This document shows positions 1-60,312 of a DNA stretch of 60,312 nucleotides, one piece after another. This DNA comes from Candidatus Rokuibacteriota bacterium (GTDB lineage: Bacteria > Methylomirabilota > Methylomirabilia > Rokubacteriales > CSP1-6). The stretch lies in the NCBI GenBank assembly GCA_003220315.1, contig QHSA01000132.1, positions 1 to 60,312 of the forward strand, in the 5' to 3' direction. The notes beneath the pieces are model-generated. The model worked only from the letters and a program-made list of their open reading frames with translations. It did not search any database and was not told the origin of the DNA. Position numbers and translations under genes: made by a program. How positions within the stretch are numbered: the first letter of the stretch is position 1; each line of letters opens with the position of its first letter.

Positions 1-1
1 A

Positions 2-262
2 TTAATTGGGGTCCTCGTTTGCGTCCGAACCCTTGCCTACGCGGATCCTCCCGACCCGACCTGGATCGAAGGATTCTGGGAGGACGACGACTATGACGAC
101 GTGGTTTTCTACACCACGTCGTTCAGCGCAACCGAGACCGCTCCCCTTTGCGCCCTTCGGCCGCACTGGACGCAGGTCTGGATCGTTCCTCTGGACGACG
201 AACCGCTCGTTCCCAGTCCGGCGATTCCGCCGCACCCTCCTCGAGGTCCCCCGCTCGCCTGA
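2..262 (+). CDS. C-terminal part of a small secreted protein, 5' end outside the window
   Basis: An open frame enters from the left edge and stops at 260-262, giving 86 visible residues. It begins with a hydrophobic stretch (LIGVLVCVRTLAYA) that looks like the end of a signal peptide, cleaved before DPPDPTWIEGFWEDDDYDDVV. An acidic, aromatic segment and a proline-rich tail follow. No start codon lies in the window. I do not recognise a characterised family; an exported small protein is inferred from the hydrophobic lead and the AYA/DP junction. The hairpin at 281-297 lies just beyond its stop. Confidence 0.5.
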   Translation, partial: LIGVLVCVRTLAYADPPDPTWIEGFWEDDDYDDVVFYTTSFSATETAPLCALRPHWTQVWIVPLDDEPLVPSPAIPPHPPRGPPLA

Positions 263-280
263 GCCTCTGCCGTAGCATGG

Positions 281-297
281 CCGCCGGTCGCCGGCGG
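281..297 (+). terminator. GC-rich hairpin after the first gene
   Basis: CCGCCGG-TCG-CCGGCGG forms a perfect 7-bp stem with a 3-nt loop, 18 nt after the stop of the truncated secreted protein. No T-tract follows, so it may be a weak or factor-assisted terminator or an mRNA 3' end. Confidence 0.3.
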
Positions 298-418
298 GCG
301 TTCTGACCGGTTCCGAACTCGTCGCGTTCGAGCGGCAGGCGCACGTCTGCGATCCGGGCGGCCGTTGCAGCGATCGCGTATGCCCCGACAACGCTCAGTC
401 GGGTAGGGGGGAGGAGCA

Positions 419-573
419 ATGCGTCGACGCATGGCGCTCGGCAAGACGAAGGACGCAGACGTCCTCGAATCGAGGACCGCATGATCGCTCGCATCGTGGC
501 CTTCGCGCTCCACCGGCGCTTCGAGTGGCTGTGGCGCGGGCCGCAATCTTCGACCCGGTCGGAGACCGTGTGA
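419..573 (+). other. two coupled mini-ORFs ahead of the GT39 gene (possible leader or gene remnant)
   Basis: ATG at 419, preceded by GGGGGGAGGAG, opens a 21-codon frame ending at 482-484. That stop overlaps ATG 481, which opens a 30-codon frame (MIARIVAFALHRRFEWLWRG...) ending at 571-573. The second stop in turn overlaps GTG 570 of the GT39 gene. The second peptide's start resembles the amino end of RND efflux pumps, so it could be a gene remnant rather than a functional leader. The rest of 263-524 shows nothing I can support. Confidence 0.2.
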
Positions 574-2018
574 CCGCCACCCCCAGCCCCCAGGTTGATG
601 GTCGATGGCGCAGACGTCTCGCACGTTACGCTGGCCCCTCGATGCTCCTGGCCGTCGGTGTTCTCCTCCTCTTCTTCGATTTCGGCGCCCGCGTCCTGGC
701 GACGAACGATGAGACCAGGTTCCCGATGCTTGCGCGCGACATCGTGGCCCGCGGCGATTGGCTCCTACCGCGTCTCGGCGGGCTCCCACACCTCAACAAG
801 CCCCCGCTCTTTGCCTGGCTCGTCGCGCTGGCCGCGTGGCCGGGCGGCGCGGTCACGCAATCGAGCGCGCTCTGGCCGTCCCTCGTCGCTGCTGTCGGTG
901 TTCTGATCGCGACCTCATGGATCGGCTGGCGACTTTGGAGCAGGGAGATCGGGCTGGCCGCTGGGTTCATCGTGTTGACGACGCATGGCATCTTCACGCT
1001 GGCCCGAGCGCCGATGCCGGACATGATGCTGTGCTTCGTCATCACCGCGGCGATGGCGGCCTTCGTCGCTGCCGAATTCAGTGGCCGTCGGCTCAGTCTG
1101 GCCGTTTTCTATGTTCTGCTTGGCGTCGGCTTCTGGACGAAGGGCCTTGCCGCACTCCTGGCTCTGGCGATCGTTGTCGTCTTCAGCCTCCACCCGGCCA
1201 GGGGGTGGCCGGTGCGGCGGCTGGCTTTGCCCGCCGGCCTCGTCCTTGTCTCGCTGATGATCGCGCCGTGGTTCGTACTCGGCGCCACCTCCGGCGGCGA
1301 GCAATTCGTGCGGGAGATCGTGATGATCGACTGGGTGCTGTGGTATCTGCCGGTCGGCCATTGGAGGTGGCGCGTGATCACGGAGCCGATCGGACAGACG
1401 CTGTCAATTCTGCTCCCGTGGTCACCGCTGCTGCCGTTCGCCGTCGTCTCGGCAGTCGGGATGGAGGCCAAGACGGGGGTGAGGAAGGCCGCCCTCCTCC
1501 TGGTCTGGCTTGGTGTCGTCTTCGTCCTCGTCGGGGCCTCCGCGCAGCAGCGGATGCGGTATTACCTACCCCTTTGTCCCCCGGCCGCCCTGCTCATCGC
1601 GGTGTGGTACCACCAATTGACGCTGCGGCACCGCAAGGTGCTGGGCATGACGATCGCCGCGCTGGTCGTCGCCGGCCTGATCGTGTGGCAGACTGCCGAC
1701 GATGCTCGCCACAATGCCCTCACCAACCTTCGCGCTCTCGATCCGCGCACCGTGAAGGCCGACACGCCGATCTACGCGGTCGACGTGCCGGAACTCGTGC
1801 TCGCCTTCTACCTGGACCGGCCCGTGGTAGCGCTTCATACGGATGCGGCGTCCGCCTCCGACGGTCGGACCCCTCCGATCGGTTACTTCGCCGTGGCCGA
1901 TCGGGTGCTGCCCCGGTGGCTCGACCAGCGCCCCGTCGCGACGATCGCGACCGGAGTGGTGAATGGTCAGGGGTTCTCCGTGTTGGCGCCAGAGTCGTTG
2001 TCGCGCAGGCAGCGCTGA
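570..2018 (+). CDS. ArnT/PMT-like family 39 membrane glycosyltransferase
   Basis: Polytopic membrane protein of about 482 residues. It probably transfers a sugar from a polyprenyl-phosphate donor to an envelope acceptor. The first helix is followed by the extracytoplasmic acidic pair Asp47-Glu48 (NDETRF), the catalytic position of GT39/GT83 enzymes, and by an HLNKPPLFAWL motif typical of ArnT-like proteins. Many hydrophobic helices follow and a soluble tail of about 100 residues closes it. I prefer GTG 570 over the earlier in-frame GTG 525 because GGAG lies 5 nt before it and it overlaps the preceding mini-ORF stop. The acceptor is unknown. The next gene starts 10 nt after the stop, so the two are likely co-transcribed. 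Confidence 0.8.
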   Translation: MTATPSPQVDGRWRRRLARYAGPSMLLAVGVLLLFFDFGARVLATNDETRFPMLARDIVARGDWLLPRLGGLPHLNKPPLFAWLVALAAWPGGAVTQSSALWPSLVAAVGVLIATSWIGWRLWSREIGLAAGFIVLTTHGIFTLARAPMPDMMLCFVITAAMAAFVAAEFSGRRLSLAVFYVLLGVGFWTKGLAALLALAIVVVFSLHPARGWPVRRLALPAGLVLVSLMIAPWFVLGATSGGEQFVREIVMIDWVLWYLPVGHWRWRVITEPIGQTLSILLPWSPLLPFAVVSAVGMEAKTGVRKAALLLVWLGVVFVLVGASAQQRMRYYLPLCPPAALLIAVWYHQLTLRHRKVLGMTIAALVVAGLIVWQTADDARHNALTNLRALDPRTVKADTPIYAVDVPELVLAFYLDRPVVALHTDAASASDGRTPPIGYFAVADRVLPRWLDQRPVATIATGVVNGQGFSVLAPESLSRRQR

Positions 2019-2028
2019 GGATCCGGCC

Positions 2029-3930
2029 ATCTGCGGGCTCGCGGGGTTTCTTCAGAACGGGCCCCACGACGGTCGCCGTCACACGGCGCGGCGAATGGTC
2101 GAGACGCTACGCCATCGCGGTCCCGACAGTGAGGGTTTCTACGTTGACGCCTTCTTCGCGCTGGGCGTTCGACGCCTCAGCATTATCGACCTTGAAACCG
2201 GTGATCAGCCGATCTCCAACGAGGCCGGCACGGTCTGGGGCGCCCTGAACGGCGAGATCTACAACTTCCTGCCGCTCCGCGCTCGTCTCCAGAGCTTGGG
2301 GCATCGTTTTCGCACGCGGTCCGATACCGAGGTCCTCGTGCACGCATACGAGGCGTGGGGCGAAGACTGCGTGCACCATTTCGACGGCATGTTCGCCCTC
2401 GCCATCTGGGACGTCGGGCAGCGTACGCTGTTGCTGGCGCGCGACCGGATGGGCGAGAAGCCGCTCCATTATTACGCGGGATCCGACGCCTTCGTATTTG
2501 GCTCAGAGCTGCGAGCGCTCCTCGAGCATCCGGCCGTGCCGCGTGAGCTGAACCTCGCGAGCTTGGCCCGTTACCTCAGCTTCGAGCACGTTCCCGCACC
2601 CCACTCGATCCTCGCCGGGATCGAGAAGCTCCCTCCAGGCCATCTGCTCACGGTCAGCCCGGGGAGCAAGCCCCGAGTTATTCCGTACTGGGACCTGGCA
2701 TTCGCCCCGGACGAGTCTATAGACGAGGCCGAGTGGGCGCAGGCGCTCAGGCAACAGCTGGAGCGTTCGGTCCGCCACCAGCTCGTCAGTGATGTGCCGC
2801 TCGGGTTGTTCCTGAGTGGTGGGATCGATTCCAGTGCGATTACCGCGATCGCCGCCCAGCTGTGTGACGGTCGCCCGATCAAGACGTTCAGTCTCGGCTT
2901 TGCCGAAGCCAGTTACGATGAGCGGCCTTTCGCACGCACCGTCGCCCGGCACTGCGGCACGGACCATACCGAAGTCGAGTTCTCCTCGAGGGACGCTGCC
3001 CTGCTCCTGGAGAATGTGGGCGATCTGCTCGATGAACCGCTCGTCGACAGCTCGTTTCTGCCGCTCTACCGGCTCTCGGAAGCGGCCCGACGGAGCGTGA
3101 CCGTCGTGCTCAGCGGGGACGGGGGCGACGAGCTCTTCTGCGGGTACCCGACGTTCCTCGCGGATCGCGGGGCGCGATGGGCGCAGGGGCTGCCGCTGTG
3201 GGTGCTGAGCGCGGCGGCTCGTGCGGTGAGCCGTTTGCCACCCTCGCCACGGTACGGCAGCGTCGAGTTTCTCCTGAAGCAGTTCTTCCGGGGTCTTCCG
3301 TTTCCTCCAGAGGTCCGTACCCAACTCCTGCTGGGGGGGCTCACGCCTTCGGAGCGGTCGACCCTCGTCTCGGAGGGCGTGCGCGCGGCAGGCATCGAGT
3401 GTGAGCCCTTCGACGAGCTGGCTATGACCGTCGGCGAGGCGCCGGGGTTGGCCCCGATTGATCGTCTGATCTATCAGCACTGCAAGTTCTATCTCGCTGG
3501 CCAGAACCTGGTGACGGTGGACCGAGCCAGCATGGCGTGTGGCCTCGAGGTCCGGGCCCCCTTCCTCGATCGGGCCCTCGTCGAGCTAGCAGGTCGCATC
3601 CCACCCCAACTCAAGCTGGTCGGGTGGCAGACCAAATATATTCTGAAGCGTGCCCTTCGCGACCTACTCCCAAAAGCGATCCTCGTCCGCCGGAAGCAGG
3701 GGTTCGGCGTCCCTATTGGTCTGTGGTTGCGCGGTCCACTGCGGTGTGCGCTCCAGGAGCGCCTGGCACCAGAGCGAGTGGCGCGTCTCGGTCTCTTCAA
3801 TCCCGAAGCCACAACTCGGCTCATGACTGAACATCTCAATGGGGCGAGAGATCACAAGAAGGTTCTCTGGGCGCTCCTCATGTTCGATGCCTGGCGCGAG
3901 CGATACCTACCAGGTGCTCGGTGGGGTTGA
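2029..3930 (+). CDS. asnB: glutamine-dependent asparagine synthetase-type amidotransferase (AsnB-like), apparent ATC start
   Basis: A class II glutamine amidotransferase joined to an asparagine synthetase ATP-PPi domain, about 633 residues. It would hydrolyse glutamine at an N-terminal Cys and pass ammonia to an adenylated carboxylate. The family starts Met-Cys-Gly; here the frame reads ATC-TGC-GGG at 2029, with GAGG at 2017-2020 eight nt upstream. The nearest ordinary start in frame, ATG 1963, lies inside the upstream gene and would add 22 residues before the nucleophilic Cys. RHRGPD and LNGEIYN mark the glutaminase, SGGIDSS (263-269) the PP-loop, and a GDGGDELF motif is present. The neighbour is a glycosyltransferase, so it may modify a surface glycan or peptide instead of making free asparagine. 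Confidence 0.85.
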   Translation: MCGLAGFLQNGPHDGRRHTARRMVETLRHRGPDSEGFYVDAFFALGVRRLSIIDLETGDQPISNEAGTVWGALNGEIYNFLPLRARLQSLGHRFRTRSDTEVLVHAYEAWGEDCVHHFDGMFALAIWDVGQRTLLLARDRMGEKPLHYYAGSDAFVFGSELRALLEHPAVPRELNLASLARYLSFEHVPAPHSILAGIEKLPPGHLLTVSPGSKPRVIPYWDLAFAPDESIDEAEWAQALRQQLERSVRHQLVSDVPLGLFLSGGIDSSAITAIAAQLCDGRPIKTFSLGFAEASYDERPFARTVARHCGTDHTEVEFSSRDAALLLENVGDLLDEPLVDSSFLPLYRLSEAARRSVTVVLSGDGGDELFCGYPTFLADRGARWAQGLPLWVLSAAARAVSRLPPSPRYGSVEFLLKQFFRGLPFPPEVRTQLLLGGLTPSERSTLVSEGVRAAGIECEPFDELAMTVGEAPGLAPIDRLIYQHCKFYLAGQNLVTVDRASMACGLEVRAPFLDRALVELAGRIPPQLKLVGWQTKYILKRALRDLLPKAILVRRKQGFGVPIGLWLRGPLRCALQERLAPERVARLGLFNPEATTRLMTEHLNGARDHKKVLWALLMFDAWRERYLPGARWG

Positions 3931-3932
3931 GC

Positions 3933-3948
3933 TGTGACCGATGTCACA
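3933..3948. promoter_or_regulatory. CRP/FNR-type palindrome TGTGA-N6-TCACA
   Basis: TGTGACCGATGTCACA matches the CRP half-site arrangement exactly and starts 2 nt after the asnB stop. It lies about 225 nt before the first small Cys-pair gene and could equally fold into a short 3'-end hairpin. No regulator gene is in the window. Confidence 0.3.
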
Positions 3949-4004
3949 GGAGTCGTGATCCAACGGGACATTGCACCTGCTGGAGTCCTTCACGCCTGCC
4001 ACAG

Positions 4005-4021
4005 ATAGTTCCAGGAATTAT
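4005..4021. promoter_or_regulatory. near-perfect 17-bp palindrome, possible operator
   Basis: ATAGTTCC-A-GGAATTAT is a dyad with one mismatched pair. It sits in the comparatively AT-richer non-coding stretch 3931-4173, the only gene-free region between asnB and the tandem small genes. No convincing -35/-10 pair is visible there. Confidence 0.2.
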
Positions 4022-4173
4022 TGTGCCCTTCGACCGCGTAAAGAGACCGAGCCGCGGACCGAGGTGCCATCCCTGCCGGATCGAGTTGCCACTCTGTCCC
4101 TTATGGGTTGGGACTAGTGTCGAATATTGCAAGGTTCCGGGGTCGTGGCACGGCCCCTGCTTCACCGATGGCC

Positions 4174-4359
4174 ATGACTGTCTGGATCTTCCTCACCTGG
4201 ATCTGGGTGCCCTCTGGATGGGGGCCGGTCCCCCTGTCCAAGAGCGTCATGGGCCCCTACCCGACGGTGGCCGTGTGTGAAGCCGCGCGCAGCGAGATCC
4301 TCAGCGTCGCCGATGACGACTGGCGGGTGTATGTCGGCCAGTGCCGGAAGAAGGAATGA
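4174..4359 (+). CDS. small exported Cys-pair protein, copy 1
   Basis: A 61-residue protein. It has a hydrophobic, Trp-rich start (MTVWIFLTWIWV), then a GPYPT motif, Cys-Glu-Ala-Ala-Arg, and a second Cys about 21 residues later near the carboxyl end. The next gene repeats this pattern, so the two are tandem paralogs. The start ATG 4174 was chosen by alignment with copy 2; ATG 4168 is an alternative. The two cysteines probably form a disulfide outside the cytoplasm. The function is unknown and I do not recognise a named family. Confidence 0.5.
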   Translation: MTVWIFLTWIWVPSGWGPVPLSKSVMGPYPTVAVCEAARSEILSVADDDWRVYVGQCRKKE

Positions 4360-4589
4360 CTATCTGGACCTTCGCGATGTGGTCGCTCCTGGCCTGGTCG
4401 GGTCCCTGGGAGGCGCACGGCGACGTGGGGCCGTTTCCGACGCGTGAGTCCTGCCAGGTCGCACGCGAGACAGTCTACGCGCTCCAGGATCCATATCAGG
4501 ACAAGCTCTTCCTCGGACCGTGTCGGCTTGCGGACGTAAGGGTCGCGCGACGCCATCGGCTCGGACACGAAGTCAGCGAAGAGCAGTAA
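4356..4589 (+). CDS. small exported Cys-pair protein, copy 2
   Basis: A 77-residue paralog of the preceding gene: MTIWTFAMWSLLAW, then GPFPT, Cys-Gln-Val-Ala-Arg, and a second Cys 22 residues further on in LGPC. It adds a basic tail of about 20 residues that copy 1 lacks. Its ATG overlaps the stop of copy 1 (ATGA at 4356-4359), and GGAAGAAGGA just upstream can serve as ribosome binding site, so the two are translationally coupled. Shared residues at the same spacing, with different sequence between them, argue for two real genes. Confidence 0.55.
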   Translation: MTIWTFAMWSLLAWSGPWEAHGDVGPFPTRESCQVARETVYALQDPYQDKLFLGPCRLADVRVARRHRLGHEVSEEQ

Positions 4590-4658
4590 GCACGGACAGA
4601 AGCCGTTCAGTCCGCCTCCCGTTCGTGGCGAGGCGCCCGTACCCGATCCCGACGAGCG

Positions 4659-5261
4659 TCACTCCGCCAGCGCCTTGAGGTAGGCCGCGGCGTCCATGAC
4701 GGTGACGTACATCCCCATGCCGCGCAGCGACGCCAGGTGCAGCTCCTCGTCGAAGGCGGCGACGCAGTCCTCGAGGATGACGACGGAGAAGTCGCGGATC
4801 ATCGCGTCGCGCGCGGTGCCTTCGACGCCGCCGTGGGTGACAATCCCCGTGAGGACGACGGTGTCGATCTCGAGCGAGCGCAGGAGCACCTCGAGCGGCG
4901 TACCGTGGAACGCAGAGAAGCGGGGCTTGTCGAGCTCGTAGTCCACCGGGCCCAGCTCGGGGATCAGCTCGCGGCCGCGGTCGCCCAGACGGAAGCCCGT
5001 CGTCCGGAGAAAGGGGCGCGCCTTGACGATGTGGTCGAGACCGAGCGGCGCGCCGGCGGGCGAGGTGTACACCGTGAACTTGGACGCGAAGATCGGCACG
5101 TGGGCGGCCCGGCTCGCGGCCGCGACGCGCGCGATCGTCGTGATGATCCCGCGGAGTCGGGACACCGGGAGCCCGTGACGCGCGTAGACGCCGTCCGGGT
5201 CCAGGAAATCGCGCTGGAGGTCGAGCAGGAGGAGGGCGGTGGAGCCCCGGCTGATCGTCAT
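4659..5261 (-). CDS. isochorismatase-fold hydrolase lacking the usual nucleophilic Cys
   Basis: A 200-residue protein with the cysteine-hydrolase fold. Asp14 (LLLDLQRDF) and Lys112 (DKPRFSAF) are the expected acid and lysine of the triad. The nucleophile loop reads VTHGGVEGTARDA, with Gly145 where amidohydrolases of the family have Cys. True isochorismatases also depart from Cys at this position, so the enzyme may act on a vinyl ether or another substrate, or be inactive as an amidase. It diverges from the hydantoinase-like gene with only 18 nt between start codons. The two might therefore share a pathway in which a cyclic ureide is opened and the carbamoyl product cleaved. That pathway is inference, and the missing Cys weakens it. 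Confidence 0.8.
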   Translation of the reverse strand: MTISRGSTALLLLDLQRDFLDPDGVYARHGLPVSRLRGIITTIARVAAASRAAHVPIFASKFTVYTSPAGAPLGLDHIVKARPFLRTTGFRLGDRGRELIPELGPVDYELDKPRFSAFHGTPLEVLLRSLEIDTVVLTGIVTHGGVEGTARDAMIRDFSVVILEDCVAAFDEELHLASLRGMGMYVTVMDAAAYLKALAE

Positions 5262-5279
5262 GATGGTATAGTCTGCCCC
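5262..5279. promoter_or_regulatory. 18-bp divergent promoter with extended -10 (leaderless arrangement)
   Basis: On the + strand, TG-G-TATAGT (TATAGT at 5267-5272, TG at 5264-5265) lies 7 nt before ATG 5280, so transcription should start at or next to the start codon. On the - strand the same TATA core lies 5-7 nt before the ATG at 5261. There is no room for a ribosome binding site on either side. Confidence 0.5.
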
Positions 5280-6722
5280 ATGCCGCGCTACGACACGGCC
5301 GTGCTCAACGGCACCGTCATCATGCCCTACGTCGGTCCCCTCCGCTGCGATATCGGTGTCCGCGACGGTCGCGTCGCCGCGCTCGCCGACCGGATCGCGC
5401 CCGGGGATGCGTCCGACGTCGTGGACGCGCGTGGTCGCCTCGTCCTTCCGGGGGCGGTCGACTCGCACTTTCACATCGGCATCTACCGTGACCTCGCCGC
5501 CGACGCGACGAGCGAGACCGCCTCCGCGCTCGCGGGTGGCGTCACGACGGTGCTGAGCTACTTCAGGACGGGCCAGCACTACCTCAACAAGAGTGGTCCG
5601 TATCGCACGATCTTTCCCGAGGTCGTCGCCGCCACGGCGGGCCACGCATACACGGACTTCGGCTACCACCTCGGCATCATGACGTCGGAGCAGCTCGACG
5701 AGGTCGACTGGCTGGTCGGCGAACAGGGAGTCGGCTCGTTCAAGTACTACATGTTCTACAAGGGGCTGAACCTCACGTCGGACTCGACGCGCGGTAGCGC
5801 CTATACAATGTCCGACGCGTACGACCTGGGTCACCTCTACCTCCTGATGCGTCGGGTGGCCTCCGCGTCGGCGGGGAACGGCGCGCGTGGGCGTGTCTCG
5901 CTCAGCCTCCACTGCGAGCAGGCCGAGCTCATCCGCGTCTTCATCGAGGAAGTGAGACGCTCGGGGCCGGGCGGCCTCGAGGGCTACCATCGCGCCCGCC
6001 CACCGCTGACCGAGCGGTTGTCGATCGCCGAGGCGATGGTGCTGGCCGACGCGACGCGCTGCCCCGTCAACCTGCTCCACCTCTCGAGCGTAGAGGCTCT
6101 CGCGGCGGCCGCGCAGGGACGACGCGAGTTCCCGCACCTCGACATCCGGCTCGAAACGACGCTGCACCACCTGGCGCTCACGCACGCCACGGCGCACGGG
6201 ATTCTGGGCAAGGTCAACCCGCCGATCCGGACGGAGGCCGACCGCGAGGCGCTCTGGGACGCGGTCGTGCGGGGGAGCATCGACACGGTGGTGAGCGACC
6301 ACGCGTGCTGCGCCGAGGCGGACAAGGGCGAGGATCTCTGGAAGGCGCTCCCGGGGTTCGGTGGCACCGCGCTCCTCTATCCCTACCTCGTCTCGGAGGG
6401 TCACGCCAAACGCGGTCTCGGGCTCGCGCGCGTCGTCGAGCTCGCGAGCGCCAACCCCGCGCGCGCCTTCGGCCTCTATCCGAAGAAGGGGACCCTCGCC
6501 GTCGGCAGCGACGCCGACCTCGTCGTGCTCGATCCCGACCGCGAGCAGGTCGTCACCCCGGACGCCCTGCACTCGGCGCAGGACTTCACGCCGTTCGCCG
6601 GTATGCGCGTCCGCGGCTGGCCCACCCACACGATCCTCCGCGGCCGCGTCGTCTTCCACGACGGGCGCGTGTGGGGCCGGCCCGGGGGCGAGTACGTGAA
6701 GCGCCCCGCCCCGCATTCCTAG
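5280..6722 (+). CDS. dihydropyrimidinase / hydantoinase-like cyclic amidohydrolase
   Basis: A 480-residue member of the amidohydrolase superfamily, which hydrolyses a cyclic amide with two bridged metal ions. The full ligand set is visible: His63-x-His65 (DSHFHIG), Lys155 (GSFKYYMF) as the carboxylated lysine, His211 (SLHCEQ), His267 (LLHLSS) and Asp340 (VVSDHACC). The length and the closing region ('LGLYPKKGTLAVGSDADLVV'-like) fit D-hydantoinase, dihydropyrimidinase or allantoinase; I cannot separate these by eye. ATG 5280 is set by the conserved amino end (VLNGTVIMPYVG). The protease gene begins 16 nt after the stop and is probably co-transcribed. Confidence 0.85.
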   Translation: MPRYDTAVLNGTVIMPYVGPLRCDIGVRDGRVAALADRIAPGDASDVVDARGRLVLPGAVDSHFHIGIYRDLAADATSETASALAGGVTTVLSYFRTGQHYLNKSGPYRTIFPEVVAATAGHAYTDFGYHLGIMTSEQLDEVDWLVGEQGVGSFKYYMFYKGLNLTSDSTRGSAYTMSDAYDLGHLYLLMRRVASASAGNGARGRVSLSLHCEQAELIRVFIEEVRRSGPGGLEGYHRARPPLTERLSIAEAMVLADATRCPVNLLHLSSVEALAAAAQGRREFPHLDIRLETTLHHLALTHATAHGILGKVNPPIRTEADREALWDAVVRGSIDTVVSDHACCAEADKGEDLWKALPGFGGTALLYPYLVSEGHAKRGLGLARVVELASANPARAFGLYPKKGTLAVGSDADLVVLDPDREQVVTPDALHSAQDFTPFAGMRVRGWPTHTILRGRVVFHDGRVWGRPGGEYVKRPAPHS

Positions 6723-6738
6723 CGGGGGCGGCGGACCG

Positions 6739-7581
6739 ATGGCGATGGGCTTCAGCGACGTCCTGTGGGTCTTCCTCATGGTCACAGCGCTCCAGCCGAT
6801 CCTGAAGCAGAAGCTCCTGGAGATGCGACGGCTGCGGCTCCTCGTCCAGCTCGAGAAGCGGCGCGGGAGCCGCGTGATCGCGCTCGTCCACCGGCAGGAG
6901 ACGATGAGCATCCTCGGCTTTCCGCTCATGCGCTACATCGACGTCAACGACTCCGAGGAGGTGCTGCGGGCGATCAAGCTCACGGACACGAGCCGGCCGA
7001 TCGACCTCATCATGCACACTCCCGGGGGGCTCGTGCTTGCCGCGGGGCAGATCGCCAACGCCCTCCGCCGCCACGAGGCCAAGGTCACCGTGTTCGTTCC
7101 CCACTATGCGATGTCGGGGGGCACCTTGATCGCACTCGCGGCCGACGAGATCGTGATGGACCACAACGCGGTCCTGGGGCCCGTGGACCCCCAGGTCGGG
7201 CAGTCTCCCGCCGCCTCGGTGCTGACGGTGCTGGAGCGGAAGGAGGCCAAGGACATCGACGACCAGACGCTGATTCTTGCCGACATCGCTCGGAAGGCGC
7301 TCGCGCAGATGCGGACGACGGTGCGCGAGCTCCTCGCCGCCCGGATGCCCCCCGCGCAGGCGGACGCGCTCGCCGACAAGCTCTCGCGCGGCGGCTGGAC
7401 CCACGACTATCCAATCACCGCGGAAGAGGCGAAGGCCCTCGGGCTTCCCGTGAGCACGGACGTGCCCGAGGAGATCTACGAGTTCATGAGCCTCTTCCCG
7501 CAGCCGACGCGCACGCGGCCCTCGGTGGAGTACATCCCGATCCCCTACCGCGGTCGGCAGGGTCCCCAGAGCGGCGGATAG
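6739..7581 (+). CDS. ClpP-fold membrane-anchored serine protease (SDH family)
   Basis: A 280-residue protein with one amino-terminal hydrophobic segment (about residues 5-22) and a soluble ClpP/crotonase-like domain. MHTPGG resembles the oxyanion Gly-Gly turn, and YAMSGGTLIALAADEIVMD carries the likely catalytic Ser in the SppA/SDH pattern. GPVDPQ follows, as in SDH_sah proteins. A role in degrading membrane proteins or signal peptides is inferred from the family. Two ATG codons are possible (6739 and 6745). Confidence 0.75.
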   Translation: MAMGFSDVLWVFLMVTALQPILKQKLLEMRRLRLLVQLEKRRGSRVIALVHRQETMSILGFPLMRYIDVNDSEEVLRAIKLTDTSRPIDLIMHTPGGLVLAAGQIANALRRHEAKVTVFVPHYAMSGGTLIALAADEIVMDHNAVLGPVDPQVGQSPAASVLTVLERKEAKDIDDQTLILADIARKALAQMRTTVRELLAARMPPAQADALADKLSRGGWTHDYPITAEEAKALGLPVSTDVPEEIYEFMSLFPQPTRTRPSVEYIPIPYRGRQGPQSGG

Positions 7582-7615
7582 GGCCGGAGGAGTCTCTGCG
7601 AGGCGGGAGCGCTCC

Positions 7616-7735
7616 CTAGGCGGGGCGCGGCGAGGCGGAACGCGGGGGACACACCTTGTGGTACCACGTGGATCCGAGCTTCACGTGGTTGCCGTTCTTC
7701 CGGATCTTGCGCTTGCACTTCGGACACGTTCCCAT
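7616..7735 (-). CDS. 39-aa zinc-ribbon-like protein
   Basis: A complete short gene. The protein starts MGTCPKCKRKIRKNG, then has WYHKVCPP near its end, giving a Cys-x2-Cys pair and a His-x2-Cys pair that could bind one zinc ion. AAGGAG lies 7 nt before the ATG, an ideal ribosome binding site and one of the best in the window. It is basic, so nucleic-acid or ribosome binding is possible but unproven. It is transcribed divergently from the HIT gene. Confidence 0.65.
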   Translation of the reverse strand: MGTCPKCKRKIRKNGNHVKLGSTWYHKVCPPRSASPRPA

Positions 7736-7775
7736 CGGGCGCTCCTTCGTGAGTCGTCTCGGCTCGACAGGCGGG

Positions 7776-7799
7776 TATTATAGCAGGGCGTCGAGGAGG
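7776..7799 (+). promoter_or_regulatory. -10 box and ribosome binding site of the HIT gene
   Basis: TATTAT at 7776-7781 resembles a -10 box. GAGGAGG at 7793-7799 is a strong ribosome binding site 4 nt before GTG 7804 and supports that start. No clear -35 is seen. Confidence 0.45.
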
Positions 7800-7803
7800 C
7801 GCC

Positions 7804-8142
7804 GTGACGGACTGTGTGTTCTGTCGCATCATCACCCGCGAGAGTGCCGCGGATATCGAATACGAGGACGACGCGGTCGTCGCGTTCCGCGACATCTATC
7901 CGAAGGCGCCGGTGCACCTCCTGATCGTCCCGCGGCGCCACATTCCGTCGATCATGGCGATGGAGGCGAGCGACGCCGAGGCGTTGGGTCGCTGCTTCCT
8001 CGCCGCGAAGGCGCTGGGCGAAGCGACGGGCTTCGCCGAGCGCGGCTACCGGCTCCGAGTGCACTGCGGTCCCGAGGGGGGGCAAGTCGTCTACCACGTT
8101 CACATGCACTTCCTCGCCGGCGGCCGGGGCGGCGGTGCCTAG
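7804..8142 (+). CDS. HIT-family nucleotide hydrolase
   Basis: A 112-residue histidine-triad protein of the Hint/HinT type, which hydrolyses nucleoside phosphoramidates or adenylates. DCVFCRI at the amino end has the usual Cys pair, IVPRRHIPSI is a family motif, and the triad is His98-x-His100-x-His102 (YHVHMHF). It overlaps the next gene by 8 nt, so the two are translationally coupled. The physiological substrate is not shown. Confidence 0.9.
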   Translation: MTDCVFCRIITRESAADIEYEDDAVVAFRDIYPKAPVHLLIVPRRHIPSIMAMEASDAEALGRCFLAAKALGEATGFAERGYRLRVHCGPEGGQVVYHVHMHFLAGGRGGGA

Positions 8143-9490
8143 CCACCTCATCGACTACAAGCTCTTCGGCGACCAGTTCTCGACGCCCGAGATGCGGGTG
8201 GTCTTCGACGAACGCACGATGCTCCAGCGCTGGCTCGACGTCGAAGCCGCGCTCGCCGCCGCGCAAGAGGAGCTCGGCCTGATCCCGCCGGGGACGGCCG
8301 AGGCGATTGCCCGCGCGGCGAAGGTCGAGACGCTCGACCTCGACGCCGTCGGGCGCGATCTGGCCGTGACGGCCCACCCGATCGTGCCGCTCGTCCGTGA
8401 GCTCGCGCGGCGGGCCGGGGACGCGGGGCGGTGGGTGCACTGGGGAGCGACCACGCAGGACATCATGGATACGGGCATGGTGCTCCAGCTCCGCGCGGCG
8501 CACGCGATCCTCCGCCGCGACCTCGTCGCCCTCGTGCTCGCCCTCGCCGACCTCGCCGAGAGCCATCGCGACACGGTCATGGCGGGACGCACCCACGCCC
8601 AGCAGGCGCTGCCGATCACTTTCGGCTTCAAGGTGGCGACCTGGACGGCGGAGTGCGTCCGCCAGGTCGAGCGGCTCGACGACGCGGCCCCACGCCTCTT
8701 CGTCGGTGAGCTGGGCGGCGCCGTCGGTACACTCGCCGGCTTCGGCCCGCAAGGCGAAGCCGTCCAGCGCAAGGCGCTGGAGCGTCTCGGGCTCGGCGTG
8801 CCGCCGATCGCGTGGCACGCCTCGCGCGACACGATCGCGGAGTTCGTGTCGCTGCTGGCGCTGATCGGCGGGACGCTCGCGCGTATCGCGAACGAGGTCG
8901 TCCAGCTCCAGCGCTCCGAGATCATGGAGCTCGAGGAGCCGTTCGCGCACGGCAAGGTGGGCAGCTCCACGATGCCCCACAAACGTAACCCCACCCACGC
9001 GGAGCGGATCGTCGCGATCGGTCGACTCCTCCGCGGGCTTGCCGCGACGGCGCTGGAGAGCATGGTCGCGGCGCACGAGCGTGACATGAGCGTGGGGCGC
9101 GCCGAGTGGGTGCTGGTCCCGGAGGCCGCGTGTCTGGCGGCGGCGACCGAGCACTGGTCGCTCGTCGTCGCGCGCGGGCTCCGCGTGAACGTGGGACGCA
9201 TGAAGGAGAACGTGCAGCGCCTCGGCGGGCTCCTGCTCTCCGAGGCGGTGATGCTCAAGCTGGGCGAGACGCTCGGCCGGAACGCGGCCCACGATCTCGT
9301 CTACGAGGCCGCCATGACCGCGTTCGACGGCAAGGGGAGCTTCCGCGAGCTTCTGCTCGCGGATCCCCGGATCGCGGCGGTGCTGCCGCGGGACGAGCTC
9401 GACCGGCTTCTCGATCCGGCGGCGTATACCGGGCTCGCCGGGCCCTTCGTCGATCGCGTCGTCCGGGAGGCGCGCCGCTTGAACCGCTAG
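8135..9490 (+). CDS. adenylosuccinate lyase-like enzyme (fumarase/aspartase superfamily)
   Basis: A 451-residue enzyme that would eliminate or add across a C-N or C-C bond of a succinyl-type substrate. The superfamily signature GSSTMPHKRNPTHAE carries the catalytic Ser loop, and HWGATTQDIMDT and AGRTHAQQALP are the other two conserved blocks. The amino end and length suit either PurB or the PcaB (carboxymuconate cycloisomerase) branch, and no purine or muconate genes are adjacent to decide. Its stop codon overlaps, by two bases, the stop of the convergent protease-rhodanese gene when that gene is read through its TGA. Confidence 0.8.
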   Translation: MPSHLIDYKLFGDQFSTPEMRVVFDERTMLQRWLDVEAALAAAQEELGLIPPGTAEAIARAAKVETLDLDAVGRDLAVTAHPIVPLVRELARRAGDAGRWVHWGATTQDIMDTGMVLQLRAAHAILRRDLVALVLALADLAESHRDTVMAGRTHAQQALPITFGFKVATWTAECVRQVERLDDAAPRLFVGELGGAVGTLAGFGPQGEAVQRKALERLGLGVPPIAWHASRDTIAEFVSLLALIGGTLARIANEVVQLQRSEIMELEEPFAHGKVGSSTMPHKRNPTHAERIVAIGRLLRGLAATALESMVAAHERDMSVGRAEWVLVPEAACLAAATEHWSLVVARGLRVNVGRMKENVQRLGGLLLSEAVMLKLGETLGRNAAHDLVYEAAMTAFDGKGSFRELLLADPRIAAVLPRDELDRLLDPAAYTGLAGPFVDRVVREARRLNR

Positions 9491-10983
9491 GCGGGCGAGG
9501 TCTTAGACTCGAGCGGCAGACCGGCGTTCGCCCAGCTGCCGAGGCCCCCCTTGAGGATCCTCACGTCCCTGTAGCCGAGCTCCCGGAGCTTGTGCGCCAC
9601 CCGGGCGCTGGTTGCCTCGTCGGGTCAGGTGCAGTAGGCGACGACGACGCGGGTCGGCTCGATCTTGAGCGCGGTGACGCCGGTCTCGAGCTCTCGCGGG
9701 GTGATGTGCCTCGCGTCAGGGATGCGGACCGGGCTCTTCGCGTACGTCGCGGCATCGCGCACGTCGAGGATGATCGGCCGCTCCCTCGACGTCTCGAGCA
9801 GGCGCATCACCTCCGACGGGCGGATGCGGTAGCGGTTCCGGCGCCAGTAGAACCCCCACATCCCGGCGTAGCCGCCGAGACTCAGGGCCGTCACGACCGC
9901 GGCGACGGCGGCCCACGGGAACGGCTTCGGCGGCGGGTTCTTGGCCTCGGCCGCCAGGCGGCGGACGTCGGGCAGCTCGGGGATGAGCCGGTTGGCCTCG
10001 GCGAAATGCTTCTCGGCGCGCGCGTAGTCGCCGGAGAAGTACGCGCTCAGCCCGGCGTGCCAGGCGGTGTTGAACCGGCTCGGCTCATCGAGGGGGACAT
10101 CGGCACCCTTGAGAAACTCGCGTACCGCGGCGGACGGGATGACGAAGTTGAATCCCTGGACGATGCCGCCCTCGTCGGTGCCGGCGTCCGAGACGAACGT
10201 GAGGACACCGAGAACCTCGCCGCGCGAGCTCACCGCAGGGCCGCCGCTGTTGCCCCACGCGGCCGGTGCGTCGGTCTGGATGACCGGCTGGTTCGTCACG
10301 TCCTGCTTGAACCCCGAGATCGCGCCGCTCGTCACCGACGCCTCGACCTTGGCCGACGCGTTGAGAAGCTCGTGGCTCAGCACCACACCCGGGAAGCCCA
10401 GGACGTGGAGCTTGTCGCCGATCTGGGCGTTGGCGGAATCGGCGAGCGAGAGCGTGGGCATGTCAGCGGTTTCGAGCTTGAGCAGGGCGAGGTCGCGGCC
10501 CGACATGCTCTGGCCTGTCCCAGGCGGGCTGTACTTGCTCACGGTCGGCGTCAGGCGGATGCCGTTCGAGAGGATCACCGAGATCGACGGGTCGAGCTTG
10601 ACCCTTGCGCGCGCGGCGGTCGCCGCCAGCGTCCCGGGCGGGAGCTCGCCGCACGCCTCGCGCACGGCGCGGCGCGCCTGCTGGTCGGCGACCCAGGCGG
10701 GCGGCCGGTGGGCGGGCGACACGACGTGGGCGTTGGTGATCATCCATCCGCTCGGGCTGACGAACCAGCCGGTGCCTGTTTCACGGAAGGGCGCGGGGCG
10801 AACGACCTTCTCTCCGCGCCCGCCACAGGTCACGAGGACTTCAGAGCCGACCTCCGCGACAACGAGCGCAACGGCCGGCTTCGCGCGGAGCAGGGCTTCC
10901 TGCACGGAGAACTCCGCGGCTGCCGAGGTGGCCGGAAGAAGGAGAAGGAGCGCACCCGTGAACCCAAGACGCATCTGACGCAT
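9487..10983 (-). CDS. exported trypsin-like protease fused to a rhodanese domain, candidate selenoprotein (in-frame UGA)
   Basis: Read from ATG 10983 with UGA as selenocysteine, the protein has 498 residues. It shows a signal peptide (to about Ala23), a DegP/trypsin-type protease with His86 (TNAHVV), Asp164 (GRDLALL) and Ser246 (GNSGGP), a TPR-like helical stretch (about 306-347), one membrane helix (about 358-379) and a C-terminal rhodanese domain (about 400-490). The rhodanese loop reads Tyr450-Cys451-Thr452-UGA453-Pro-Asp-Glu-Ala-Thr-Ser; relatives often have Cys at the UGA position. The 45 codons after UGA keep strong G/C in third positions and finish the fold (LKGGLGSWANAGLP). ATG 10974 is an alternative start. 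If UGA is a true stop or an error, the product is a truncated or misread version. Confidence 0.75.
9594..9627 (-). promoter_or_regulatory. UGA codon with candidate bacterial SECIS hairpin
   Basis: The UGA codon is at 9627-9625. Downstream, GCGCC (9608-9604) pairs with GGCGC (9598-9594) around the loop CGGGU (9603-9599). The loop begins 22 nt past the UGA, with 21 nt between them. The stem has 5 bp and a G is among the first two loop bases. Those are the accepted bacterial SECIS criteria, though GC-rich coding sequence can form such hairpins by chance. Confidence 0.5.
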
Positions 10984-10989
10984 CTTATA
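10984..10989 (-). promoter_or_regulatory. -10 box of the protease-rhodanese gene
   Basis: TATAAG reads on the - strand directly before ATG 10983 and 9 nt before ATG 10974. This favours 10974 as a leaderless start. The region immediately upstream is the T-tract of the terminator of the preceding gene. Confidence 0.4.
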
Positions 10990-11002
10990 CCCCCGAGCGA
11001 AC

Positions 11003-11040
11003 AAAAAAAGAAGGCTCCAGGGGGGGCCCCTGGAGCCTTC
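11003..11040 (-). terminator. intrinsic terminator of the VQAPR-repeat gene
   Basis: On the - strand a perfect 14-bp stem (11040-11027 with 11023-11010, arms GAAGGCTCCAGGGG and its complement) with a 3-nt loop is followed by seven T (11009-11003). It is the clearest rho-independent terminator in the window and lies 17 nt after the repeat gene's stop. Confidence 0.9.
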
Positions 11041-11056
11041 GGTGGCGCGTCCGGTT

Positions 11057-11575
11057 CTACTTTAAGATTCCGATGGCGGCTTCGGCCTTCGCCTTGGCCT
11101 CAGCCATGTTGCCAGCCTTGCACGCGGCCTCGGCCTCGCGGATCAGCTTGGCGGCGTCGCCGCCACGCGGAGCCTGAACAGCCTGACCGGCACCCTGATC
11201 GCTACGTGGCGCCTGGACGTCCTGCTTGCCACGCGGGGCCTGAACGTCCTCCTTACCCCGCGGGGCCTGGACATCTTCCTTACCGCGCGGGGCCTGAACA
11301 TCCTGCTTACCCCGCGGCGCCTGGACTTCTGACTGATTGCGGGCGCCAGCAAGCGATCGTGGCGCCTGGACATCTTCCTTACCGCGCGGAGCCTGCATCT
11401 CCTGACGAGCGCCCGCCAGCGTGCGCGGCGCCTGGACATCCGGAGTCTTGGCGACCTTGGCGAACATCTCTTTCGCCTGCTGGACCTCGGTCGGGCAGGA
11501 CGACTGAGCGTCCACCGCGGGCGCCAGGGCGCCGAACACTGCCACGCTCATGATCGCTGCAAAAAGTCTTTTCAT
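11057..11575 (-). CDS. secreted VQAPR-repeat protein of unknown function
   Basis: A 172-residue protein. The signal peptide (MKRLFAAIMSVAVFGALAPAVDA) is followed by a short segment with one Cys. Nine copies of a 9-15 residue unit with the core [DE]-[VM]-Q-A-P-R follow, most continuing Gly-Lys-Glu/Gln. The alanine-rich helical tail carries a second Cys (AEAACKAG). Units of LAGAR type alternate with GK type. Its own strong terminator and a GGAGAGCG ribosome binding site point to a separately expressed transcript. I do not recognise the family; a periplasmic or surface role is inferred only from the signal peptide. Confidence 0.75.
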   Translation of the reverse strand: MKRLFAAIMSVAVFGALAPAVDAQSSCPTEVQQAKEMFAKVAKTPDVQAPRTLAGARQEMQAPRGKEDVQAPRSLAGARNQSEVQAPRGKQDVQAPRGKEDVQAPRGKEDVQAPRGKQDVQAPRSDQGAGQAVQAPRGGDAAKLIREAEAACKAGNMAEAKAKAEAAIGILK

Positions 11576-11874
11576 CGCTCTCCGGTTCCCCCTACGTTGT
11601 TGAGGTGTGGTGTCTTCTCACTTCGGTTGCTTCTGCTACCGGCAGGTTCACCCCCCTTTATCCTTAGAGTTGGACGGCTCGCACGAAGGTTCGTGAGCCC
11701 GTAGTGAGCAAAGCCACTGCCAAGGGCCGGCAGTTAAAGGATTCTTCGCAAGATCAACACGTTATCTTCCAGGGCTGTGGCCAGGCCCCGGCGTTGTGCC
11801 CGACGTCCCCCCGAGCGGCGGCCCGGCATTCTGCCCGTCGGCGCATGACCCCTGTGATACCCTCGCTGCCACAT
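11576..11874. other. divergent intergenic region between the repeat protein and the M16 pair
   Basis: It holds the roughly 80-nt leader of the - strand repeat gene, with a possible -10 (TAAGGATAAA on the - strand near 11658-11668). It also holds an interrupted hairpin at 11676-11699 (GGCTC...CACGAA-GG-TTCGTG-AGCC). GTGATAC at 11854-11860 lies about 15 nt before the M16 ATG. I see no gene in it, although the + frame is open back to 11704. Confidence 0.35.
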
Positions 11875-13206
11875 ATGTCCCCCCCGGCGCGCCTCGCGCC
11901 CGTGCTACTCGCCGTATTGCTCGGGAGCGCGTGCAGCGCCATGACCGCCTCGAGCACGTCCGACTCTGGGCGCTCGATGCCGACGCGGCGCGTCCTGGCG
12001 AACGGCACCCGGGTCGTCGTCCAGGAGTTCCATGCCAGCGACGTCGTCGCCGTCCAGCTCTGGGTTGACGTGGGCGGACGCGACGAGACGTCGCCAGAGC
12101 TCGGGCTCGCCCACTACCTCGAGCACATGCTCTTCAAAGGCACGGTGACCCGCGCTCCGGGATTCGTGGACCGCGAGGTCGAAGCTCTCGGGGGGCGGAT
12201 CAACGCGGGGACGTCGCTCGACTACACGTACTACCACGCCCTGCTTCCCCCGCCGCGCACGGTCGCCGCCATCGAGATGCTCAGCGACATAAGCGTGAAC
12301 TCGACGCTCAGCGAGGAGACGCTCGACCTCGAGAAGCGCGTCGTCCTCGAGGAGATGCGGCTCGGCGAGGACAACCCGCGTCGCCACCTCTCCCTTCGGC
12401 TCTACGAGCTCCTCTTCGACGGCCACCCCTACGGTCGACCGGTGATCGGCACCCGGGAGATCATCCAAGGGCTCTCGCGGGAAACGCTTGTCGCCTTCTA
12501 CCGGAGGCACTACGTTCCCGAGTCCTTCGTGCTGGTCGTCGTGGGACCCGTCGTGCCGTCGGCGGTGCTGGCGGCGGCCGAGCGCACGCTTGGCCGGCTG
12601 CCCCGCAGCGGGCTCAAGCGGCTTCCGCTGCCGGCGCCCGCCGCCGTGCGCTCGAAGCGGCTCGAGGTCGAGCGGCCGGGGACGCAGGCCTATCTGGGCA
12701 TGGCATGGCTCGGCCCGAAGCTCGATCACGCCGACACGCCGGTGGTGGACTTGCTTATGTCGATCCTCGGCCAGTCGCGATCGTCGCGGCTGCCGCAGAC
12801 GCTTCGCGAGAGGCTCGGCCTCGTCAGCTCCGTGACCGCGGGCTACTCGCCCCTCGAGGCTGCCGGCGCCGTCACCATCACGGCGCAGCTCGAGCCGGCG
12901 AACCTGGCACGCGCCGAGGCGCAGATCCTGGCGGAGCTCCAGCGCGTGCGTGAGCATGGCGTGACCGACGCGGAGCTCAGGCGGGCCGTGACCGCGGCCG
13001 AGGCGCGTGACGCCTTCTCGACCGAGACCGCGGAGGGCCGTGCCTACGCGTTCGGGCGCGCGGAGACGATCTGGCGCCTCGAGGAGGAGCTCGCGTACGT
13101 CGATCGCCTGCGTTCGGTCACGCCAGACCAGATCCGCTCGGCGGCTCGCCGCTATCTCGATCCCGAGCGCTACGATCGAGTGGCGTTCCTGCCGCCCACG
13201 CGATGA
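11875..13206 (+). CDS. M16 zinc metallopeptidase, catalytic subunit, probable lipoprotein
   Basis: A 443-residue insulinase/processing-peptidase-like protein. The inverted zinc motif His80-Tyr-Leu-Glu83-His84 is intact, with the third ligand expected in EEMRLGEDNP. A hydrophobic amino end followed by GSAC (Cys20) suggests an exported lipoprotein. ATG 11875 was chosen because it opens that signal; earlier in-frame starts add a non-hydrophobic lead of 57 residues. The stop overlaps the start of the second M16 gene (ATGA), as in two-subunit bacterial M16B enzymes. Confidence 0.85.
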   Translation: MSPPARLAPVLLAVLLGSACSAMTASSTSDSGRSMPTRRVLANGTRVVVQEFHASDVVAVQLWVDVGGRDETSPELGLAHYLEHMLFKGTVTRAPGFVDREVEALGGRINAGTSLDYTYYHALLPPPRTVAAIEMLSDISVNSTLSEETLDLEKRVVLEEMRLGEDNPRRHLSLRLYELLFDGHPYGRPVIGTREIIQGLSRETLVAFYRRHYVPESFVLVVVGPVVPSAVLAAAERTLGRLPRSGLKRLPLPAPAAVRSKRLEVERPGTQAYLGMAWLGPKLDHADTPVVDLLMSILGQSRSSRLPQTLRERLGLVSSVTAGYSPLEAAGAVTITAQLEPANLARAEAQILAELQRVREHGVTDAELRRAVTAAEARDAFSTETAEGRAYAFGRAETIWRLEEELAYVDRLRSVTPDQIRSAARRYLDPERYDRVAFLPPTR

Positions 13207-14513
13207 CGTCCAGAGGGAGCCTCGCCAGGCTCGGCCTCGTCCTGGCGCTCGTCGGGATCCCCGGCGCAGCGGCGGCGCAGCCGCCGGGCATCACGCGCCA
13301 CCTTCTGCCCAACGGGATGACGGTCATCGTGCGCGAGAACCCGGCGGCGCCGGTCGTCACGGCGTCGCTCCAGGTGCGGGCCGGCTCTCGGTTCGAGACG
13401 CCCGAGATGGCCGGGATCACCAACTTCCTGCTGCGGACGATGATCCGCGGCACTTCGCGGCGCTCGGCCACGGAGCTCGCCGAGGCGGCGGAGGAGATCG
13501 GCGGAAGCCTGGACGCGTCGGGCGAGGTCGAGTCCGCGGAGATCCGCGGCGAAGCGCTCGCGCGCCACTGGGAGGGGCTGCTCGGGCTCATCGCCGAGGT
13601 CGCGCTCGAGCCTTCGTTCCCGGGCGAGGAGATCGAGCGAGAGCGGCGGCTCATCCTGAGCCAGATCAAGACGCGTGCCGAGACACCCTTCACGCTGAGC
13701 CTCGACGCCCTGCTGCGGGAGCTCTACGGAAGCCATCCGTACGCGTGGCCCGGCCTCGGCCTCCCGTCCGCCGTCGGGCGGTTCGCGCGCGGCGAGCTCG
13801 TCGCGCACTATCGCGCGGTGTTCCAGGCGGAACGAGTCGTGCTCGCGGTGAGCGGCCAGGTGTCGCACGCGCGCGTCGTGCGGACCTCCGAGCGGCTCTT
13901 CGCGAAGCTCCCGCGCTCGGGCGCCGGCGAGGTCGGTGCCGCCGCGCCCGCCACGCCGGTCGGCGCACGGCGCGTTCTCGAGCGGCCGGCCCAACAGGCG
14001 CAGGTCCTCGTGGGCTACCTCGGGCCCGGGCTCAGCGATCCGGCGTATCCCGCCGTCCGCGTGCTGGGCGCCGTGCTCGGCGGCGGGATGGCGGGCCGAC
14101 TCTTCGTCGAGCTCAGGGAGAAGCGCGGGCTCGCCTATGCGCTCGGGGTCCTGATACCGTTCCGGACCGGACCCAGCTTCTTCGTCACGCACCTCGGCAC
14201 GGCGCCCGAGAACTCCGCCGCGGCCGAGGCGGGTCTCCTCGCCGAGCTCGAGCGCATCCGACAGGCGCCGGTCGGCCGCGAGGAGCTCGCGCGGGCGAAA
14301 GCCTACCTCCTCGGGAACTTCGCGCTCGATCGGCGGACGAACGCGCGACAGGCCTGGTACCTCGCATTCTTCGAGGTGATCGGCGCGGGCTGGGATTTCC
14401 CCGAGCGCTACGCGCAGGCACTCGACGCGGTCACGGCGGCCGATGTCGAGGCCGCCGCTCAGCGGTTTCTGGTCCGCCCGACGCTCGTCGTTCTCCAGCC
14501 CCCTGGCCGATGA
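13203..14513 (+). CDS. M16 peptidase-like protein, non-catalytic subunit
   Basis: A 436-residue M16 homologue with a signal peptide (to about AAAAQ). Where its partner has HYLEH this protein reads ITNFLLRTMIRGT, so the zinc site is absent. It should act as the substrate-binding half of a heterodimer, as known for paired M16B proteins. The M16 C-terminal domain (LREKRGLAYALG) is complete. The last ATGA overlaps the rhomboid gene. Confidence 0.85.
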   Translation: MTSRGSLARLGLVLALVGIPGAAAAQPPGITRHLLPNGMTVIVRENPAAPVVTASLQVRAGSRFETPEMAGITNFLLRTMIRGTSRRSATELAEAAEEIGGSLDASGEVESAEIRGEALARHWEGLLGLIAEVALEPSFPGEEIERERRLILSQIKTRAETPFTLSLDALLRELYGSHPYAWPGLGLPSAVGRFARGELVAHYRAVFQAERVVLAVSGQVSHARVVRTSERLFAKLPRSGAGEVGAAAPATPVGARRVLERPAQQAQVLVGYLGPGLSDPAYPAVRVLGAVLGGGMAGRLFVELREKRGLAYALGVLIPFRTGPSFFVTHLGTAPENSAAAEAGLLAELERIRQAPVGREELARAKAYLLGNFALDRRTNARQAWYLAFFEVIGAGWDFPERYAQALDAVTAADVEAAAQRFLVRPTLVVLQPPGR

Positions 14514-15226
14514 TCCCGATCAGCGACGACGTTCCCAGCCGCACGCTTCCGTTCGTCACGATCGGGCTGATCACGGCGAACGTCCTCGTGTTCCTCTACC
14601 AGGCCTCGCTCGGCATGAGCCCCGATCCCCACGCGGCCGGCGTCGTCGAGGCGTTCGTGACGGAGTTCGGGGCGATCCCGTGCCGGCTCAGCGGGAACTG
14701 CTCGGTCGCCGACGCGTTCCCGCACCCCTTCGTCACGATCTTCACGGCGATGTTCCTCCACGGAGGCCTGTTCCACGTCGGCGGAAACATGCTCTACCTC
14801 TGGATCTTCGGCAACAACGTCGAGGACACGCTGGGACACGGACGGTTCCTCCTCTTCTATCTCGTGTCGGGTGTCACGGCGGCCTACGCCCAGACGCTGG
14901 TGAACCCCCACTCGACGGTGCCGATGATCGGCGCGAGCGGCGCCGTGTCCGGGGTCCTCGGCGCCTACCTGCTCCTGTTCCCGTATGCACGGGTGCTCGT
15001 GCTCCTGGTCTTCGGGTTCTTCGTCCGATTCGTATACGTTCCGGCACTCGTCGTGCTCGGCTTCTGGATCGTGGTCCAGTTTGTCAGTGGCCTGATCACC
15101 GTCAGGGCGTCGGCGCTTGGCGGCGGCGAGACAGGAGGGATAGCGTGGTTCGCGCACATCGGCGGGTTTCTCACGGGGATCGTGCTGCTGTTTCTGCTGC
15201 GGCCGCGGCGGGACGGTCGCCTATAA
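14510..15226 (+). CDS. rhomboid-family intramembrane serine protease
   Basis: A 238-residue, multi-pass membrane protein. GASGAVSGVLGAY carries the catalytic Ser, HIGGFLTG the catalytic His, and HGGLFHVGGNMLYLWIFG the conserved loop-1/helix-2 block. An insert of about 35 residues with two Cys (IPCRLSGNCS) lies before the core. It may cleave membrane-anchored substrates. It is coupled to the M16 pair upstream and overlaps tlyA downstream (TAATG). Confidence 0.85.
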   Translation: MIPISDDVPSRTLPFVTIGLITANVLVFLYQASLGMSPDPHAAGVVEAFVTEFGAIPCRLSGNCSVADAFPHPFVTIFTAMFLHGGLFHVGGNMLYLWIFGNNVEDTLGHGRFLLFYLVSGVTAAYAQTLVNPHSTVPMIGASGAVSGVLGAYLLLFPYARVLVLLVFGFFVRFVYVPALVVLGFWIVVQFVSGLITVRASALGGGETGGIAWFAHIGGFLTGIVLLFLLRPRRDGRL

Positions 15227-15227
15227 T
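15222..15227 (+). promoter_or_regulatory. consensus -10 TATAAT before tlyA
   Basis: A perfect TATAAT overlaps the rhomboid stop and ends 7 nt before GTG 15235, in frame with tlyA. This predicts a leaderless transcript from that GTG, while upstream transcripts could use ATG 15226. No -35 match is visible. Confidence 0.5.
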
Positions 15228-16035
15228 GAAGGGCGTGACCAAGCCCGCGGCGCGCGTGCGCATCGACCGCCTGCTCGTCGAGCGCGGGCTCGTCGAGAGC
15301 CGGGAGCAGGCCGCCCGCCTCATCCTGGCGGGCGAGGTCCTCGTGGACGGCAAGCGCGTGAGCAAGGCCGGCGCCCTGGTCGCCAGAGACGCGGGCGTCG
15401 AGCTCCAGGGGCGCTCGCCGTTCGTGAGCCGGGGCGGCGAGAAGCTCGCCCACGCGCTCGACGCTTTCCAGATGAAGGTCGCCGGCCGCGTCTGCCTCGA
15501 CGTGGGCGCCTCGACCGGCGGCTTCACCGACTGCCTGCTCCAGCGCGGCGCCGCCCGCGTGTACGCCGTGGACGTCGGCGTGGGCCAGCTCGACGCCAAG
15601 CTGCGCAAGGACCCCCGCGTGGTGGTCATGGAGAAGACCAACGCGCGGGCGCTCGACCCGCGGATCTTCGGCGAGCAGCCGACGCTCGCGGTCATCGACG
15701 TCGCGTTCATCTCGTTGGAGAAGGTCCTGCCCTCGGTGTTCGGCGTGCTCGCGCCGCGCGGTGAGGTCATCGCGCTGGTGAAGCCCCAGTTCGAGGTGGG
15801 GCGCGAGGCCGTGGGCAAGGGTGGAGTCGTCCGGGACCCGGCACTCCATCGCCAGGCGGTCGCGCGCCTCGCCCGGTACGCGGTGCTCCGCGGCTGGCAC
15901 GTCCTCGGCGTCACCGCCTCGCCGCTCCGGGGTCCGAAGGGCAACCGCGAGTTCTTCCTTCACTGCTCGAGCCACGGGCGCACGGTGAGCGACCTCGAGT
16001 CCATGATCGACAAGAGCGTCGAGGCGCTCGCGTGA
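15226..16035 (+). CDS. tlyA: TlyA-like rRNA 2'-O-methyltransferase (S4 + FtsJ domains)
   Basis: A 269-residue protein. An amino-terminal S4 RNA-binding domain (RIDRLLVERGLVESREQA) is followed by an FtsJ-like SAM methyltransferase with LDVGASTGGFTDCLL as the SAM loop and VIDVAFISL downstream. The family methylates cytidines of 16S and 23S rRNA, and some members act as haemolysins; the ribosomal role is the safer reading. Start codons ATG 15226 and GTG 15235 are both possible. It overlaps the NAD kinase gene by 4 nt. Confidence 0.9.
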   Translation: MKGVTKPAARVRIDRLLVERGLVESREQAARLILAGEVLVDGKRVSKAGALVARDAGVELQGRSPFVSRGGEKLAHALDAFQMKVAGRVCLDVGASTGGFTDCLLQRGAARVYAVDVGVGQLDAKLRKDPRVVVMEKTNARALDPRIFGEQPTLAVIDVAFISLEKVLPSVFGVLAPRGEVIALVKPQFEVGREAVGKGGVVRDPALHRQAVARLARYAVLRGWHVLGVTASPLRGPKGNREFFLHCSSHGRTVSDLESMIDKSVEALA

Positions 16036-16889
16036 AGCGCGTCGGCGTCGTGGCGAAGCCCGGCGCGACGGAGGCGCGGGCCCCGGTCCAAGAGCTTCTC
16101 GAGTGGCTCCGGGCGCGGGGGCTTTCCGCGGTGCTCGAGAAGGAGACCGCCGGGCTGGTCCCGGCGGCCAGCGTCCCGTGCGTGACCAAGGCGGAGCTGC
16201 CCGCGCACGCGGACCTGCTCGTCGTCCTCGGCGGCGACGGCACCCTCCTCTCCATGGCGCGCGCGGTCGGCGACCTCGGCGTGCCGCTGCTCGGCGTGAA
16301 CCTCGGCGGGCTCGGATTCCTCACCGCGACGACGCTCGACGAGATGTTCCCGGCGCTCGAAGCGTTGCTCGCGGGCCGGATGGAGGTGGACGAGCGCATG
16401 ATGCTGACCGTACGGATCGTCCGGAACGGCCAGCGGCTCGGGGAGTACGCCGCCCTCAACGACATTGTTATCACCAAGTCGGCGATGAGCCGCATCATCG
16501 ACCTCACGGTGTCGGTCGAGGGGCAACACGCCACCTCGTACCGCGCCGACGGCCTGATCATCTCGACGCCGACCGGCTCGACCGCCTACAGCCTCTCCGC
16601 CGGTGGGCCGATCCTGTTTCCGACGATGGACGCGATCGTGCTGACGCCGATCTGCTCCCACACCCTGACGAACCGGCCGATCGTCCTCCCCGGAATGCAT
16701 CGGATCGAGGTCACGCTCATGGCGGACCAGGACGTCATGGTCACCGTGGACGGCCAGATCGGGGTAGGCCTCAGGGAGCACGACACCGTGGAGGTGGTGA
16801 AGGCCGCCGCGCGGGTTCGCCTCGTGCGTTTCCCGCAGAAGGAGTTCTTCTCGGTCCTCCGGACCAAGCTGAAGTGGGGGGAGCGCTAG
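16032..16889 (+). CDS. nadK: NAD kinase
   Basis: A 285-residue enzyme that phosphorylates NAD to NADP with ATP or polyphosphate. GGDGTLL (the catalytic GGDG), NLGGLGFLT, LNDIVITK and GSTAYSLSAGGP are in the canonical order. GTG 16032 overlaps the tlyA stop. The tlyA-nadK-recN order is widespread in bacteria and supports the call. Confidence 0.95.
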   Translation: MKRVGVVAKPGATEARAPVQELLEWLRARGLSAVLEKETAGLVPAASVPCVTKAELPAHADLLVVLGGDGTLLSMARAVGDLGVPLLGVNLGGLGFLTATTLDEMFPALEALLAGRMEVDERMMLTVRIVRNGQRLGEYAALNDIVITKSAMSRIIDLTVSVEGQHATSYRADGLIISTPTGSTAYSLSAGGPILFPTMDAIVLTPICSHTLTNRPIVLPGMHRIEVTLMADQDVMVTVDGQIGVGLREHDTVEVVKAAARVRLVRFPQKEFFSVLRTKLKWGER

Positions 16890-16911
16890 GGCGTCTTCCC
16901 CCGGATACGAC

Positions 16912-16940
16912 TTGAGCGGCGGCCGCGAGTGACCTAGCAT
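16912..16940 (+). promoter_or_regulatory. recN promoter, leaderless arrangement
   Basis: TTGAGC (16912-16917), 17 nt, TAGCAT (16935-16940), then 8 nt to ATG 16949. Spacing fits a sigma70-type promoter whose transcript begins at or beside the start codon. No ribosome binding site precedes the ATG. Confidence 0.6.
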
Positions 16941-16948
16941 CGTTCTCG

Positions 16949-18637
16949 ATGCTCCGCGAGCTTCGCATCCGAAACTTCGCCGTCATCGAGAGCGTCGCCG
17001 TGGAGTTCCGCCCGGGGCTCAACGTCCTGACCGGCGAAACCGGCGCCGGAAAGTCGATGCTCATCGACGCGATCTTGTTGGTCCTCGGGGCGCGCGCCCA
17101 GACGGACGTGATCCGGAGCGACGCCGACGCCGCGACGGTCGAGGCGGTCTTCGACGTCGAGCCGCGCGGCGCCGTGGCCGCGACGCTCGACGAGGCGGGG
17201 CTCGCGCCCGACGACGGCGTGCTTGTGGCGCGGCGTGAGCTCAGTCGCTCGGGCCGCCATCGTGCCTTCGTCAACGACGCGGCCGTCACCGTCGCGCTCC
17301 TCGAGCGCCTGGGCGACCACCTCGTGGAGGTGCACGGCCAGCACGAGCACCAACGCCTGCTCGAGCCCGCCCGCCAGCTCGAGCTCCTGGATCGCTTCGC
17401 CGACGCGGAGGAGCTCCGGGAGCGCGTGGCGGGCCTCGTGGCGAAGTTCCGCGAGGCGCGCGCCGAGGCGGAGCGGACGCGCGCCGCCGAGCGCGACCGG
17501 GCCCAGCGCGAGGACCTCCTGCGCTTCCAGCTCTCCGAGCTCGACGCCGCGCGCCTGCGTCCGGGCGAGGAGGAGGAGCTCCGGCAGGAGCGTCGACGAC
17601 TCCAGCACGCCGACAAGCTCACCGCGGGTCTGGCCGAGGTCGCGGCGCTCCTCGACGACGATCACGAGTCGGCGACCGCGCGGCTCCACCGCGCGACGCG
17701 CATCCTCGGCGACCTGGCGCGTCTCGACCCCTCGATGGCGGCGCCCGTCGAGCCGATCGACGCGGCTCGGGCGCAGCTCGAAGACACCCTCGCGGCGGTC
17801 CGAGCGCTCCGCGAGTCGGTGCCGCTCGAGCCCGGCCGCCTGGAGGTGATCGACGAGCGGCTCGACGCGCTCACCCGCCTCAAGCGGAAATACGGCGATA
17901 CCGAGGAGGCGATGCTCAAGTTCCGCGACGAGGTCGTCGCCGAGCTCGACCGGCTCTCGCGCCACGAGGAGATCCTCGCGGCCGAGGAGCGGCGGCTCGG
18001 CGAGCTCCAGGCCGAGCTCGGGCAGGCGGCCACGGCGCTCTCTGAGCGGCGGCGGGCCGCGGCGGAGCGTCTGGGGCCCGCCGTGGAGCGGGAGCTGCGC
18101 GCGCTCGGCATGGAGCGCTCCCACTTCCGGATCTGGCTGGAACGGGCGGAGCTCGAGGGGGTGTCGCCCCGGGGGCTCGAGCGGGTCGAGTTCCGGCTCT
18201 CGACCAATCCGGGCGAGGACGTGCGGCCGCTCGCGCGCGTGGCGTCTGGCGGCGAGCTCTCGCGCACGATGCTCGGGCTGACGACCGTGCTGGCGAAGGC
18301 GGACCGCGTGCCGACGATGGTCTTCGACGAGGTGGACGCGGGCATCGGTGGACGTGTCGCCTCGGTCGTCGCACAGAAGCTCGCGGCGGTCGCGGAGGGC
18401 CGTCAGGTGCTCTGTGTGACCCACCTCGCGCCGATCGCCGCGCGCGCCGGCCACCACGTGCGCGTGACCAAGACCGTCCGCGCGGGGCGCTCGCGCGTCG
18501 CCCTCGAGGGGCTCGCCGGCGACGCCCGCGTCGAGGAGATCGCGCGCATGCTCGCGGGCGAGCGGGTCACCGACACCGCGCGCGGCCACGCGCGCGAGCT
18601 GCTCGGCGCATCCGGACCGCGCGAAAGGCGGGCGTGA
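16949..18637 (+). CDS. recN: DNA repair ATPase RecN
   Basis: A 562-residue SMC-like protein for double-strand-break repair. Walker A is GETGAGKSMLIDAI near the amino end. Two coiled-coil stretches rich in Glu, Arg and Ala flank the centre. The ABC signature VASGGELSRTMLG and Walker B TMVFDEVDAGIGG close it. Its length is normal for the family. It has its own promoter despite lying 59 nt after nadK. No LexA-type box is recognisable. Confidence 0.95.
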   Translation: MLRELRIRNFAVIESVAVEFRPGLNVLTGETGAGKSMLIDAILLVLGARAQTDVIRSDADAATVEAVFDVEPRGAVAATLDEAGLAPDDGVLVARRELSRSGRHRAFVNDAAVTVALLERLGDHLVEVHGQHEHQRLLEPARQLELLDRFADAEELRERVAGLVAKFREARAEAERTRAAERDRAQREDLLRFQLSELDAARLRPGEEEELRQERRRLQHADKLTAGLAEVAALLDDDHESATARLHRATRILGDLARLDPSMAAPVEPIDAARAQLEDTLAAVRALRESVPLEPGRLEVIDERLDALTRLKRKYGDTEEAMLKFRDEVVAELDRLSRHEEILAAEERRLGELQAELGQAATALSERRRAAAERLGPAVERELRALGMERSHFRIWLERAELEGVSPRGLERVEFRLSTNPGEDVRPLARVASGGELSRTMLGLTTVLAKADRVPTMVFDEVDAGIGGRVASVVAQKLAAVAEGRQVLCVTHLAPIAARAGHHVRVTKTVRAGRSRVALEGLAGDARVEEIARMLAGERVTDTARGHARELLGASGPRERRA

Positions 18638-18648
18638 GTCGCGCGATA

Positions 18649-18657
18649 TGCCATAAT
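18649..18657 (+). promoter_or_regulatory. extended -10 of secA
   Basis: TG-C-CATAAT (CATAAT at 18652-18657) lies 5 nt before GTG 18663 and 8 nt before ATG 18666. This again suits a leaderless transcript. No -35 match is seen, as is common with extended -10 promoters. Confidence 0.5.
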
Positions 18658-18665
18658 CGATTGTG

Positions 18666-21455
<2,790 letters not shown>

Positions 21456-21577
21456 GGAACGTCGCGCACCGAAGCCGTCGCACGCCTGTTCACGACCCCG
21501 ATCCGCAGCGCCGGGCGCCTACGCGTCGACCTATGGGGTCTGGAGAGCGCCCGGCCCCCACCGCTGGTACATTTCCT

Positions 21578-21606
21578 TTGGGCGCAAAGGCCCGTCCGTG
21601 TTAGAA
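21578..21606 (+). promoter_or_regulatory. smc promoter, leaderless arrangement
   Basis: TTGGGC (21578-21583), 17 nt, TTAGAA (21601-21606), then 7 nt to ATG 21614. There is no purine-rich ribosome binding site before the ATG. Confidence 0.5.
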
Positions 21607-21613
21607 AAACGTT

Positions 21614-24600
21614 ATGCGTCTTGAGTCGATCGCGCTGCACGGATTCAAGTCGTTCGGCGAGAAGACCGTCGTGCGGGTCCTGCCCGGCATCACGGGGATC
21701 GTCGGGCCGAACGGCTGCGGCAAGTCGAACATCTCCGAAGCGGTCCGCTGGGCGCTCGGCGAGCAGAGCGCAAAGTCGCTCCGCGGCCAGCGCATGGAAG
21801 ACCTGATCTTCCACGGCTCGCAGTCGCGAAAGCCGGTCGGGCTCGCCGAGGTCGAGTTGACCTTCCGCAACGACGGCACGCTGTCGGTGCCGTGGGCGGA
21901 AGTGTCGGTCGCGCGGCGGCTCTACCGCACGGGCGAGAGCGAGTACCTCCTCAACAACAGCGCCGCGCGCCTGCGGGACATCCTCGACCTTTTCGCCGGC
22001 ACCGGCGCCAACCCGCGCGCCTATTCGGTCATAGACCAGGACAAGCTCAACCACGTCCTGACGGCGAAGCCGCACGAACGGCGCGTCTTCATCGAGGAGG
22101 CCGCCGGCATCGCGCGCTACAAGCAGCAGCGCAACGAGACGCAGGGCAAGCTCGACGCGACCAAGCAAAACCTCGTCCGCGCGCGCGACGTCATGGACGA
22201 GGTCAAGCGCCAGCTCTCCTCGCTCGAGCGGCAGGCGAAGAAGGCGCAGCAGTACAAGGCGCTCCAGACCACGAAGCGCGACCTCTCGCTCGTGGTCCTC
22301 GCGGCCGAGTACATGGCGCGCGTCGCCGAGGGCGAGCGGCGGGCGGCGGAGCTCAGCCGCCTGCGCGACCAGGAGCAGACGCTCCGGACGCGCGCCGCCC
22401 AGCTGGCGGCGCAGGAGGCGCAGCAGCGCGAGCGACTCCAGGAGAGCGACCATCGGCTCTCGGACCTCCGCCAGTCGGGTCAGAAAGTGCAGGGCGAGCT
22501 CGAGCGGCTGCTCGAGCGACGCGAGCAGATGGGCGTCCAGCTCCGTGAGCTCGCCGAGGAGGCGCTTCGGCTTGACGAGGAGACCCGCGCGACCGCGGAT
22601 CGGCTCGGCGCCATCGTCGGCGAGCGCGAGGCCGGGCGGCAGGCGCTCGCCGAGGCGTCGCGGCTCACCGTGGAGCGCGCGCGGACGGCGGACGCGCTCG
22701 CCGCCGCCCTCGAGCGCCATCGCGAGACCCTCGCCGCGGAGCGCGACCGCGCCGAGGCGACGCGGCTCGAGCAGGTCCGGGTCGCCGCCGAGCGTGTCGA
22801 CCTCATGCGGCACGCGGGGGAGCTGCGGGAGCGTGCGGCCCAGCTCCGCCGGCGCGCAGAACGGCTCGCGGCCGAGCTCAGCGACGCGACGGCCGAGGCG
22901 GCGGGGATCGACGCGCTCCGCGCGAGCCTCGTCCAGGCGCGCGACGTGGCGCAGACGGAGCTCGGCGCGCTCGCGGGCGAGCGCGCGGAGCTCGCGACGC
23001 GGCTCGCGGCGGAGGAGCGGCGTCTGGCCGAGGCGGAAGGCGCGCTGGCGAACGCGCGGGTCACGCTGGCGGCTCACCGGTCGAGCCTCGACGCGCTCGC
23101 GGCGCTCGAACGCGCCCGCGAGGGCTACGGGGCGGGCGTCCGCGCGGTGTTCGACCAGGAGCACGCCGAGGCGCTGACGGGCGTCGTGGGAACGGTGGCG
23201 GATCTCCTCGAGGTGCCGCTCGGCATGGAGCGCGCGATCGAGGCGGTCCTGGGCGAGCGCCTCCAGTGGGTGGTGGTGGAACGGTTCGAGCACGCGCGCG
23301 CGGCGGTCGAGTACCTCGGGGCGCATTCGCTGGGGGCCGCCACGTTTCTTCCGCTCGAGCACCTCCCCCCGCCGACCGGGCCGCAGCCGGACGCGAACGA
23401 CGCGCGCTGGGTGGCGTGCAACGTGGGCGCGCCGAGCCTGAGCCTCGTCCACCACCTCCTCGGGCAGGTCGCGATCGTCGAGCACCTCGACCAGGCCGAG
23501 GCTCTGTGGCGGCGGAACGGCGTGGTGGCGACGTATGTCACGCCGGCCGGCGAGGTGCTCGGGCCGACCGGACGGCTCCACGGTGGCGGCCAGGCGCGGG
23601 CGGCGGACGTCGAGCACTCGCTACTCGCGCGCAAGCGCCGGCTGCGCGAGCTCGACGACGAGGTGCGGCGTGTCTCGACGAACCTGGACGAGACACAGGA
23701 ACGAGTGGCGCGGTTCGAGACCGAGGTGTCGGCGATCCGCGGGCAAGTCGCTGAGATCGAGCGGACCCTCCATGCGCGAGAGACGGAGCGGCTCGCCAGC
23801 GAGAAGGACCTCGAGCAGGCGACGCGGGAGCACGACCGGGTCCACCGGCATCGCGAGACGATCGAGGTGGAGGCGCGGCAGGTCGCGCTGGAGGCCGAGG
23901 AGACCGACGGGACGCTCGCCCAGCTCGAGCAGCGGGTCACCCTTGCGCGAGACGCCGAGACCGCCCACGAGGCGCGGATGGCGTGGCTCCGAGAGGCGAT
24001 CGAGACCGCCCAGGTTCGGGAGACGGAGCTGGTGGCGGAGACGACCGCGTGCCGCGTGGCCCTCGCGTCCACCACCGAGCGCGTGGAGGCGCTGGGCCGG
24101 GAGCTCACGCGGATCGACGACATCGAGCGTGACCTCACCGCGCGTATCGACCAGGCCCGCGCGCGCCAGGCGCAGCTTACCGACCGGCGGGCCTGGCTCG
24201 CCGAAGAGCGGGAGCGCACCGACGCGAGCGCGCGCGAGATCGCCGTCGAGCGGGACCGGATGGACGTCGAGGTTCGGCAGGCGGCGGAGGGCCACGAGGG
24301 GCTCGCGGAGGAGCTACGCGCGATCGAGGCCGACCAGCGGGCGGTCGACGGAGACCTCGGGCGGCTCGTCGCCTCGATCCACGAAATCGACCTCGGGGCG
24401 ACCGAGTGCCGCGTGAGACGCGAGGAGCTCGCCCAGGAGGCGTGGCGAGCCTACGGAGTGGACGAGGCGGCGCTCGCCGCCCGGCACGACCCCTCCGGCG
24501 ACCTCGAGACGGTGCGGGGGCGGATCGTCGAGCTCGAGGAGAAGGTGGCCGCGATCGGACCCGTGAACCTCGTCGCCGACGACGAGTACCGTGAGCTCGA

Positions 24601-25174
24601 CGAGCGGCTCGGGTTCCTCCAGACACAGCACGACGACCTCGTCGGCTCCATCAAGGACCTTGAAAGGGCGCTGCGTGGCATGACGCGCACCGCGCAGGAG
24701 CGTTTCACCCAGGCCTTCGAGGAGATCAACCGCCACTTCAAGGAGCTCTTCGAGCGCCTCTTCGAGGGCGGCCGGGCCGAGCTCCGGCTCGTCGAGGCCG
24801 AGGAGAGCGGCGATCCGCTCGACACCGGCGTGGACCTGATGGCCCAGCCCCGAGGCAAACGTCTGCAGTCCGTGACGCTGCTCTCGGGTGGCGAGCGCGC
24901 GCTGACCGGGTTGGCGCTTCTCTTCGCGATCTTCTATTTCCGGCCGAGTCCCTTCTGCGTCCTCGACGAGGTCGACGCGCCCCTCGACGACGCCAACATC
25001 CATCGGTTCCTGCGGGTGCTCCGTGAGCTGACGAGCCGGACCCAGTTCCTCGTGATCACCCACAACCGGAAGACCATGGAGGCAGCCGACATCCTGTACG
25101 GCGTCACCATGGAGGAGCCCGGGCTCTCGAAGCTCGTGTCCGTCAACCTCAACGCCTCCGCGAGCGCTCAGTAA
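21614..25174 (+). CDS. smc: chromosome segregation protein SMC
   Basis: A 1186-residue ABC-type ATPase for chromosome condensation. Walker A is GPNGCGKSNISEAVRWALG at the amino end. Long coiled coils flank a hinge at about residues 520-650 (YGAGVRAVFDQ...GEVLGPTGRLHGG), and signature LLSGGERALTGLALLFAI with Walker B FCVLDEVDAPLDD lie at the end. Full family length. ScpA and ScpB are not nearby. The coding strand is so GC-rich that several long false frames lie opposite it. Confidence 0.97.
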   Translation: MRLESIALHGFKSFGEKTVVRVLPGITGIVGPNGCGKSNISEAVRWALGEQSAKSLRGQRMEDLIFHGSQSRKPVGLAEVELTFRNDGTLSVPWAEVSVARRLYRTGESEYLLNNSAARLRDILDLFAGTGANPRAYSVIDQDKLNHVLTAKPHERRVFIEEAAGIARYKQQRNETQGKLDATKQNLVRARDVMDEVKRQLSSLERQAKKAQQYKALQTTKRDLSLVVLAAEYMARVAEGERRAAELSRLRDQEQTLRTRAAQLAAQEAQQRERLQESDHRLSDLRQSGQKVQGELERLLERREQMGVQLRELAEEALRLDEETRATADRLGAIVGEREAGRQALAEASRLTVERARTADALAAALERHRETLAAERDRAEATRLEQVRVAAERVDLMRHAGELRERAAQLRRRAERLAAELSDATAEAAGIDALRASLVQARDVAQTELGALAGERAELATRLAAEERRLAEAEGALANARVTLAAHRSSLDALAALERAREGYGAGVRAVFDQEHAEALTGVVGTVADLLEVPLGMERAIEAVLGERLQWVVVERFEHARAAVEYLGAHSLGAATFLPLEHLPPPTGPQPDANDARWVACNVGAPSLSLVHHLLGQVAIVEHLDQAEALWRRNGVVATYVTPAGEVLGPTGRLHGGGQARAADVEHSLLARKRRLRELDDEVRRVSTNLDETQERVARFETEVSAIRGQVAEIERTLHARETERLASEKDLEQATREHDRVHRHRETIEVEARQVALEAEETDGTLAQLEQRVTLARDAETAHEARMAWLREAIETAQVRETELVAETTACRVALASTTERVEALGRELTRIDDIERDLTARIDQARARQAQLTDRRAWLAEERERTDASAREIAVERDRMDVEVRQAAEGHEGLAEELRAIEADQRAVDGDLGRLVASIHEIDLGATECRVRREELAQEAWRAYGVDEAALAARHDPSGDLETVRGRIVELEEKVAAIGPVNLVADDEYRELDERLGFLQTQHDDLVGSIKDLERALRGMTRTAQERFTQAFEEINRHFKELFERLFEGGRAELRLVEAEESGDPLDTGVDLMAQPRGKRLQSVTLLSGGERALTGLALLFAIFYFRPSPFCVLDEVDAPLDDANIHRFLRVLRELTSRTQFLVITHNRKTMEAADILYGVTMEEPGLSKLVSVNLNASASAQ

Positions 25175-25224
25175 GTAGGTGAAGAAGCTGACGAAATAGG
25201 CTAGACTCGGCGGCGAGCGCAGGT

Positions 25225-26070
25225 ATGCCGTCGGTCGGTTCGTATCTTCGTGGGCTCCGGCAGCGGCGAGGCGTCTCCCTCGACGAGATCTCTCGCTCCA
25301 CGCGTATCCCCCAGCGTTATCTGGAGGCGCTCGAGGGAGACGATTTCGCGCCGCTTCCGGCGCCCCCTTTCACCCGGGGGTTCATCCGCGCCTACTGTCA
25401 GGCGCTCCACGAGCCCCCTGACGAGGCGCTCGCCTGCTACGACGCGGACCGTGCGGGGCGGGTGGGGCCGCGCGTCGCCCAACCGCACGACGCGGCTCTA
25501 CCGGAATCGCAGAGCCTGCGCGAGTCGCGCACGCCCCGGGAGAGCCGTGGTCGTGGGGTGCTCCTCGTGAGCTTCGTCATGCTCGTCGTCTTGGGTGCGG
25601 CCCTTTTCGCGGTGACGCTCGCGCTCCAGCCCCCAGGCGCGCGCCGCACCGAGCAGCGGACCTCGGAGTCCCAGTCCGAGGCTCTGCCGACCGGTGTGCC
25701 GACGGAGAGGCAGCGCACCGAGGACCCGTCGCCGTCGCCGCCTCCGCGGACGCCGGCGGCGACGGCCCCGATACCGCCGGCGCCCGCCACGCCCGCCCCC
25801 GCCGCGGTGACGGGCGTCGCGTCGTCGTACCGGCTCGTCGCGCGCACATCGGAGTTGACGTGGGTGCGAGTGCGCACGGAGGATGGACGAATGAGCGAAG
25901 AGAACATCCCGGCCGGCGAGATCCGCGAGTGGGTCTCGAACCGTCCGTTCGTCCTCAGCATCGGGAACGCGGGGGGCGTCACCCTCGAGCTGAACGGCCG
26001 CCGGCTGCCGCCGCTGGGCCCGAGCGGAGCGGTGATCGCGCGGCTTGTCGTTCCCACGGAGGGTCAGTGA
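25225..26070 (+). CDS. RodZ-like helix-turn-helix membrane protein
   Basis: A 281-residue bitopic protein. A RodZ-type HTH domain (YLRGLRQRRGVSLDEISRST, residues about 5-70) is followed by a basic linker, one membrane helix (about 113-134), a Pro/Ala/Thr-rich spacer and a periplasmic DUF4115-like domain (about 198-275). The family links MreB to cell shape. A -10-like TAGACT (25202-25207) lies 17 nt upstream. Its end overlaps ftsY (GTGA). A membrane-bound regulator cannot be excluded. Confidence 0.8.
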   Translation: MPSVGSYLRGLRQRRGVSLDEISRSTRIPQRYLEALEGDDFAPLPAPPFTRGFIRAYCQALHEPPDEALACYDADRAGRVGPRVAQPHDAALPESQSLRESRTPRESRGRGVLLVSFVMLVVLGAALFAVTLALQPPGARRTEQRTSESQSEALPTGVPTERQRTEDPSPSPPPRTPAATAPIPPAPATPAPAAVTGVASSYRLVARTSELTWVRVRTEDGRMSEENIPAGEIREWVSNRPFVLSIGNAGGVTLELNGRRLPPLGPSGAVIARLVVPTEGQ

Positions 26071-26993
26071 CGTTCCTCTCCGGCCTCAGGGACCGGCTTC
26101 GCGAGGGGCTGAAGCGGTCGCAGGAGCACCTCGCGAGCGGTCTCGCCGCGGTGCTCGAGCCCGAGCGACCGATCGACGACACGCTCTACGAGGAGCTCGA
26201 GGAGCTGCTCCTCGCGGCCGACCTGGGCGCCACGCTCGCCGCCGACTTCACGAACCGTGCCCGCGAGGAGGTCATGTTCGGGACGGTGACGCGCGCCGAC
26301 CAGCTCCGCCCCCTCTTTCGGCGCTTCCTCGCCGACACGCTCCAGCCCGCGGCGCAGCCGCTCGACCTCGACCACCGGCCGGCGGTGGTGCTGATGCTCG
26401 GGGTCAACGGCGCGGGCAAGACGACGACCGCGGCGAAGCTCGCCGCTGCGCTGCGAGGATCGGGCAAGCAGGTCCTTCTGGCCGCCGCGGACACGTTCCG
26501 GGCCGCCGCGATCGAGCAGCTCCAGCGCTGGGGCGAACGGATCGACGTCGCGGTGATCCACCAGGCGCCGGGCTCGGACCCGGCCGCGGTCGTGTTCGAC
26601 GCCGTGAAGGCGGCGACGGCGCGCGGGGTGGACGCGCTGATCGTCGACACGGCGGGGCGCCTGCACACCAAGACGAATTTGATGGAGGAGCTGGCGAAGC
26701 TCAAGCGCGTGATCGAGCGACAGCTCCCGGGGGCGCCGCACGAGTCGCTGATGGTCATGGACGCGCCGACGGGCCAGAACGGGTTTGCTCAGGCCCGCAT
26801 GTTCCACGAGGCGATCGGTCTCAGCGGGGTGGCGCTGACGAAGCTCGACGGCACCGCCAAGGGCGGCATCGTCGTGCGGATCGTGCGCGAGCTGAAAGTG
26901 CCGATCAAGCTGATCGGCGTCGGCGAGCGCGTCGACGACCTCCAGGCCTTCGACGCGGAGGCGTTCGTGGACGCCCTGCTGCCCGTGAAATGA
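26067..26993 (+). CDS. ftsY: signal recognition particle receptor FtsY
   Basis: A 308-residue SRP-type GTPase that docks ribosome-nascent chain complexes at the membrane. The short helical N domain is followed by the G domain: [15 protein letters not shown] (G1), [22 protein letters not shown] (G3), [10 protein letters not shown] (G4) and [10 protein letters not shown]. The acidic A domain of Escherichia coli FtsY is absent, as in many lineages. Start GTG 26067 overlaps the rodZ stop. Confidence 0.95.
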
Positions 26994-28093
26994 CGTCGAA
27001 CGATGAGCGCCTCATGCGGCGAGCGCTCGAGCTCGCCGAGCAGGGACGGGGGCTCACGTCGCCGAACCCGATGGTGGGCGCGGTCGTCGCTGCGCCGAGC
27101 GGGGAGATCGTCGGCGAGGGGGTCCACCGGCGGGCCGGCGCACCGCACGCCGAGATCACGGCGCTCCGCGCCGCGGGGGCTCGCGCGCGTGGTGCGACGC
27201 TCTACGTGACCCTGGAGCCGTGCGCCCACCACGGCCGGACCCCGCCCTGCGCCCGGGCCGTCGTGGAGGCGGGCGTGGCGCGCGTGGTGGCGCCGCTCGC
27301 GGATCCGAATCCGCTCGTCGCCGGTCGTGGCTTCGACGCCCTGCGGGGCGCGGGACTCGAGGTGAGCGTCGGGCTTCTCGCCGAGGAGGCCGCGCGCCAG
27401 AACCGCGTGTTCTTCACCGCGATGCGGGAGCGACGGCCCCACGTGACGCTCAAAGCGGCGATGACGCTGGACGGCAAGATCGCCGACACGCACGGCACCG
27501 CCCGTTGGATCACGGGCGAGCGGGCGCGGGCTCACGCGCACCGGCTCCGGAGCGAGGCGGACGCGATCGTCGTCGGCGTCGCCACGGTGCTGCGCGACGA
27601 CCCCGAGCTGACCGTTCGGCTCGACGCGCCGTGGCCACGGGAGCCGTACCGCGTGGCGCTCGATACCGAGGGGCGCACGCCGCCCCGGGCGCGCTTCATC
27701 GCCGCTGGCGACCCGGCGCGCGCGCTCGTCGCGGTCGGCGAAGGGGCGCCCGAGGAACGGGTCGGCCCGCTTCGGGCGGCCGGCGCGACCGTCGTGCGGT
27801 GCCCGACGCGCGCCGGGCGCGTCGATCTCGGCTTCCTGCTAGGTGAGCTCTTCGCGCGCGAGGTGCAAGGCGTCCTCGTCGAGGGTGGCGGGGAGGTCCA
27901 CGCGGCCTTCCTGGACGCCGGGATCGTGGACCGCGTGGCGGTCTTCGTGGCGCCGTTGCTCGTGGGCGGGCGCACGGCGCCCTCGGTCGTCGGCGGGGCC
28001 GGCCGGGAGCTGAAAAGCGGGGTGAGGCTCGGGCCGCTCAGCGTCACGCCGATCGGCGACGACATCCTGGTGGAGGCGGACGTGATTCCGTGA
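26990..28093 (+). CDS. ribD: bifunctional riboflavin deaminase/reductase RibD
   Basis: A 367-residue enzyme of riboflavin synthesis. The amino-terminal cytidine-deaminase-like domain has His-Ala-Glu (PHAEITAL) and Pro-Cys-x8-Cys (EPCAHHGRTPPC) for zinc. The C-terminal RibD reductase has KAAMTLDGKIA and the GGGEVHAAF block. It deaminates the pyrimidinone and then reduces the ribosyl side chain. ATG 26990 overlaps the ftsY stop. Confidence 0.95.
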   Translation: MTSNDERLMRRALELAEQGRGLTSPNPMVGAVVAAPSGEIVGEGVHRRAGAPHAEITALRAAGARARGATLYVTLEPCAHHGRTPPCARAVVEAGVARVVAPLADPNPLVAGRGFDALRGAGLEVSVGLLAEEAARQNRVFFTAMRERRPHVTLKAAMTLDGKIADTHGTARWITGERARAHAHRLRSEADAIVVGVATVLRDDPELTVRLDAPWPREPYRVALDTEGRTPPRARFIAAGDPARALVAVGEGAPEERVGPLRAAGATVVRCPTRAGRVDLGFLLGELFAREVQGVLVEGGGEVHAAFLDAGIVDRVAVFVAPLLVGGRTAPSVVGGAGRELKSGVRLGPLSVTPIGDDILVEADVIP

Positions 28094-28239
28094 GCCACAA
28101 GGGGCGTAAGAGTGTGTCAGACAAAGCGCGATTCGAGCGCCGGCGAGGCCGGCGCAATCGATGGGTGGATGCGGCCGTCATGGGGGGCCGGTGGGGGGTG
28201 GTCGGGGGGAGCGACGCCGCTCCCCCCGACGTCGAATAG
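28094..28239 (+). promoter_or_regulatory. ribD-ribE spacer with two strong hairpins
   Basis: Hairpin 1: GCGCCGGC (28137-28144), GAG, GCCGGCGC (28148-28155), flanked by CGATT and AATCG that can extend it. Hairpin 2: a perfect 13-bp stem, GTCGGGGGGAGCG (28201-28213), loop ACGC, then its complement (28218-28230). It ends 9 nt before the ribE ATG, leaving no free ribosome binding site. The conserved FMN-riboswitch core is not present. Possible roles are attenuation or an mRNA processing barrier. Confidence 0.45.
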
Positions 28240-28842
28240 ATGTTCACCGGGATCGTCGAGGAAATGGGGACCGTCGTCGCGCTGGCGCGCGCCGGCACCA
28301 CGCTCCGGCTCGGCGTGCAGGCGGGCGTGACGCTCGAGGGCAGCGACGTCGGCGCGAGCGTCGCCGTGAACGGCGCGTGCCTGACGGTGGTCGAGCGCCG
28401 GGAGGACGAGGTTGTCTTCGAGCTCGGGCCCGAGACGCTCGCGCGGACGACGCTCGGCCGGCTCCAACCCGGCGATCCCGTCAACCTCGAGCGGCCGCTG
28501 CGATTCGGGGGTGCCCTGGGGGGCCACCTCGTCCTCGGGCATGTGGACGGAGTCGGCACCGTGGAGGAGGTAACGCGTGTAGAATCAACCACGCGGGTGC
28601 GTATCGGGCTGCCCCGCCGGGAGCTCGAGCCGCTGCTGATCCCCCAGGGATCGGTGGCCGTGGATGGCGTGAGCCTGACGGTGGCTGGGCTGGGCGACAT
28701 GAGCTTCGAGGTGATGCTGATTCCGTACACGCTCGGTGCCACGACCCTCGGCCGACTCAGGCCCGGGCAGGCGACGAACGTCGAGGCCGACGTGATCGGC
28801 AAGTACCTGGTCCGATCGCTGGCGCTGAGGGGGGCGACATGA
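28240..28842 (+). CDS. ribE: riboflavin synthase alpha chain
   Basis: A 200-residue enzyme that dismutates two lumazine molecules to riboflavin. The signature MFTGIVEE opens the protein, and two lumazine-binding barrels follow, each with a G(A/S)VAV(N/D)G motif ([11 protein letters not shown] and [11 protein letters not shown]). Its stop overlaps ribBA (ATGA). Confidence 0.95.
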
Positions 28843-30050
28843 CGGGGTTTGCGACCATCGAGGAGGCGATCGAGGAGATCCGCCAGGGGCGCATCCTCGT
28901 GGTCGTTGACGACGAGGACCGCGAGAACGAGGGCGATCTCGTGATGGCCGCCGACAAGGTCACGCCGGAGGCGATCAACTTCATGGCCAAGTACGGCCGC
29001 GGCCTCGTCTGCATGCCGATGACCGGCGAGCGGCTGGACGAGCTCAAGATCTCGATGATGGTCTCGGACAACACGGCCCCCATGGGGACCGCGTTCACCG
29101 TGACCGTCGACGCCCGACGCGGCGTCACGACCGGCACCTCTGCCTACGACCGCGCGGTCACGATTCGCACCCTCGTGGATCAGCAGATGCGGGCCGAAGA
29201 CCTGACGCGCCCCGGCCACGTCCTGCCCCTCCGGGCGATGTCGGGCGGCGTCCTGCGCCGCGCCGGCCACACCGAGGCGGCCGTGGACCTCGCGCGGCTC
29301 GCGGGTTGCTACCCGGCCGGCGTCATCTGCGAGGTCCTCGACGAGGACGGCGGGATGGCGCGGGTGCCCCAGCTCCAGGAGCTCGCCCTGGAGCACGGCC
29401 TCACGATGATCACGATCAAGGACCTGATCGAGTACCGGATCCGCACGGAGAAGTTGGTCCGTCGGATCGCGACCCACAAACTGCCCACCGACTTCGGCGA
29501 TTTCACCGCGGTCGCGTACGACACGAGCGTGGACAACCGGGTGCCGATGGCGCTCGTGATGGGGCAGGTGGTCGGCGACGAGCCGGTGCTGGTCCGCGTC
29601 CACTCCGAGTGCCTGATCGGCGATGTCTTTCACTCGCGCCGCTGCGACTGCGGGCCTCAGCTCGAGAAGGCACTCGCGATCATCCAGGCCGAGGGGCGGG
29701 GCGTGTTCGTGTACATGCGCCAGGAGGGGCGGGGGATCGGTCTCGTGAACAAGATGCGCGCGTACGAGCTTCAGGATAAGGGCAAGGACACCGTCGAAGC
29801 CAACCAGGCCCTCGGCTTCAAGGCCGACCTGCGCGACTACGGGATCGGCGCCCAGATTCTCGTCGACTTGGGCGTGAAGAACCTCCGGCTCCTCACCAAC
29901 AACCCGAAGAAGATCGTCGGGCTGGAGGGCTACGGCCTGCACATCGCCGAGCGCGTGCCGATCGAGGTCCCGGCGACCGACGCGAATCTGAAATACCTGA
30001 GCACGAAGCGCGACAAGCTCGGGCATCTCCTCTCGTCCCTCCCGGACTGA
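28839..30050 (+). CDS. ribBA: bifunctional DHBP synthase / GTP cyclohydrolase II
   Basis: A 403-residue fusion providing both precursors of lumazine. The amino-terminal half has [11 protein letters not shown], the acidic loop of 3,4-dihydroxybutanone 4-phosphate synthase. The C-terminal half has the GTP cyclohydrolase II zinc site ([15 protein letters not shown]) and QEGRGIGL. Both halves look intact. ribH follows after 1 nt. Confidence 0.96.
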
Positions 30051-30051
30051 A

Positions 30052-30630
30052 ATGGCCGGTCGCGCGCCCAGAGTGCGCCGCGTGCGCCGGCCGGGGCGCC
30101 CCCTCAGGTTCGCGATCGTCGCCGCCCGGTTCAACGAGCGCATCACCGAGCGCCTCGTGCAGGGCGCACTCGAAGCGTTCCGCGGCGCGCGCCTGTCCGG
30201 GGACGCTGTCGACGTTCACTGGGTGCCCGGATCGTTCGAGCTCCCCCAGGCCGCCGGCCACCTGGCCGCGACGGGACGGTACGCCGCGATCGTGTGCGTG
30301 GGCGTCGTCATCCGCGGCCAAACGCCCCACTTCGAGCACGTCGCGCGCGAGGCGGCGGCGGGAATCCGCGAGGTGGCCCTCGCCACTGGCGTGCCCGCGA
30401 CCTTCGGCGTGGTGACGGCGCTGAGCGAGGAGCAGGCCTGGGCGCGGGCGGGTGGGGAGGTGGGGAACCGGGGTGAGGAGGCCGCCGAGGCGGCGCTCGC
30501 GATGGCCGAATGGGTCGACCGGGTCCGGCACGACGCGGTAATCGTGCGCCCCGCGAAGTCCGCGCGAGCGGAGCCCCGCGCGTCTCTGTCAGGCCACCCA
30601 CGCCTCTTGCGGCCTCGAGGCACCCGATAG
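30052..30630 (+). CDS. ribH: lumazine synthase with a repeat-derived C-terminal extension
   Basis: The enzyme joins the pyrimidine and butanone precursors; the family forms icosahedral or pentameric shells. RFNERITERL, VPGSFELP, GVVIRGQTPHFEHV and VTALSEEQA mark the active site. At 192 residues it is longer than the usual 150-160. About 15 extra residues lie at the front, and the last 20 or so (from about EPRASLSGHPRLLRP) are encoded by a copy of the dispersed repeat. The extra tail is unlikely to be part of the fold. The stop directly precedes the nusB ATG. Confidence 0.93.
   Translation: MAGRAPRVRRVRRPGRPLRFAIVAARFNERITERLVQGALEAFRGARLSGDAVDVHWVPGSFELPQAAGHLAATGRYAAIVCVGVVIRGQTPHFEHVAREAAAGIREVALATGVPATFGVVTALSEEQAWARAGGEVGNRGEEAAEAALAMAEWVDRVRHDAVIVRPAKSARAEPRASLSGHPRLLRPRGTR
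30568..30630 (+). repeat. dispersed repeat copy E (inside the ribH 3' end)
   Basis: The stretch contains GTCTCTGTCAGGCCACCCA (30582-30600), then GCGGCC, and ends CACCCGATAG directly before the nusB ATG. It matches the order of blocks in copies A, B and C, with several mismatches and a shorter centre. Confidence 0.5.
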
Positions 30631-31047
30631 ATGGGCAGGCGGCGGAAGGCCAGGGAAGTCGCCCTCCAGTTCCTCTACCAGCTCGACCTGCAGGGCGAGG
30701 ACGACCCCGTGCCGCACGAGCACGAGTTCTGGGCACGCCATCCGCTCTCGGACGAGGCCAAGACGTTCGCCGAGACGCTCGTCCGCGGCACGAAGGCGAA
30801 CCAGGCCAAGATCGACCAGGTCATCGAGCAGTACACCGAGAACTGGGACCTCGAACGCATGGCGGTCGTAGACCGCAACATTCTCCGCGCGGCCGTCTAC
30901 GAGATGCTCTGGACAGCCGAGGTGCCGGTGAAGGTCGCGATCAACGAGGCGATCGAGATCGCCAAGAAGTTCGGCACGAAGGAGTCGAGTCGATTCATCA
31001 ACGGCGTCCTCGACCGGATCCACAAAGAGCTGCGCCCGACGCCCTGA
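30631..31047 (+). CDS. nusB: transcription antitermination factor NusB
   Basis: A 138-residue all-helical RNA-binding protein of the rRNA antitermination complex, here at the end of the riboflavin genes as in many bacteria. REVALQFLYQLDLQ at the start and AVYEMLW...INEAIEIAKKFG near the end are the NusB hallmarks. The start codon directly abuts the repeat-encoded end of ribH. Confidence 0.95.
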   Translation: MGRRRKAREVALQFLYQLDLQGEDDPVPHEHEFWARHPLSDEAKTFAETLVRGTKANQAKIDQVIEQYTENWDLERMAVVDRNILRAAVYEMLWTAEVPVKVAINEAIEIAKKFGTKESSRFINGVLDRIHKELRPTP

Positions 31048-31055
31048 CCCTTGCG

Positions 31056-31781
31056 GTGCGATACGCGGTCGTTTCTGATATCCACGGCAACCTCGAAGCG
31101 CTCGATGCCGTGCTCGCCGATGCGGCCAGCCGGACGGACGCGATCCTCTGCCTCGGCGACGTGGTGGGCTACGGCGCCGACCCGGGCGCGTGCATCGAGC
31201 GGCTGGCCGAGCGCGCGCAGGTGATCACGGCGGGCAACCACGAGCACGGCGTCGCCGGCCTCCTCGACCTCGACTGGTTCAACCGCTACGCGCGCGCAGC
31301 GGCGGAATGGACGCGTGAGCGTCTCGACGACGACCACCGGAGCTACCTCGCCGCGCTGCCGCTGGTTGCAGAGGTGGACGACGCGACGCTCGTCCACGCC
31401 TCGCCCGACCGCCCGGAGGAGTGGGAGTACCTCGTGTCCGCCGAGGACGGCTTCCAGGCGTTCGCCGCGTTCACGACGCGCCTCTGCTTCGTGGGACACT
31501 CGCACCTGCCGGGCGTGTGGTCGCTGGGCTCGACGGGCCCCGAGTGGACGCCGGGTGCGGTGGAGGTCGATCTCGAGCACGGCCGCCGGTACCTCGTGAA
31601 CGTGGGGAGCGTCGGCCAGCCCCGGGACCACGACGCGCGCGCGGCGTACGCGCTCTGGGACGCCGCGCGTGGCGCCATCGCCATTCGGAGGGTGCCGTAC
31701 GACGTCGACGCTGCCCGGCGCAAGATCATCGCCGGCGGCCTACCGCAGTACCTCGCCGACCGCCTCGCGTGGGGCGCCTGA
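31056..31781 (+). CDS. metallophosphoesterase (YfcE/MJ0936-like)
   Basis: A 241-residue calcineurin-fold phosphodiesterase. Metal-binding motifs appear in order: SDIHGN, GDVVGYGADP, GNHEHG and GHSHLPG. GTG 31056 places the first motif at residue 7, as in the family. The substrate is unknown. It overlaps lnt by 13 nt. Confidence 0.88.
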   Translation: MRYAVVSDIHGNLEALDAVLADAASRTDAILCLGDVVGYGADPGACIERLAERAQVITAGNHEHGVAGLLDLDWFNRYARAAAEWTRERLDDDHRSYLAALPLVAEVDDATLVHASPDRPEEWEYLVSAEDGFQAFAAFTTRLCFVGHSHLPGVWSLGSTGPEWTPGAVEVDLEHGRRYLVNVGSVGQPRDHDARAAYALWDAARGAIAIRRVPYDVDAARRKIIAGGLPQYLADRLAWGA

Positions 31782-33301
31782 TCGGGGCGTCGGCCCTGCG
31801 CGAGAACCTCGCTCTCGCCGCGCTCCTGTCGGTCAGCGCGATCGGCCTCGCGCTGGCGTTTCCGCGCACCGACTGGGACGGGGTCGTCTGGCTCCTCGTC
31901 GCCCCGGTCATCGTCACGGCGTTGAGCCGCGCTCCGCGCGCGGCGCTCGGCTGGGGCTGGCTCTTCGGCACGGTGTTCTTCCTGGTGCTCCTCCGGTGGC
32001 TGGGCTACACGTTCGGCGTGTACAGCGCGATCCCGTGGCCCCTGACGTGGGTGCCGATCCTCGCGCTCGCCGCGTATTGCGGACTCTACGTCGGCGGGTT
32101 CGCGTGGGCGGTGTCGTGGATCGGTCGCCGGCGGGCCCCCGGGCTCGCCCTCGCGGCCGCGCCCTTTCTGTGGGTGGCCGGCGAGTGGGTGCGCTCCCAC
32201 CTGCTGGGCGGGTTCCCGTGGGGCACGCTCGGCTACTCGCAATACCTCAGGTTGCCGATCATCCAGATCGCCGAGCTCGGCGGAGTCCACGCCGTGTCCT
32301 TCGTCCTGGTGGCGGTGAACGCGGCGGCCGCGGGCTGTCTGGTGCTGCCATGGCGTGGCGCGCTCACCGGAGCACTGGCCTGCGGCGCGCTCCTCGCGGC
32401 GACGCTCGGGTTCGGCACCGCGAGGCTTGCCACGCCGCCACGCCCGGGCGAGGTCACGGTGGCCATCATGCAGCCGGCGATCGAGCAGCCGCTGAAGTTC
32501 GATCCGACGTACGTCGCGACGACGCTCGGGATCTACAGCTCGCTCACCCGGCGGGCGAGCGCCGAGCACCCGCAGCTGGTCGTGTGGCCCGAAACGGCGG
32601 TGGCGACGCCACTCCGACGCGACCCGGGGCTCGTCGACGGCCTGATCGATCTGGCCCGAACCCTCAGGGTGGCCCTCCTCGTGGGCTCGATCGATGTTAA
32701 TGACACGACTCCGCCAAAGCTGACTAACTCAGCGTTTCTATTGACTGAACACGGCGTCGTCGAGAGATATGATAAGATTCACCTCGTCCCATTCGGAGAG
32801 TTCGTCCCGTTCTCGAGTCTGCTCGGGTTCATTCGAGGCTGGGCCGAGTTCATCTCCGAGCTCGAGCCGGGCTCGAACGCGGTGGTATTCCAGGGTCCGC
32901 CGGCCCCGTTCGGTGTCGTAATCTGTTACGAGGGAATCTTTCCCGAGCTCGTCCGCGAGTTCGTGCGAGGTGGAGCGCGGTTGATCGTGAACATGACGAA
33001 CGACGCTTGGTTCGGCCGCACGGACGGCCCGTGGCAGCACCTCGCCATGTACCCGTTACGCGCCGTCGAGCACCGGACGGCCGTCGTGCGCGCGGCGAAC
33101 ACCGGCGTCTCCGCGTTCATCGCGCCCACCGGGCAGATCCTCCGGCGCCTGTCGCTCTCCCGCCGCGCCATCATGGTCGAGCGCCTCCCGCTCCGCTCGG
33201 GCGAGACGCTCTACTCGAAGTTCGGCGAGTGGCTCGCATACCTGGCGCTCGGCGTCACCGCGGGGACGCTGGCGGCGAGCGCGCGGGGGTGGAGGCGCTA
33301 A
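31769..33301 (+). CDS. lnt: apolipoprotein N-acyltransferase
   Basis: A 510-residue inner-membrane enzyme that adds the third acyl chain to lipoproteins. Six or more membrane helices come first, followed by a nitrilase-fold domain with the catalytic triad Glu (VVWPETAVA), Lys (YDKIHLVPFGEFVP) and Cys (VICYEGIFPE). The stretch 32690-32800 is clearly less GC-rich than the rest and uses different codons. GTG 31769 overlaps the previous gene, and the TAATG junction couples it to prfB. Confidence 0.95.
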   Translation: MGRLIGASALRENLALAALLSVSAIGLALAFPRTDWDGVVWLLVAPVIVTALSRAPRAALGWGWLFGTVFFLVLLRWLGYTFGVYSAIPWPLTWVPILALAAYCGLYVGGFAWAVSWIGRRRAPGLALAAAPFLWVAGEWVRSHLLGGFPWGTLGYSQYLRLPIIQIAELGGVHAVSFVLVAVNAAAAGCLVLPWRGALTGALACGALLAATLGFGTARLATPPRPGEVTVAIMQPAIEQPLKFDPTYVATTLGIYSSLTRRASAEHPQLVVWPETAVATPLRRDPGLVDGLIDLARTLRVALLVGSIDVNDTTPPKLTNSAFLLTEHGVVERYDKIHLVPFGEFVPFSSLLGFIRGWAEFISELEPGSNAVVFQGPPAPFGVVICYEGIFPELVREFVRGGARLIVNMTNDAWFGRTDGPWQHLAMYPLRAVEHRTAVVRAANTGVSAFIAPTGQILRRLSLSRRAIMVERLPLRSGETLYSKFGEWLAYLALGVTAGTLAASARGWRR

Positions 33302-34405
33302 TGCTCGGGGAGCTCAAGCGCGACGTCGCCGACCTCGCCACGCGGGTCAACGAGCTCCGGGGGCATCTTTGACATTCCGACGAAGGAGCAGCGGCTCGCC
33401 GCCCTCGACGCCGAGATGGCGTCGCCCGCCTTCTGGGAGGACAACCGCCGCGCCCAGGACCTCATCCGGGAGCGCACGGAGCTCAGCCGGAACGTCGGTC
33501 GGCTGAAGGAGCTGGTCGCCCGCGCCGAGGACCTCACCGTGCTCCTCGAGCTTGCGGCCGAGGCGGACGACGGGAGCCTCGACGCCGAGATCGCCGCCGA
33601 GGTCGCGAGCCTCCGTAAAGATCTCGACGAGTTCGAGCTGAAGGTCATGATGTCCGGCCCCCACGACGCCAAGGCGGCGATCCTCGCGATCCATCCGGGC
33701 GCCGGTGGGACGGAGTCGCAGGACTGGGCGCAGATGCTCCTCCGGATGTATCTCCGCTGGTGCGAGCGCGCGGGCCTCAAGGCGGAGGTCGTGGACCTCC
33801 TCCCCGGGGACGAGGCGGGGATCAAGTCGGCGACCGTCGAGATCACGGGCGAGTATGCCTACGGCTTCCTCAAGGGCGAGACGGGCGTGCACCGGCTGGT
33901 GCGGATCTCGCCGTTCGACGCCTCGCGCCGTCGGCAGACGAGCTTCGCGTCGGCCTCGGTCGTCCCGGAGGTGGACGACGTGGAGGTCAGCGTGCGGGAG
34001 GACGAGATCCGGGTGGACGTCTTCCGGTCCTCCGGCCCCGGGGGCCAGGGGGTCAACACCGCCGACTCGGCGGTCCGCATCACCCACCTGCCGACGGGCA
34101 TCGTCGTCCAGTGCCAGAACGAGCGCTCGCAGCTCCGCAACCGCGATACGGCGATGCGAATCCTCAAGGCGCGGCTCTACGGGCTGGCGCACCAGAAGCA
34201 GCGCGAGGAGCTCGCCGAGCTCACCGGCGAGAAGAAGGAGATCGCCTTCGGCAGCCAGATCCGCTCGTACACGTTCCATCCCTACCAGCTCATCAAGGAC
34301 CATCGGACGGGGCTCGAGATCGGCAACGTCGAGGGGGTGATGGACGGCGACCTCGACGGGCTGATCCGGGCGTACCTCTTGTGGGCGCGCGGGCGCGAGG
34401 CATAG
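33301..34405 (+). CDS. prfB: peptide chain release factor 2 with programmed +1 frameshift
   Basis: RF2 recognises UGA and UAA. The first 23 codons (33301-33369) end CTT-TGA-C. The ribosome must slip +1, skipping T33370 and continuing with GAC at 33371, to make the 367-residue protein. CCGGGGGC just before the slip site acts as the internal Shine-Dalgarno stimulator. The SPF tripeptide that specifies UGA recognition (VRISPFD) and the GGQ peptidyl-hydrolysis motif (GPGGQGVN) are present. The order prfB-lysS-lolC-lolD is common in diderms. Confidence 0.97.
33355..33373 (+). promoter_or_regulatory. prfB autoregulatory frameshift site
   Basis: CTCCGGGGGCATCTTTGAC carries the Shine-Dalgarno-like G-run, the slippery CTT and the in-frame TGA followed by C. 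Low RF2 levels favour slippage and raise RF2 synthesis. Confidence 0.92.
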
Positions 34406-34459
34406 TGGCGAGCCCGTGAAGGTGGCAGTGCGAGCCGCAGCGGTACGCGAGGCGAGTCT

Positions 34460-35961
<1,502 letters not shown>

Positions 35962-35965
<4 letters not shown>

Positions 35966-37194
35966 GGGGCGGGCTCCCCTTCGAGCTGTTCCTCGGCCTG
36001 CGCTATCTGCGCGCCCGCGGGCAGCGGACGAACCTGTCCTTGTTCGTGTGGATCGGCGTCGGTGGGGTCTTCCTCGGCGTGGCGGCCCTCATCGTTGTGC
36101 TCGCGGTGATGACGGGCTTTCAGGACGGGATCCGCGAGAAGATCATCGCCGCCAACCCCCACCTGCTCGTGTATCAGTCGGCCGGCACGGGGCTCGTCGA
36201 CCCGAGCGCAGTCGTCGCACGGATCGCCACGGTCCCGGGCGTCCGCTCGGCGACGCCGTTCGTCCACCAGCAGGCGCTCTTCACGACGTCGGGCGGCGGC
36301 TCCCACGGTGGTCTCGTCCGCGGCATCGACCTGCACACGCCGGCCGTCGTCCAGGACATCCGCTCGCAGCTCCGCAGCGGGAGCCTCCAGTCCCTGGAGA
36401 ACGGCGAGCCGGCGATCCTGCTCGGGCGCGAGCTGGCCCGTGCGCTCGGCGTCCTGCCCGGCGACACGGTGACGGTGATCTCGCCGAAGGGCGCGCTGAC
36501 GGCCGTCGGGATGGTGCCGAAGATGCGCCGTTATACGGTGGCGGGGACGTTCGAGGTCGGCATGTACGAGTTCGACGCTTCGTTCGCCTACCTGGCGCTC
36601 CCGGTGGCGCAGGAGTTCGCCGGGCTCGCGGGCGTCACGGGCATCGAGGTCAAGCTCGCCGATCCGTTCGACGCCAAGCGCGTCGGGCGCGCGGTCACCG
36701 TCGCGCTCGGATTCCCGTACTGGGTCCGTGACTGGATGGACATGAACCGGAGCCTCTTCGCGGCGCTCCAGCTCGAGAAGCTCGCGCTGTTCGTGATCGT
36801 GACGATCATCGTCCTCGTGGCGGCGTTCGCCATCATCGGCCACCTCGTCCTGCTCGTCGCGGACAAGCGCAAGGAGATCGGAGTCCTCAAGGCCATCGGG
36901 GCCTCAAGGCAGTCCGTCACCGCGACGTTCTTCGCCGTCGGGATGACGATCGGCGTGGGCGGTACCGTCGCCGGCAGCGTGGTGGGGCTCCTGATCATCT
37001 GGGCGCAGAACACCTACAAGGTGATCCGCCTCGCGAGCGACGTCTATCAGATCGACTACCTGCCGATGAAGCTGACCCTGTCGGACGGGCTCATGGTCGT
37101 CGGGGCGACGCTCTTCCTCTCGTTCCTCGCGACGATCGTCCCGGCGCGCCGCGCGGGCGCGCTCGAGCCGGTGGATGTCCTGCGCTACGAATGA
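35962..37194 (+). CDS. lolC: lipoprotein-releasing ABC transporter permease (LolC/LolE type)
   Basis: A 410-residue inner-membrane protein that extracts outer-membrane lipoproteins. It has an amino-terminal [10 protein letters not shown] segment, a first helix, a large periplasmic MacB-like domain (about 50-250) and three C-terminal helices (FtsX domain) with [18 protein letters not shown] as the coupling region. A single LolC/E gene suggests a homodimeric LolCE-type permease, sometimes called LolF. The partner ATPase lolD lies 204 nt downstream. Confidence 0.9.
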
Positions 37195-37220
37195 CACCAC
37201 GCGCCCCCCACGTGAGGAGT

Positions 37221-37398
37221 GGAGCCGGGTCGCACCTCGTCTCAGGCCGACTCACACAGGCTCGCCTCGCGCGTCGGACGCGCTGCGGCTTCGCACCCCC
37301 ACCGATCGCGCCGGGCGCGCGGCTCCCGCTGCGACGGAGCTGAGCGTGCCTGTCTCAGGCCACCTGCGGTTGGCCCCGGCGTCGCGGACCCCGATACA
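37221..37398 (+). repeat. dispersed repeat copy C (two units) before lolD
   Basis: Unit 1 has GGAGCCGGGTCGCACCTCGT with TCTCAGGCC (37221-37248), a 50-nt insertion, and CACCGATCGCGCCGGGCGCG (37300-37319). Unit 2 has TCTCAGGCCAC (37353-37363), a GC-rich centre and ends CCCCGATACA at 37398, directly before the lolD ATG. The blocks match copies A and B near 55.9 kb. This fills nearly all of the 204-nt lolC-lolD gap. Confidence 0.6.
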
Positions 37399-38094
37399 AT
37401 GAGCGAGCCCCTCGTGGTCGCCGAGGAGCTGGAGAAGGAGTACCGCACGGGGCCCGAGGTCGTGCGCGTGCTCCGGGGCGCGAGCCTCGTCGTGCGGCCG
37501 GCCGAGATCGTCGCGCTCGTGGGCGCGTCCGGCGTCGGCAAGTCGACGCTGCTCCATGTCCTCGGCGCGCTCGACCGGCCCACGGCGGGTCGCGTGCGCT
37601 TCCGCGGGGAGGACCTGTTCGCGCGCGGCGAGGCGGGGCTCGTGCGCTACCGGCGGCAAGACGTCGGCTTCGTCTTCCAGTTTTACAACCTGCTCGGCGA
37701 GCTGTCCGCGCTCGAGAACTCCATGATCCCAGCGCTCCTGCTACGGAAGCCCTCCGCGCAGGCGCGGGAGCTGGCCGCGACGGCGCTCGCCGAGGTCGGC
37801 CTGGCCGACCGGATGCACCGCGGCCCGGGCGAGTTGTCGGGCGGCGAGCAGCAGCGGGTCGCGATCGCACGCGCCCTCGTCAATCGTCCCGCGCTGATCC
37901 TGGCCGACGAGCCCACGGGCAACCTCGACCCGAAGACTAGCGAGATTGTTTACGATCTGTTCGCACGGCTCCAGGCCGAGCGCGGCGTCGCCTTCCTGGT
38001 CGCGACCCACAACCCCGACCTGGCGCGCAGGGCCGATCGGGGTTATCGGCTCGTCGAGGGGCGGGCCCGGGAGATCGACACGGGTGGGGGCTGA
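37399..38094 (+). CDS. lolD: lipoprotein-releasing ABC transporter ATPase LolD
   Basis: A 231-residue ABC ATPase energising release of lipoproteins. It has Walker A ([11 protein letters not shown]), Q-loop region ([16 protein letters not shown]), signature ([15 protein letters not shown]), Walker B ([12 protein letters not shown]) and H-loop (VATHNPD). The ATG is fused to the right end of a repeat copy, and TACAAT (37395-37400) overlaps it. A frame without stops continues upstream but carries no homologous sequence. Confidence 0.93.
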
Positions 38095-38195
38095 GGGCCG
38101 CCGGGACCGGGCCGCGAAAGAGCGACAAGACGCATGGCGTTTCGCACATTTACTCATTCGTCGAGAAAAGGCTAGCCGGGGCCAACCCCGTGGGC

Positions 38196-38201
38196 TATAC
38201 T
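38196..38201 (+). promoter_or_regulatory. clpC promoter -10
   Basis: TATACT gives a transcript beginning near 38208 with a leader of about 72 nt. No good -35, no CIRCE element and no CtsR-type direct repeat is visible in 38095-38279. Confidence 0.4.
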
Positions 38202-38222
38202 AAGTTCGAGCGTCACTAACTA

Positions 38223-38255
38223 GCCGTCGGCGAAAGAGAATTTCGGTCCGGCGGC
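38223..38255 (+). promoter_or_regulatory. hairpin in the clpC leader
   Basis: GCCG-T-CGG-C-GAAA pairs with TTTC-GGT-CCG-G-CGGC around the loop GAGAA, with one wobble and a small internal loop. It ends just before the GGGGAAGGGG ribosome binding region, so it could modulate clpC translation; a heat-sensitive role is speculation. Confidence 0.25.
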
Positions 38256-38279
38256 TTGGGGAAGGGGTGGGGCAAGCCA

Positions 38280-40727
<2,448 letters not shown>

Positions 40728-40761
40728 GACACCGTTCTCACGCGCCTGAGAACCCGGTGTC
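40728..40761 (+). promoter_or_regulatory. stable hairpin spanning the bamA start codon
   Basis: GACACCGTTCTCA (40728-40740) pairs with TGAGAA-cc-CGGTGTC (40747-40761) around the loop CGCGCC: 13 bp with a 2-nt bulge. It begins one base after the clpC stop. GTG 40757 of bamA lies in the 3' arm. There is no T-run, so it may be a pause or terminator without U-tract, or a translational gate. Confidence 0.5.
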
Positions 40762-43024
40762 GACCGCGGGGCGACTCCGTCTCATCATTGTGGTCGCTCT
40801 CTTGGCCCCGCTCGCCCCGGTGTCACCCTCCGCGGCGCAGCGGCCCCAGCAGCGCCCGATCATCGTCAAGGAGATCGCGGTCGAGGGCGCGCGGAGGGTC
40901 CAGGAGGCCGTCGTGCTCGGCCGGGTCAAGACCACCGTCGGCTCTCCCTTCAACCCGACCCTCCTCTCCGAGGACATCCGGTCGATCTTCGGCCTGGGCT
41001 TCTTCGACGACGTGCAGGTGCGGGTCGAGGACTTCGAGGGCGGGGTGAAGGTGACGTTCGTCGTCAACGAACGGCCGTTCGTCCGGGACGTCGACTTCGC
41101 CGGGAACAAGGCCGTGAAGACCACGGAGCTCCAGGACAAGGTCGATCTCAAGCTGGGCAGCGTCTACAACCCGGTAGACGTCCAGCGCGCCGTCGAGAAG
41201 CTCAGGGACTTCTACGAGGACGAGGGGTATTTCGAGGTCCAGGTGACGCCGAACGTCGAGAAGTTTCCCGACGGTGACGTTCGCGTGGTGTTCAGCATCG
41301 TCGAGGGTCGTCAGATCAAGATCGACAGGATCCTCTTCAAGGGCAACAAGGGGCTCACGGAGAGCGAGCTCAAGGACGCGCTCGCGACCCGAGAGCGACA
41401 GTACTTCATCCTCCGCGGCAAGGTGCAGCGCCAGCGACTCGACGAGGACGTCGAGCGAATCATTCAGCTCTACAACGACCACGGCTACGTCCAGGCCCGC
41501 GTCGAGTCCACCGATGTGGCCGTGGACCGTGAGAAGGCGCGCGTGACGGTCACCTTCACGGTCGTCGAGGGACCGCAGTTCAAGGTCGGCGAGGTCAAGC
41601 TCAACGGGATCACGCTCTTCCCCGAGCAGGAGGTCCGGCGCCAGCTGAAGGTGAAGCCCGGGGACGTGTTCTCGCGGTCGAAGCTGCGCGAGAGCCTCAG
41701 GGGCATCGAGAACCTCTACGGCACCATCGGCCGCGCATCGGTGGACGTCGTCCCCAAGACGGAGCAGGTCCCCGGCCAGAACGTCATCAACATCACGTTC
41801 GACATCACCGAGGGGCCCGAGGTGTTCGTCGAGCGTATCAACATCAGCGGCAACGTCCGCAGCCAGGACAAGATCCTCCGCCGCGAGATCCCGCTCCACG
41901 AGGGGGACCTCTACACGCTGCAGAAGAAGGACCGGGCCCGCCAGAAGCTCGTGAACCTCGGCTACTTCGAAAAAGTCGAGGTCACCACCCAACCAGGGTC
42001 GGACAAGACGAAGATCATCGTCAACGTCGAGGTCACCGAGCGCCCGACAGGCATCTTCAGCCTCGGCGGCGGCTTCTCGTCGGTGGACAGCTTCGTCGGC
42101 ACCATCGACCTCGCGCAGCGTAACTTCCTCGGGCGTGGCTGGGAGGTCGCCGTGCGTCTGCGCGGTGGCGGCAGGACACAGCAAGGGGTGATCAGCTTCA
42201 CGGATCCGTGGCTGTTCGATCGCCCCCTCTCCGGGGGATTCGACCTGTACAGCAACACGCGGCAGTACACCGAGTATCGCTACGAGACGCTGGGAACCGC
42301 GCTCCGGCTGGGTCACCCGTTCCTCGAGTACTGGCGGTGGACCCTCGGCTACCGGGCGTCGCGCGACCGGATCAGCAACCTCAGCGACGTCGCGGCGCTG
42401 TCGGCAGAGCTCCAAGACCAGAAGGGGGTCCAGGTGACCTCGGCGGTGTCGGGAGGAGTGGGGCGCGACAGTCGCGACAACGTCATCGCGCCGACGAAGG
42501 GCGGACAGAGCAACGTGTCGGCGGAGTTCGCCGGACTCGGCGGTGATTCGAAGTACGTGAAGACCGGAGTGTTTACGACCCAGTTCTACCCGGTCTGGTT
42601 CGGCCACGTCCTGGGCGGTCGCGTCGAGGCGGACTATGGCTTCGGCTGGGCCGATAAACCGCTGCCGCTTTTCGAGCGGTTCTATCTCGGCGGGCCCAAC
42701 ACGATCCGGAGCTTCAAGTTCCACACGATCTCGCCGAAAGACGACGCCGGTCAGCGAATCGGCGGCTCGACCCAGGTGCTCGGCAACGCGGAGTACATCA
42801 TCCCGCTGCCGTTCGGCTTCCGGCTCGCCGGGTTCTTTGATGTCGGTAACGTGTACGGGTTCGGGACGAAGTTCGATCTGACGGATCTGAAGAAGGGGGT
42901 CGGCGGCGGGATCCGGTGGCAGTCGCCGTTCGGGCCGATCCGCGTCGACTACGGGATCAACCCGGACCGCAAGGCCGGCGAGGACTTCGGCGCGTTCAAC
43001 TTCTCGGTAGGCACGCCGTTCTAG
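40757..43024 (+). CDS. bamA: outer membrane protein assembly factor BamA
   Basis: A 755-residue outer-membrane protein that inserts beta-barrels. A signal peptide (to about SAAQ, residue 28) precedes five POTRA domains (about 35-425) and a 16-strand Omp85 barrel. FYLGGPNTIRSFKFHTISP is the conserved lid-lock region, and the chain ends in Phe (FSVGTPF), the usual barrel signal. The skp and lpx genes that follow are its standard neighbours. Confidence 0.95.
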   Translation: MSTAGRLRLIIVVALLAPLAPVSPSAAQRPQQRPIIVKEIAVEGARRVQEAVVLGRVKTTVGSPFNPTLLSEDIRSIFGLGFFDDVQVRVEDFEGGVKVTFVVNERPFVRDVDFAGNKAVKTTELQDKVDLKLGSVYNPVDVQRAVEKLRDFYEDEGYFEVQVTPNVEKFPDGDVRVVFSIVEGRQIKIDRILFKGNKGLTESELKDALATRERQYFILRGKVQRQRLDEDVERIIQLYNDHGYVQARVESTDVAVDREKARVTVTFTVVEGPQFKVGEVKLNGITLFPEQEVRRQLKVKPGDVFSRSKLRESLRGIENLYGTIGRASVDVVPKTEQVPGQNVINITFDITEGPEVFVERINISGNVRSQDKILRREIPLHEGDLYTLQKKDRARQKLVNLGYFEKVEVTTQPGSDKTKIIVNVEVTERPTGIFSLGGGFSSVDSFVGTIDLAQRNFLGRGWEVAVRLRGGGRTQQGVISFTDPWLFDRPLSGGFDLYSNTRQYTEYRYETLGTALRLGHPFLEYWRWTLGYRASRDRISNLSDVAALSAELQDQKGVQVTSAVSGGVGRDSRDNVIAPTKGGQSNVSAEFAGLGGDSKYVKTGVFTTQFYPVWFGHVLGGRVEADYGFGWADKPLPLFERFYLGGPNTIRSFKFHTISPKDDAGQRIGGSTQVLGNAEYIIPLPFGFRLAGFFDVGNVYGFGTKFDLTDLKKGVGGGIRWQSPFGPIRVDYGINPDRKAGEDFGAFNFSVGTPF

Positions 43025-43034
43025 GAGGGGTGAC

Positions 43035-43580
43035 ATGCGGGCCCGGCAGAATGCATTGACGCTGACGGCCGTCCTCGTCGTCGCGGTCTCTCCACCGGCG
43101 TGGTCGCAGTCGCCGGTGGCCCGGATCGCGTTCATCGACGTCCAGCGTGTCCTGGTCCGCTCCGCGGCGGGCGTCGCGGCCCGCGATCAGCTCGAGCGCG
43201 AGAAGGCGGGGATGCAGCAGAAGATGGACGCCAAGCGTAAGGAGCTGGAGATGCTGCGCGACGAGCTGGAGAAGAAAGGGCCGCTGATGACGGCGGAGGC
43301 GCGCCGCGACAAGCAGGATGCGTTCGAACGCAACCGCCGTGACGCCGCGCGCCTGGCCGACGACCTCCAGAAGGAGCTCGAGAAGAAGGAGCAGCAACTC
43401 CTGCAGCGCGTGCTCCAGGACCTGTCCGGCGTCATCGAGAAGATCGGCAAGGAGCGCGGGTTGGTGTTGATCGTCGAGAAGCGCGGCGCGGCCGTCCTCT
43501 ACGGCGCGCCCGAGGCGGACCTGACCGACGAGATCATCCGGGCGTACGATCAGCAGAACGCGGGCAAGGACAAAAAGTAG
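43035..43580 (+). CDS. skp: periplasmic chaperone Skp/OmpH
   Basis: A 181-residue exported chaperone that shields unfolded outer-membrane proteins. The signal peptide (to about AWSQ) is followed by [17 protein letters not shown] and a long charged coiled coil (about 50-140) forming the tentacle. It ends in a polar Lys-rich tail. It starts 10 nt after bamA and lies 7 nt before lpxD. Confidence 0.9.
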
Positions 43581-43587
43581 GCGGCCG

Positions 43588-44640
43588 ATGGCCATGGGAG
43601 CCGGGTTCACCCTTCGTGAGCTCGCCCGCGCCCTCCACGCCACGCTGGAGGGCGACGCGGCAGCCGTCGTGATCGGGGTCGCGCCGCTCGAGAGCGCGGG
43701 CCCCGATCAGATTTCTTTCCTTGTCGACGCTCGCTACGTCGAGGCGGCGAAGGCCTCGCGCGCGGGCGCCTTCCTGGCGGGGCCCGAGGTGTCGGGCCTG
43801 CCCGCCCCGGTGCTGCGCGTGCCCGCGCCCCAGCAGGCGCTGATCGAGCTGCTCACCCTGTTCCACCCGCCCGCGGAGGCGGTCGCCGGCGTCGCCCCGT
43901 CAGCAGTCGTCGCCCGCGACGCGAGCGTCGCGCCGACCGCCACGGTCGGGGCGCTCGCCGTGATCGAGTCGGGCGCCGTCATCGGGCCCCACGTCAGGAT
44001 CGGTCCGCTGGCGTTCGTCGGGGCGGGCGCCGAGGTCGGCGAGGCGTCGGTCGTGCACGCGCGCGTGGCCGTCTGCGCCCGGGTGAGGCTCGGCAAGCGC
44101 GTCGTGGTCCACCCGGGCGCGGTGATCGGCGCCGACGGCTTCGGCTACGCCTTCGACGGCGAAGCGCACCGGAAGATCCCGCAGGTCGGCTCCGTGGTGG
44201 TCGAGGACGACGTCGAGATCGGCGCCAACGCGACCGTCGACCGTGCCACCCTGGGGCAGACGATCATCCGCCGCGGGACCAAGATCGACAACCTCGTGCA
44301 GATCGGTCACAACGTCGAGATCGGCGAGCACTCGATCATCGTCGCCCAGGTGGGGATCTCCGGGTCGTGCCGGGTCGGCCGGGGTGTCGTGCTCGCCGGC
44401 CAGGTGGGCGTCGCCGACCATCTCACGATCGGTGACGGCGCTGTCGTCGCCGCGCAATCGGGCCTCGCCCGCGACGTCGCGCCGGGCGAGAAGGTGTTCG
44501 GCACGCCGGCGCGCCCGCTGATCGAGGCCAAGCGCATCTTCGTCCTCGAGGGTGAGCTGCCGGAGCTCGCGCGGCGCCTGCGCAGCGCGGAGCGGCGGCT
44601 CGCGCAGCTCGAGGCGCGGCTCGGCGCGGGAGGCGCCTGA
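43588..44640 (+). CDS. lpxD: UDP-3-O-acylglucosamine N-acyltransferase LpxD
   Basis: A 350-residue left-handed beta-helix enzyme adding the second acyl chain in lipid A synthesis. The amino-terminal uridine-binding domain ([16 protein letters not shown]) is followed by hexapeptide repeats, the catalytic His region ([23 protein letters not shown]) and a C-terminal helix. No fabZ gene separates it from lpxA, unlike many genomes. TGATG couples it to lpxA. Confidence 0.95.
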
Positions 44641-45482
44641 TGGCCGACGCCGTCCATCCGACCGCGCTCGTCGACCCCGGGGCGCGAGTCCATCCGGCGG
44701 CCAGAATCGGTGCGTTCTCGATCATCGGGCCCGCGGTGACGGTCGGCGCCGACGTGGAGATCGGTCACCACTGTGTGCTCGAGGGGCGCGTGGAGCTCGC
44801 GCCCGGCGTGAAGATCGGCCACGGCTCCATCCTGGGTGGCCGGCCGCAAGACTTGAAATTCAAGGAGGGCACCCCCTCCGGGGTCAGGATCGGTGCCAAG
44901 ACCGTGGTTCGCGAGTACGTGACGATCCACCGCGCGACGCGTGCCGACGGATGGACCGACGTCGGCGCCGGCTGCCTCGTCATGGCCATGAGCCACATCG
45001 CCCACGATTGCAAGGTCGGCGACGGCGCGATCATCATCAACTACGCCGGGATCACGGGTCACTGCGAGATCGGCGAGTGCGCGACGATCGGCGGGCTCAC
45101 GGGCATGGTGCCCTTCACGCGAATCGGCGCCTACGCCTACGTAGGTGGTGTGTCGAAGGTGAACGCGGACGTGCCACCCTACATGCTCGTCGACGGGAGC
45201 CCGGCGGTCGTCCGCGGGGTCAACGTCGTCGGGCTCCGGCGCGCCGGGATGCCCGCCGCCGAGCGCCGGGTGCTCCAGGACGCGTACCGTCTCCTCTATC
45301 GCTCGGGGCTCGCCCCCCAGAAGGCGCTCGAGCGGATCCGGAGCGAGCTGCCCGCGTTGCCGCCCGTCGTCCGGCTCTCGGAATTCATCGCGGGCGCACG
45401 GCACGGGGTTTGCGGCCCGCCACGGCGCGGCGCGGGCGAGGGAGGCGACGTCACGCCCGAGCCCGAGAGCGAGCGGGTGTGA
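44640..45482 (+). CDS. lpxA: UDP-N-acetylglucosamine acyltransferase LpxA (UDP-GlcNAc or its 3-amino analogue)
   Basis: A 280-residue hexapeptide-repeat acyltransferase catalysing the first lipid A step. The catalytic His lies in MAMSHIAHDCKVGDGAIIIN, and GGRPQDLKFKEGTPSGVRIG is the substrate loop. The helical C-terminal domain ends in a glycine/proline-rich tail. The adjacent GnnA-like gene raises the option that the acceptor is the 3-amino sugar. The stop overlaps the next gene (GTGA). Confidence 0.94.
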   Translation: MADAVHPTALVDPGARVHPAARIGAFSIIGPAVTVGADVEIGHHCVLEGRVELAPGVKIGHGSILGGRPQDLKFKEGTPSGVRIGAKTVVREYVTIHRATRADGWTDVGAGCLVMAMSHIAHDCKVGDGAIIINYAGITGHCEIGECATIGGLTGMVPFTRIGAYAYVGGVSKVNADVPPYMLVDGSPAVVRGVNVVGLRRAGMPAAERRVLQDAYRLLYRSGLAPQKALERIRSELPALPPVVRLSEFIAGARHGVCGPPRRGAGEGGDVTPEPESERV

Positions 45483-46510
45483 TCGCGCACGCGGACGGGC
45501 GGCTGCGCGCGGGCGTGGTGGGCGCGGGCCACATGGGCCAGTACCACATCCTCGTCTACGCCGAGCTGTGGGACATCGAGCTCGCCGGCGTGGTCGACGT
45601 GGATCGCGACCGCGCCACGCGGGTCGCCGCGCACTACGACACGCGTGCGTTCGCCGACCATCGCGACCTGATCGGCCGAGTCGACCTCGTGAGCGTCGCG
45701 GTGCCGACCGAGCAGCACTTTCAGGTCGCGAGCGACTTCCTCGAGGCGGGGGTGAGCGTGCTTCTGGAGAAGCCGATCACGCCGACGCTCGAGGAGGCGC
45801 GCGAGCTGTTTGCGATCGCGCGCCGCACCGGCGCCATCCTCCACGTCGGCCACGTCGAGCGGTTCAACGGCGCCGTGCAGGAGCTCAAGAAGATCGTCGA
45901 GGCGCCGCTCCTCGTCGAGTCGCGCCGGCTCGGCCCCTTCGAGCCGCGTGTCCAGAAGGACACGGTCGTGATGGACCTGATGATCCACGACCTCGACATC
46001 GTCCTGGGCCTCGTCGACTCGCCACCGCGGCGCCTGACGGCGATGGGCGCGACGGTGCACTCGGGGTCGGTGGACGTGGCGACCGTGCAGATCGCGTTCG
46101 AGTCCGGGACGCTCGCGATCATCACGGCGAGCCGCGCGACCGAGGAGAAGATCCGCACGCTCGCGGTCACGCAGCCGGACGCGTACGTCGTCCTCGACTA
46201 CTCCGAGCAGGACATCCGCATCCACCGACGCGCCGCGCAGGAGTACACGCTGAACAGGGAGTCGATCCGCTACCGCCGCGCCTCCTTCGTCGAGCACGTC
46301 CAGGTGCACAAGGACAATCCGCTGAAGCTCGAGATCCTCCACCTCGCCCGGGCGGTGAAGCGGGCGCGTGCGGGGCAGCCGGGCGTCTTGGCACCGGAGG
46401 AGGACGTTCGCTCGCTGGCGATCGCCCTCGAGATCGAGCGTATGATCCGGGACGGGCGCGGCGAGGTCGTCTACCCGAGCACCCTGCCGTGGAGCGATCA
46501 CTCGGCCTGA
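45479..46510 (+). CDS. Gfo/Idh/MocA oxidoreductase, GnnA-like
   Basis: A 343-residue NAD(P)-dependent sugar oxidoreductase. The Rossmann fold begins with VVGAGHMGQYH. EKPITPTLEEA carries the conserved Lys of the family, and HVGHVERFNGAV and MDLMIHDLDIVLGLV carry the downstream catalytic His. Its place between lpxA and lpxI matches gnnA, whose product oxidises UDP-GlcNAc at C3 so an aminotransferase (GnnB) can make the 3-amino sugar used in lipid A. No GnnB is present in the window, so the assignment is by context. GTG 45479 overlaps the lpxA stop. Confidence 0.8.
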   Translation: MIAHADGRLRAGVVGAGHMGQYHILVYAELWDIELAGVVDVDRDRATRVAAHYDTRAFADHRDLIGRVDLVSVAVPTEQHFQVASDFLEAGVSVLLEKPITPTLEEARELFAIARRTGAILHVGHVERFNGAVQELKKIVEAPLLVESRRLGPFEPRVQKDTVVMDLMIHDLDIVLGLVDSPPRRLTAMGATVHSGSVDVATVQIAFESGTLAIITASRATEEKIRTLAVTQPDAYVVLDYSEQDIRIHRRAAQEYTLNRESIRYRRASFVEHVQVHKDNPLKLEILHLARAVKRARAGQPGVLAPEEDVRSLAIALEIERMIRDGRGEVVYPSTLPWSDHSA

Positions 46511-47286
46511 TGTGTGGCGCCGGTCCGCTGCCGGCGCGCATGGCGACGGAGGCCCGGCGCCAGGGTTGGCGCGTCGTGGCGTTTGCCTTCGACGACGCCC
46601 CCGGCGTCGGTCCCTCCGCCGACCGCGTGATCCCGAGTCGGGTCACCGAGCTCGGCGCCGTGCTCCAGGCGCTCCGCGAGGAGGACGTCGGGGCAGTTCT
46701 GCTCGGCGGGAAGTTCTGGTTCCGGGACGTGCTCGGCGCCCGCCGGGCCGACTCGACATTTGCGGGGATGGCGGAGCGCGCGGGTACTTTGACGGACGTG
46801 CGAATCCTCGACGCGATCGTGCAGACGCTGGCGGAGATGGAGATCACGCTCCTCGATCAGCGCGGGTTCCTGGGCGACGGCCTGGCCGCGGCGGGCTGCT
46901 GGTCGGCGCGAGCGCCGACGGGAGAGGAGCGGGCCGACATCGAGCACGGCCTGAGCCTCGCTCGTGAGGCGGCGGAGGCGCGAATCGGCCAGACCGTCGT
47001 GCTCCGCCGGGGGGCGGTCGCGGCCGTCGAGGCCCTCGAAGGGACCACCGAAGCGATCCGGCGCGGCACCGCACTCGCCGGGCCGGGCGCGGTGATCGTC
47101 AAGGCGGTGGCGCCCAGCCACGACTACCGTTTCGACACGCCCGTGGTCGGCCCGGAGAGCCTTGCGGCCGCCGCGGACGGCCGCGCGTCGGTGGTGGCCA
47201 TCGAGGCTGGACGTGTGCTGGTCGTCGACAGGGAGGCGAGCCTGCGGCACGCCGACCTGGTCGGGATGGCGTTCGTCGGTGTCTAG
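46489..47286 (+). CDS. lpxI: UDP-2,3-diacylglucosamine pyrophosphatase LpxI
   Basis: A 265-residue DUF1009 enzyme that hydrolyses UDP-diacylglucosamine to lipid X, replacing LpxH. MERSLGLMCGAGPLPARMA at the start, LLDQRGFLGD in the middle and HDYRFDTPVVGPESL with the likely catalytic Asp at the end are family features. GTG 46489 lies 22 nt inside the preceding gene. It precedes lpxB, as in alphaproteobacteria and other LpxI users. Confidence 0.92.
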   Translation: MERSLGLMCGAGPLPARMATEARRQGWRVVAFAFDDAPGVGPSADRVIPSRVTELGAVLQALREEDVGAVLLGGKFWFRDVLGARRADSTFAGMAERAGTLTDVRILDAIVQTLAEMEITLLDQRGFLGDGLAAAGCWSARAPTGEERADIEHGLSLAREAAEARIGQTVVLRRGAVAAVEALEGTTEAIRRGTALAGPGAVIVKAVAPSHDYRFDTPVVGPESLAAAADGRASVVAIEAGRVLVVDREASLRHADLVGMAFVGV

Positions 47287-48439
47287 GGCGCCAGGCGACG
47301 CTCCGTCGATCATGCTCGCCGCTGGCGAGGCCTCGGGGGATCTGCACGGCGCGGCGCTGTGCCGGGCGCTCCGGGCAGAGGCGCCTGGGTACCGTCTCTA
47401 CGGGATGGGCGGCGCGCGCATGGCCGACGCTGGCATGGATCTGCTCGTCGACGTCACCGCCGCCGCGGTCGCCGGCGGGACCGAGGCGCTGAACCGAATC
47501 CCGGTGTTCTACCGCGCCTACCGGCGGCTCCGCAGGGCGCTCGATGGCGCCCGCCGGCCCCGCGTCCTCGTCGTGATCGACTCTCCCGAGTTCAACCTGC
47601 GCCTGGCGCGGGCGGCGCGTCGGGCGGGCGTCCCCGTCGTCTATTTCATCCCGCCCCAGGTCTGGGTGTGGCGGTCGTGGCGCGTCAAGACGATCCGCCG
47701 TGTGATCTCGCTCGTGCTCGCGGTCTTTCCGTTCGAGACTGCCCTCTATCGGCGCGCGGGCGTCCCCGTCGAGTTCGTCGGCCATCCGCTCCTCGACGCG
47801 CTCGCCGGCGCGCCCGACCGGGCGGCCGCGAGGCGCCAGCTCGGCCTCGACGACCGGGCGCTCGTGATCGGGCTTCTGCCCGGCAGTCGCCGCGAGGAGG
47901 TGGAGCGAGTGCTGCCCGCGATGCGCGAGGGAGTCACGGCCATCGGCGCGGCGCGACGCGAGGCGCGCTTCGTGCTCGCGCTGGCGCCGACGGTCGAGCT
48001 CACGGCGGTCGAGCGCCGGCTCGGCGCCGGGGGCCCGGTGGCGATCGCCCACGACCGGACCCACGCCGTGATGAGGGCGGCGGACCTGCTCCTGGTGGCC
48101 TCGGGCACGGCGACGCTCGAGGCGGCGCTGCTCGGCACGCCCATGGTCGTCTGCTACCGCGTGTCGCGCCTGACCGAGCTCATGGTCCGGTCGCTGATGC
48201 GCGTGCCGTGGATCAGCCTGCCGAACCTGACGCTCGGGCGCGCGGTCGTGCCGGAGCTCACCCAGGAGGCCGCGACGGGCGAGCGTCTCGGTCGCGAGGC
48301 CCTGCGGCTGCTCGACACCCCGGGCGCTCTGGACACTCAACGGGCCGCGTTCAGCGAGCTCCAGGGCCAGCTCGGCGCGCCCGGCGTCGGCGCGCGCGCC
48401 GCGCGCCTCGTGCTCTCCGAGGCGGGAGTGGTGTCGTGA
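47279..48439 (+). CDS. lpxB: lipid-A-disaccharide synthase LpxB
   Basis: A 386-residue GT-B enzyme joining lipid X and UDP-diacylglucosamine. AAGEASGDLHGAAL at the start, FIPPQVWVWRSWR, FVGHPLLDAL, LLPGSRREEVERVLP and ASGTATLEAALLGTPMVVCYR are its standard blocks. GTG 47279 overlaps the lpxI stop. The TGA overlaps the following GTG. Confidence 0.95.
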   Translation: MSRAPGDAPSIMLAAGEASGDLHGAALCRALRAEAPGYRLYGMGGARMADAGMDLLVDVTAAAVAGGTEALNRIPVFYRAYRRLRRALDGARRPRVLVVIDSPEFNLRLARAARRAGVPVVYFIPPQVWVWRSWRVKTIRRVISLVLAVFPFETALYRRAGVPVEFVGHPLLDALAGAPDRAAARRQLGLDDRALVIGLLPGSRREEVERVLPAMREGVTAIGAARREARFVLALAPTVELTAVERRLGAGGPVAIAHDRTHAVMRAADLLLVASGTATLEAALLGTPMVVCYRVSRLTELMVRSLMRVPWISLPNLTLGRAVVPELTQEAATGERLGREALRLLDTPGALDTQRAAFSELQGQLGAPGVGARAARLVLSEAGVVS

Positions 48440-49104
48440 GCGCGCTCGCCCGTGTCGCCGGCCCGCTGGCGCCGCCGATCGCCGCAACCCTCGTGCGAGT
48501 GCTCGGGACGACGCTCCGTCTGACCGTGGCGGGCACCGAGGCCGTGGGGCGCCACTGGGCCCCCGGCCGTCCCGTCATCTATGCCGTGTGGCACGGTCAG
48601 GTCCTCATGGTGCCGTGGATCAACGAGCGGCTCCGCGCGAGCCACGGCGCCCGGGCCGCGACGGTGCTCGTGAGTCGCTCCCGGGACGGGGAGATCGTGG
48701 CGCGCTATCTGTCCCGGTTCGGTCTCGACAGCGTGCGCGGCTCCACGTCGCGCGGCGGCCGTGAGGCGGGGCGCGCGCTCGTGGCGGCGGTGCGGCGCGG
48801 GCGCGACATCGCCGTCGTTCCCGACGGCCCGCGGGGGCCGCGCGGACAGCTCCAGCCCGGAGTGGTGACGCTCGCCGCGCTCACCGGTGCGCCGATCGTG
48901 CCGCTCGCCGTCGCGGCGCGGCCCGCGCTCCGGCTCCGGAGCTGGGACGCGTTCATGATCCCTTGGCCCTTCGCGCGATGCGCGGTCGTCTTCGGCCCGC
49001 CGATTCCGGTGGCGCGCGACGCCGAGCACGAGCGCGCCATGAAGGATGTCGCACGGCACCTCGACGACGCGACGGCCGCGGCCGAGAGGCTCTTGGCCGC
49101 GTGA
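48436..49104 (+). CDS. DUF374 lysophospholipid acyltransferase-like protein
   Basis: A 222-residue protein of the membrane acyltransferase superfamily found in lipid A/Kdo clusters. YAVWHGQVLMVPW holds the His of the H-x4-D-like motif, SRSRDGEIVARYLSRFG the second block, and PDGPRGPRGQLQPGV the substrate block. It may add a secondary acyl chain to lipid A or a phospholipid; classical LpxL is absent here. GTG 48436 overlaps lpxB and the TGATG couples it to the Kdo transferase. Confidence 0.82.
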   Translation: MSALARVAGPLAPPIAATLVRVLGTTLRLTVAGTEAVGRHWAPGRPVIYAVWHGQVLMVPWINERLRASHGARAATVLVSRSRDGEIVARYLSRFGLDSVRGSTSRGGREAGRALVAAVRRGRDIAVVPDGPRGPRGQLQPGVVTLAALTGAPIVPLAVAARPALRLRSWDAFMIPWPFARCAVVFGPPIPVARDAEHERAMKDVARHLDDATAAAERLLAA

Positions 49105-50387
49105 TGTACGCGCTCTACACGGCGGTGGTGCTCCTGGCGCTCGTGCTCTTCTACGCGCCGGCCGCGGTGGTCCGATTCGTGCGCCGCGGCGGGCGCCTCA
49201 ACGTGCGTGCGCGGCTCGGCTTCGGCGGCCCCAGGCGCCGCGCCCACGCGCGCGCCGCCTGGCTCCACGCCGTCTCCGTCGGTGAAGCCATCGCCGCCGC
49301 GCCGCTCGTCGACGGGCTCCGCCGGCTCTGCCCCGACCTGCCGCTGGTGGTGACGACGGTGACCGAGACCGGGGCGAGGGTCGTGCGTGAGCGCTACGCG
49401 CGGCTCGCGACCCACCGGTTCTTCCCGCTCGACCTCCCGTGGGCGACGCGGCGATTCGTCGCCGAGCTCGACCCGGCGTTCCTCGTGTGCATGGAGACCG
49501 AGCTCTGGCCGAACATGCTGCGGACCCTCGCCGCGCGGGGCGTGCCGGTCATGATCGCCAACGGAAGGATCTCGGATCGTTCGTACCGTCGGTACCACCT
49601 CCTGCGCGGCCTCATGCGCCCCGTCCTCGCCGACGTGCGGGTCTTCGCCATGCAGTCAGCCGAGGACGCGCGGCGGATCATCGCCCTCGGCGTCAGCCCG
49701 GAGCGCGTCGTCGTCACCGGCAACATCAAGCACGAGCCGCTGTCCGACACGGCGGGCTCGGCGGACCTCTGGCGCCGGCTGCTCGGCTTCGGGCCGAACC
49801 GCCGCGTGTGGATCGCGGGGAGCACGCATCGCGGCGAAGAGGAAATGGTGCTCGAGGCGCATCGCACGGCGCTCCGGGAGTGCCCCGAGCTCGCGCTGGT
49901 GATCGCGCCCCGTCATCCGGAGCGGGCGGAGGAGGTCCAGGCACTCGTCACCGGCCGAGGCTGGCCCGCGGTGCTCCGCAGCGAGCTCGGGCGCGCGCGC
50001 GGGCGGGACGCCGTCGTCGTGCTCGACACGGTCGGTGAGCTGGCGCCGCTCTACACCGTCGCCGACGTCGTCTTCGTCGGCGGGAGCCTCGTCCCCTTCG
50101 GCGGCCACAACATGCTGGAACCCGCCCTCCGGCGGAAGCCCGTGCTCATGGGGCCGCACACGGAGAACTTCCGGGAGTCGGCGGCGCTCCTCGAGGCGGC
50201 GGGCGCCGCGGTCGTGGTGCGAGACGCAGGGGAGCTCGGCCGTGAGCTCGCGCGGCTCCTCTCGGACGCGGGCCTCAGGGCCAAGCTCGGGGACGCGGCG
50301 TACGAAGCCGCGGCGTCGCACCGCGGCGCCGTGCGCGAGACGCTGGAGCTCGTCAGCCGCTTCCTGGTCCCGGGGGACCACCCGTGA
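49104..50387 (+). CDS. waaA: Kdo transferase WaaA (KdtA)
   Basis: A 427-residue membrane-anchored GT30 enzyme adding Kdo to lipid A precursor. The amino-terminal helix is followed by LHAVSVGEAIAAAPLVDGL (with the catalytic Glu), VCMETELWPNML, AGSTHRGEEEMVLEAH and FGGHNMLEPALRRKPVLMGPH. The order waaA then lpxK is typical. GTGA overlaps lpxK. Confidence 0.95.
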   Translation: MYALYTAVVLLALVLFYAPAAVVRFVRRGGRLNVRARLGFGGPRRRAHARAAWLHAVSVGEAIAAAPLVDGLRRLCPDLPLVVTTVTETGARVVRERYARLATHRFFPLDLPWATRRFVAELDPAFLVCMETELWPNMLRTLAARGVPVMIANGRISDRSYRRYHLLRGLMRPVLADVRVFAMQSAEDARRIIALGVSPERVVVTGNIKHEPLSDTAGSADLWRRLLGFGPNRRVWIAGSTHRGEEEMVLEAHRTALRECPELALVIAPRHPERAEEVQALVTGRGWPAVLRSELGRARGRDAVVVLDTVGELAPLYTVADVVFVGGSLVPFGGHNMLEPALRRKPVLMGPHTENFRESAALLEAAGAAVVVRDAGELGRELARLLSDAGLRAKLGDAAYEAAASHRGAVRETLELVSRFLVPGDHP

Positions 50388-51475
50388 AGGACGGCGGCCC
50401 GCGCTTCCTTCGGGGCTGGGAGGAGGGGTTCCCGAAGGGCCCGGCGAGGCTCCTCGGCGCCGCGGGCAAGGGATACAGTGGTCTCCTCGGCGCGCGCGAG
50501 TGGCTCTACGCGCGCGGCGTCCTCAAGTCGCGCGCGCTCCCGGTACCCGTCGTTTCCGTCGGCAACCTGACCGTCGGCGGCACCGGCAAGACGCCGGCGG
50601 TGGAGGTCGCCGTCCAGACGCTGACCGACCTCGGGTACCGGCCCGCGGTCGTCAGTCGCGGCTACGGCCGCCGGACCGGTGGCGTCCAGGTCGTCGCCGA
50701 CGCGGCGTCGATCCGGCTCGACGCCGAGGAGGCGGGCGACGAGCCGTTCCTCCTGGCGCGGCGCCTGCCCGGCGTGCCGGTGGTCGTCGGCTCGAAGCGT
50801 TACGACTCGGCGCGCCTCGCGGTTCAGCGATTCGGCGTGACCGCGGTCGTTCTCGACGACGCGTTCCAGCACCGCACGCTCAAGAAGGACCTCGAGATCG
50901 TGATGGCGCGCGCGCGGAACCCGTGGGGCAACGGCGCGCTCCTGCCGGCGGGGCCCCTGCGGGAGCCGCTGGCGGCGCTGCGCCGGGCGCACCTGGTCGT
51001 CGCCACGGGCGCCCAGCGCCCGGAAGAAGCCGCGGCCGTCGTGAGCGCCGTCAACGAGTGGGCACCGGGCGTTCCGGTCCTGACCGCCGTGTACGCGCTC
51101 GCCGAGTGCTGGGAGGCGAACCGGATGCGGCCCGTGAGCCTCGACCAGCTCAGGGGCTCGCGGGTGCTCGCGTTCGCCGGGATCGCGACGCCGCGGGCGT
51201 TCGAGGAGACGCTCGGCGCGGCGGGCGTCGCGGTCCGGCAGTTCCTCGAGTTCGCCGACCACCACTGGTACACGCCCGCCGAGATCGCGACGCTCGACGC
51301 GCGGGCCGGCGACCTCCAGGTCGAGGGCCTGATGACGACCGAGAAAGACTGGGTGCGCCTGAGAAAGCTGCCCCTGCCGCGCCGGCCCCTCTACGTCTTG
51401 TCGATCCGCCTCGTTCTCACCACGGGCGAGGACCTCTGGCGGGCCGCCTTCGAGCGCGCGTGCCCGAAAGCGTGA
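50384..51475 (+). CDS. lpxK: tetraacyldisaccharide 4'-kinase LpxK
   Basis: A 363-residue membrane-associated kinase that phosphorylates the lipid A disaccharide at 4'. VSVGNLTVGGTGKTPAVE is the family P-loop block. VVSRGYGRR, LDDAFQHRTLKKDLEIV and FADHHWYTPAEI are the other conserved blocks. The last GTGA overlaps the heptosyltransferase gene. Confidence 0.95.
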   Translation: MKDGGPRFLRGWEEGFPKGPARLLGAAGKGYSGLLGAREWLYARGVLKSRALPVPVVSVGNLTVGGTGKTPAVEVAVQTLTDLGYRPAVVSRGYGRRTGGVQVVADAASIRLDAEEAGDEPFLLARRLPGVPVVVGSKRYDSARLAVQRFGVTAVVLDDAFQHRTLKKDLEIVMARARNPWGNGALLPAGPLREPLAALRRAHLVVATGAQRPEEAAAVVSAVNEWAPGVPVLTAVYALAECWEANRMRPVSLDQLRGSRVLAFAGIATPRAFEETLGAAGVAVRQFLEFADHHWYTPAEIATLDARAGDLQVEGLMTTEKDWVRLRKLPLPRRPLYVLSIRLVLTTGEDLWRAAFERACPKA

Positions 51476-52467
51476 TCGTTCGGCTGCCGAACTGGCTGGG
51501 GGACACCGTGATGGCGGTGCCCGCCATTCGCGCGCTCCGCCAGGCGCTCGACGGCGAACGGCTCCTGCTGGCGGGCCCGTGGGCGGCGGTCCTGGGCGAT
51601 CAGGCGCTCGCCGACGTCCTCGTCACGTATCCGCGCTCGTGGAGCGGGCGGCTCTCCACCGCCGACACCGTACGGGGCTTCGGCGGCACGACCGCGGTGC
51701 TCTTGCCGACCTCGTTCGAGGCGGCGGCGTCGGCGCTCTACTGGGGAGCGCGTCGGCGGATCGGCTTCGCCATGGGTGGGCGGCGCTGGCTCCTCACCGA
51801 CCCGGTTCCCTTGCCCGAGCCCCGTCTCCACCAGGTGGACGAATACGCGCGGCTCGTCGAGCGCCTCGGTGTCGCGGTCGACGTCCGCGCCCCGCGCCTC
51901 GAGCCGCCCGCCGCGGCGTCGCCGGAGCGTCGGCGCGTGCGCGCGCTCATGCGGGAAGCGTTGGTGCCGGAGCCCGTGGGCGCCGCGCGCCGTGTCGGCG
52001 TCCACCTGGGCGCGGCGTACGGCAGCGCCAAGGTCTGGGATCCGGCGTGCGTCGTGGAGCTCTGCCGGCTGCTCGGCGCCAGGGGAACCACGGTGGTGCT
52101 CCTCGGTGCGGCGAGCGACGTGCCGTTCGTGGAGGCGGTAGGGCGCGCGACCCGGGCGCCGAGCCTCGCGGGGCGCGACGGTCCCGAGCTCCTCCCCGCA
52201 CTCCTCGCCGAGCTCGACGCGCTCGTGAGCGGCGACACCGGTGTCGCCCACCTCGCCGCGGCGCTCGGGACGCCCGTCGTCGCCCTCTTCGGCCCCACCG
52301 ATCCCCGGCTCACGGCCCCGCGCGGCCCGGTCGCCGTGGTCCGCGGCGACGTGCCGTGCGCGCCGTGCTTCTACCGGACGTGCCCGATCGATCATCCGTG
52401 CATGCGCGCGATCGAGGCGCCCGCCGTCGTCGAGCGTCTCGACGCGCTCCTCGCGGTGCGCGCGTGA
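51472..52467 (+). CDS. waaF: ADP-heptose:LPS heptosyltransferase II (WaaF-like)
   Basis: A GT9 enzyme of about 331 residues adding heptose to the Kdo core. IVRLPNWLGDTVMAVPAIRALR opens the protein, LLPTSFEAA and LGAAYGSAKVW are in the middle, and SGDTGVAHLAAALGTPVVALFGPTDP is the donor-binding block. GTG 51472 is chosen for the GTGA junction used throughout this operon; GTG 51460 is possible and adds four residues. Near the end DVPCAPCFYRTCPIDHPC carries four Cys. Confidence 0.9.
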   Translation: MIVRLPNWLGDTVMAVPAIRALRQALDGERLLLAGPWAAVLGDQALADVLVTYPRSWSGRLSTADTVRGFGGTTAVLLPTSFEAAASALYWGARRRIGFAMGGRRWLLTDPVPLPEPRLHQVDEYARLVERLGVAVDVRAPRLEPPAAASPERRRVRALMREALVPEPVGAARRVGVHLGAAYGSAKVWDPACVVELCRLLGARGTTVVLLGAASDVPFVEAVGRATRAPSLAGRDGPELLPALLAELDALVSGDTGVAHLAAALGTPVVALFGPTDPRLTAPRGPVAVVRGDVPCAPCFYRTCPIDHPCMRAIEAPAVVERLDALLAVRA

Positions 52468-53570
52468 CCCCGCTCAGGATCCTGCACCTGGCCGCCAACC
52501 GCTGGTGGACCGGCAGCGCGGACCCGACGCTCCAGCTGGTGGCCGGCCTCAGAGCGCGGGGCCACGAAGTCCTCCTCGGCGTGATCCCGGGCGATCGGTT
52601 CGAGACGAAGGCGCGCGAGGCGGGCCTCGAGCTGCTCCCGGGGCTCGCGCTGACGCCGGGCGCGGCGGCCCGCGACACGCTGCGCCTGCGCGCCGCGATC
52701 CGGAGCGAGGGGATCGACATCGTCCACGCCCATCATTCCCACGACCACTGGCTCGGGCTGATCGCGCGTCCGGCCGTCTCGGGTCGCGGACGCCCGCGGC
52801 TCGTGCGAACGTTCCACAACCTCCGCGCAGTGAGGCGCGACCGGCTCGGCGTCAGGCTCTACCGGCGCACGGCGGCGGTCTTCGCGGTCTCGCGCCAGAT
52901 CGAGGGGCGCTGCCGCGAGGTGGGCATCGCGGCCGAGCGCGTCCACTGGATTCCGGGCTCGGCGGACCTCGCGCGCTTCGCCGAGGAGGCCGACCCTCGG
53001 CCGGTGCGCGACGAGTTCAAGCTCGGCGACGCGCCGGTGATCGTCTCGGTCGCCCGGCTCGCTCCGAACCGCGGCCACGACCTCCTGCTCCAGGGTTTTC
53101 GGCTGCTCCTCCGGGAGCTGCCCGCGGCGCGGCTCCTCCTCGTGGGCAAAGGCGAGACGCGCGGCCACCTCGAGCAGCTCGTCGCCGAGCTCGGACTCGT
53201 GAACCAAGTCGTCTTCACCGGCTACCGCGATCGTGACCTCCCGCTCGTCCTCGGCGCGGCGGACTGTTTCGCGCTCATGTCCGCGGGCTCCGACGACTCG
53301 TGTCGCGCGGCGCTCGAGGCGATGGCGGCCGGTCGTCCGGTCGTCGCACGGCGGGTGGGCGCCCTGCCCGAGACCGTCGTCCACGGCGAGACGGGCCTCC
53401 TGATCGAGGACGATCGCCCCGAGAGCGTGTGCGCCGCGCTCGCCACCGTGCTCCTGGCGCCGGAGCGTGGCCGCGCGGTCGGCGCCGCCGGGCGCCAGCG
53501 CGCGCAGGACGTGTTCAGCCCCGAGCGGTCGATCGACACGGTCGAGCGGGTCTATCGGAGCCTCGTGTGA
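52464..53570 (+). CDS. GT4 glycosyltransferase, first of three in tandem
   Basis: A 368-residue GT-B retaining transferase. RILHLAANRWWTGSADPTLQL at the acceptor end, HAHHSHDHW, and the GT4 donor block SVARLAPNRGHDLLLQ...SAGSDDSCRAALEAMAAGRPVV with its E-x7-E pair are present. It aligns with the next gene over its whole length (ILxL...RGH.V.LG), so the two are paralogs. It is likely to build the LPS core; the sugar is unknown. Overlaps on both sides are GTGA type. Confidence 0.85.
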   Translation: MTPLRILHLAANRWWTGSADPTLQLVAGLRARGHEVLLGVIPGDRFETKAREAGLELLPGLALTPGAAARDTLRLRAAIRSEGIDIVHAHHSHDHWLGLIARPAVSGRGRPRLVRTFHNLRAVRRDRLGVRLYRRTAAVFAVSRQIEGRCREVGIAAERVHWIPGSADLARFAEEADPRPVRDEFKLGDAPVIVSVARLAPNRGHDLLLQGFRLLLRELPAARLLLVGKGETRGHLEQLVAELGLVNQVVFTGYRDRDLPLVLGAADCFALMSAGSDDSCRAALEAMAAGRPVVARRVGALPETVVHGETGLLIEDDRPESVCAALATVLLAPERGRAVGAAGRQRAQDVFSPERSIDTVERVYRSLV

Positions 53571-54691
53571 GAATCCTCCAGCTCGTCTCCTGCCGCGGCT
53601 GGTCGTCCGACGCCTACTGGGCCGCGCGCGTGAGCCGCGAGCTCGAGCGTCGCGGCCACCAGGTGACGCTCGGCTGCCGCGCCGGAAGCGAGGCGCGGGT
53701 GATCGCGCCAGCGCGGTCGCTGGGGGTCCGGCGCACGGAGACCTTCGCGTTCGCGAGCGGGATCGCGCCCCTCGCCGACGCCGCCGACGTGCGCCGCCTC
53801 GTCGCGAAGCTCGCGGAGACCGACATCGTGCACGTCCATCGCGGCAAGGAGCACTGGCTCGCCGCCGCCGCCAACCGACTCAGCCGGACGCCGCGCCCGA
53901 TCGTCCGCACGCGCCACATCGCGCAGGCGGTCCGGCCGCACGCGGCCAACCGCTGGCTCTACCGGCGGGCGACCGCGTGGGTCGTCACGGTGACCGACGC
54001 GATCCGCGGCCAGTACCTCGCCTCGGGGCTCCTCGAGCCCGAGCGCGTGACGACACTCCCGGGCGGCGCCGACATCGAGGCGTACCGGCCGCTCCCGGCG
54101 GACCCGGCCGTTCGCCGTCGGCTCGGGGGCGAGCCCGATCGTCCGCTCGTCGGCATGGTCGCCGGGCTCCGGGTGATGAAGGGCCACACCGTCGTGATCG
54201 AGGCGGCCGCGCGCCTGGCCGACACCGGGCTCTCCCCGCGCTTCACCTTCGTCGGTCGCGGCGCGATGGAGCCCTCGATCCGCACGGCGATCCGGACCGC
54301 CGGCCTCGACGCCCAGATCACCGTCTCGGGATTCGCAGACGACGTCCCACGCGCGCTCGCGACGCTCGACCTCGTGCTCTACGTCCCGCTCGAGTCGGAC
54401 GGCATGTCGCGCGTCGTCTTCGAGTGCCTGGCCGCTGGCCGACCGCTGATCGCCTCCCGCGTGGGCGTCGTGCCCGAGGTGCTGACCGATGGCGTGAATG
54501 CGGCGCTCGTGCCCGCCGGTGACGCCGCGGCCCTGGCCGACGCGATCGCGCGCCTGCTCGGGGAGCCCGCCGCGCGCGAGCGACTGGGCCACGCGGGACG
54601 GGCGCTGGTCGAGAGCCGCTACTCGGGCGCGCGGCTCGCCGCAGCGCTCGAGGCCCGCTACGGGCGCCTCGTCACCGCCCCGGCTGCGTGA
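53567..54691 (+). CDS. GT4 glycosyltransferase, second of three in tandem
   Basis: A 374-residue paralog of the preceding gene. MRILQLVSCRGWSSDAYW opens the acceptor domain, and VHVHRGKEHWLAAAANRLSR takes the place of the HHSHDHW block. The donor domain has GMVAGLRVMKGHTVVIEAA and PLESDGMSRVVFECLAAGRP with its Glu pair. Envelope sugar transfer is the supported function; specificity cannot be read from sequence. Confidence 0.85.
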   Translation: MRILQLVSCRGWSSDAYWAARVSRELERRGHQVTLGCRAGSEARVIAPARSLGVRRTETFAFASGIAPLADAADVRRLVAKLAETDIVHVHRGKEHWLAAAANRLSRTPRPIVRTRHIAQAVRPHAANRWLYRRATAWVVTVTDAIRGQYLASGLLEPERVTTLPGGADIEAYRPLPADPAVRRRLGGEPDRPLVGMVAGLRVMKGHTVVIEAAARLADTGLSPRFTFVGRGAMEPSIRTAIRTAGLDAQITVSGFADDVPRALATLDLVLYVPLESDGMSRVVFECLAAGRPLIASRVGVVPEVLTDGVNAALVPAGDAAALADAIARLLGEPAARERLGHAGRALVESRYSGARLAAALEARYGRLVTAPAA

Positions 54692-55818
54692 AGATCTCGG
54701 TCGTCGCCTTCGATCTCTCCGACAACGCGGCCGGCCGCGCTGATCTGCTCGCGCGTCTCCTGGCCGCGCGCTGGGACGTCGAGGTGGTCGGTCCCCAGTT
54801 CGGCCCGTCGCTCTGGAAGCCCGCCGCGGGAGGCGGCGTCCGGTACCGCGCCCTGCGCGCAGGGAAGTACCCGGGGTTCCTTCGACGTCTGCCCGCGCTC
54901 CTCGCGCTGATCGACGGCGACTTCATCGTCGCGTCCAAGCCGCGTCCGACGAGTTACGGTCTCGGCCTGCTCGCGCGTTCGCGCCGTCGGCGTCCGCTGC
55001 TCCTCGACATCGACGACTGGGAGCTCGGGTTCCTGTACCGCTCCGGGCTCTGGGGCCGCGCCGGCCGAGCGCTCGACCTCGCCGACCCCAACGGGCTCGC
55101 GTGGACATGGGCGACCGAGCGCCTCGTGCGACGCGCCGACGCTCGCACGGCCGCGTCGCGCTTCCTGGCCGAGCGTTTCGGTGGCGTGCTGCTCCCCCAC
55201 GCGCGCGACACCGACGCCTGGGACCCGGCGCGCTACGACCCGGCAGGGGCGCGCGCGGCGCTCGGCGTCGCGAGGGAAAAGGTCGTTATGTTTCTCGGCA
55301 CGCCGCGGGCCTACAAGGGCGTCGACGATCTCGTCGAGGCGGTGGGGCTCCTCGGGCCGGATGTCGTCCTCGCGCTGGTCGGTGCGGACCGCGGACGTCC
55401 GGCGGCACGGCGCTGGGCGGCGCTCCCGCACGTGCGGGTGTTCGGCGAGATCCCGTTCGACGACGTCCCGCGTTTCCTCGTCGCCGCAGACGTCGTGGCG
55501 GTGCCCCAGCGCGAGACGACGGACACGGTGGGCCAGGTGCCCGCGAAGCTCTTCGACGCGATGGCGCTCGGGCGTCCGATCGTTTCCACGTCGGTGTCGA
55601 TGATCCCCGAGATCCTCGACGGCTGCGGGCTCGTCGTGGCGCCGGGGGACCCGCGCGGGCTCGCGGCGGCGATCCGGCGCCTGCTCGAGCGCCCGGACGA
55701 GGCGCGCGAGCTCGGGGCCCGGGCCCGCCGGCGCTGCGACGAGCGATACAGCTTCCGCGCCGCCCGGGCCGTGTTGTTCCCATTGATCGACCGACTCGCG
55801 GCACGCGGACGGCCTTGA
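54688..55818 (+). CDS. GT4 glycosyltransferase, third of three in tandem
   Basis: A 376-residue protein of the same superfamily but clearly more distant. KISVVAFDLSDNAAGRADLLARLLAARW opens it, followed by LLDIDDWELGFL. The donor half has FLGTPRAYKGVDDLVEAVGLL and VPQRETTDTVGQVPAKLFDAMALGRPIV. It is the last gene of the unbroken overlap series, and two repeat units follow it. It probably acts late in core assembly. Confidence 0.82.
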   Translation: MKISVVAFDLSDNAAGRADLLARLLAARWDVEVVGPQFGPSLWKPAAGGGVRYRALRAGKYPGFLRRLPALLALIDGDFIVASKPRPTSYGLGLLARSRRRRPLLLDIDDWELGFLYRSGLWGRAGRALDLADPNGLAWTWATERLVRRADARTAASRFLAERFGGVLLPHARDTDAWDPARYDPAGARAALGVAREKVVMFLGTPRAYKGVDDLVEAVGLLGPDVVLALVGADRGRPAARRWAALPHVRVFGEIPFDDVPRFLVAADVVAVPQRETTDTVGQVPAKLFDAMALGRPIVSTSVSMIPEILDGCGLVVAPGDPRGLAAAIRRLLERPDEARELGARARRRCDERYSFRAARAVLFPLIDRLAARGRP

Positions 55819-55841
55819 TGTGCCCCTCGGTGGAGTGAAAG

Positions 55842-56010
55842 GCGGCATGCGGAACGCAGCCGGGTCGCACCTCGTGTCAGGCCACCCACCGAATGCGCCG
55901 GGCCCGCGGTCCCCTTTACGTGGAATGAGTTGCGGCATGCGGAACGCAGCCGGGTCGCTCCTCGTCTCAGGCCACCCACCGATCGCGCCGGCCCCGCGGC
56001 CCCCGCTACA
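55842..56010 (+). repeat. dispersed repeat copies A and B, tandem 90-bp units
   Basis: Unit A (55842-55931) and unit B (55932-56010) share GCGGCATGCGGAACGCAGCC then GGGTCGC.CCTCGT.TCAGGCCACCCACCGA..GCGCCG..CCCGCGG.CCCC, with about 8 differences in 77 bases. Unit B ends CCCCGCTACA directly before GTG 56011, matching CCCCGATACA before the lolD ATG. The 192-nt gap 55819-56010 holds no gene. Confidence 0.8.
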
Positions 56011-57123
56011 GTGCGCCTCCTGATCGTCGCCCGCCCCTTCGTCTTCCACGGCGGCGTCGAGCGCGCGACGGCCGGGCTGGTCACCGCGCTCGCCGCGCAC
56101 GGCTACGACGTCCACGTCCTCAGCCCGCCGGGCCAGCGACCGATCGCGGGCGTCGCCCATCACGTGCTCCCGCTCCCGCCGCTCCCGTCAGCGGTCCGCG
56201 TCCTCGCCCTCGCCGCGCTGGCGCGTGTCGTCGTCGCCGGCGGCGGCTGGGACGTCGTGCAGAGCCACGAGCGCACGCTCCGCCAGGACATCTACCGGGC
56301 GGGGGAGGGCTGCCACCGCGCGTACCTCGAGAGTATCGGCGCCGCCCGCGGACGCCGCTCCCTGTTCCACCGCGTCGTGCTCGGGCTCGAGCGGCGCGTG
56401 TTCGCGACGACCCCGCACATCGTCGCGATCTCCCGGCGCGGCGCCGCGGAGATCGCCGGCCTCTACGGCGTCGCCGGCGAGCGTCTCTCGATCGTCTACA
56501 ACGGCGTGGATCTCGAGCGGTTCCACCCGCGGAACCGGCACGCCGAGCGGCGCGCCGCCCGTGCCGAGATCGGTGTGGCCGCCGACGCGTGGACCCTCCT
56601 CTTCGTCGGGAGCGGCTTCGAGCGCAAGGGGCTCGCCACGGCGGTCGACGCGCTCGCCGTCCTCTCGGACCGCTCGAGCCGCCTCATCGTCGTCGGGAAG
56701 GGCTCCATCCGGTCGTTCCGGGACCGCGCCGTCCGCCTCGGCGTGGACGGTCGCATCACGTGGCTCGGTCCGCGGCCCGACATCGAGCGCTGGTACGCCG
56801 CGGCGGACGTCGTCGTTCTGCCGAGCCGGTACGAGCCCTTCGGCAACGTCCATCTGGAGGCGCTCGCGTCCGGGGTCCCGGTCGTCGCGAGCGCCGCGGC
56901 CGGCGGCGCCGAGGCGATCGTCGACGGGGGAAGCGGCGCCGTGGTGGATCCGCGCGATGCCGGCGCCGTGGCGACAGCCCTCGGGCGCCTGCGCGAGCGG
57001 AACCCGGCCGAGCTCGCGGAGGCCGCGCGCCGCGCCGCGGAGCCCTTCACCTTCGCCGCGCAGGTCGCCGGATTCGCCGGGATCTATCGTCGAATCACGG
57101 CCGCAACGTGCGATTTTCCTTGA
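56011..57123 (+). CDS. GT4 glycosyltransferase (WaaG-like)
   Basis: A 370-residue GT4 enzyme resembling LPS glucosyltransferase I (WaaG). LLIVARPFVFHGGVERATAGL opens the acceptor domain. VQSHERTLRQDIYRAGEGCHRAYLE is a WaaG-like block. FVGSGFERKGLATAVDAL and PSRYEPFGNVHLEALASGVPVVAS form the donor site with the E-x7-E pair. GTG 56011 is fused to a repeat copy. The stop overlaps the -35 of the gmhB promoter. Confidence 0.86.
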   Translation: MRLLIVARPFVFHGGVERATAGLVTALAAHGYDVHVLSPPGQRPIAGVAHHVLPLPPLPSAVRVLALAALARVVVAGGGWDVVQSHERTLRQDIYRAGEGCHRAYLESIGAARGRRSLFHRVVLGLERRVFATTPHIVAISRRGAAEIAGLYGVAGERLSIVYNGVDLERFHPRNRHAERRAARAEIGVAADAWTLLFVGSGFERKGLATAVDALAVLSDRSSRLIVVGKGSIRSFRDRAVRLGVDGRITWLGPRPDIERWYAAADVVVLPSRYEPFGNVHLEALASGVPVVASAAAGGAEAIVDGGSGAVVDPRDAGAVATALGRLRERNPAELAEAARRAAEPFTFAAQVAGFAGIYRRITAATCDFP

Positions 57124-57148
57124 GAGATATGGGCACGCGGCTTAAACT
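57120..57148 (+). promoter_or_regulatory. gmhB promoter, leaderless arrangement
   Basis: TTGAGA (57120-57125), 17 nt, TAAACT (57143-57148), then 6 nt to GTG 57155. It starts a new transcript for the heptose genes and leaves no space for a ribosome binding site. Confidence 0.6.
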
Positions 57149-57154
57149 CGCCGT

Positions 57155-57736
57155 GTGGGTTCGCGCCCCGCGGTCTTCATCGATCGTGACGGGACGCTCA
57201 CGGAGGAAGTGGGCTACGTCAACCATCCCAGCCGGCTGCGACTTCTGCCCCGATCAGCCCAGGCGATCCGCCGCCTGAACCAGGCCGGTATCGCGGCCGT
57301 CGTGGTGACCAACCAGGCAGGCGTGGCGCGCGGATATTTCTCGGAGGAGGTGCTCGCAGCGGTGAACGCGGCACTCGTCACGATGCTCAAAGAGGAAGGC
57401 GCCTACCTGGACGGCGTCTACGTCTGCCCGCACCATCCCGACGAGGGCGCGCCCCCGTACCGGACGGTCTGCGATTGCCGCAAGCCCCGACCCGGGCTCC
57501 TCTACCGCGCCGCCGCCGATCACGGACTGGACCTCACGCAAGCCACGCTGATCGGCGACAAGCCCTCCGATCTCGTGGCGGCACGCGCCGTCGGGGCGCG
57601 GAGCGTCCTCGTCCTGACCGGGTACGGACGCGGCGAGTGGGAGCACCGGCGCTCGACCTTCACGGTCCCTCCCGATCACGTGGCCGACGACCTCTGCGCC
57701 GCCGTCGACTGGGTGCTCTTGCGGCGCTCCCCGTGA
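57155..57736 (+). CDS. gmhB: D-glycero-D-manno-heptose-1,7-bisphosphate 7-phosphatase
   Basis: A 193-residue HAD phosphatase in ADP-heptose synthesis. FIDRDGTLTEEVGYV carries the nucleophilic Asp pair, TNQAGVARG the second motif, and CPHHPDEGAPPYRTVCDCRKPRPG the zinc-binding Cys/His loop with the conserved Lys. LIGDKPSDLVAA is the last HAD motif. Its stop overlaps rfaE1, and the three heptose genes are in pathway order. Confidence 0.95.
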   Translation: MGSRPAVFIDRDGTLTEEVGYVNHPSRLRLLPRSAQAIRRLNQAGIAAVVVTNQAGVARGYFSEEVLAAVNAALVTMLKEEGAYLDGVYVCPHHPDEGAPPYRTVCDCRKPRPGLLYRAAADHGLDLTQATLIGDKPSDLVAARAVGARSVLVLTGYGRGEWEHRRSTFTVPPDHVADDLCAAVDWVLLRRSP

Positions 57737-58743
57737 GCGAGGCGCCGAGCGGGACGCGCGACATCGTCGACGCCTTCGTCGCGCGCACGGTCATCGCCAT
57801 CGGTGACCTGATCGCCGACGAGTATCTCTTCGGCAAGCCCACACGGATCTCGCGCGAGGCACCGGTCCTGATCCTTCGTTTTTCCGAGCGCGAGGTGCTC
57901 TTGGGCGGTGGGGCGAACGCGGCGCACAACGTGCACGCGCTCGGAGCGCGGGTGATCCCGATCGGAGTGATCGGCCGCGACGGGGCGGGCGAGGAGCTGC
58001 TCGCGCTGTTCCGCGCCGCCGGGATCCCGACCGACGGCCTCGTGACGGAGGCGGGTCGCATGACCCCCGTGAAGACGCGCATCATGGCCGGCGGCTATCA
58101 GGCGACGCGCCAGCAGGTGGTCCGCCTCGACCGCGAGCCGGCGGGTGAGCTCATGCCGACGACCGAGGACGCCGTGCTGACCCGCCTCACGACGCTCGCG
58201 GCGCGCGCCGACGCGATCCTCGTCTCGGACTACGGCTACGGAACGGTCACGCCGCGCGTCTTCGAGCGCGTCAAGGCGGTCGCGCGCCGGGCGAACGCGA
58301 TCGTCACGGTCGACAGCCGCTATCAGCTCCCGCGCTTCACGGGCACCACGGCGGCCACGCCCAACGAGGCGGAGCTCGAGCAGCTCACGGGCATGCCCGT
58401 CGACGACGAGCTGGCCGTCGAGAAGGCCGGGCGCCAGCTGCTCGAGCGGCTCGACGCGCGGATGCTCCTGGTCACCCGGGGCAGTCGCGGGATGGCGCTC
58501 TTCGAGCGGGACGGCGCCACGACCTTCATCCCCATCCACGGGACCGACGAGATCGCCGACGTCACCGGCGCGGGCGACACCGTCATCAGCACCTTCACGC
58601 TCGCGCTGGCCTGTCGGGCCGCACCCGCCGAGGCCGCGGCGCTCGCGAACGTCGCGGGCGGGATCGTCGTGATGAAGCGCGGCACCGCCACGGTCTCGCG
58701 CTCGGAGTTGCGGGGCGCGCTCGGTCTCGACGCGGGGCCGTGA
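57733..58743 (+). CDS. rfaE1: heptose-7-phosphate kinase (HldE kinase domain, separate gene)
   Basis: A 336-residue PfkB-family kinase making heptose 1,7-bisphosphate. [15 protein letters not shown] opens the fold, [15 protein letters not shown] is the sugar site, and [17 protein letters not shown] carries the catalytic Asp. In Escherichia coli this domain is fused to the adenylyltransferase as HldE; here they are two genes 10 nt apart. GTG 57733 overlaps gmhB. Confidence 0.94.
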
Positions 58744-58753
58744 CGGGCCCGGC

Positions 58754-59218
58754 ATGACCCTCGACGAAGCGGCCGCCCTCGCCGCGCGGCTCCGGACCGA
58801 GGGCCGACGCATCGTCCTCGCGAACGGCTGCTTCGACCTCCTGCACGTCGGCCACGTCCGCTACCTTCGCGCGGCCCGGCGACTCGGCGACGTGCTCTTC
58901 GTCGGGATCAACTCGGACGCCGCGGTGGCGCGCCTGAAGGGCCCGGGGCGGCCGCTCATGCCCGCCGCGGAGCGCGCCGAGCTCGTGTCGTCGCTTCGCG
59001 ACGTCGACCACGTCGTCGTCTTCGACGACGACACAGCCGACCGGCTCATCGCGTCGCTCAGGCCCCACGTCCACGCCAAGGGGACCGACTACACCGCCGA
59101 GTCGGTGCCCGAGGTCGGAGCCGTGCGCGCGGTGGGGGGAAAGGTGGCGGTCGTCGGCGACGCGAAAGATCACTCCACGCGGGACCTGATCTCACGGATC
59201 GTCGAGCGCTTCCGGTGA
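58754..59218 (+). CDS. rfaE2: D-glycero-beta-D-manno-heptose 1-phosphate adenylyltransferase
   Basis: A 154-residue nucleotidyltransferase completing ADP-heptose. [19 protein letters not shown] holds the HxGH motif, and [18 protein letters not shown] and [12 protein letters not shown] follow as in RfaE domain II. It overlaps the heptosyltransferase gene by GTGA. Confidence 0.95.
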
Positions 59219-60312
59219 ACATCGCGCTCGTCAAGCTCTCTTCGCTCGGTGACGTCGTCCACGCGCTGCCGGTCGCGGCGGCGCTCCGCGGGCGGCTGCC
59301 GCGCGCCCGCCTCGCCTGGGTCGTGGAGCGACGCGAGGCGGCGCTGCTCACGGGCAACGGGGTTCTGGACGCGGTCATTCCGGTGGACACCCGGGGTTGG
59401 CGGCGGGCGCTCACGCCCCTCGATCTCGCGACCGCGGGCGGCGCCCTCAGCGAGCTCGCGCGAGAGCTTCGCGCGGCGCGCTTCGACGTCGCCCTCGATC
59501 TGCAGGGGCTCCTGAAGAGCGGGCTGCTGACGGCCGCGACGCGCGCCCCGCTCCGGATCGGCTTCGCCGCTCGGCTCTGCCGCGAGCGCCTCAGCGCGCT
59601 CTTCACGAACCGCCACGTGACGCCGCCCGCCTCCGCGCGCCACGTGGTCGAGCAGTACCTCGCGCTGCTCGAGCCGCTCGGCGTCCGGCCCGCCGCGATC
59701 GAGTTCCCGTTGCCGCGGGACTCGGCCGCCGAGGCCCGGGTCGACGCCTTCTTGGCGCGCTGGGGCGTAGAGCCCCGCGACCGGCTCGTCGTCCTCCTGC
59801 CAGGCGCCGGGCGGGCCGCCAAGCGCTGGTCTGCCGACCGCTTCGCCGCCCTCGCCGCGCGCCTCACCGCGGAGACCAGCGGGCCGGTGCTCGTCGGCTG
59901 GGGCCCGGGGGAGCGCGAGACCGCGAAGGCGATCGTGGACTCGGCGCGCGGAGGCCTGATAGAGCTCGCGCCAGCAAGCACGATCGCGGAGCTCATCGCG
60001 CTGCTCCGGCGAGCGACGGTCGTCGTCGGGAGCGACACCGGGCCCCTCCACCTTGCCGCCGCCCTCGGCGTGGCGTGTGTCGGGCTCTACGGACCGACCT
60101 CCGCCGAGCGTAACGGCCCATGGGGGCAGCTCCACCGGGCGCTCCAGAGCCCGGACCGCACCCTGGCCGGCATCGGCGTGGAGGCGGTGCTGGCGCGTGT
60201 CGTCGCGGCGCTCGAGCGGCCCGCGGCTGGAACGAAACGCGATTTGCAAGGCGGCACCGGGTCGCGCGTCGTCTCAGGCGACCCGCCGACCGAACCGGCC
60301 TCGCGGCCGCCG
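59215..60312 (+). CDS. waaC: heptosyltransferase I-like GT9 enzyme, 3' end outside the window
   Basis: An open frame of 366 codons running off the right edge. [24 protein letters not shown] is the classic WaaC start. [24 protein letters not shown] and [33 protein letters not shown] form the ADP-heptose site. The domain ends near AALERPAAG (about 60235). The last 20 or so visible codons are encoded by repeat copy D and are probably not part of the fold. GTG 59215 overlaps rfaE2. Confidence 0.9.
60249..60312 (+). repeat. dispersed repeat copy D, cut by the window end
   Basis: AGGCGGCA, CCGGGTCGCGCGTCGTCTCAGGC, then ACCC.CCGACCG and GCCTCGCGGCC follow the order of copies A and B. It lies inside the open frame of the heptosyltransferase gene. 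The expected right end would lie just past base 60312. Confidence 0.55.

Follow-up and report, generated by a model that had tools for sequence, protein, structure and literature searches.

A predicted Cys-x-Sec rhodanese fused to an HtrA-like protease and a membrane helix in Candidatus Rokuibacteriota

We have identified a gene in a Candidatus Rokuibacteriota genome in which an in-frame UGA codon, at 9627-9625 on the minus strand, is almost certainly decoded as selenocysteine (Sec), judging from its conservation, its downstream hairpin and the gene content of the genome. Positions refer to the window, that is, the whole stretch of 60,312 nucleotides that was analyzed. Taken as a whole, the best explanation is a selenoprotein with a protease outside the cytoplasm and a cytoplasmic rhodanese carrying a Cys-Sec pair, to which we assign a probability of about 0.88. 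The features of the locus are listed in Table 1.

Table 1. Predicted features of the selenoprotein gene and its surroundings, with further Cys-x-Sec UGA codons of the same genome
Feature	Position	Strand	Basis or remark
Whole predicted selenoprotein gene	9487..10983	-	498 aa; frame conserved in orthologues
Probable signal peptide MRQMRLGFTGALLLLLPATSAAA	10912..10983	-	Read from sequence; orthologue N-termini similarly hydrophobic
Trypsin_2/HtrA-like serine protease domain	10204..10776	-	Pfam PF13365, E=2e-23; Foldseek DegS/DegQ/HtrA1
TPR-like helical segment	9940..10077	-	Model helices 303-316, 320-333, 338-348; HemY_N weak, below cut-off
Predicted single transmembrane helix	9835..9915	-	27-residue model helix 357-383, then RRNRYRIR (positive-inside)
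Rhodanese domain, complete only with UGA read-through	9490..9834	-	Pfam PF00581
Cys451 of the Cys-Thr-Sec motif	9631..9633	-	Invariant in 40-member alignment
Predicted Sec453 UGA codon	9625..9627	-	TGA in 47/70 homologues
Candidate bSECIS hairpin	9594..9608	-	5-bp stem GCGCC/GGCGC, loop CGGGU; all 5 pairs in 47/47 TGA copies
Small secreted VQAPR-repeat protein gene	11057..11575	-	Directly upstream of selenoprotein gene, conserved there
Further Cys-x-Sec UGA codons	contig C266 (L217) 2453, 2831; contig C280 (L218) 2310	+	CTUPNEA twice, CAUPAEA once

Under translation table 11, the gene runs from an ATG at 10983 (with a second ATG at 10974) to the TGA, which follows directly on Ala-Tyr-Cys-Thr, as the initial annotation had placed it. 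Past the UGA, the frame stays open for 45 further codons, 42 of them with G or C in the third position, and ends at a TAG (9489-9487 (-)) that shares 2 nt with the TAG (9488-9490) closing the convergent lyase gene, 8135-9490 (+). The G/C-rich continuation and the overlap of convergent stops had both been described before, and both hold. A stop-free run of 45 codons has a chance of about 62% at the local composition, and we therefore dropped the open frame beyond the UGA as evidence. What rises above chance is conservation, namely the TGA in homologues, the hairpin beside it and the suppression of amino-acid change downstream.

A match to the protein was found in every one of the 57 genomes of the taxonomic family that were searched, although some matches are not full-length; the named relatives are metagenome assemblies of Candidatus Rokubacteria/Rokuibacteriota. 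Among the best 70 homologues fetched from this family, the codon at the Sec site is TGA in 47, Ser in 19 (AGC, AGT or TCG), Thr in 2, Cys in 1 (TGC, L071), Glu in 1 (GAA, L050) and Trp in none. Apart from the TGA itself, the frame in nearly all TGA copies is free of stops between the protease domain and a point at least 42 codons beyond the TGA, the exceptions being a copy with a frame break upstream (L097) and another that reaches the contig end (L072). Four TGA copies, with the motif CDU, and one Cys copy (L214) come from a second family of the class, which is more distant. The in-frame UGA thus alternates with Cys and with other residues in homologues. The initial annotation had looked to Cys as the usual alternative; Cys does occur (L071, L214), but it is rare, and Ser is usual within the family. 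On the tree, the Sec label requires six changes, and the Ser, Cys, Thr and Glu replacements lie in separate places. In the gapless part downstream of the UGA, on which these values rest, dN is 0.02-0.09 against a dS of 0.24-0.71; on this comparison of sequences, purifying selection acts on the 45 codons beyond the UGA. The alignment of homologues that had been proposed as a check therefore shows relatives with the same UGA and with conserved sequence beyond it.

One clade unites most of the Ser and Thr copies, and these are longer at the C-terminus by about 180 residues; in the sole copy scanned, the Ser paralogue L080, the added part is a cNMP_binding domain (Pfam). The window's genome holds one Sec copy (C65) and one Ser copy (C72; L080/L222), and the latter has no hairpin. 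Sec is dispensable for the fold, given this whole clade of Ser paralogues and the Glu copy L050. At the Sec codon of the latter (L050/L121), GAA is two substitutions away from TGA while the hairpin is intact, suggesting either that Sec was lost not long ago or that the assembly is involved.

The loop of the candidate SECIS hairpin begins after a spacer of 21 nt from the UGA. Published rules for bacterial SECIS elements (bSECIS) give a loop of 3-9 nt, a stem of 4-16 bp, an MFE of at most -7.5, a G at loop position 1 or 2 with G or U next to it on the 3' side, and a distance of 16-37 nt from the UGA (PMC13188914). With its loop CGGGU, 5 bp and 21 nt, the hairpin lies within these rules, and the MFE of the 21-nt core ranges from -9.0 to -13.3 kcal/mol across the 47 TGA copies. 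All of these copies form the pairs GCGCC/GGCGC at +20 to +34, with the loop pattern [CA]G[GU][GA]U. The hairpin named in the initial annotation was accordingly correct in position and distance, and it is intact throughout the TGA copies. Of 119 conserved four- or six-fold columns, whose median is 63%, just 4 hold a single codon throughout, and these are the stem codons +6, +7, +9 and +10. At the Arg codon +8, in the loop, CGC does not occur, even though it is the most frequent codon for Arg in these genes (0.48); the loop rule G[G/U] accounts for the missing C ending. On the other hand, stem pairing in 21 non-TGA copies is 56%, equal to the shuffle level, compared with 100% in the TGA copies; the hairpin is lost in nearly all non-TGA copies, with the Glu copy L050 as the exception. 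Base covariation was considered as the main evidence for the hairpin and set aside as weak, because the stem is nearly invariant; preference was given to the silent-site lock and to the control with non-TGA copies. The one compensated pair was found in another Sec rhodanese of the same genome, which keeps the hairpin. An Rfam search for a SECIS family gave nothing meaningful.

These observations bear on whether the UGA is a true stop, left by a Cys-to-stop mutation or a base error, in which case the gene would encode a 452-residue protease with a truncated rhodanese. Table 11 does end the frame at the UGA, and the shorter product would keep the whole protease and the membrane helix. However, the TGA is shared at this codon by 47 homologues, with a dN/dS beyond it that is far under 1, the truncated rhodanese falls under the Pfam cut-off, and a silent-site lock on exactly the hairpin codons would have no reason. 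Neither a mutation nor a base error, which the initial annotation had held to be the main alternative, explains a codon and a hairpin shared by 47 copies. Conservation strongly disfavors a true stop, and we regard it as very improbable.

The window's genome, which is 98% complete, carries the machinery for selenocysteine insertion that the initial annotation had proposed to look for. A tRNA-Sec was found with Infernal (69.8 bits) and also with ARAGORN (anticodon TCA), and the genome also has selA (582.8 bits), selB (364.9 bits) and selD (337.5 bits). One contig (C281) carries tRNA-Sec, selA and selB in a row. An ORF resembling a membrane or secreted protein begins right after the tRNA-Sec gene (L001 955-1488 (-)). 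The selD gene (L223/L018, contig C231) has an in-frame TGA of its own within the motif CAG-U-ASK, and the SelD of this genome is probably itself a selenoprotein. Across the taxonomic family, selB scores above the cut-off in 50 of the 57 genomes. In the same genome, every one of the three further Cys-x-Sec rhodanese UGA codons (Table 1) has a SECIS-like hairpin.

The UGA could also be read through otherwise, by insertion of Trp or Cys or by leaky termination. The base after the UGA is C here, and UGA codons in that setting are commonly regarded as leaky. Against this stand the dedicated set of tRNA-Sec, SelA, SelB and SelD, the fit of the hairpin to the bSECIS rules and the lack of Trp at the site in homologues. 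In addition, UGA is the ordinary stop of other genes in the window, such as both M16 peptidase genes, which end at 13206 and 14513, indicating that the genetic code of the host is unchanged. We consider such a read-through highly improbable, and decoding as selenocysteine remains the reading that we prefer.

The predicted selenoprotein combines a Trypsin_2 domain, in which the triad His86, Asp164 and Ser246 is invariant, with a rhodanese fold. For the PDZ domain, by which membership in HtrA was judged, Pfam gave no match in the protein. With read-through, the rhodanese domain reaches 45.5 bits in Pfam, whereas without it the score is 19.0 bits, under the cut-off of 22.2. AlphaFold models the whole protein with a pLDDT of 86.7 and the rhodanese domain with a pTM of 0.82, and the read-through part makes up one strand and two helices, the one that follows the active-site loop and the final one. 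Foldseek aligns the domain with solved rhodaneses at TM 0.7-0.8. The earlier statement that the continuation completes the rhodanese fold is thus borne out by Pfam, AlphaFold and Foldseek alike. A search of a viral structure library returned viral trypsin-like proteases only, and a search of a phage collection gave weak matches to the protease part only.

Based on the probable signal peptide and on the helix 357-383 followed by RRNRYRIR, the protease is probably periplasmic and the rhodanese probably lies at the membrane on its cytoplasmic side. A cytoplasmic rhodanese also fits the cyclic-nucleotide domain found in the Ser paralogue. The initial annotation had put the rhodanese outside the cytoplasm or at the membrane; the membrane location stands, but the face is probably the cytoplasmic one.

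In the rhodanese active site, Cys451 does not vary over the 40-member alignment while position 453 does, and the model strand stops just before Cys451. Both observations speak for Cys451 being the classical persulfide Cys, which would place Sec two positions after it. Sequence alignments to solved rhodaneses are split, in that some set position 453 and others Cys451 on the catalytic Cys. A Cys and a Sec so close together could form a selenenylsulfide.

We propose that SelB with Sec-tRNA, bound to the hairpin at 9608-9594, would insert selenocysteine at the UGA, yielding a product of 498 residues whose complete C-terminal rhodanese would hold Cys451-Thr-Sec453 in the active-site loop. The signal peptide would export the HtrA-like protease to the periplasm, and the membrane helix would leave the rhodanese in the cytoplasm. 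The Cys-Sec pair may then act as a fast redox or sulfane-sulfur (persulfide or selenenylsulfide) switch, its state being linked through the membrane to the protease. That the Cys-Sec rhodanese regulates the periplasmic protease in this way is a tentative proposal, somewhat short of an even chance. A cNMP_binding domain placed after the rhodanese in the Ser paralogue suits a regulatory, cytoplasmic C-terminal half. It is also conceivable that the selenoprotein has a rhodanese that works as an enzyme, in membrane-tethered persulfide or selenium transfer or as a thiol oxidoreductase, and has no regulatory effect on the protease. The other Cys-x-Sec rhodaneses of the genome (C266, C280) are separate genes, indicating that such a rhodanese has a role of its own. 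However, the fusion is retained in most genomes of the family, and the ligand-sensing domain added in the Ser paralogue points to regulation. We hold this enzymatic role, too, to be possible at somewhat less than even odds.

Directly upstream of the selenoprotein gene, the small VQAPR-repeat protein has a match in 28 of the fetched loci. It gave no Pfam match, and no literature hit was obtained on the motif. Its repeats are short and end in QAPR, QSPR or QASR, their number varies widely between genomes (the window; L102-L167), and the ends of the protein are conserved and Cys-bearing. Repeats of this kind, each ending in Arg, could serve as units for cleavage by a protease. Conservation near the selenoprotein gene extends to two M16 peptidases and a HIT-family gene, and the Ser paralogues have none of the VQAPR, M16 and HIT-family neighbors. 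These conserved neighbors hint at a role in envelope proteolysis. In its fullest form, the proposal would be a transmembrane device in which the Cys-Sec rhodanese senses the redox, sulfane-sulfur or selenium state and switches the protease, possibly on the VQAPR-repeat protein, with a sister that has Ser and a cyclic-nucleotide sensor; this remains speculative, and we rate it as unlikely in all its parts.

Several known systems resemble parts of the predicted selenoprotein. The rhodanese of E. coli YgaP is held at the membrane. Its domain has a similar fold according to Foldseek, and PDB titles describe it as S-nitrosylated or S-sulfhydrated, but YgaP has neither a protease nor Sec. HtrA, DegS and DegQ share the protease fold and the His/Asp/Ser triad, and DegS is likewise a membrane-anchored periplasmic protein; in contrast to these, the selenoprotein has no PDZ match and has instead a rhodanese at its C-terminus, probably in the cytoplasm. 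Predictions of Cys-x-Sec rhodaneses go back to 2005, and the NCBI model NF041203 represents them (PMC13188914, PMC9312934). This model (rhodanese_LYCAU, rhodanese-like selenoprotein form 3, CxU) has the same fold with Cys-x-Sec in the active-site loop, as in the Cys451-Thr-Sec453 motif described here, and it matches our rhodanese domain at 7.7e-21 and 74.1 bits, below its curated cut-off of 115, so that under NCBI's rule the domain does not belong to the family. Unlike its members, the rhodanese here comes after an HtrA-like protease and a membrane helix. No NCBIfam model reached its cut-off on the selenoprotein. TsoB, a rhodanese/DsbD fusion-like selenoprotein (NF045694), is likewise a fused rhodanese selenoprotein, but it has two Sec (UxxxxU) and a DsbD-like partner, and its match here is 18 bits against a cut-off of 805. 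Serine protease selenoproteins were likewise predicted from UGA codons in the GOS survey, as a trypsin-like serine protease and a MucD-like protein; in these, Sec is placed within the trypsin domain or, for the MucD-like protein, in a CxxU motif, and not in a rhodanese (PMC2398784).

A fusion of protease, membrane helix and Cys-x-Sec rhodanese was not found in the selenoprotein catalogues compared, among which the families of Haft and Tolstoy 2025 (PMC12013261) were taken as tabulated in PMC13188914. A Methylomirabilota genome with 63 predicted selenoproteins is cited in PMC13188914, and members of the protease fusion may already be in that list. The predicted protein adds an architecture to the selenoproteins, and the fusion is present in most genomes of an uncultured lineage of soil and groundwater, in which standard gene calling would truncate it. 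The pair of Sec and Ser paralogues, one of them with a cyclic-nucleotide domain, offers a natural comparison for the benefit of Sec in a rhodanese. Furthermore, silent-site locking over a SECIS element can back recoding from metagenome assemblies alone. On the 5' side of the Sec codon, the codons GTC, GCC and ACC at -5, -4 and -1 (9628-9642 (-)) are also nearly locked in TGA copies, with ACC at codon -1 in TGA copies versus ACG in Ser copies, and this suggests a preferred sequence context ahead of the Sec codon.
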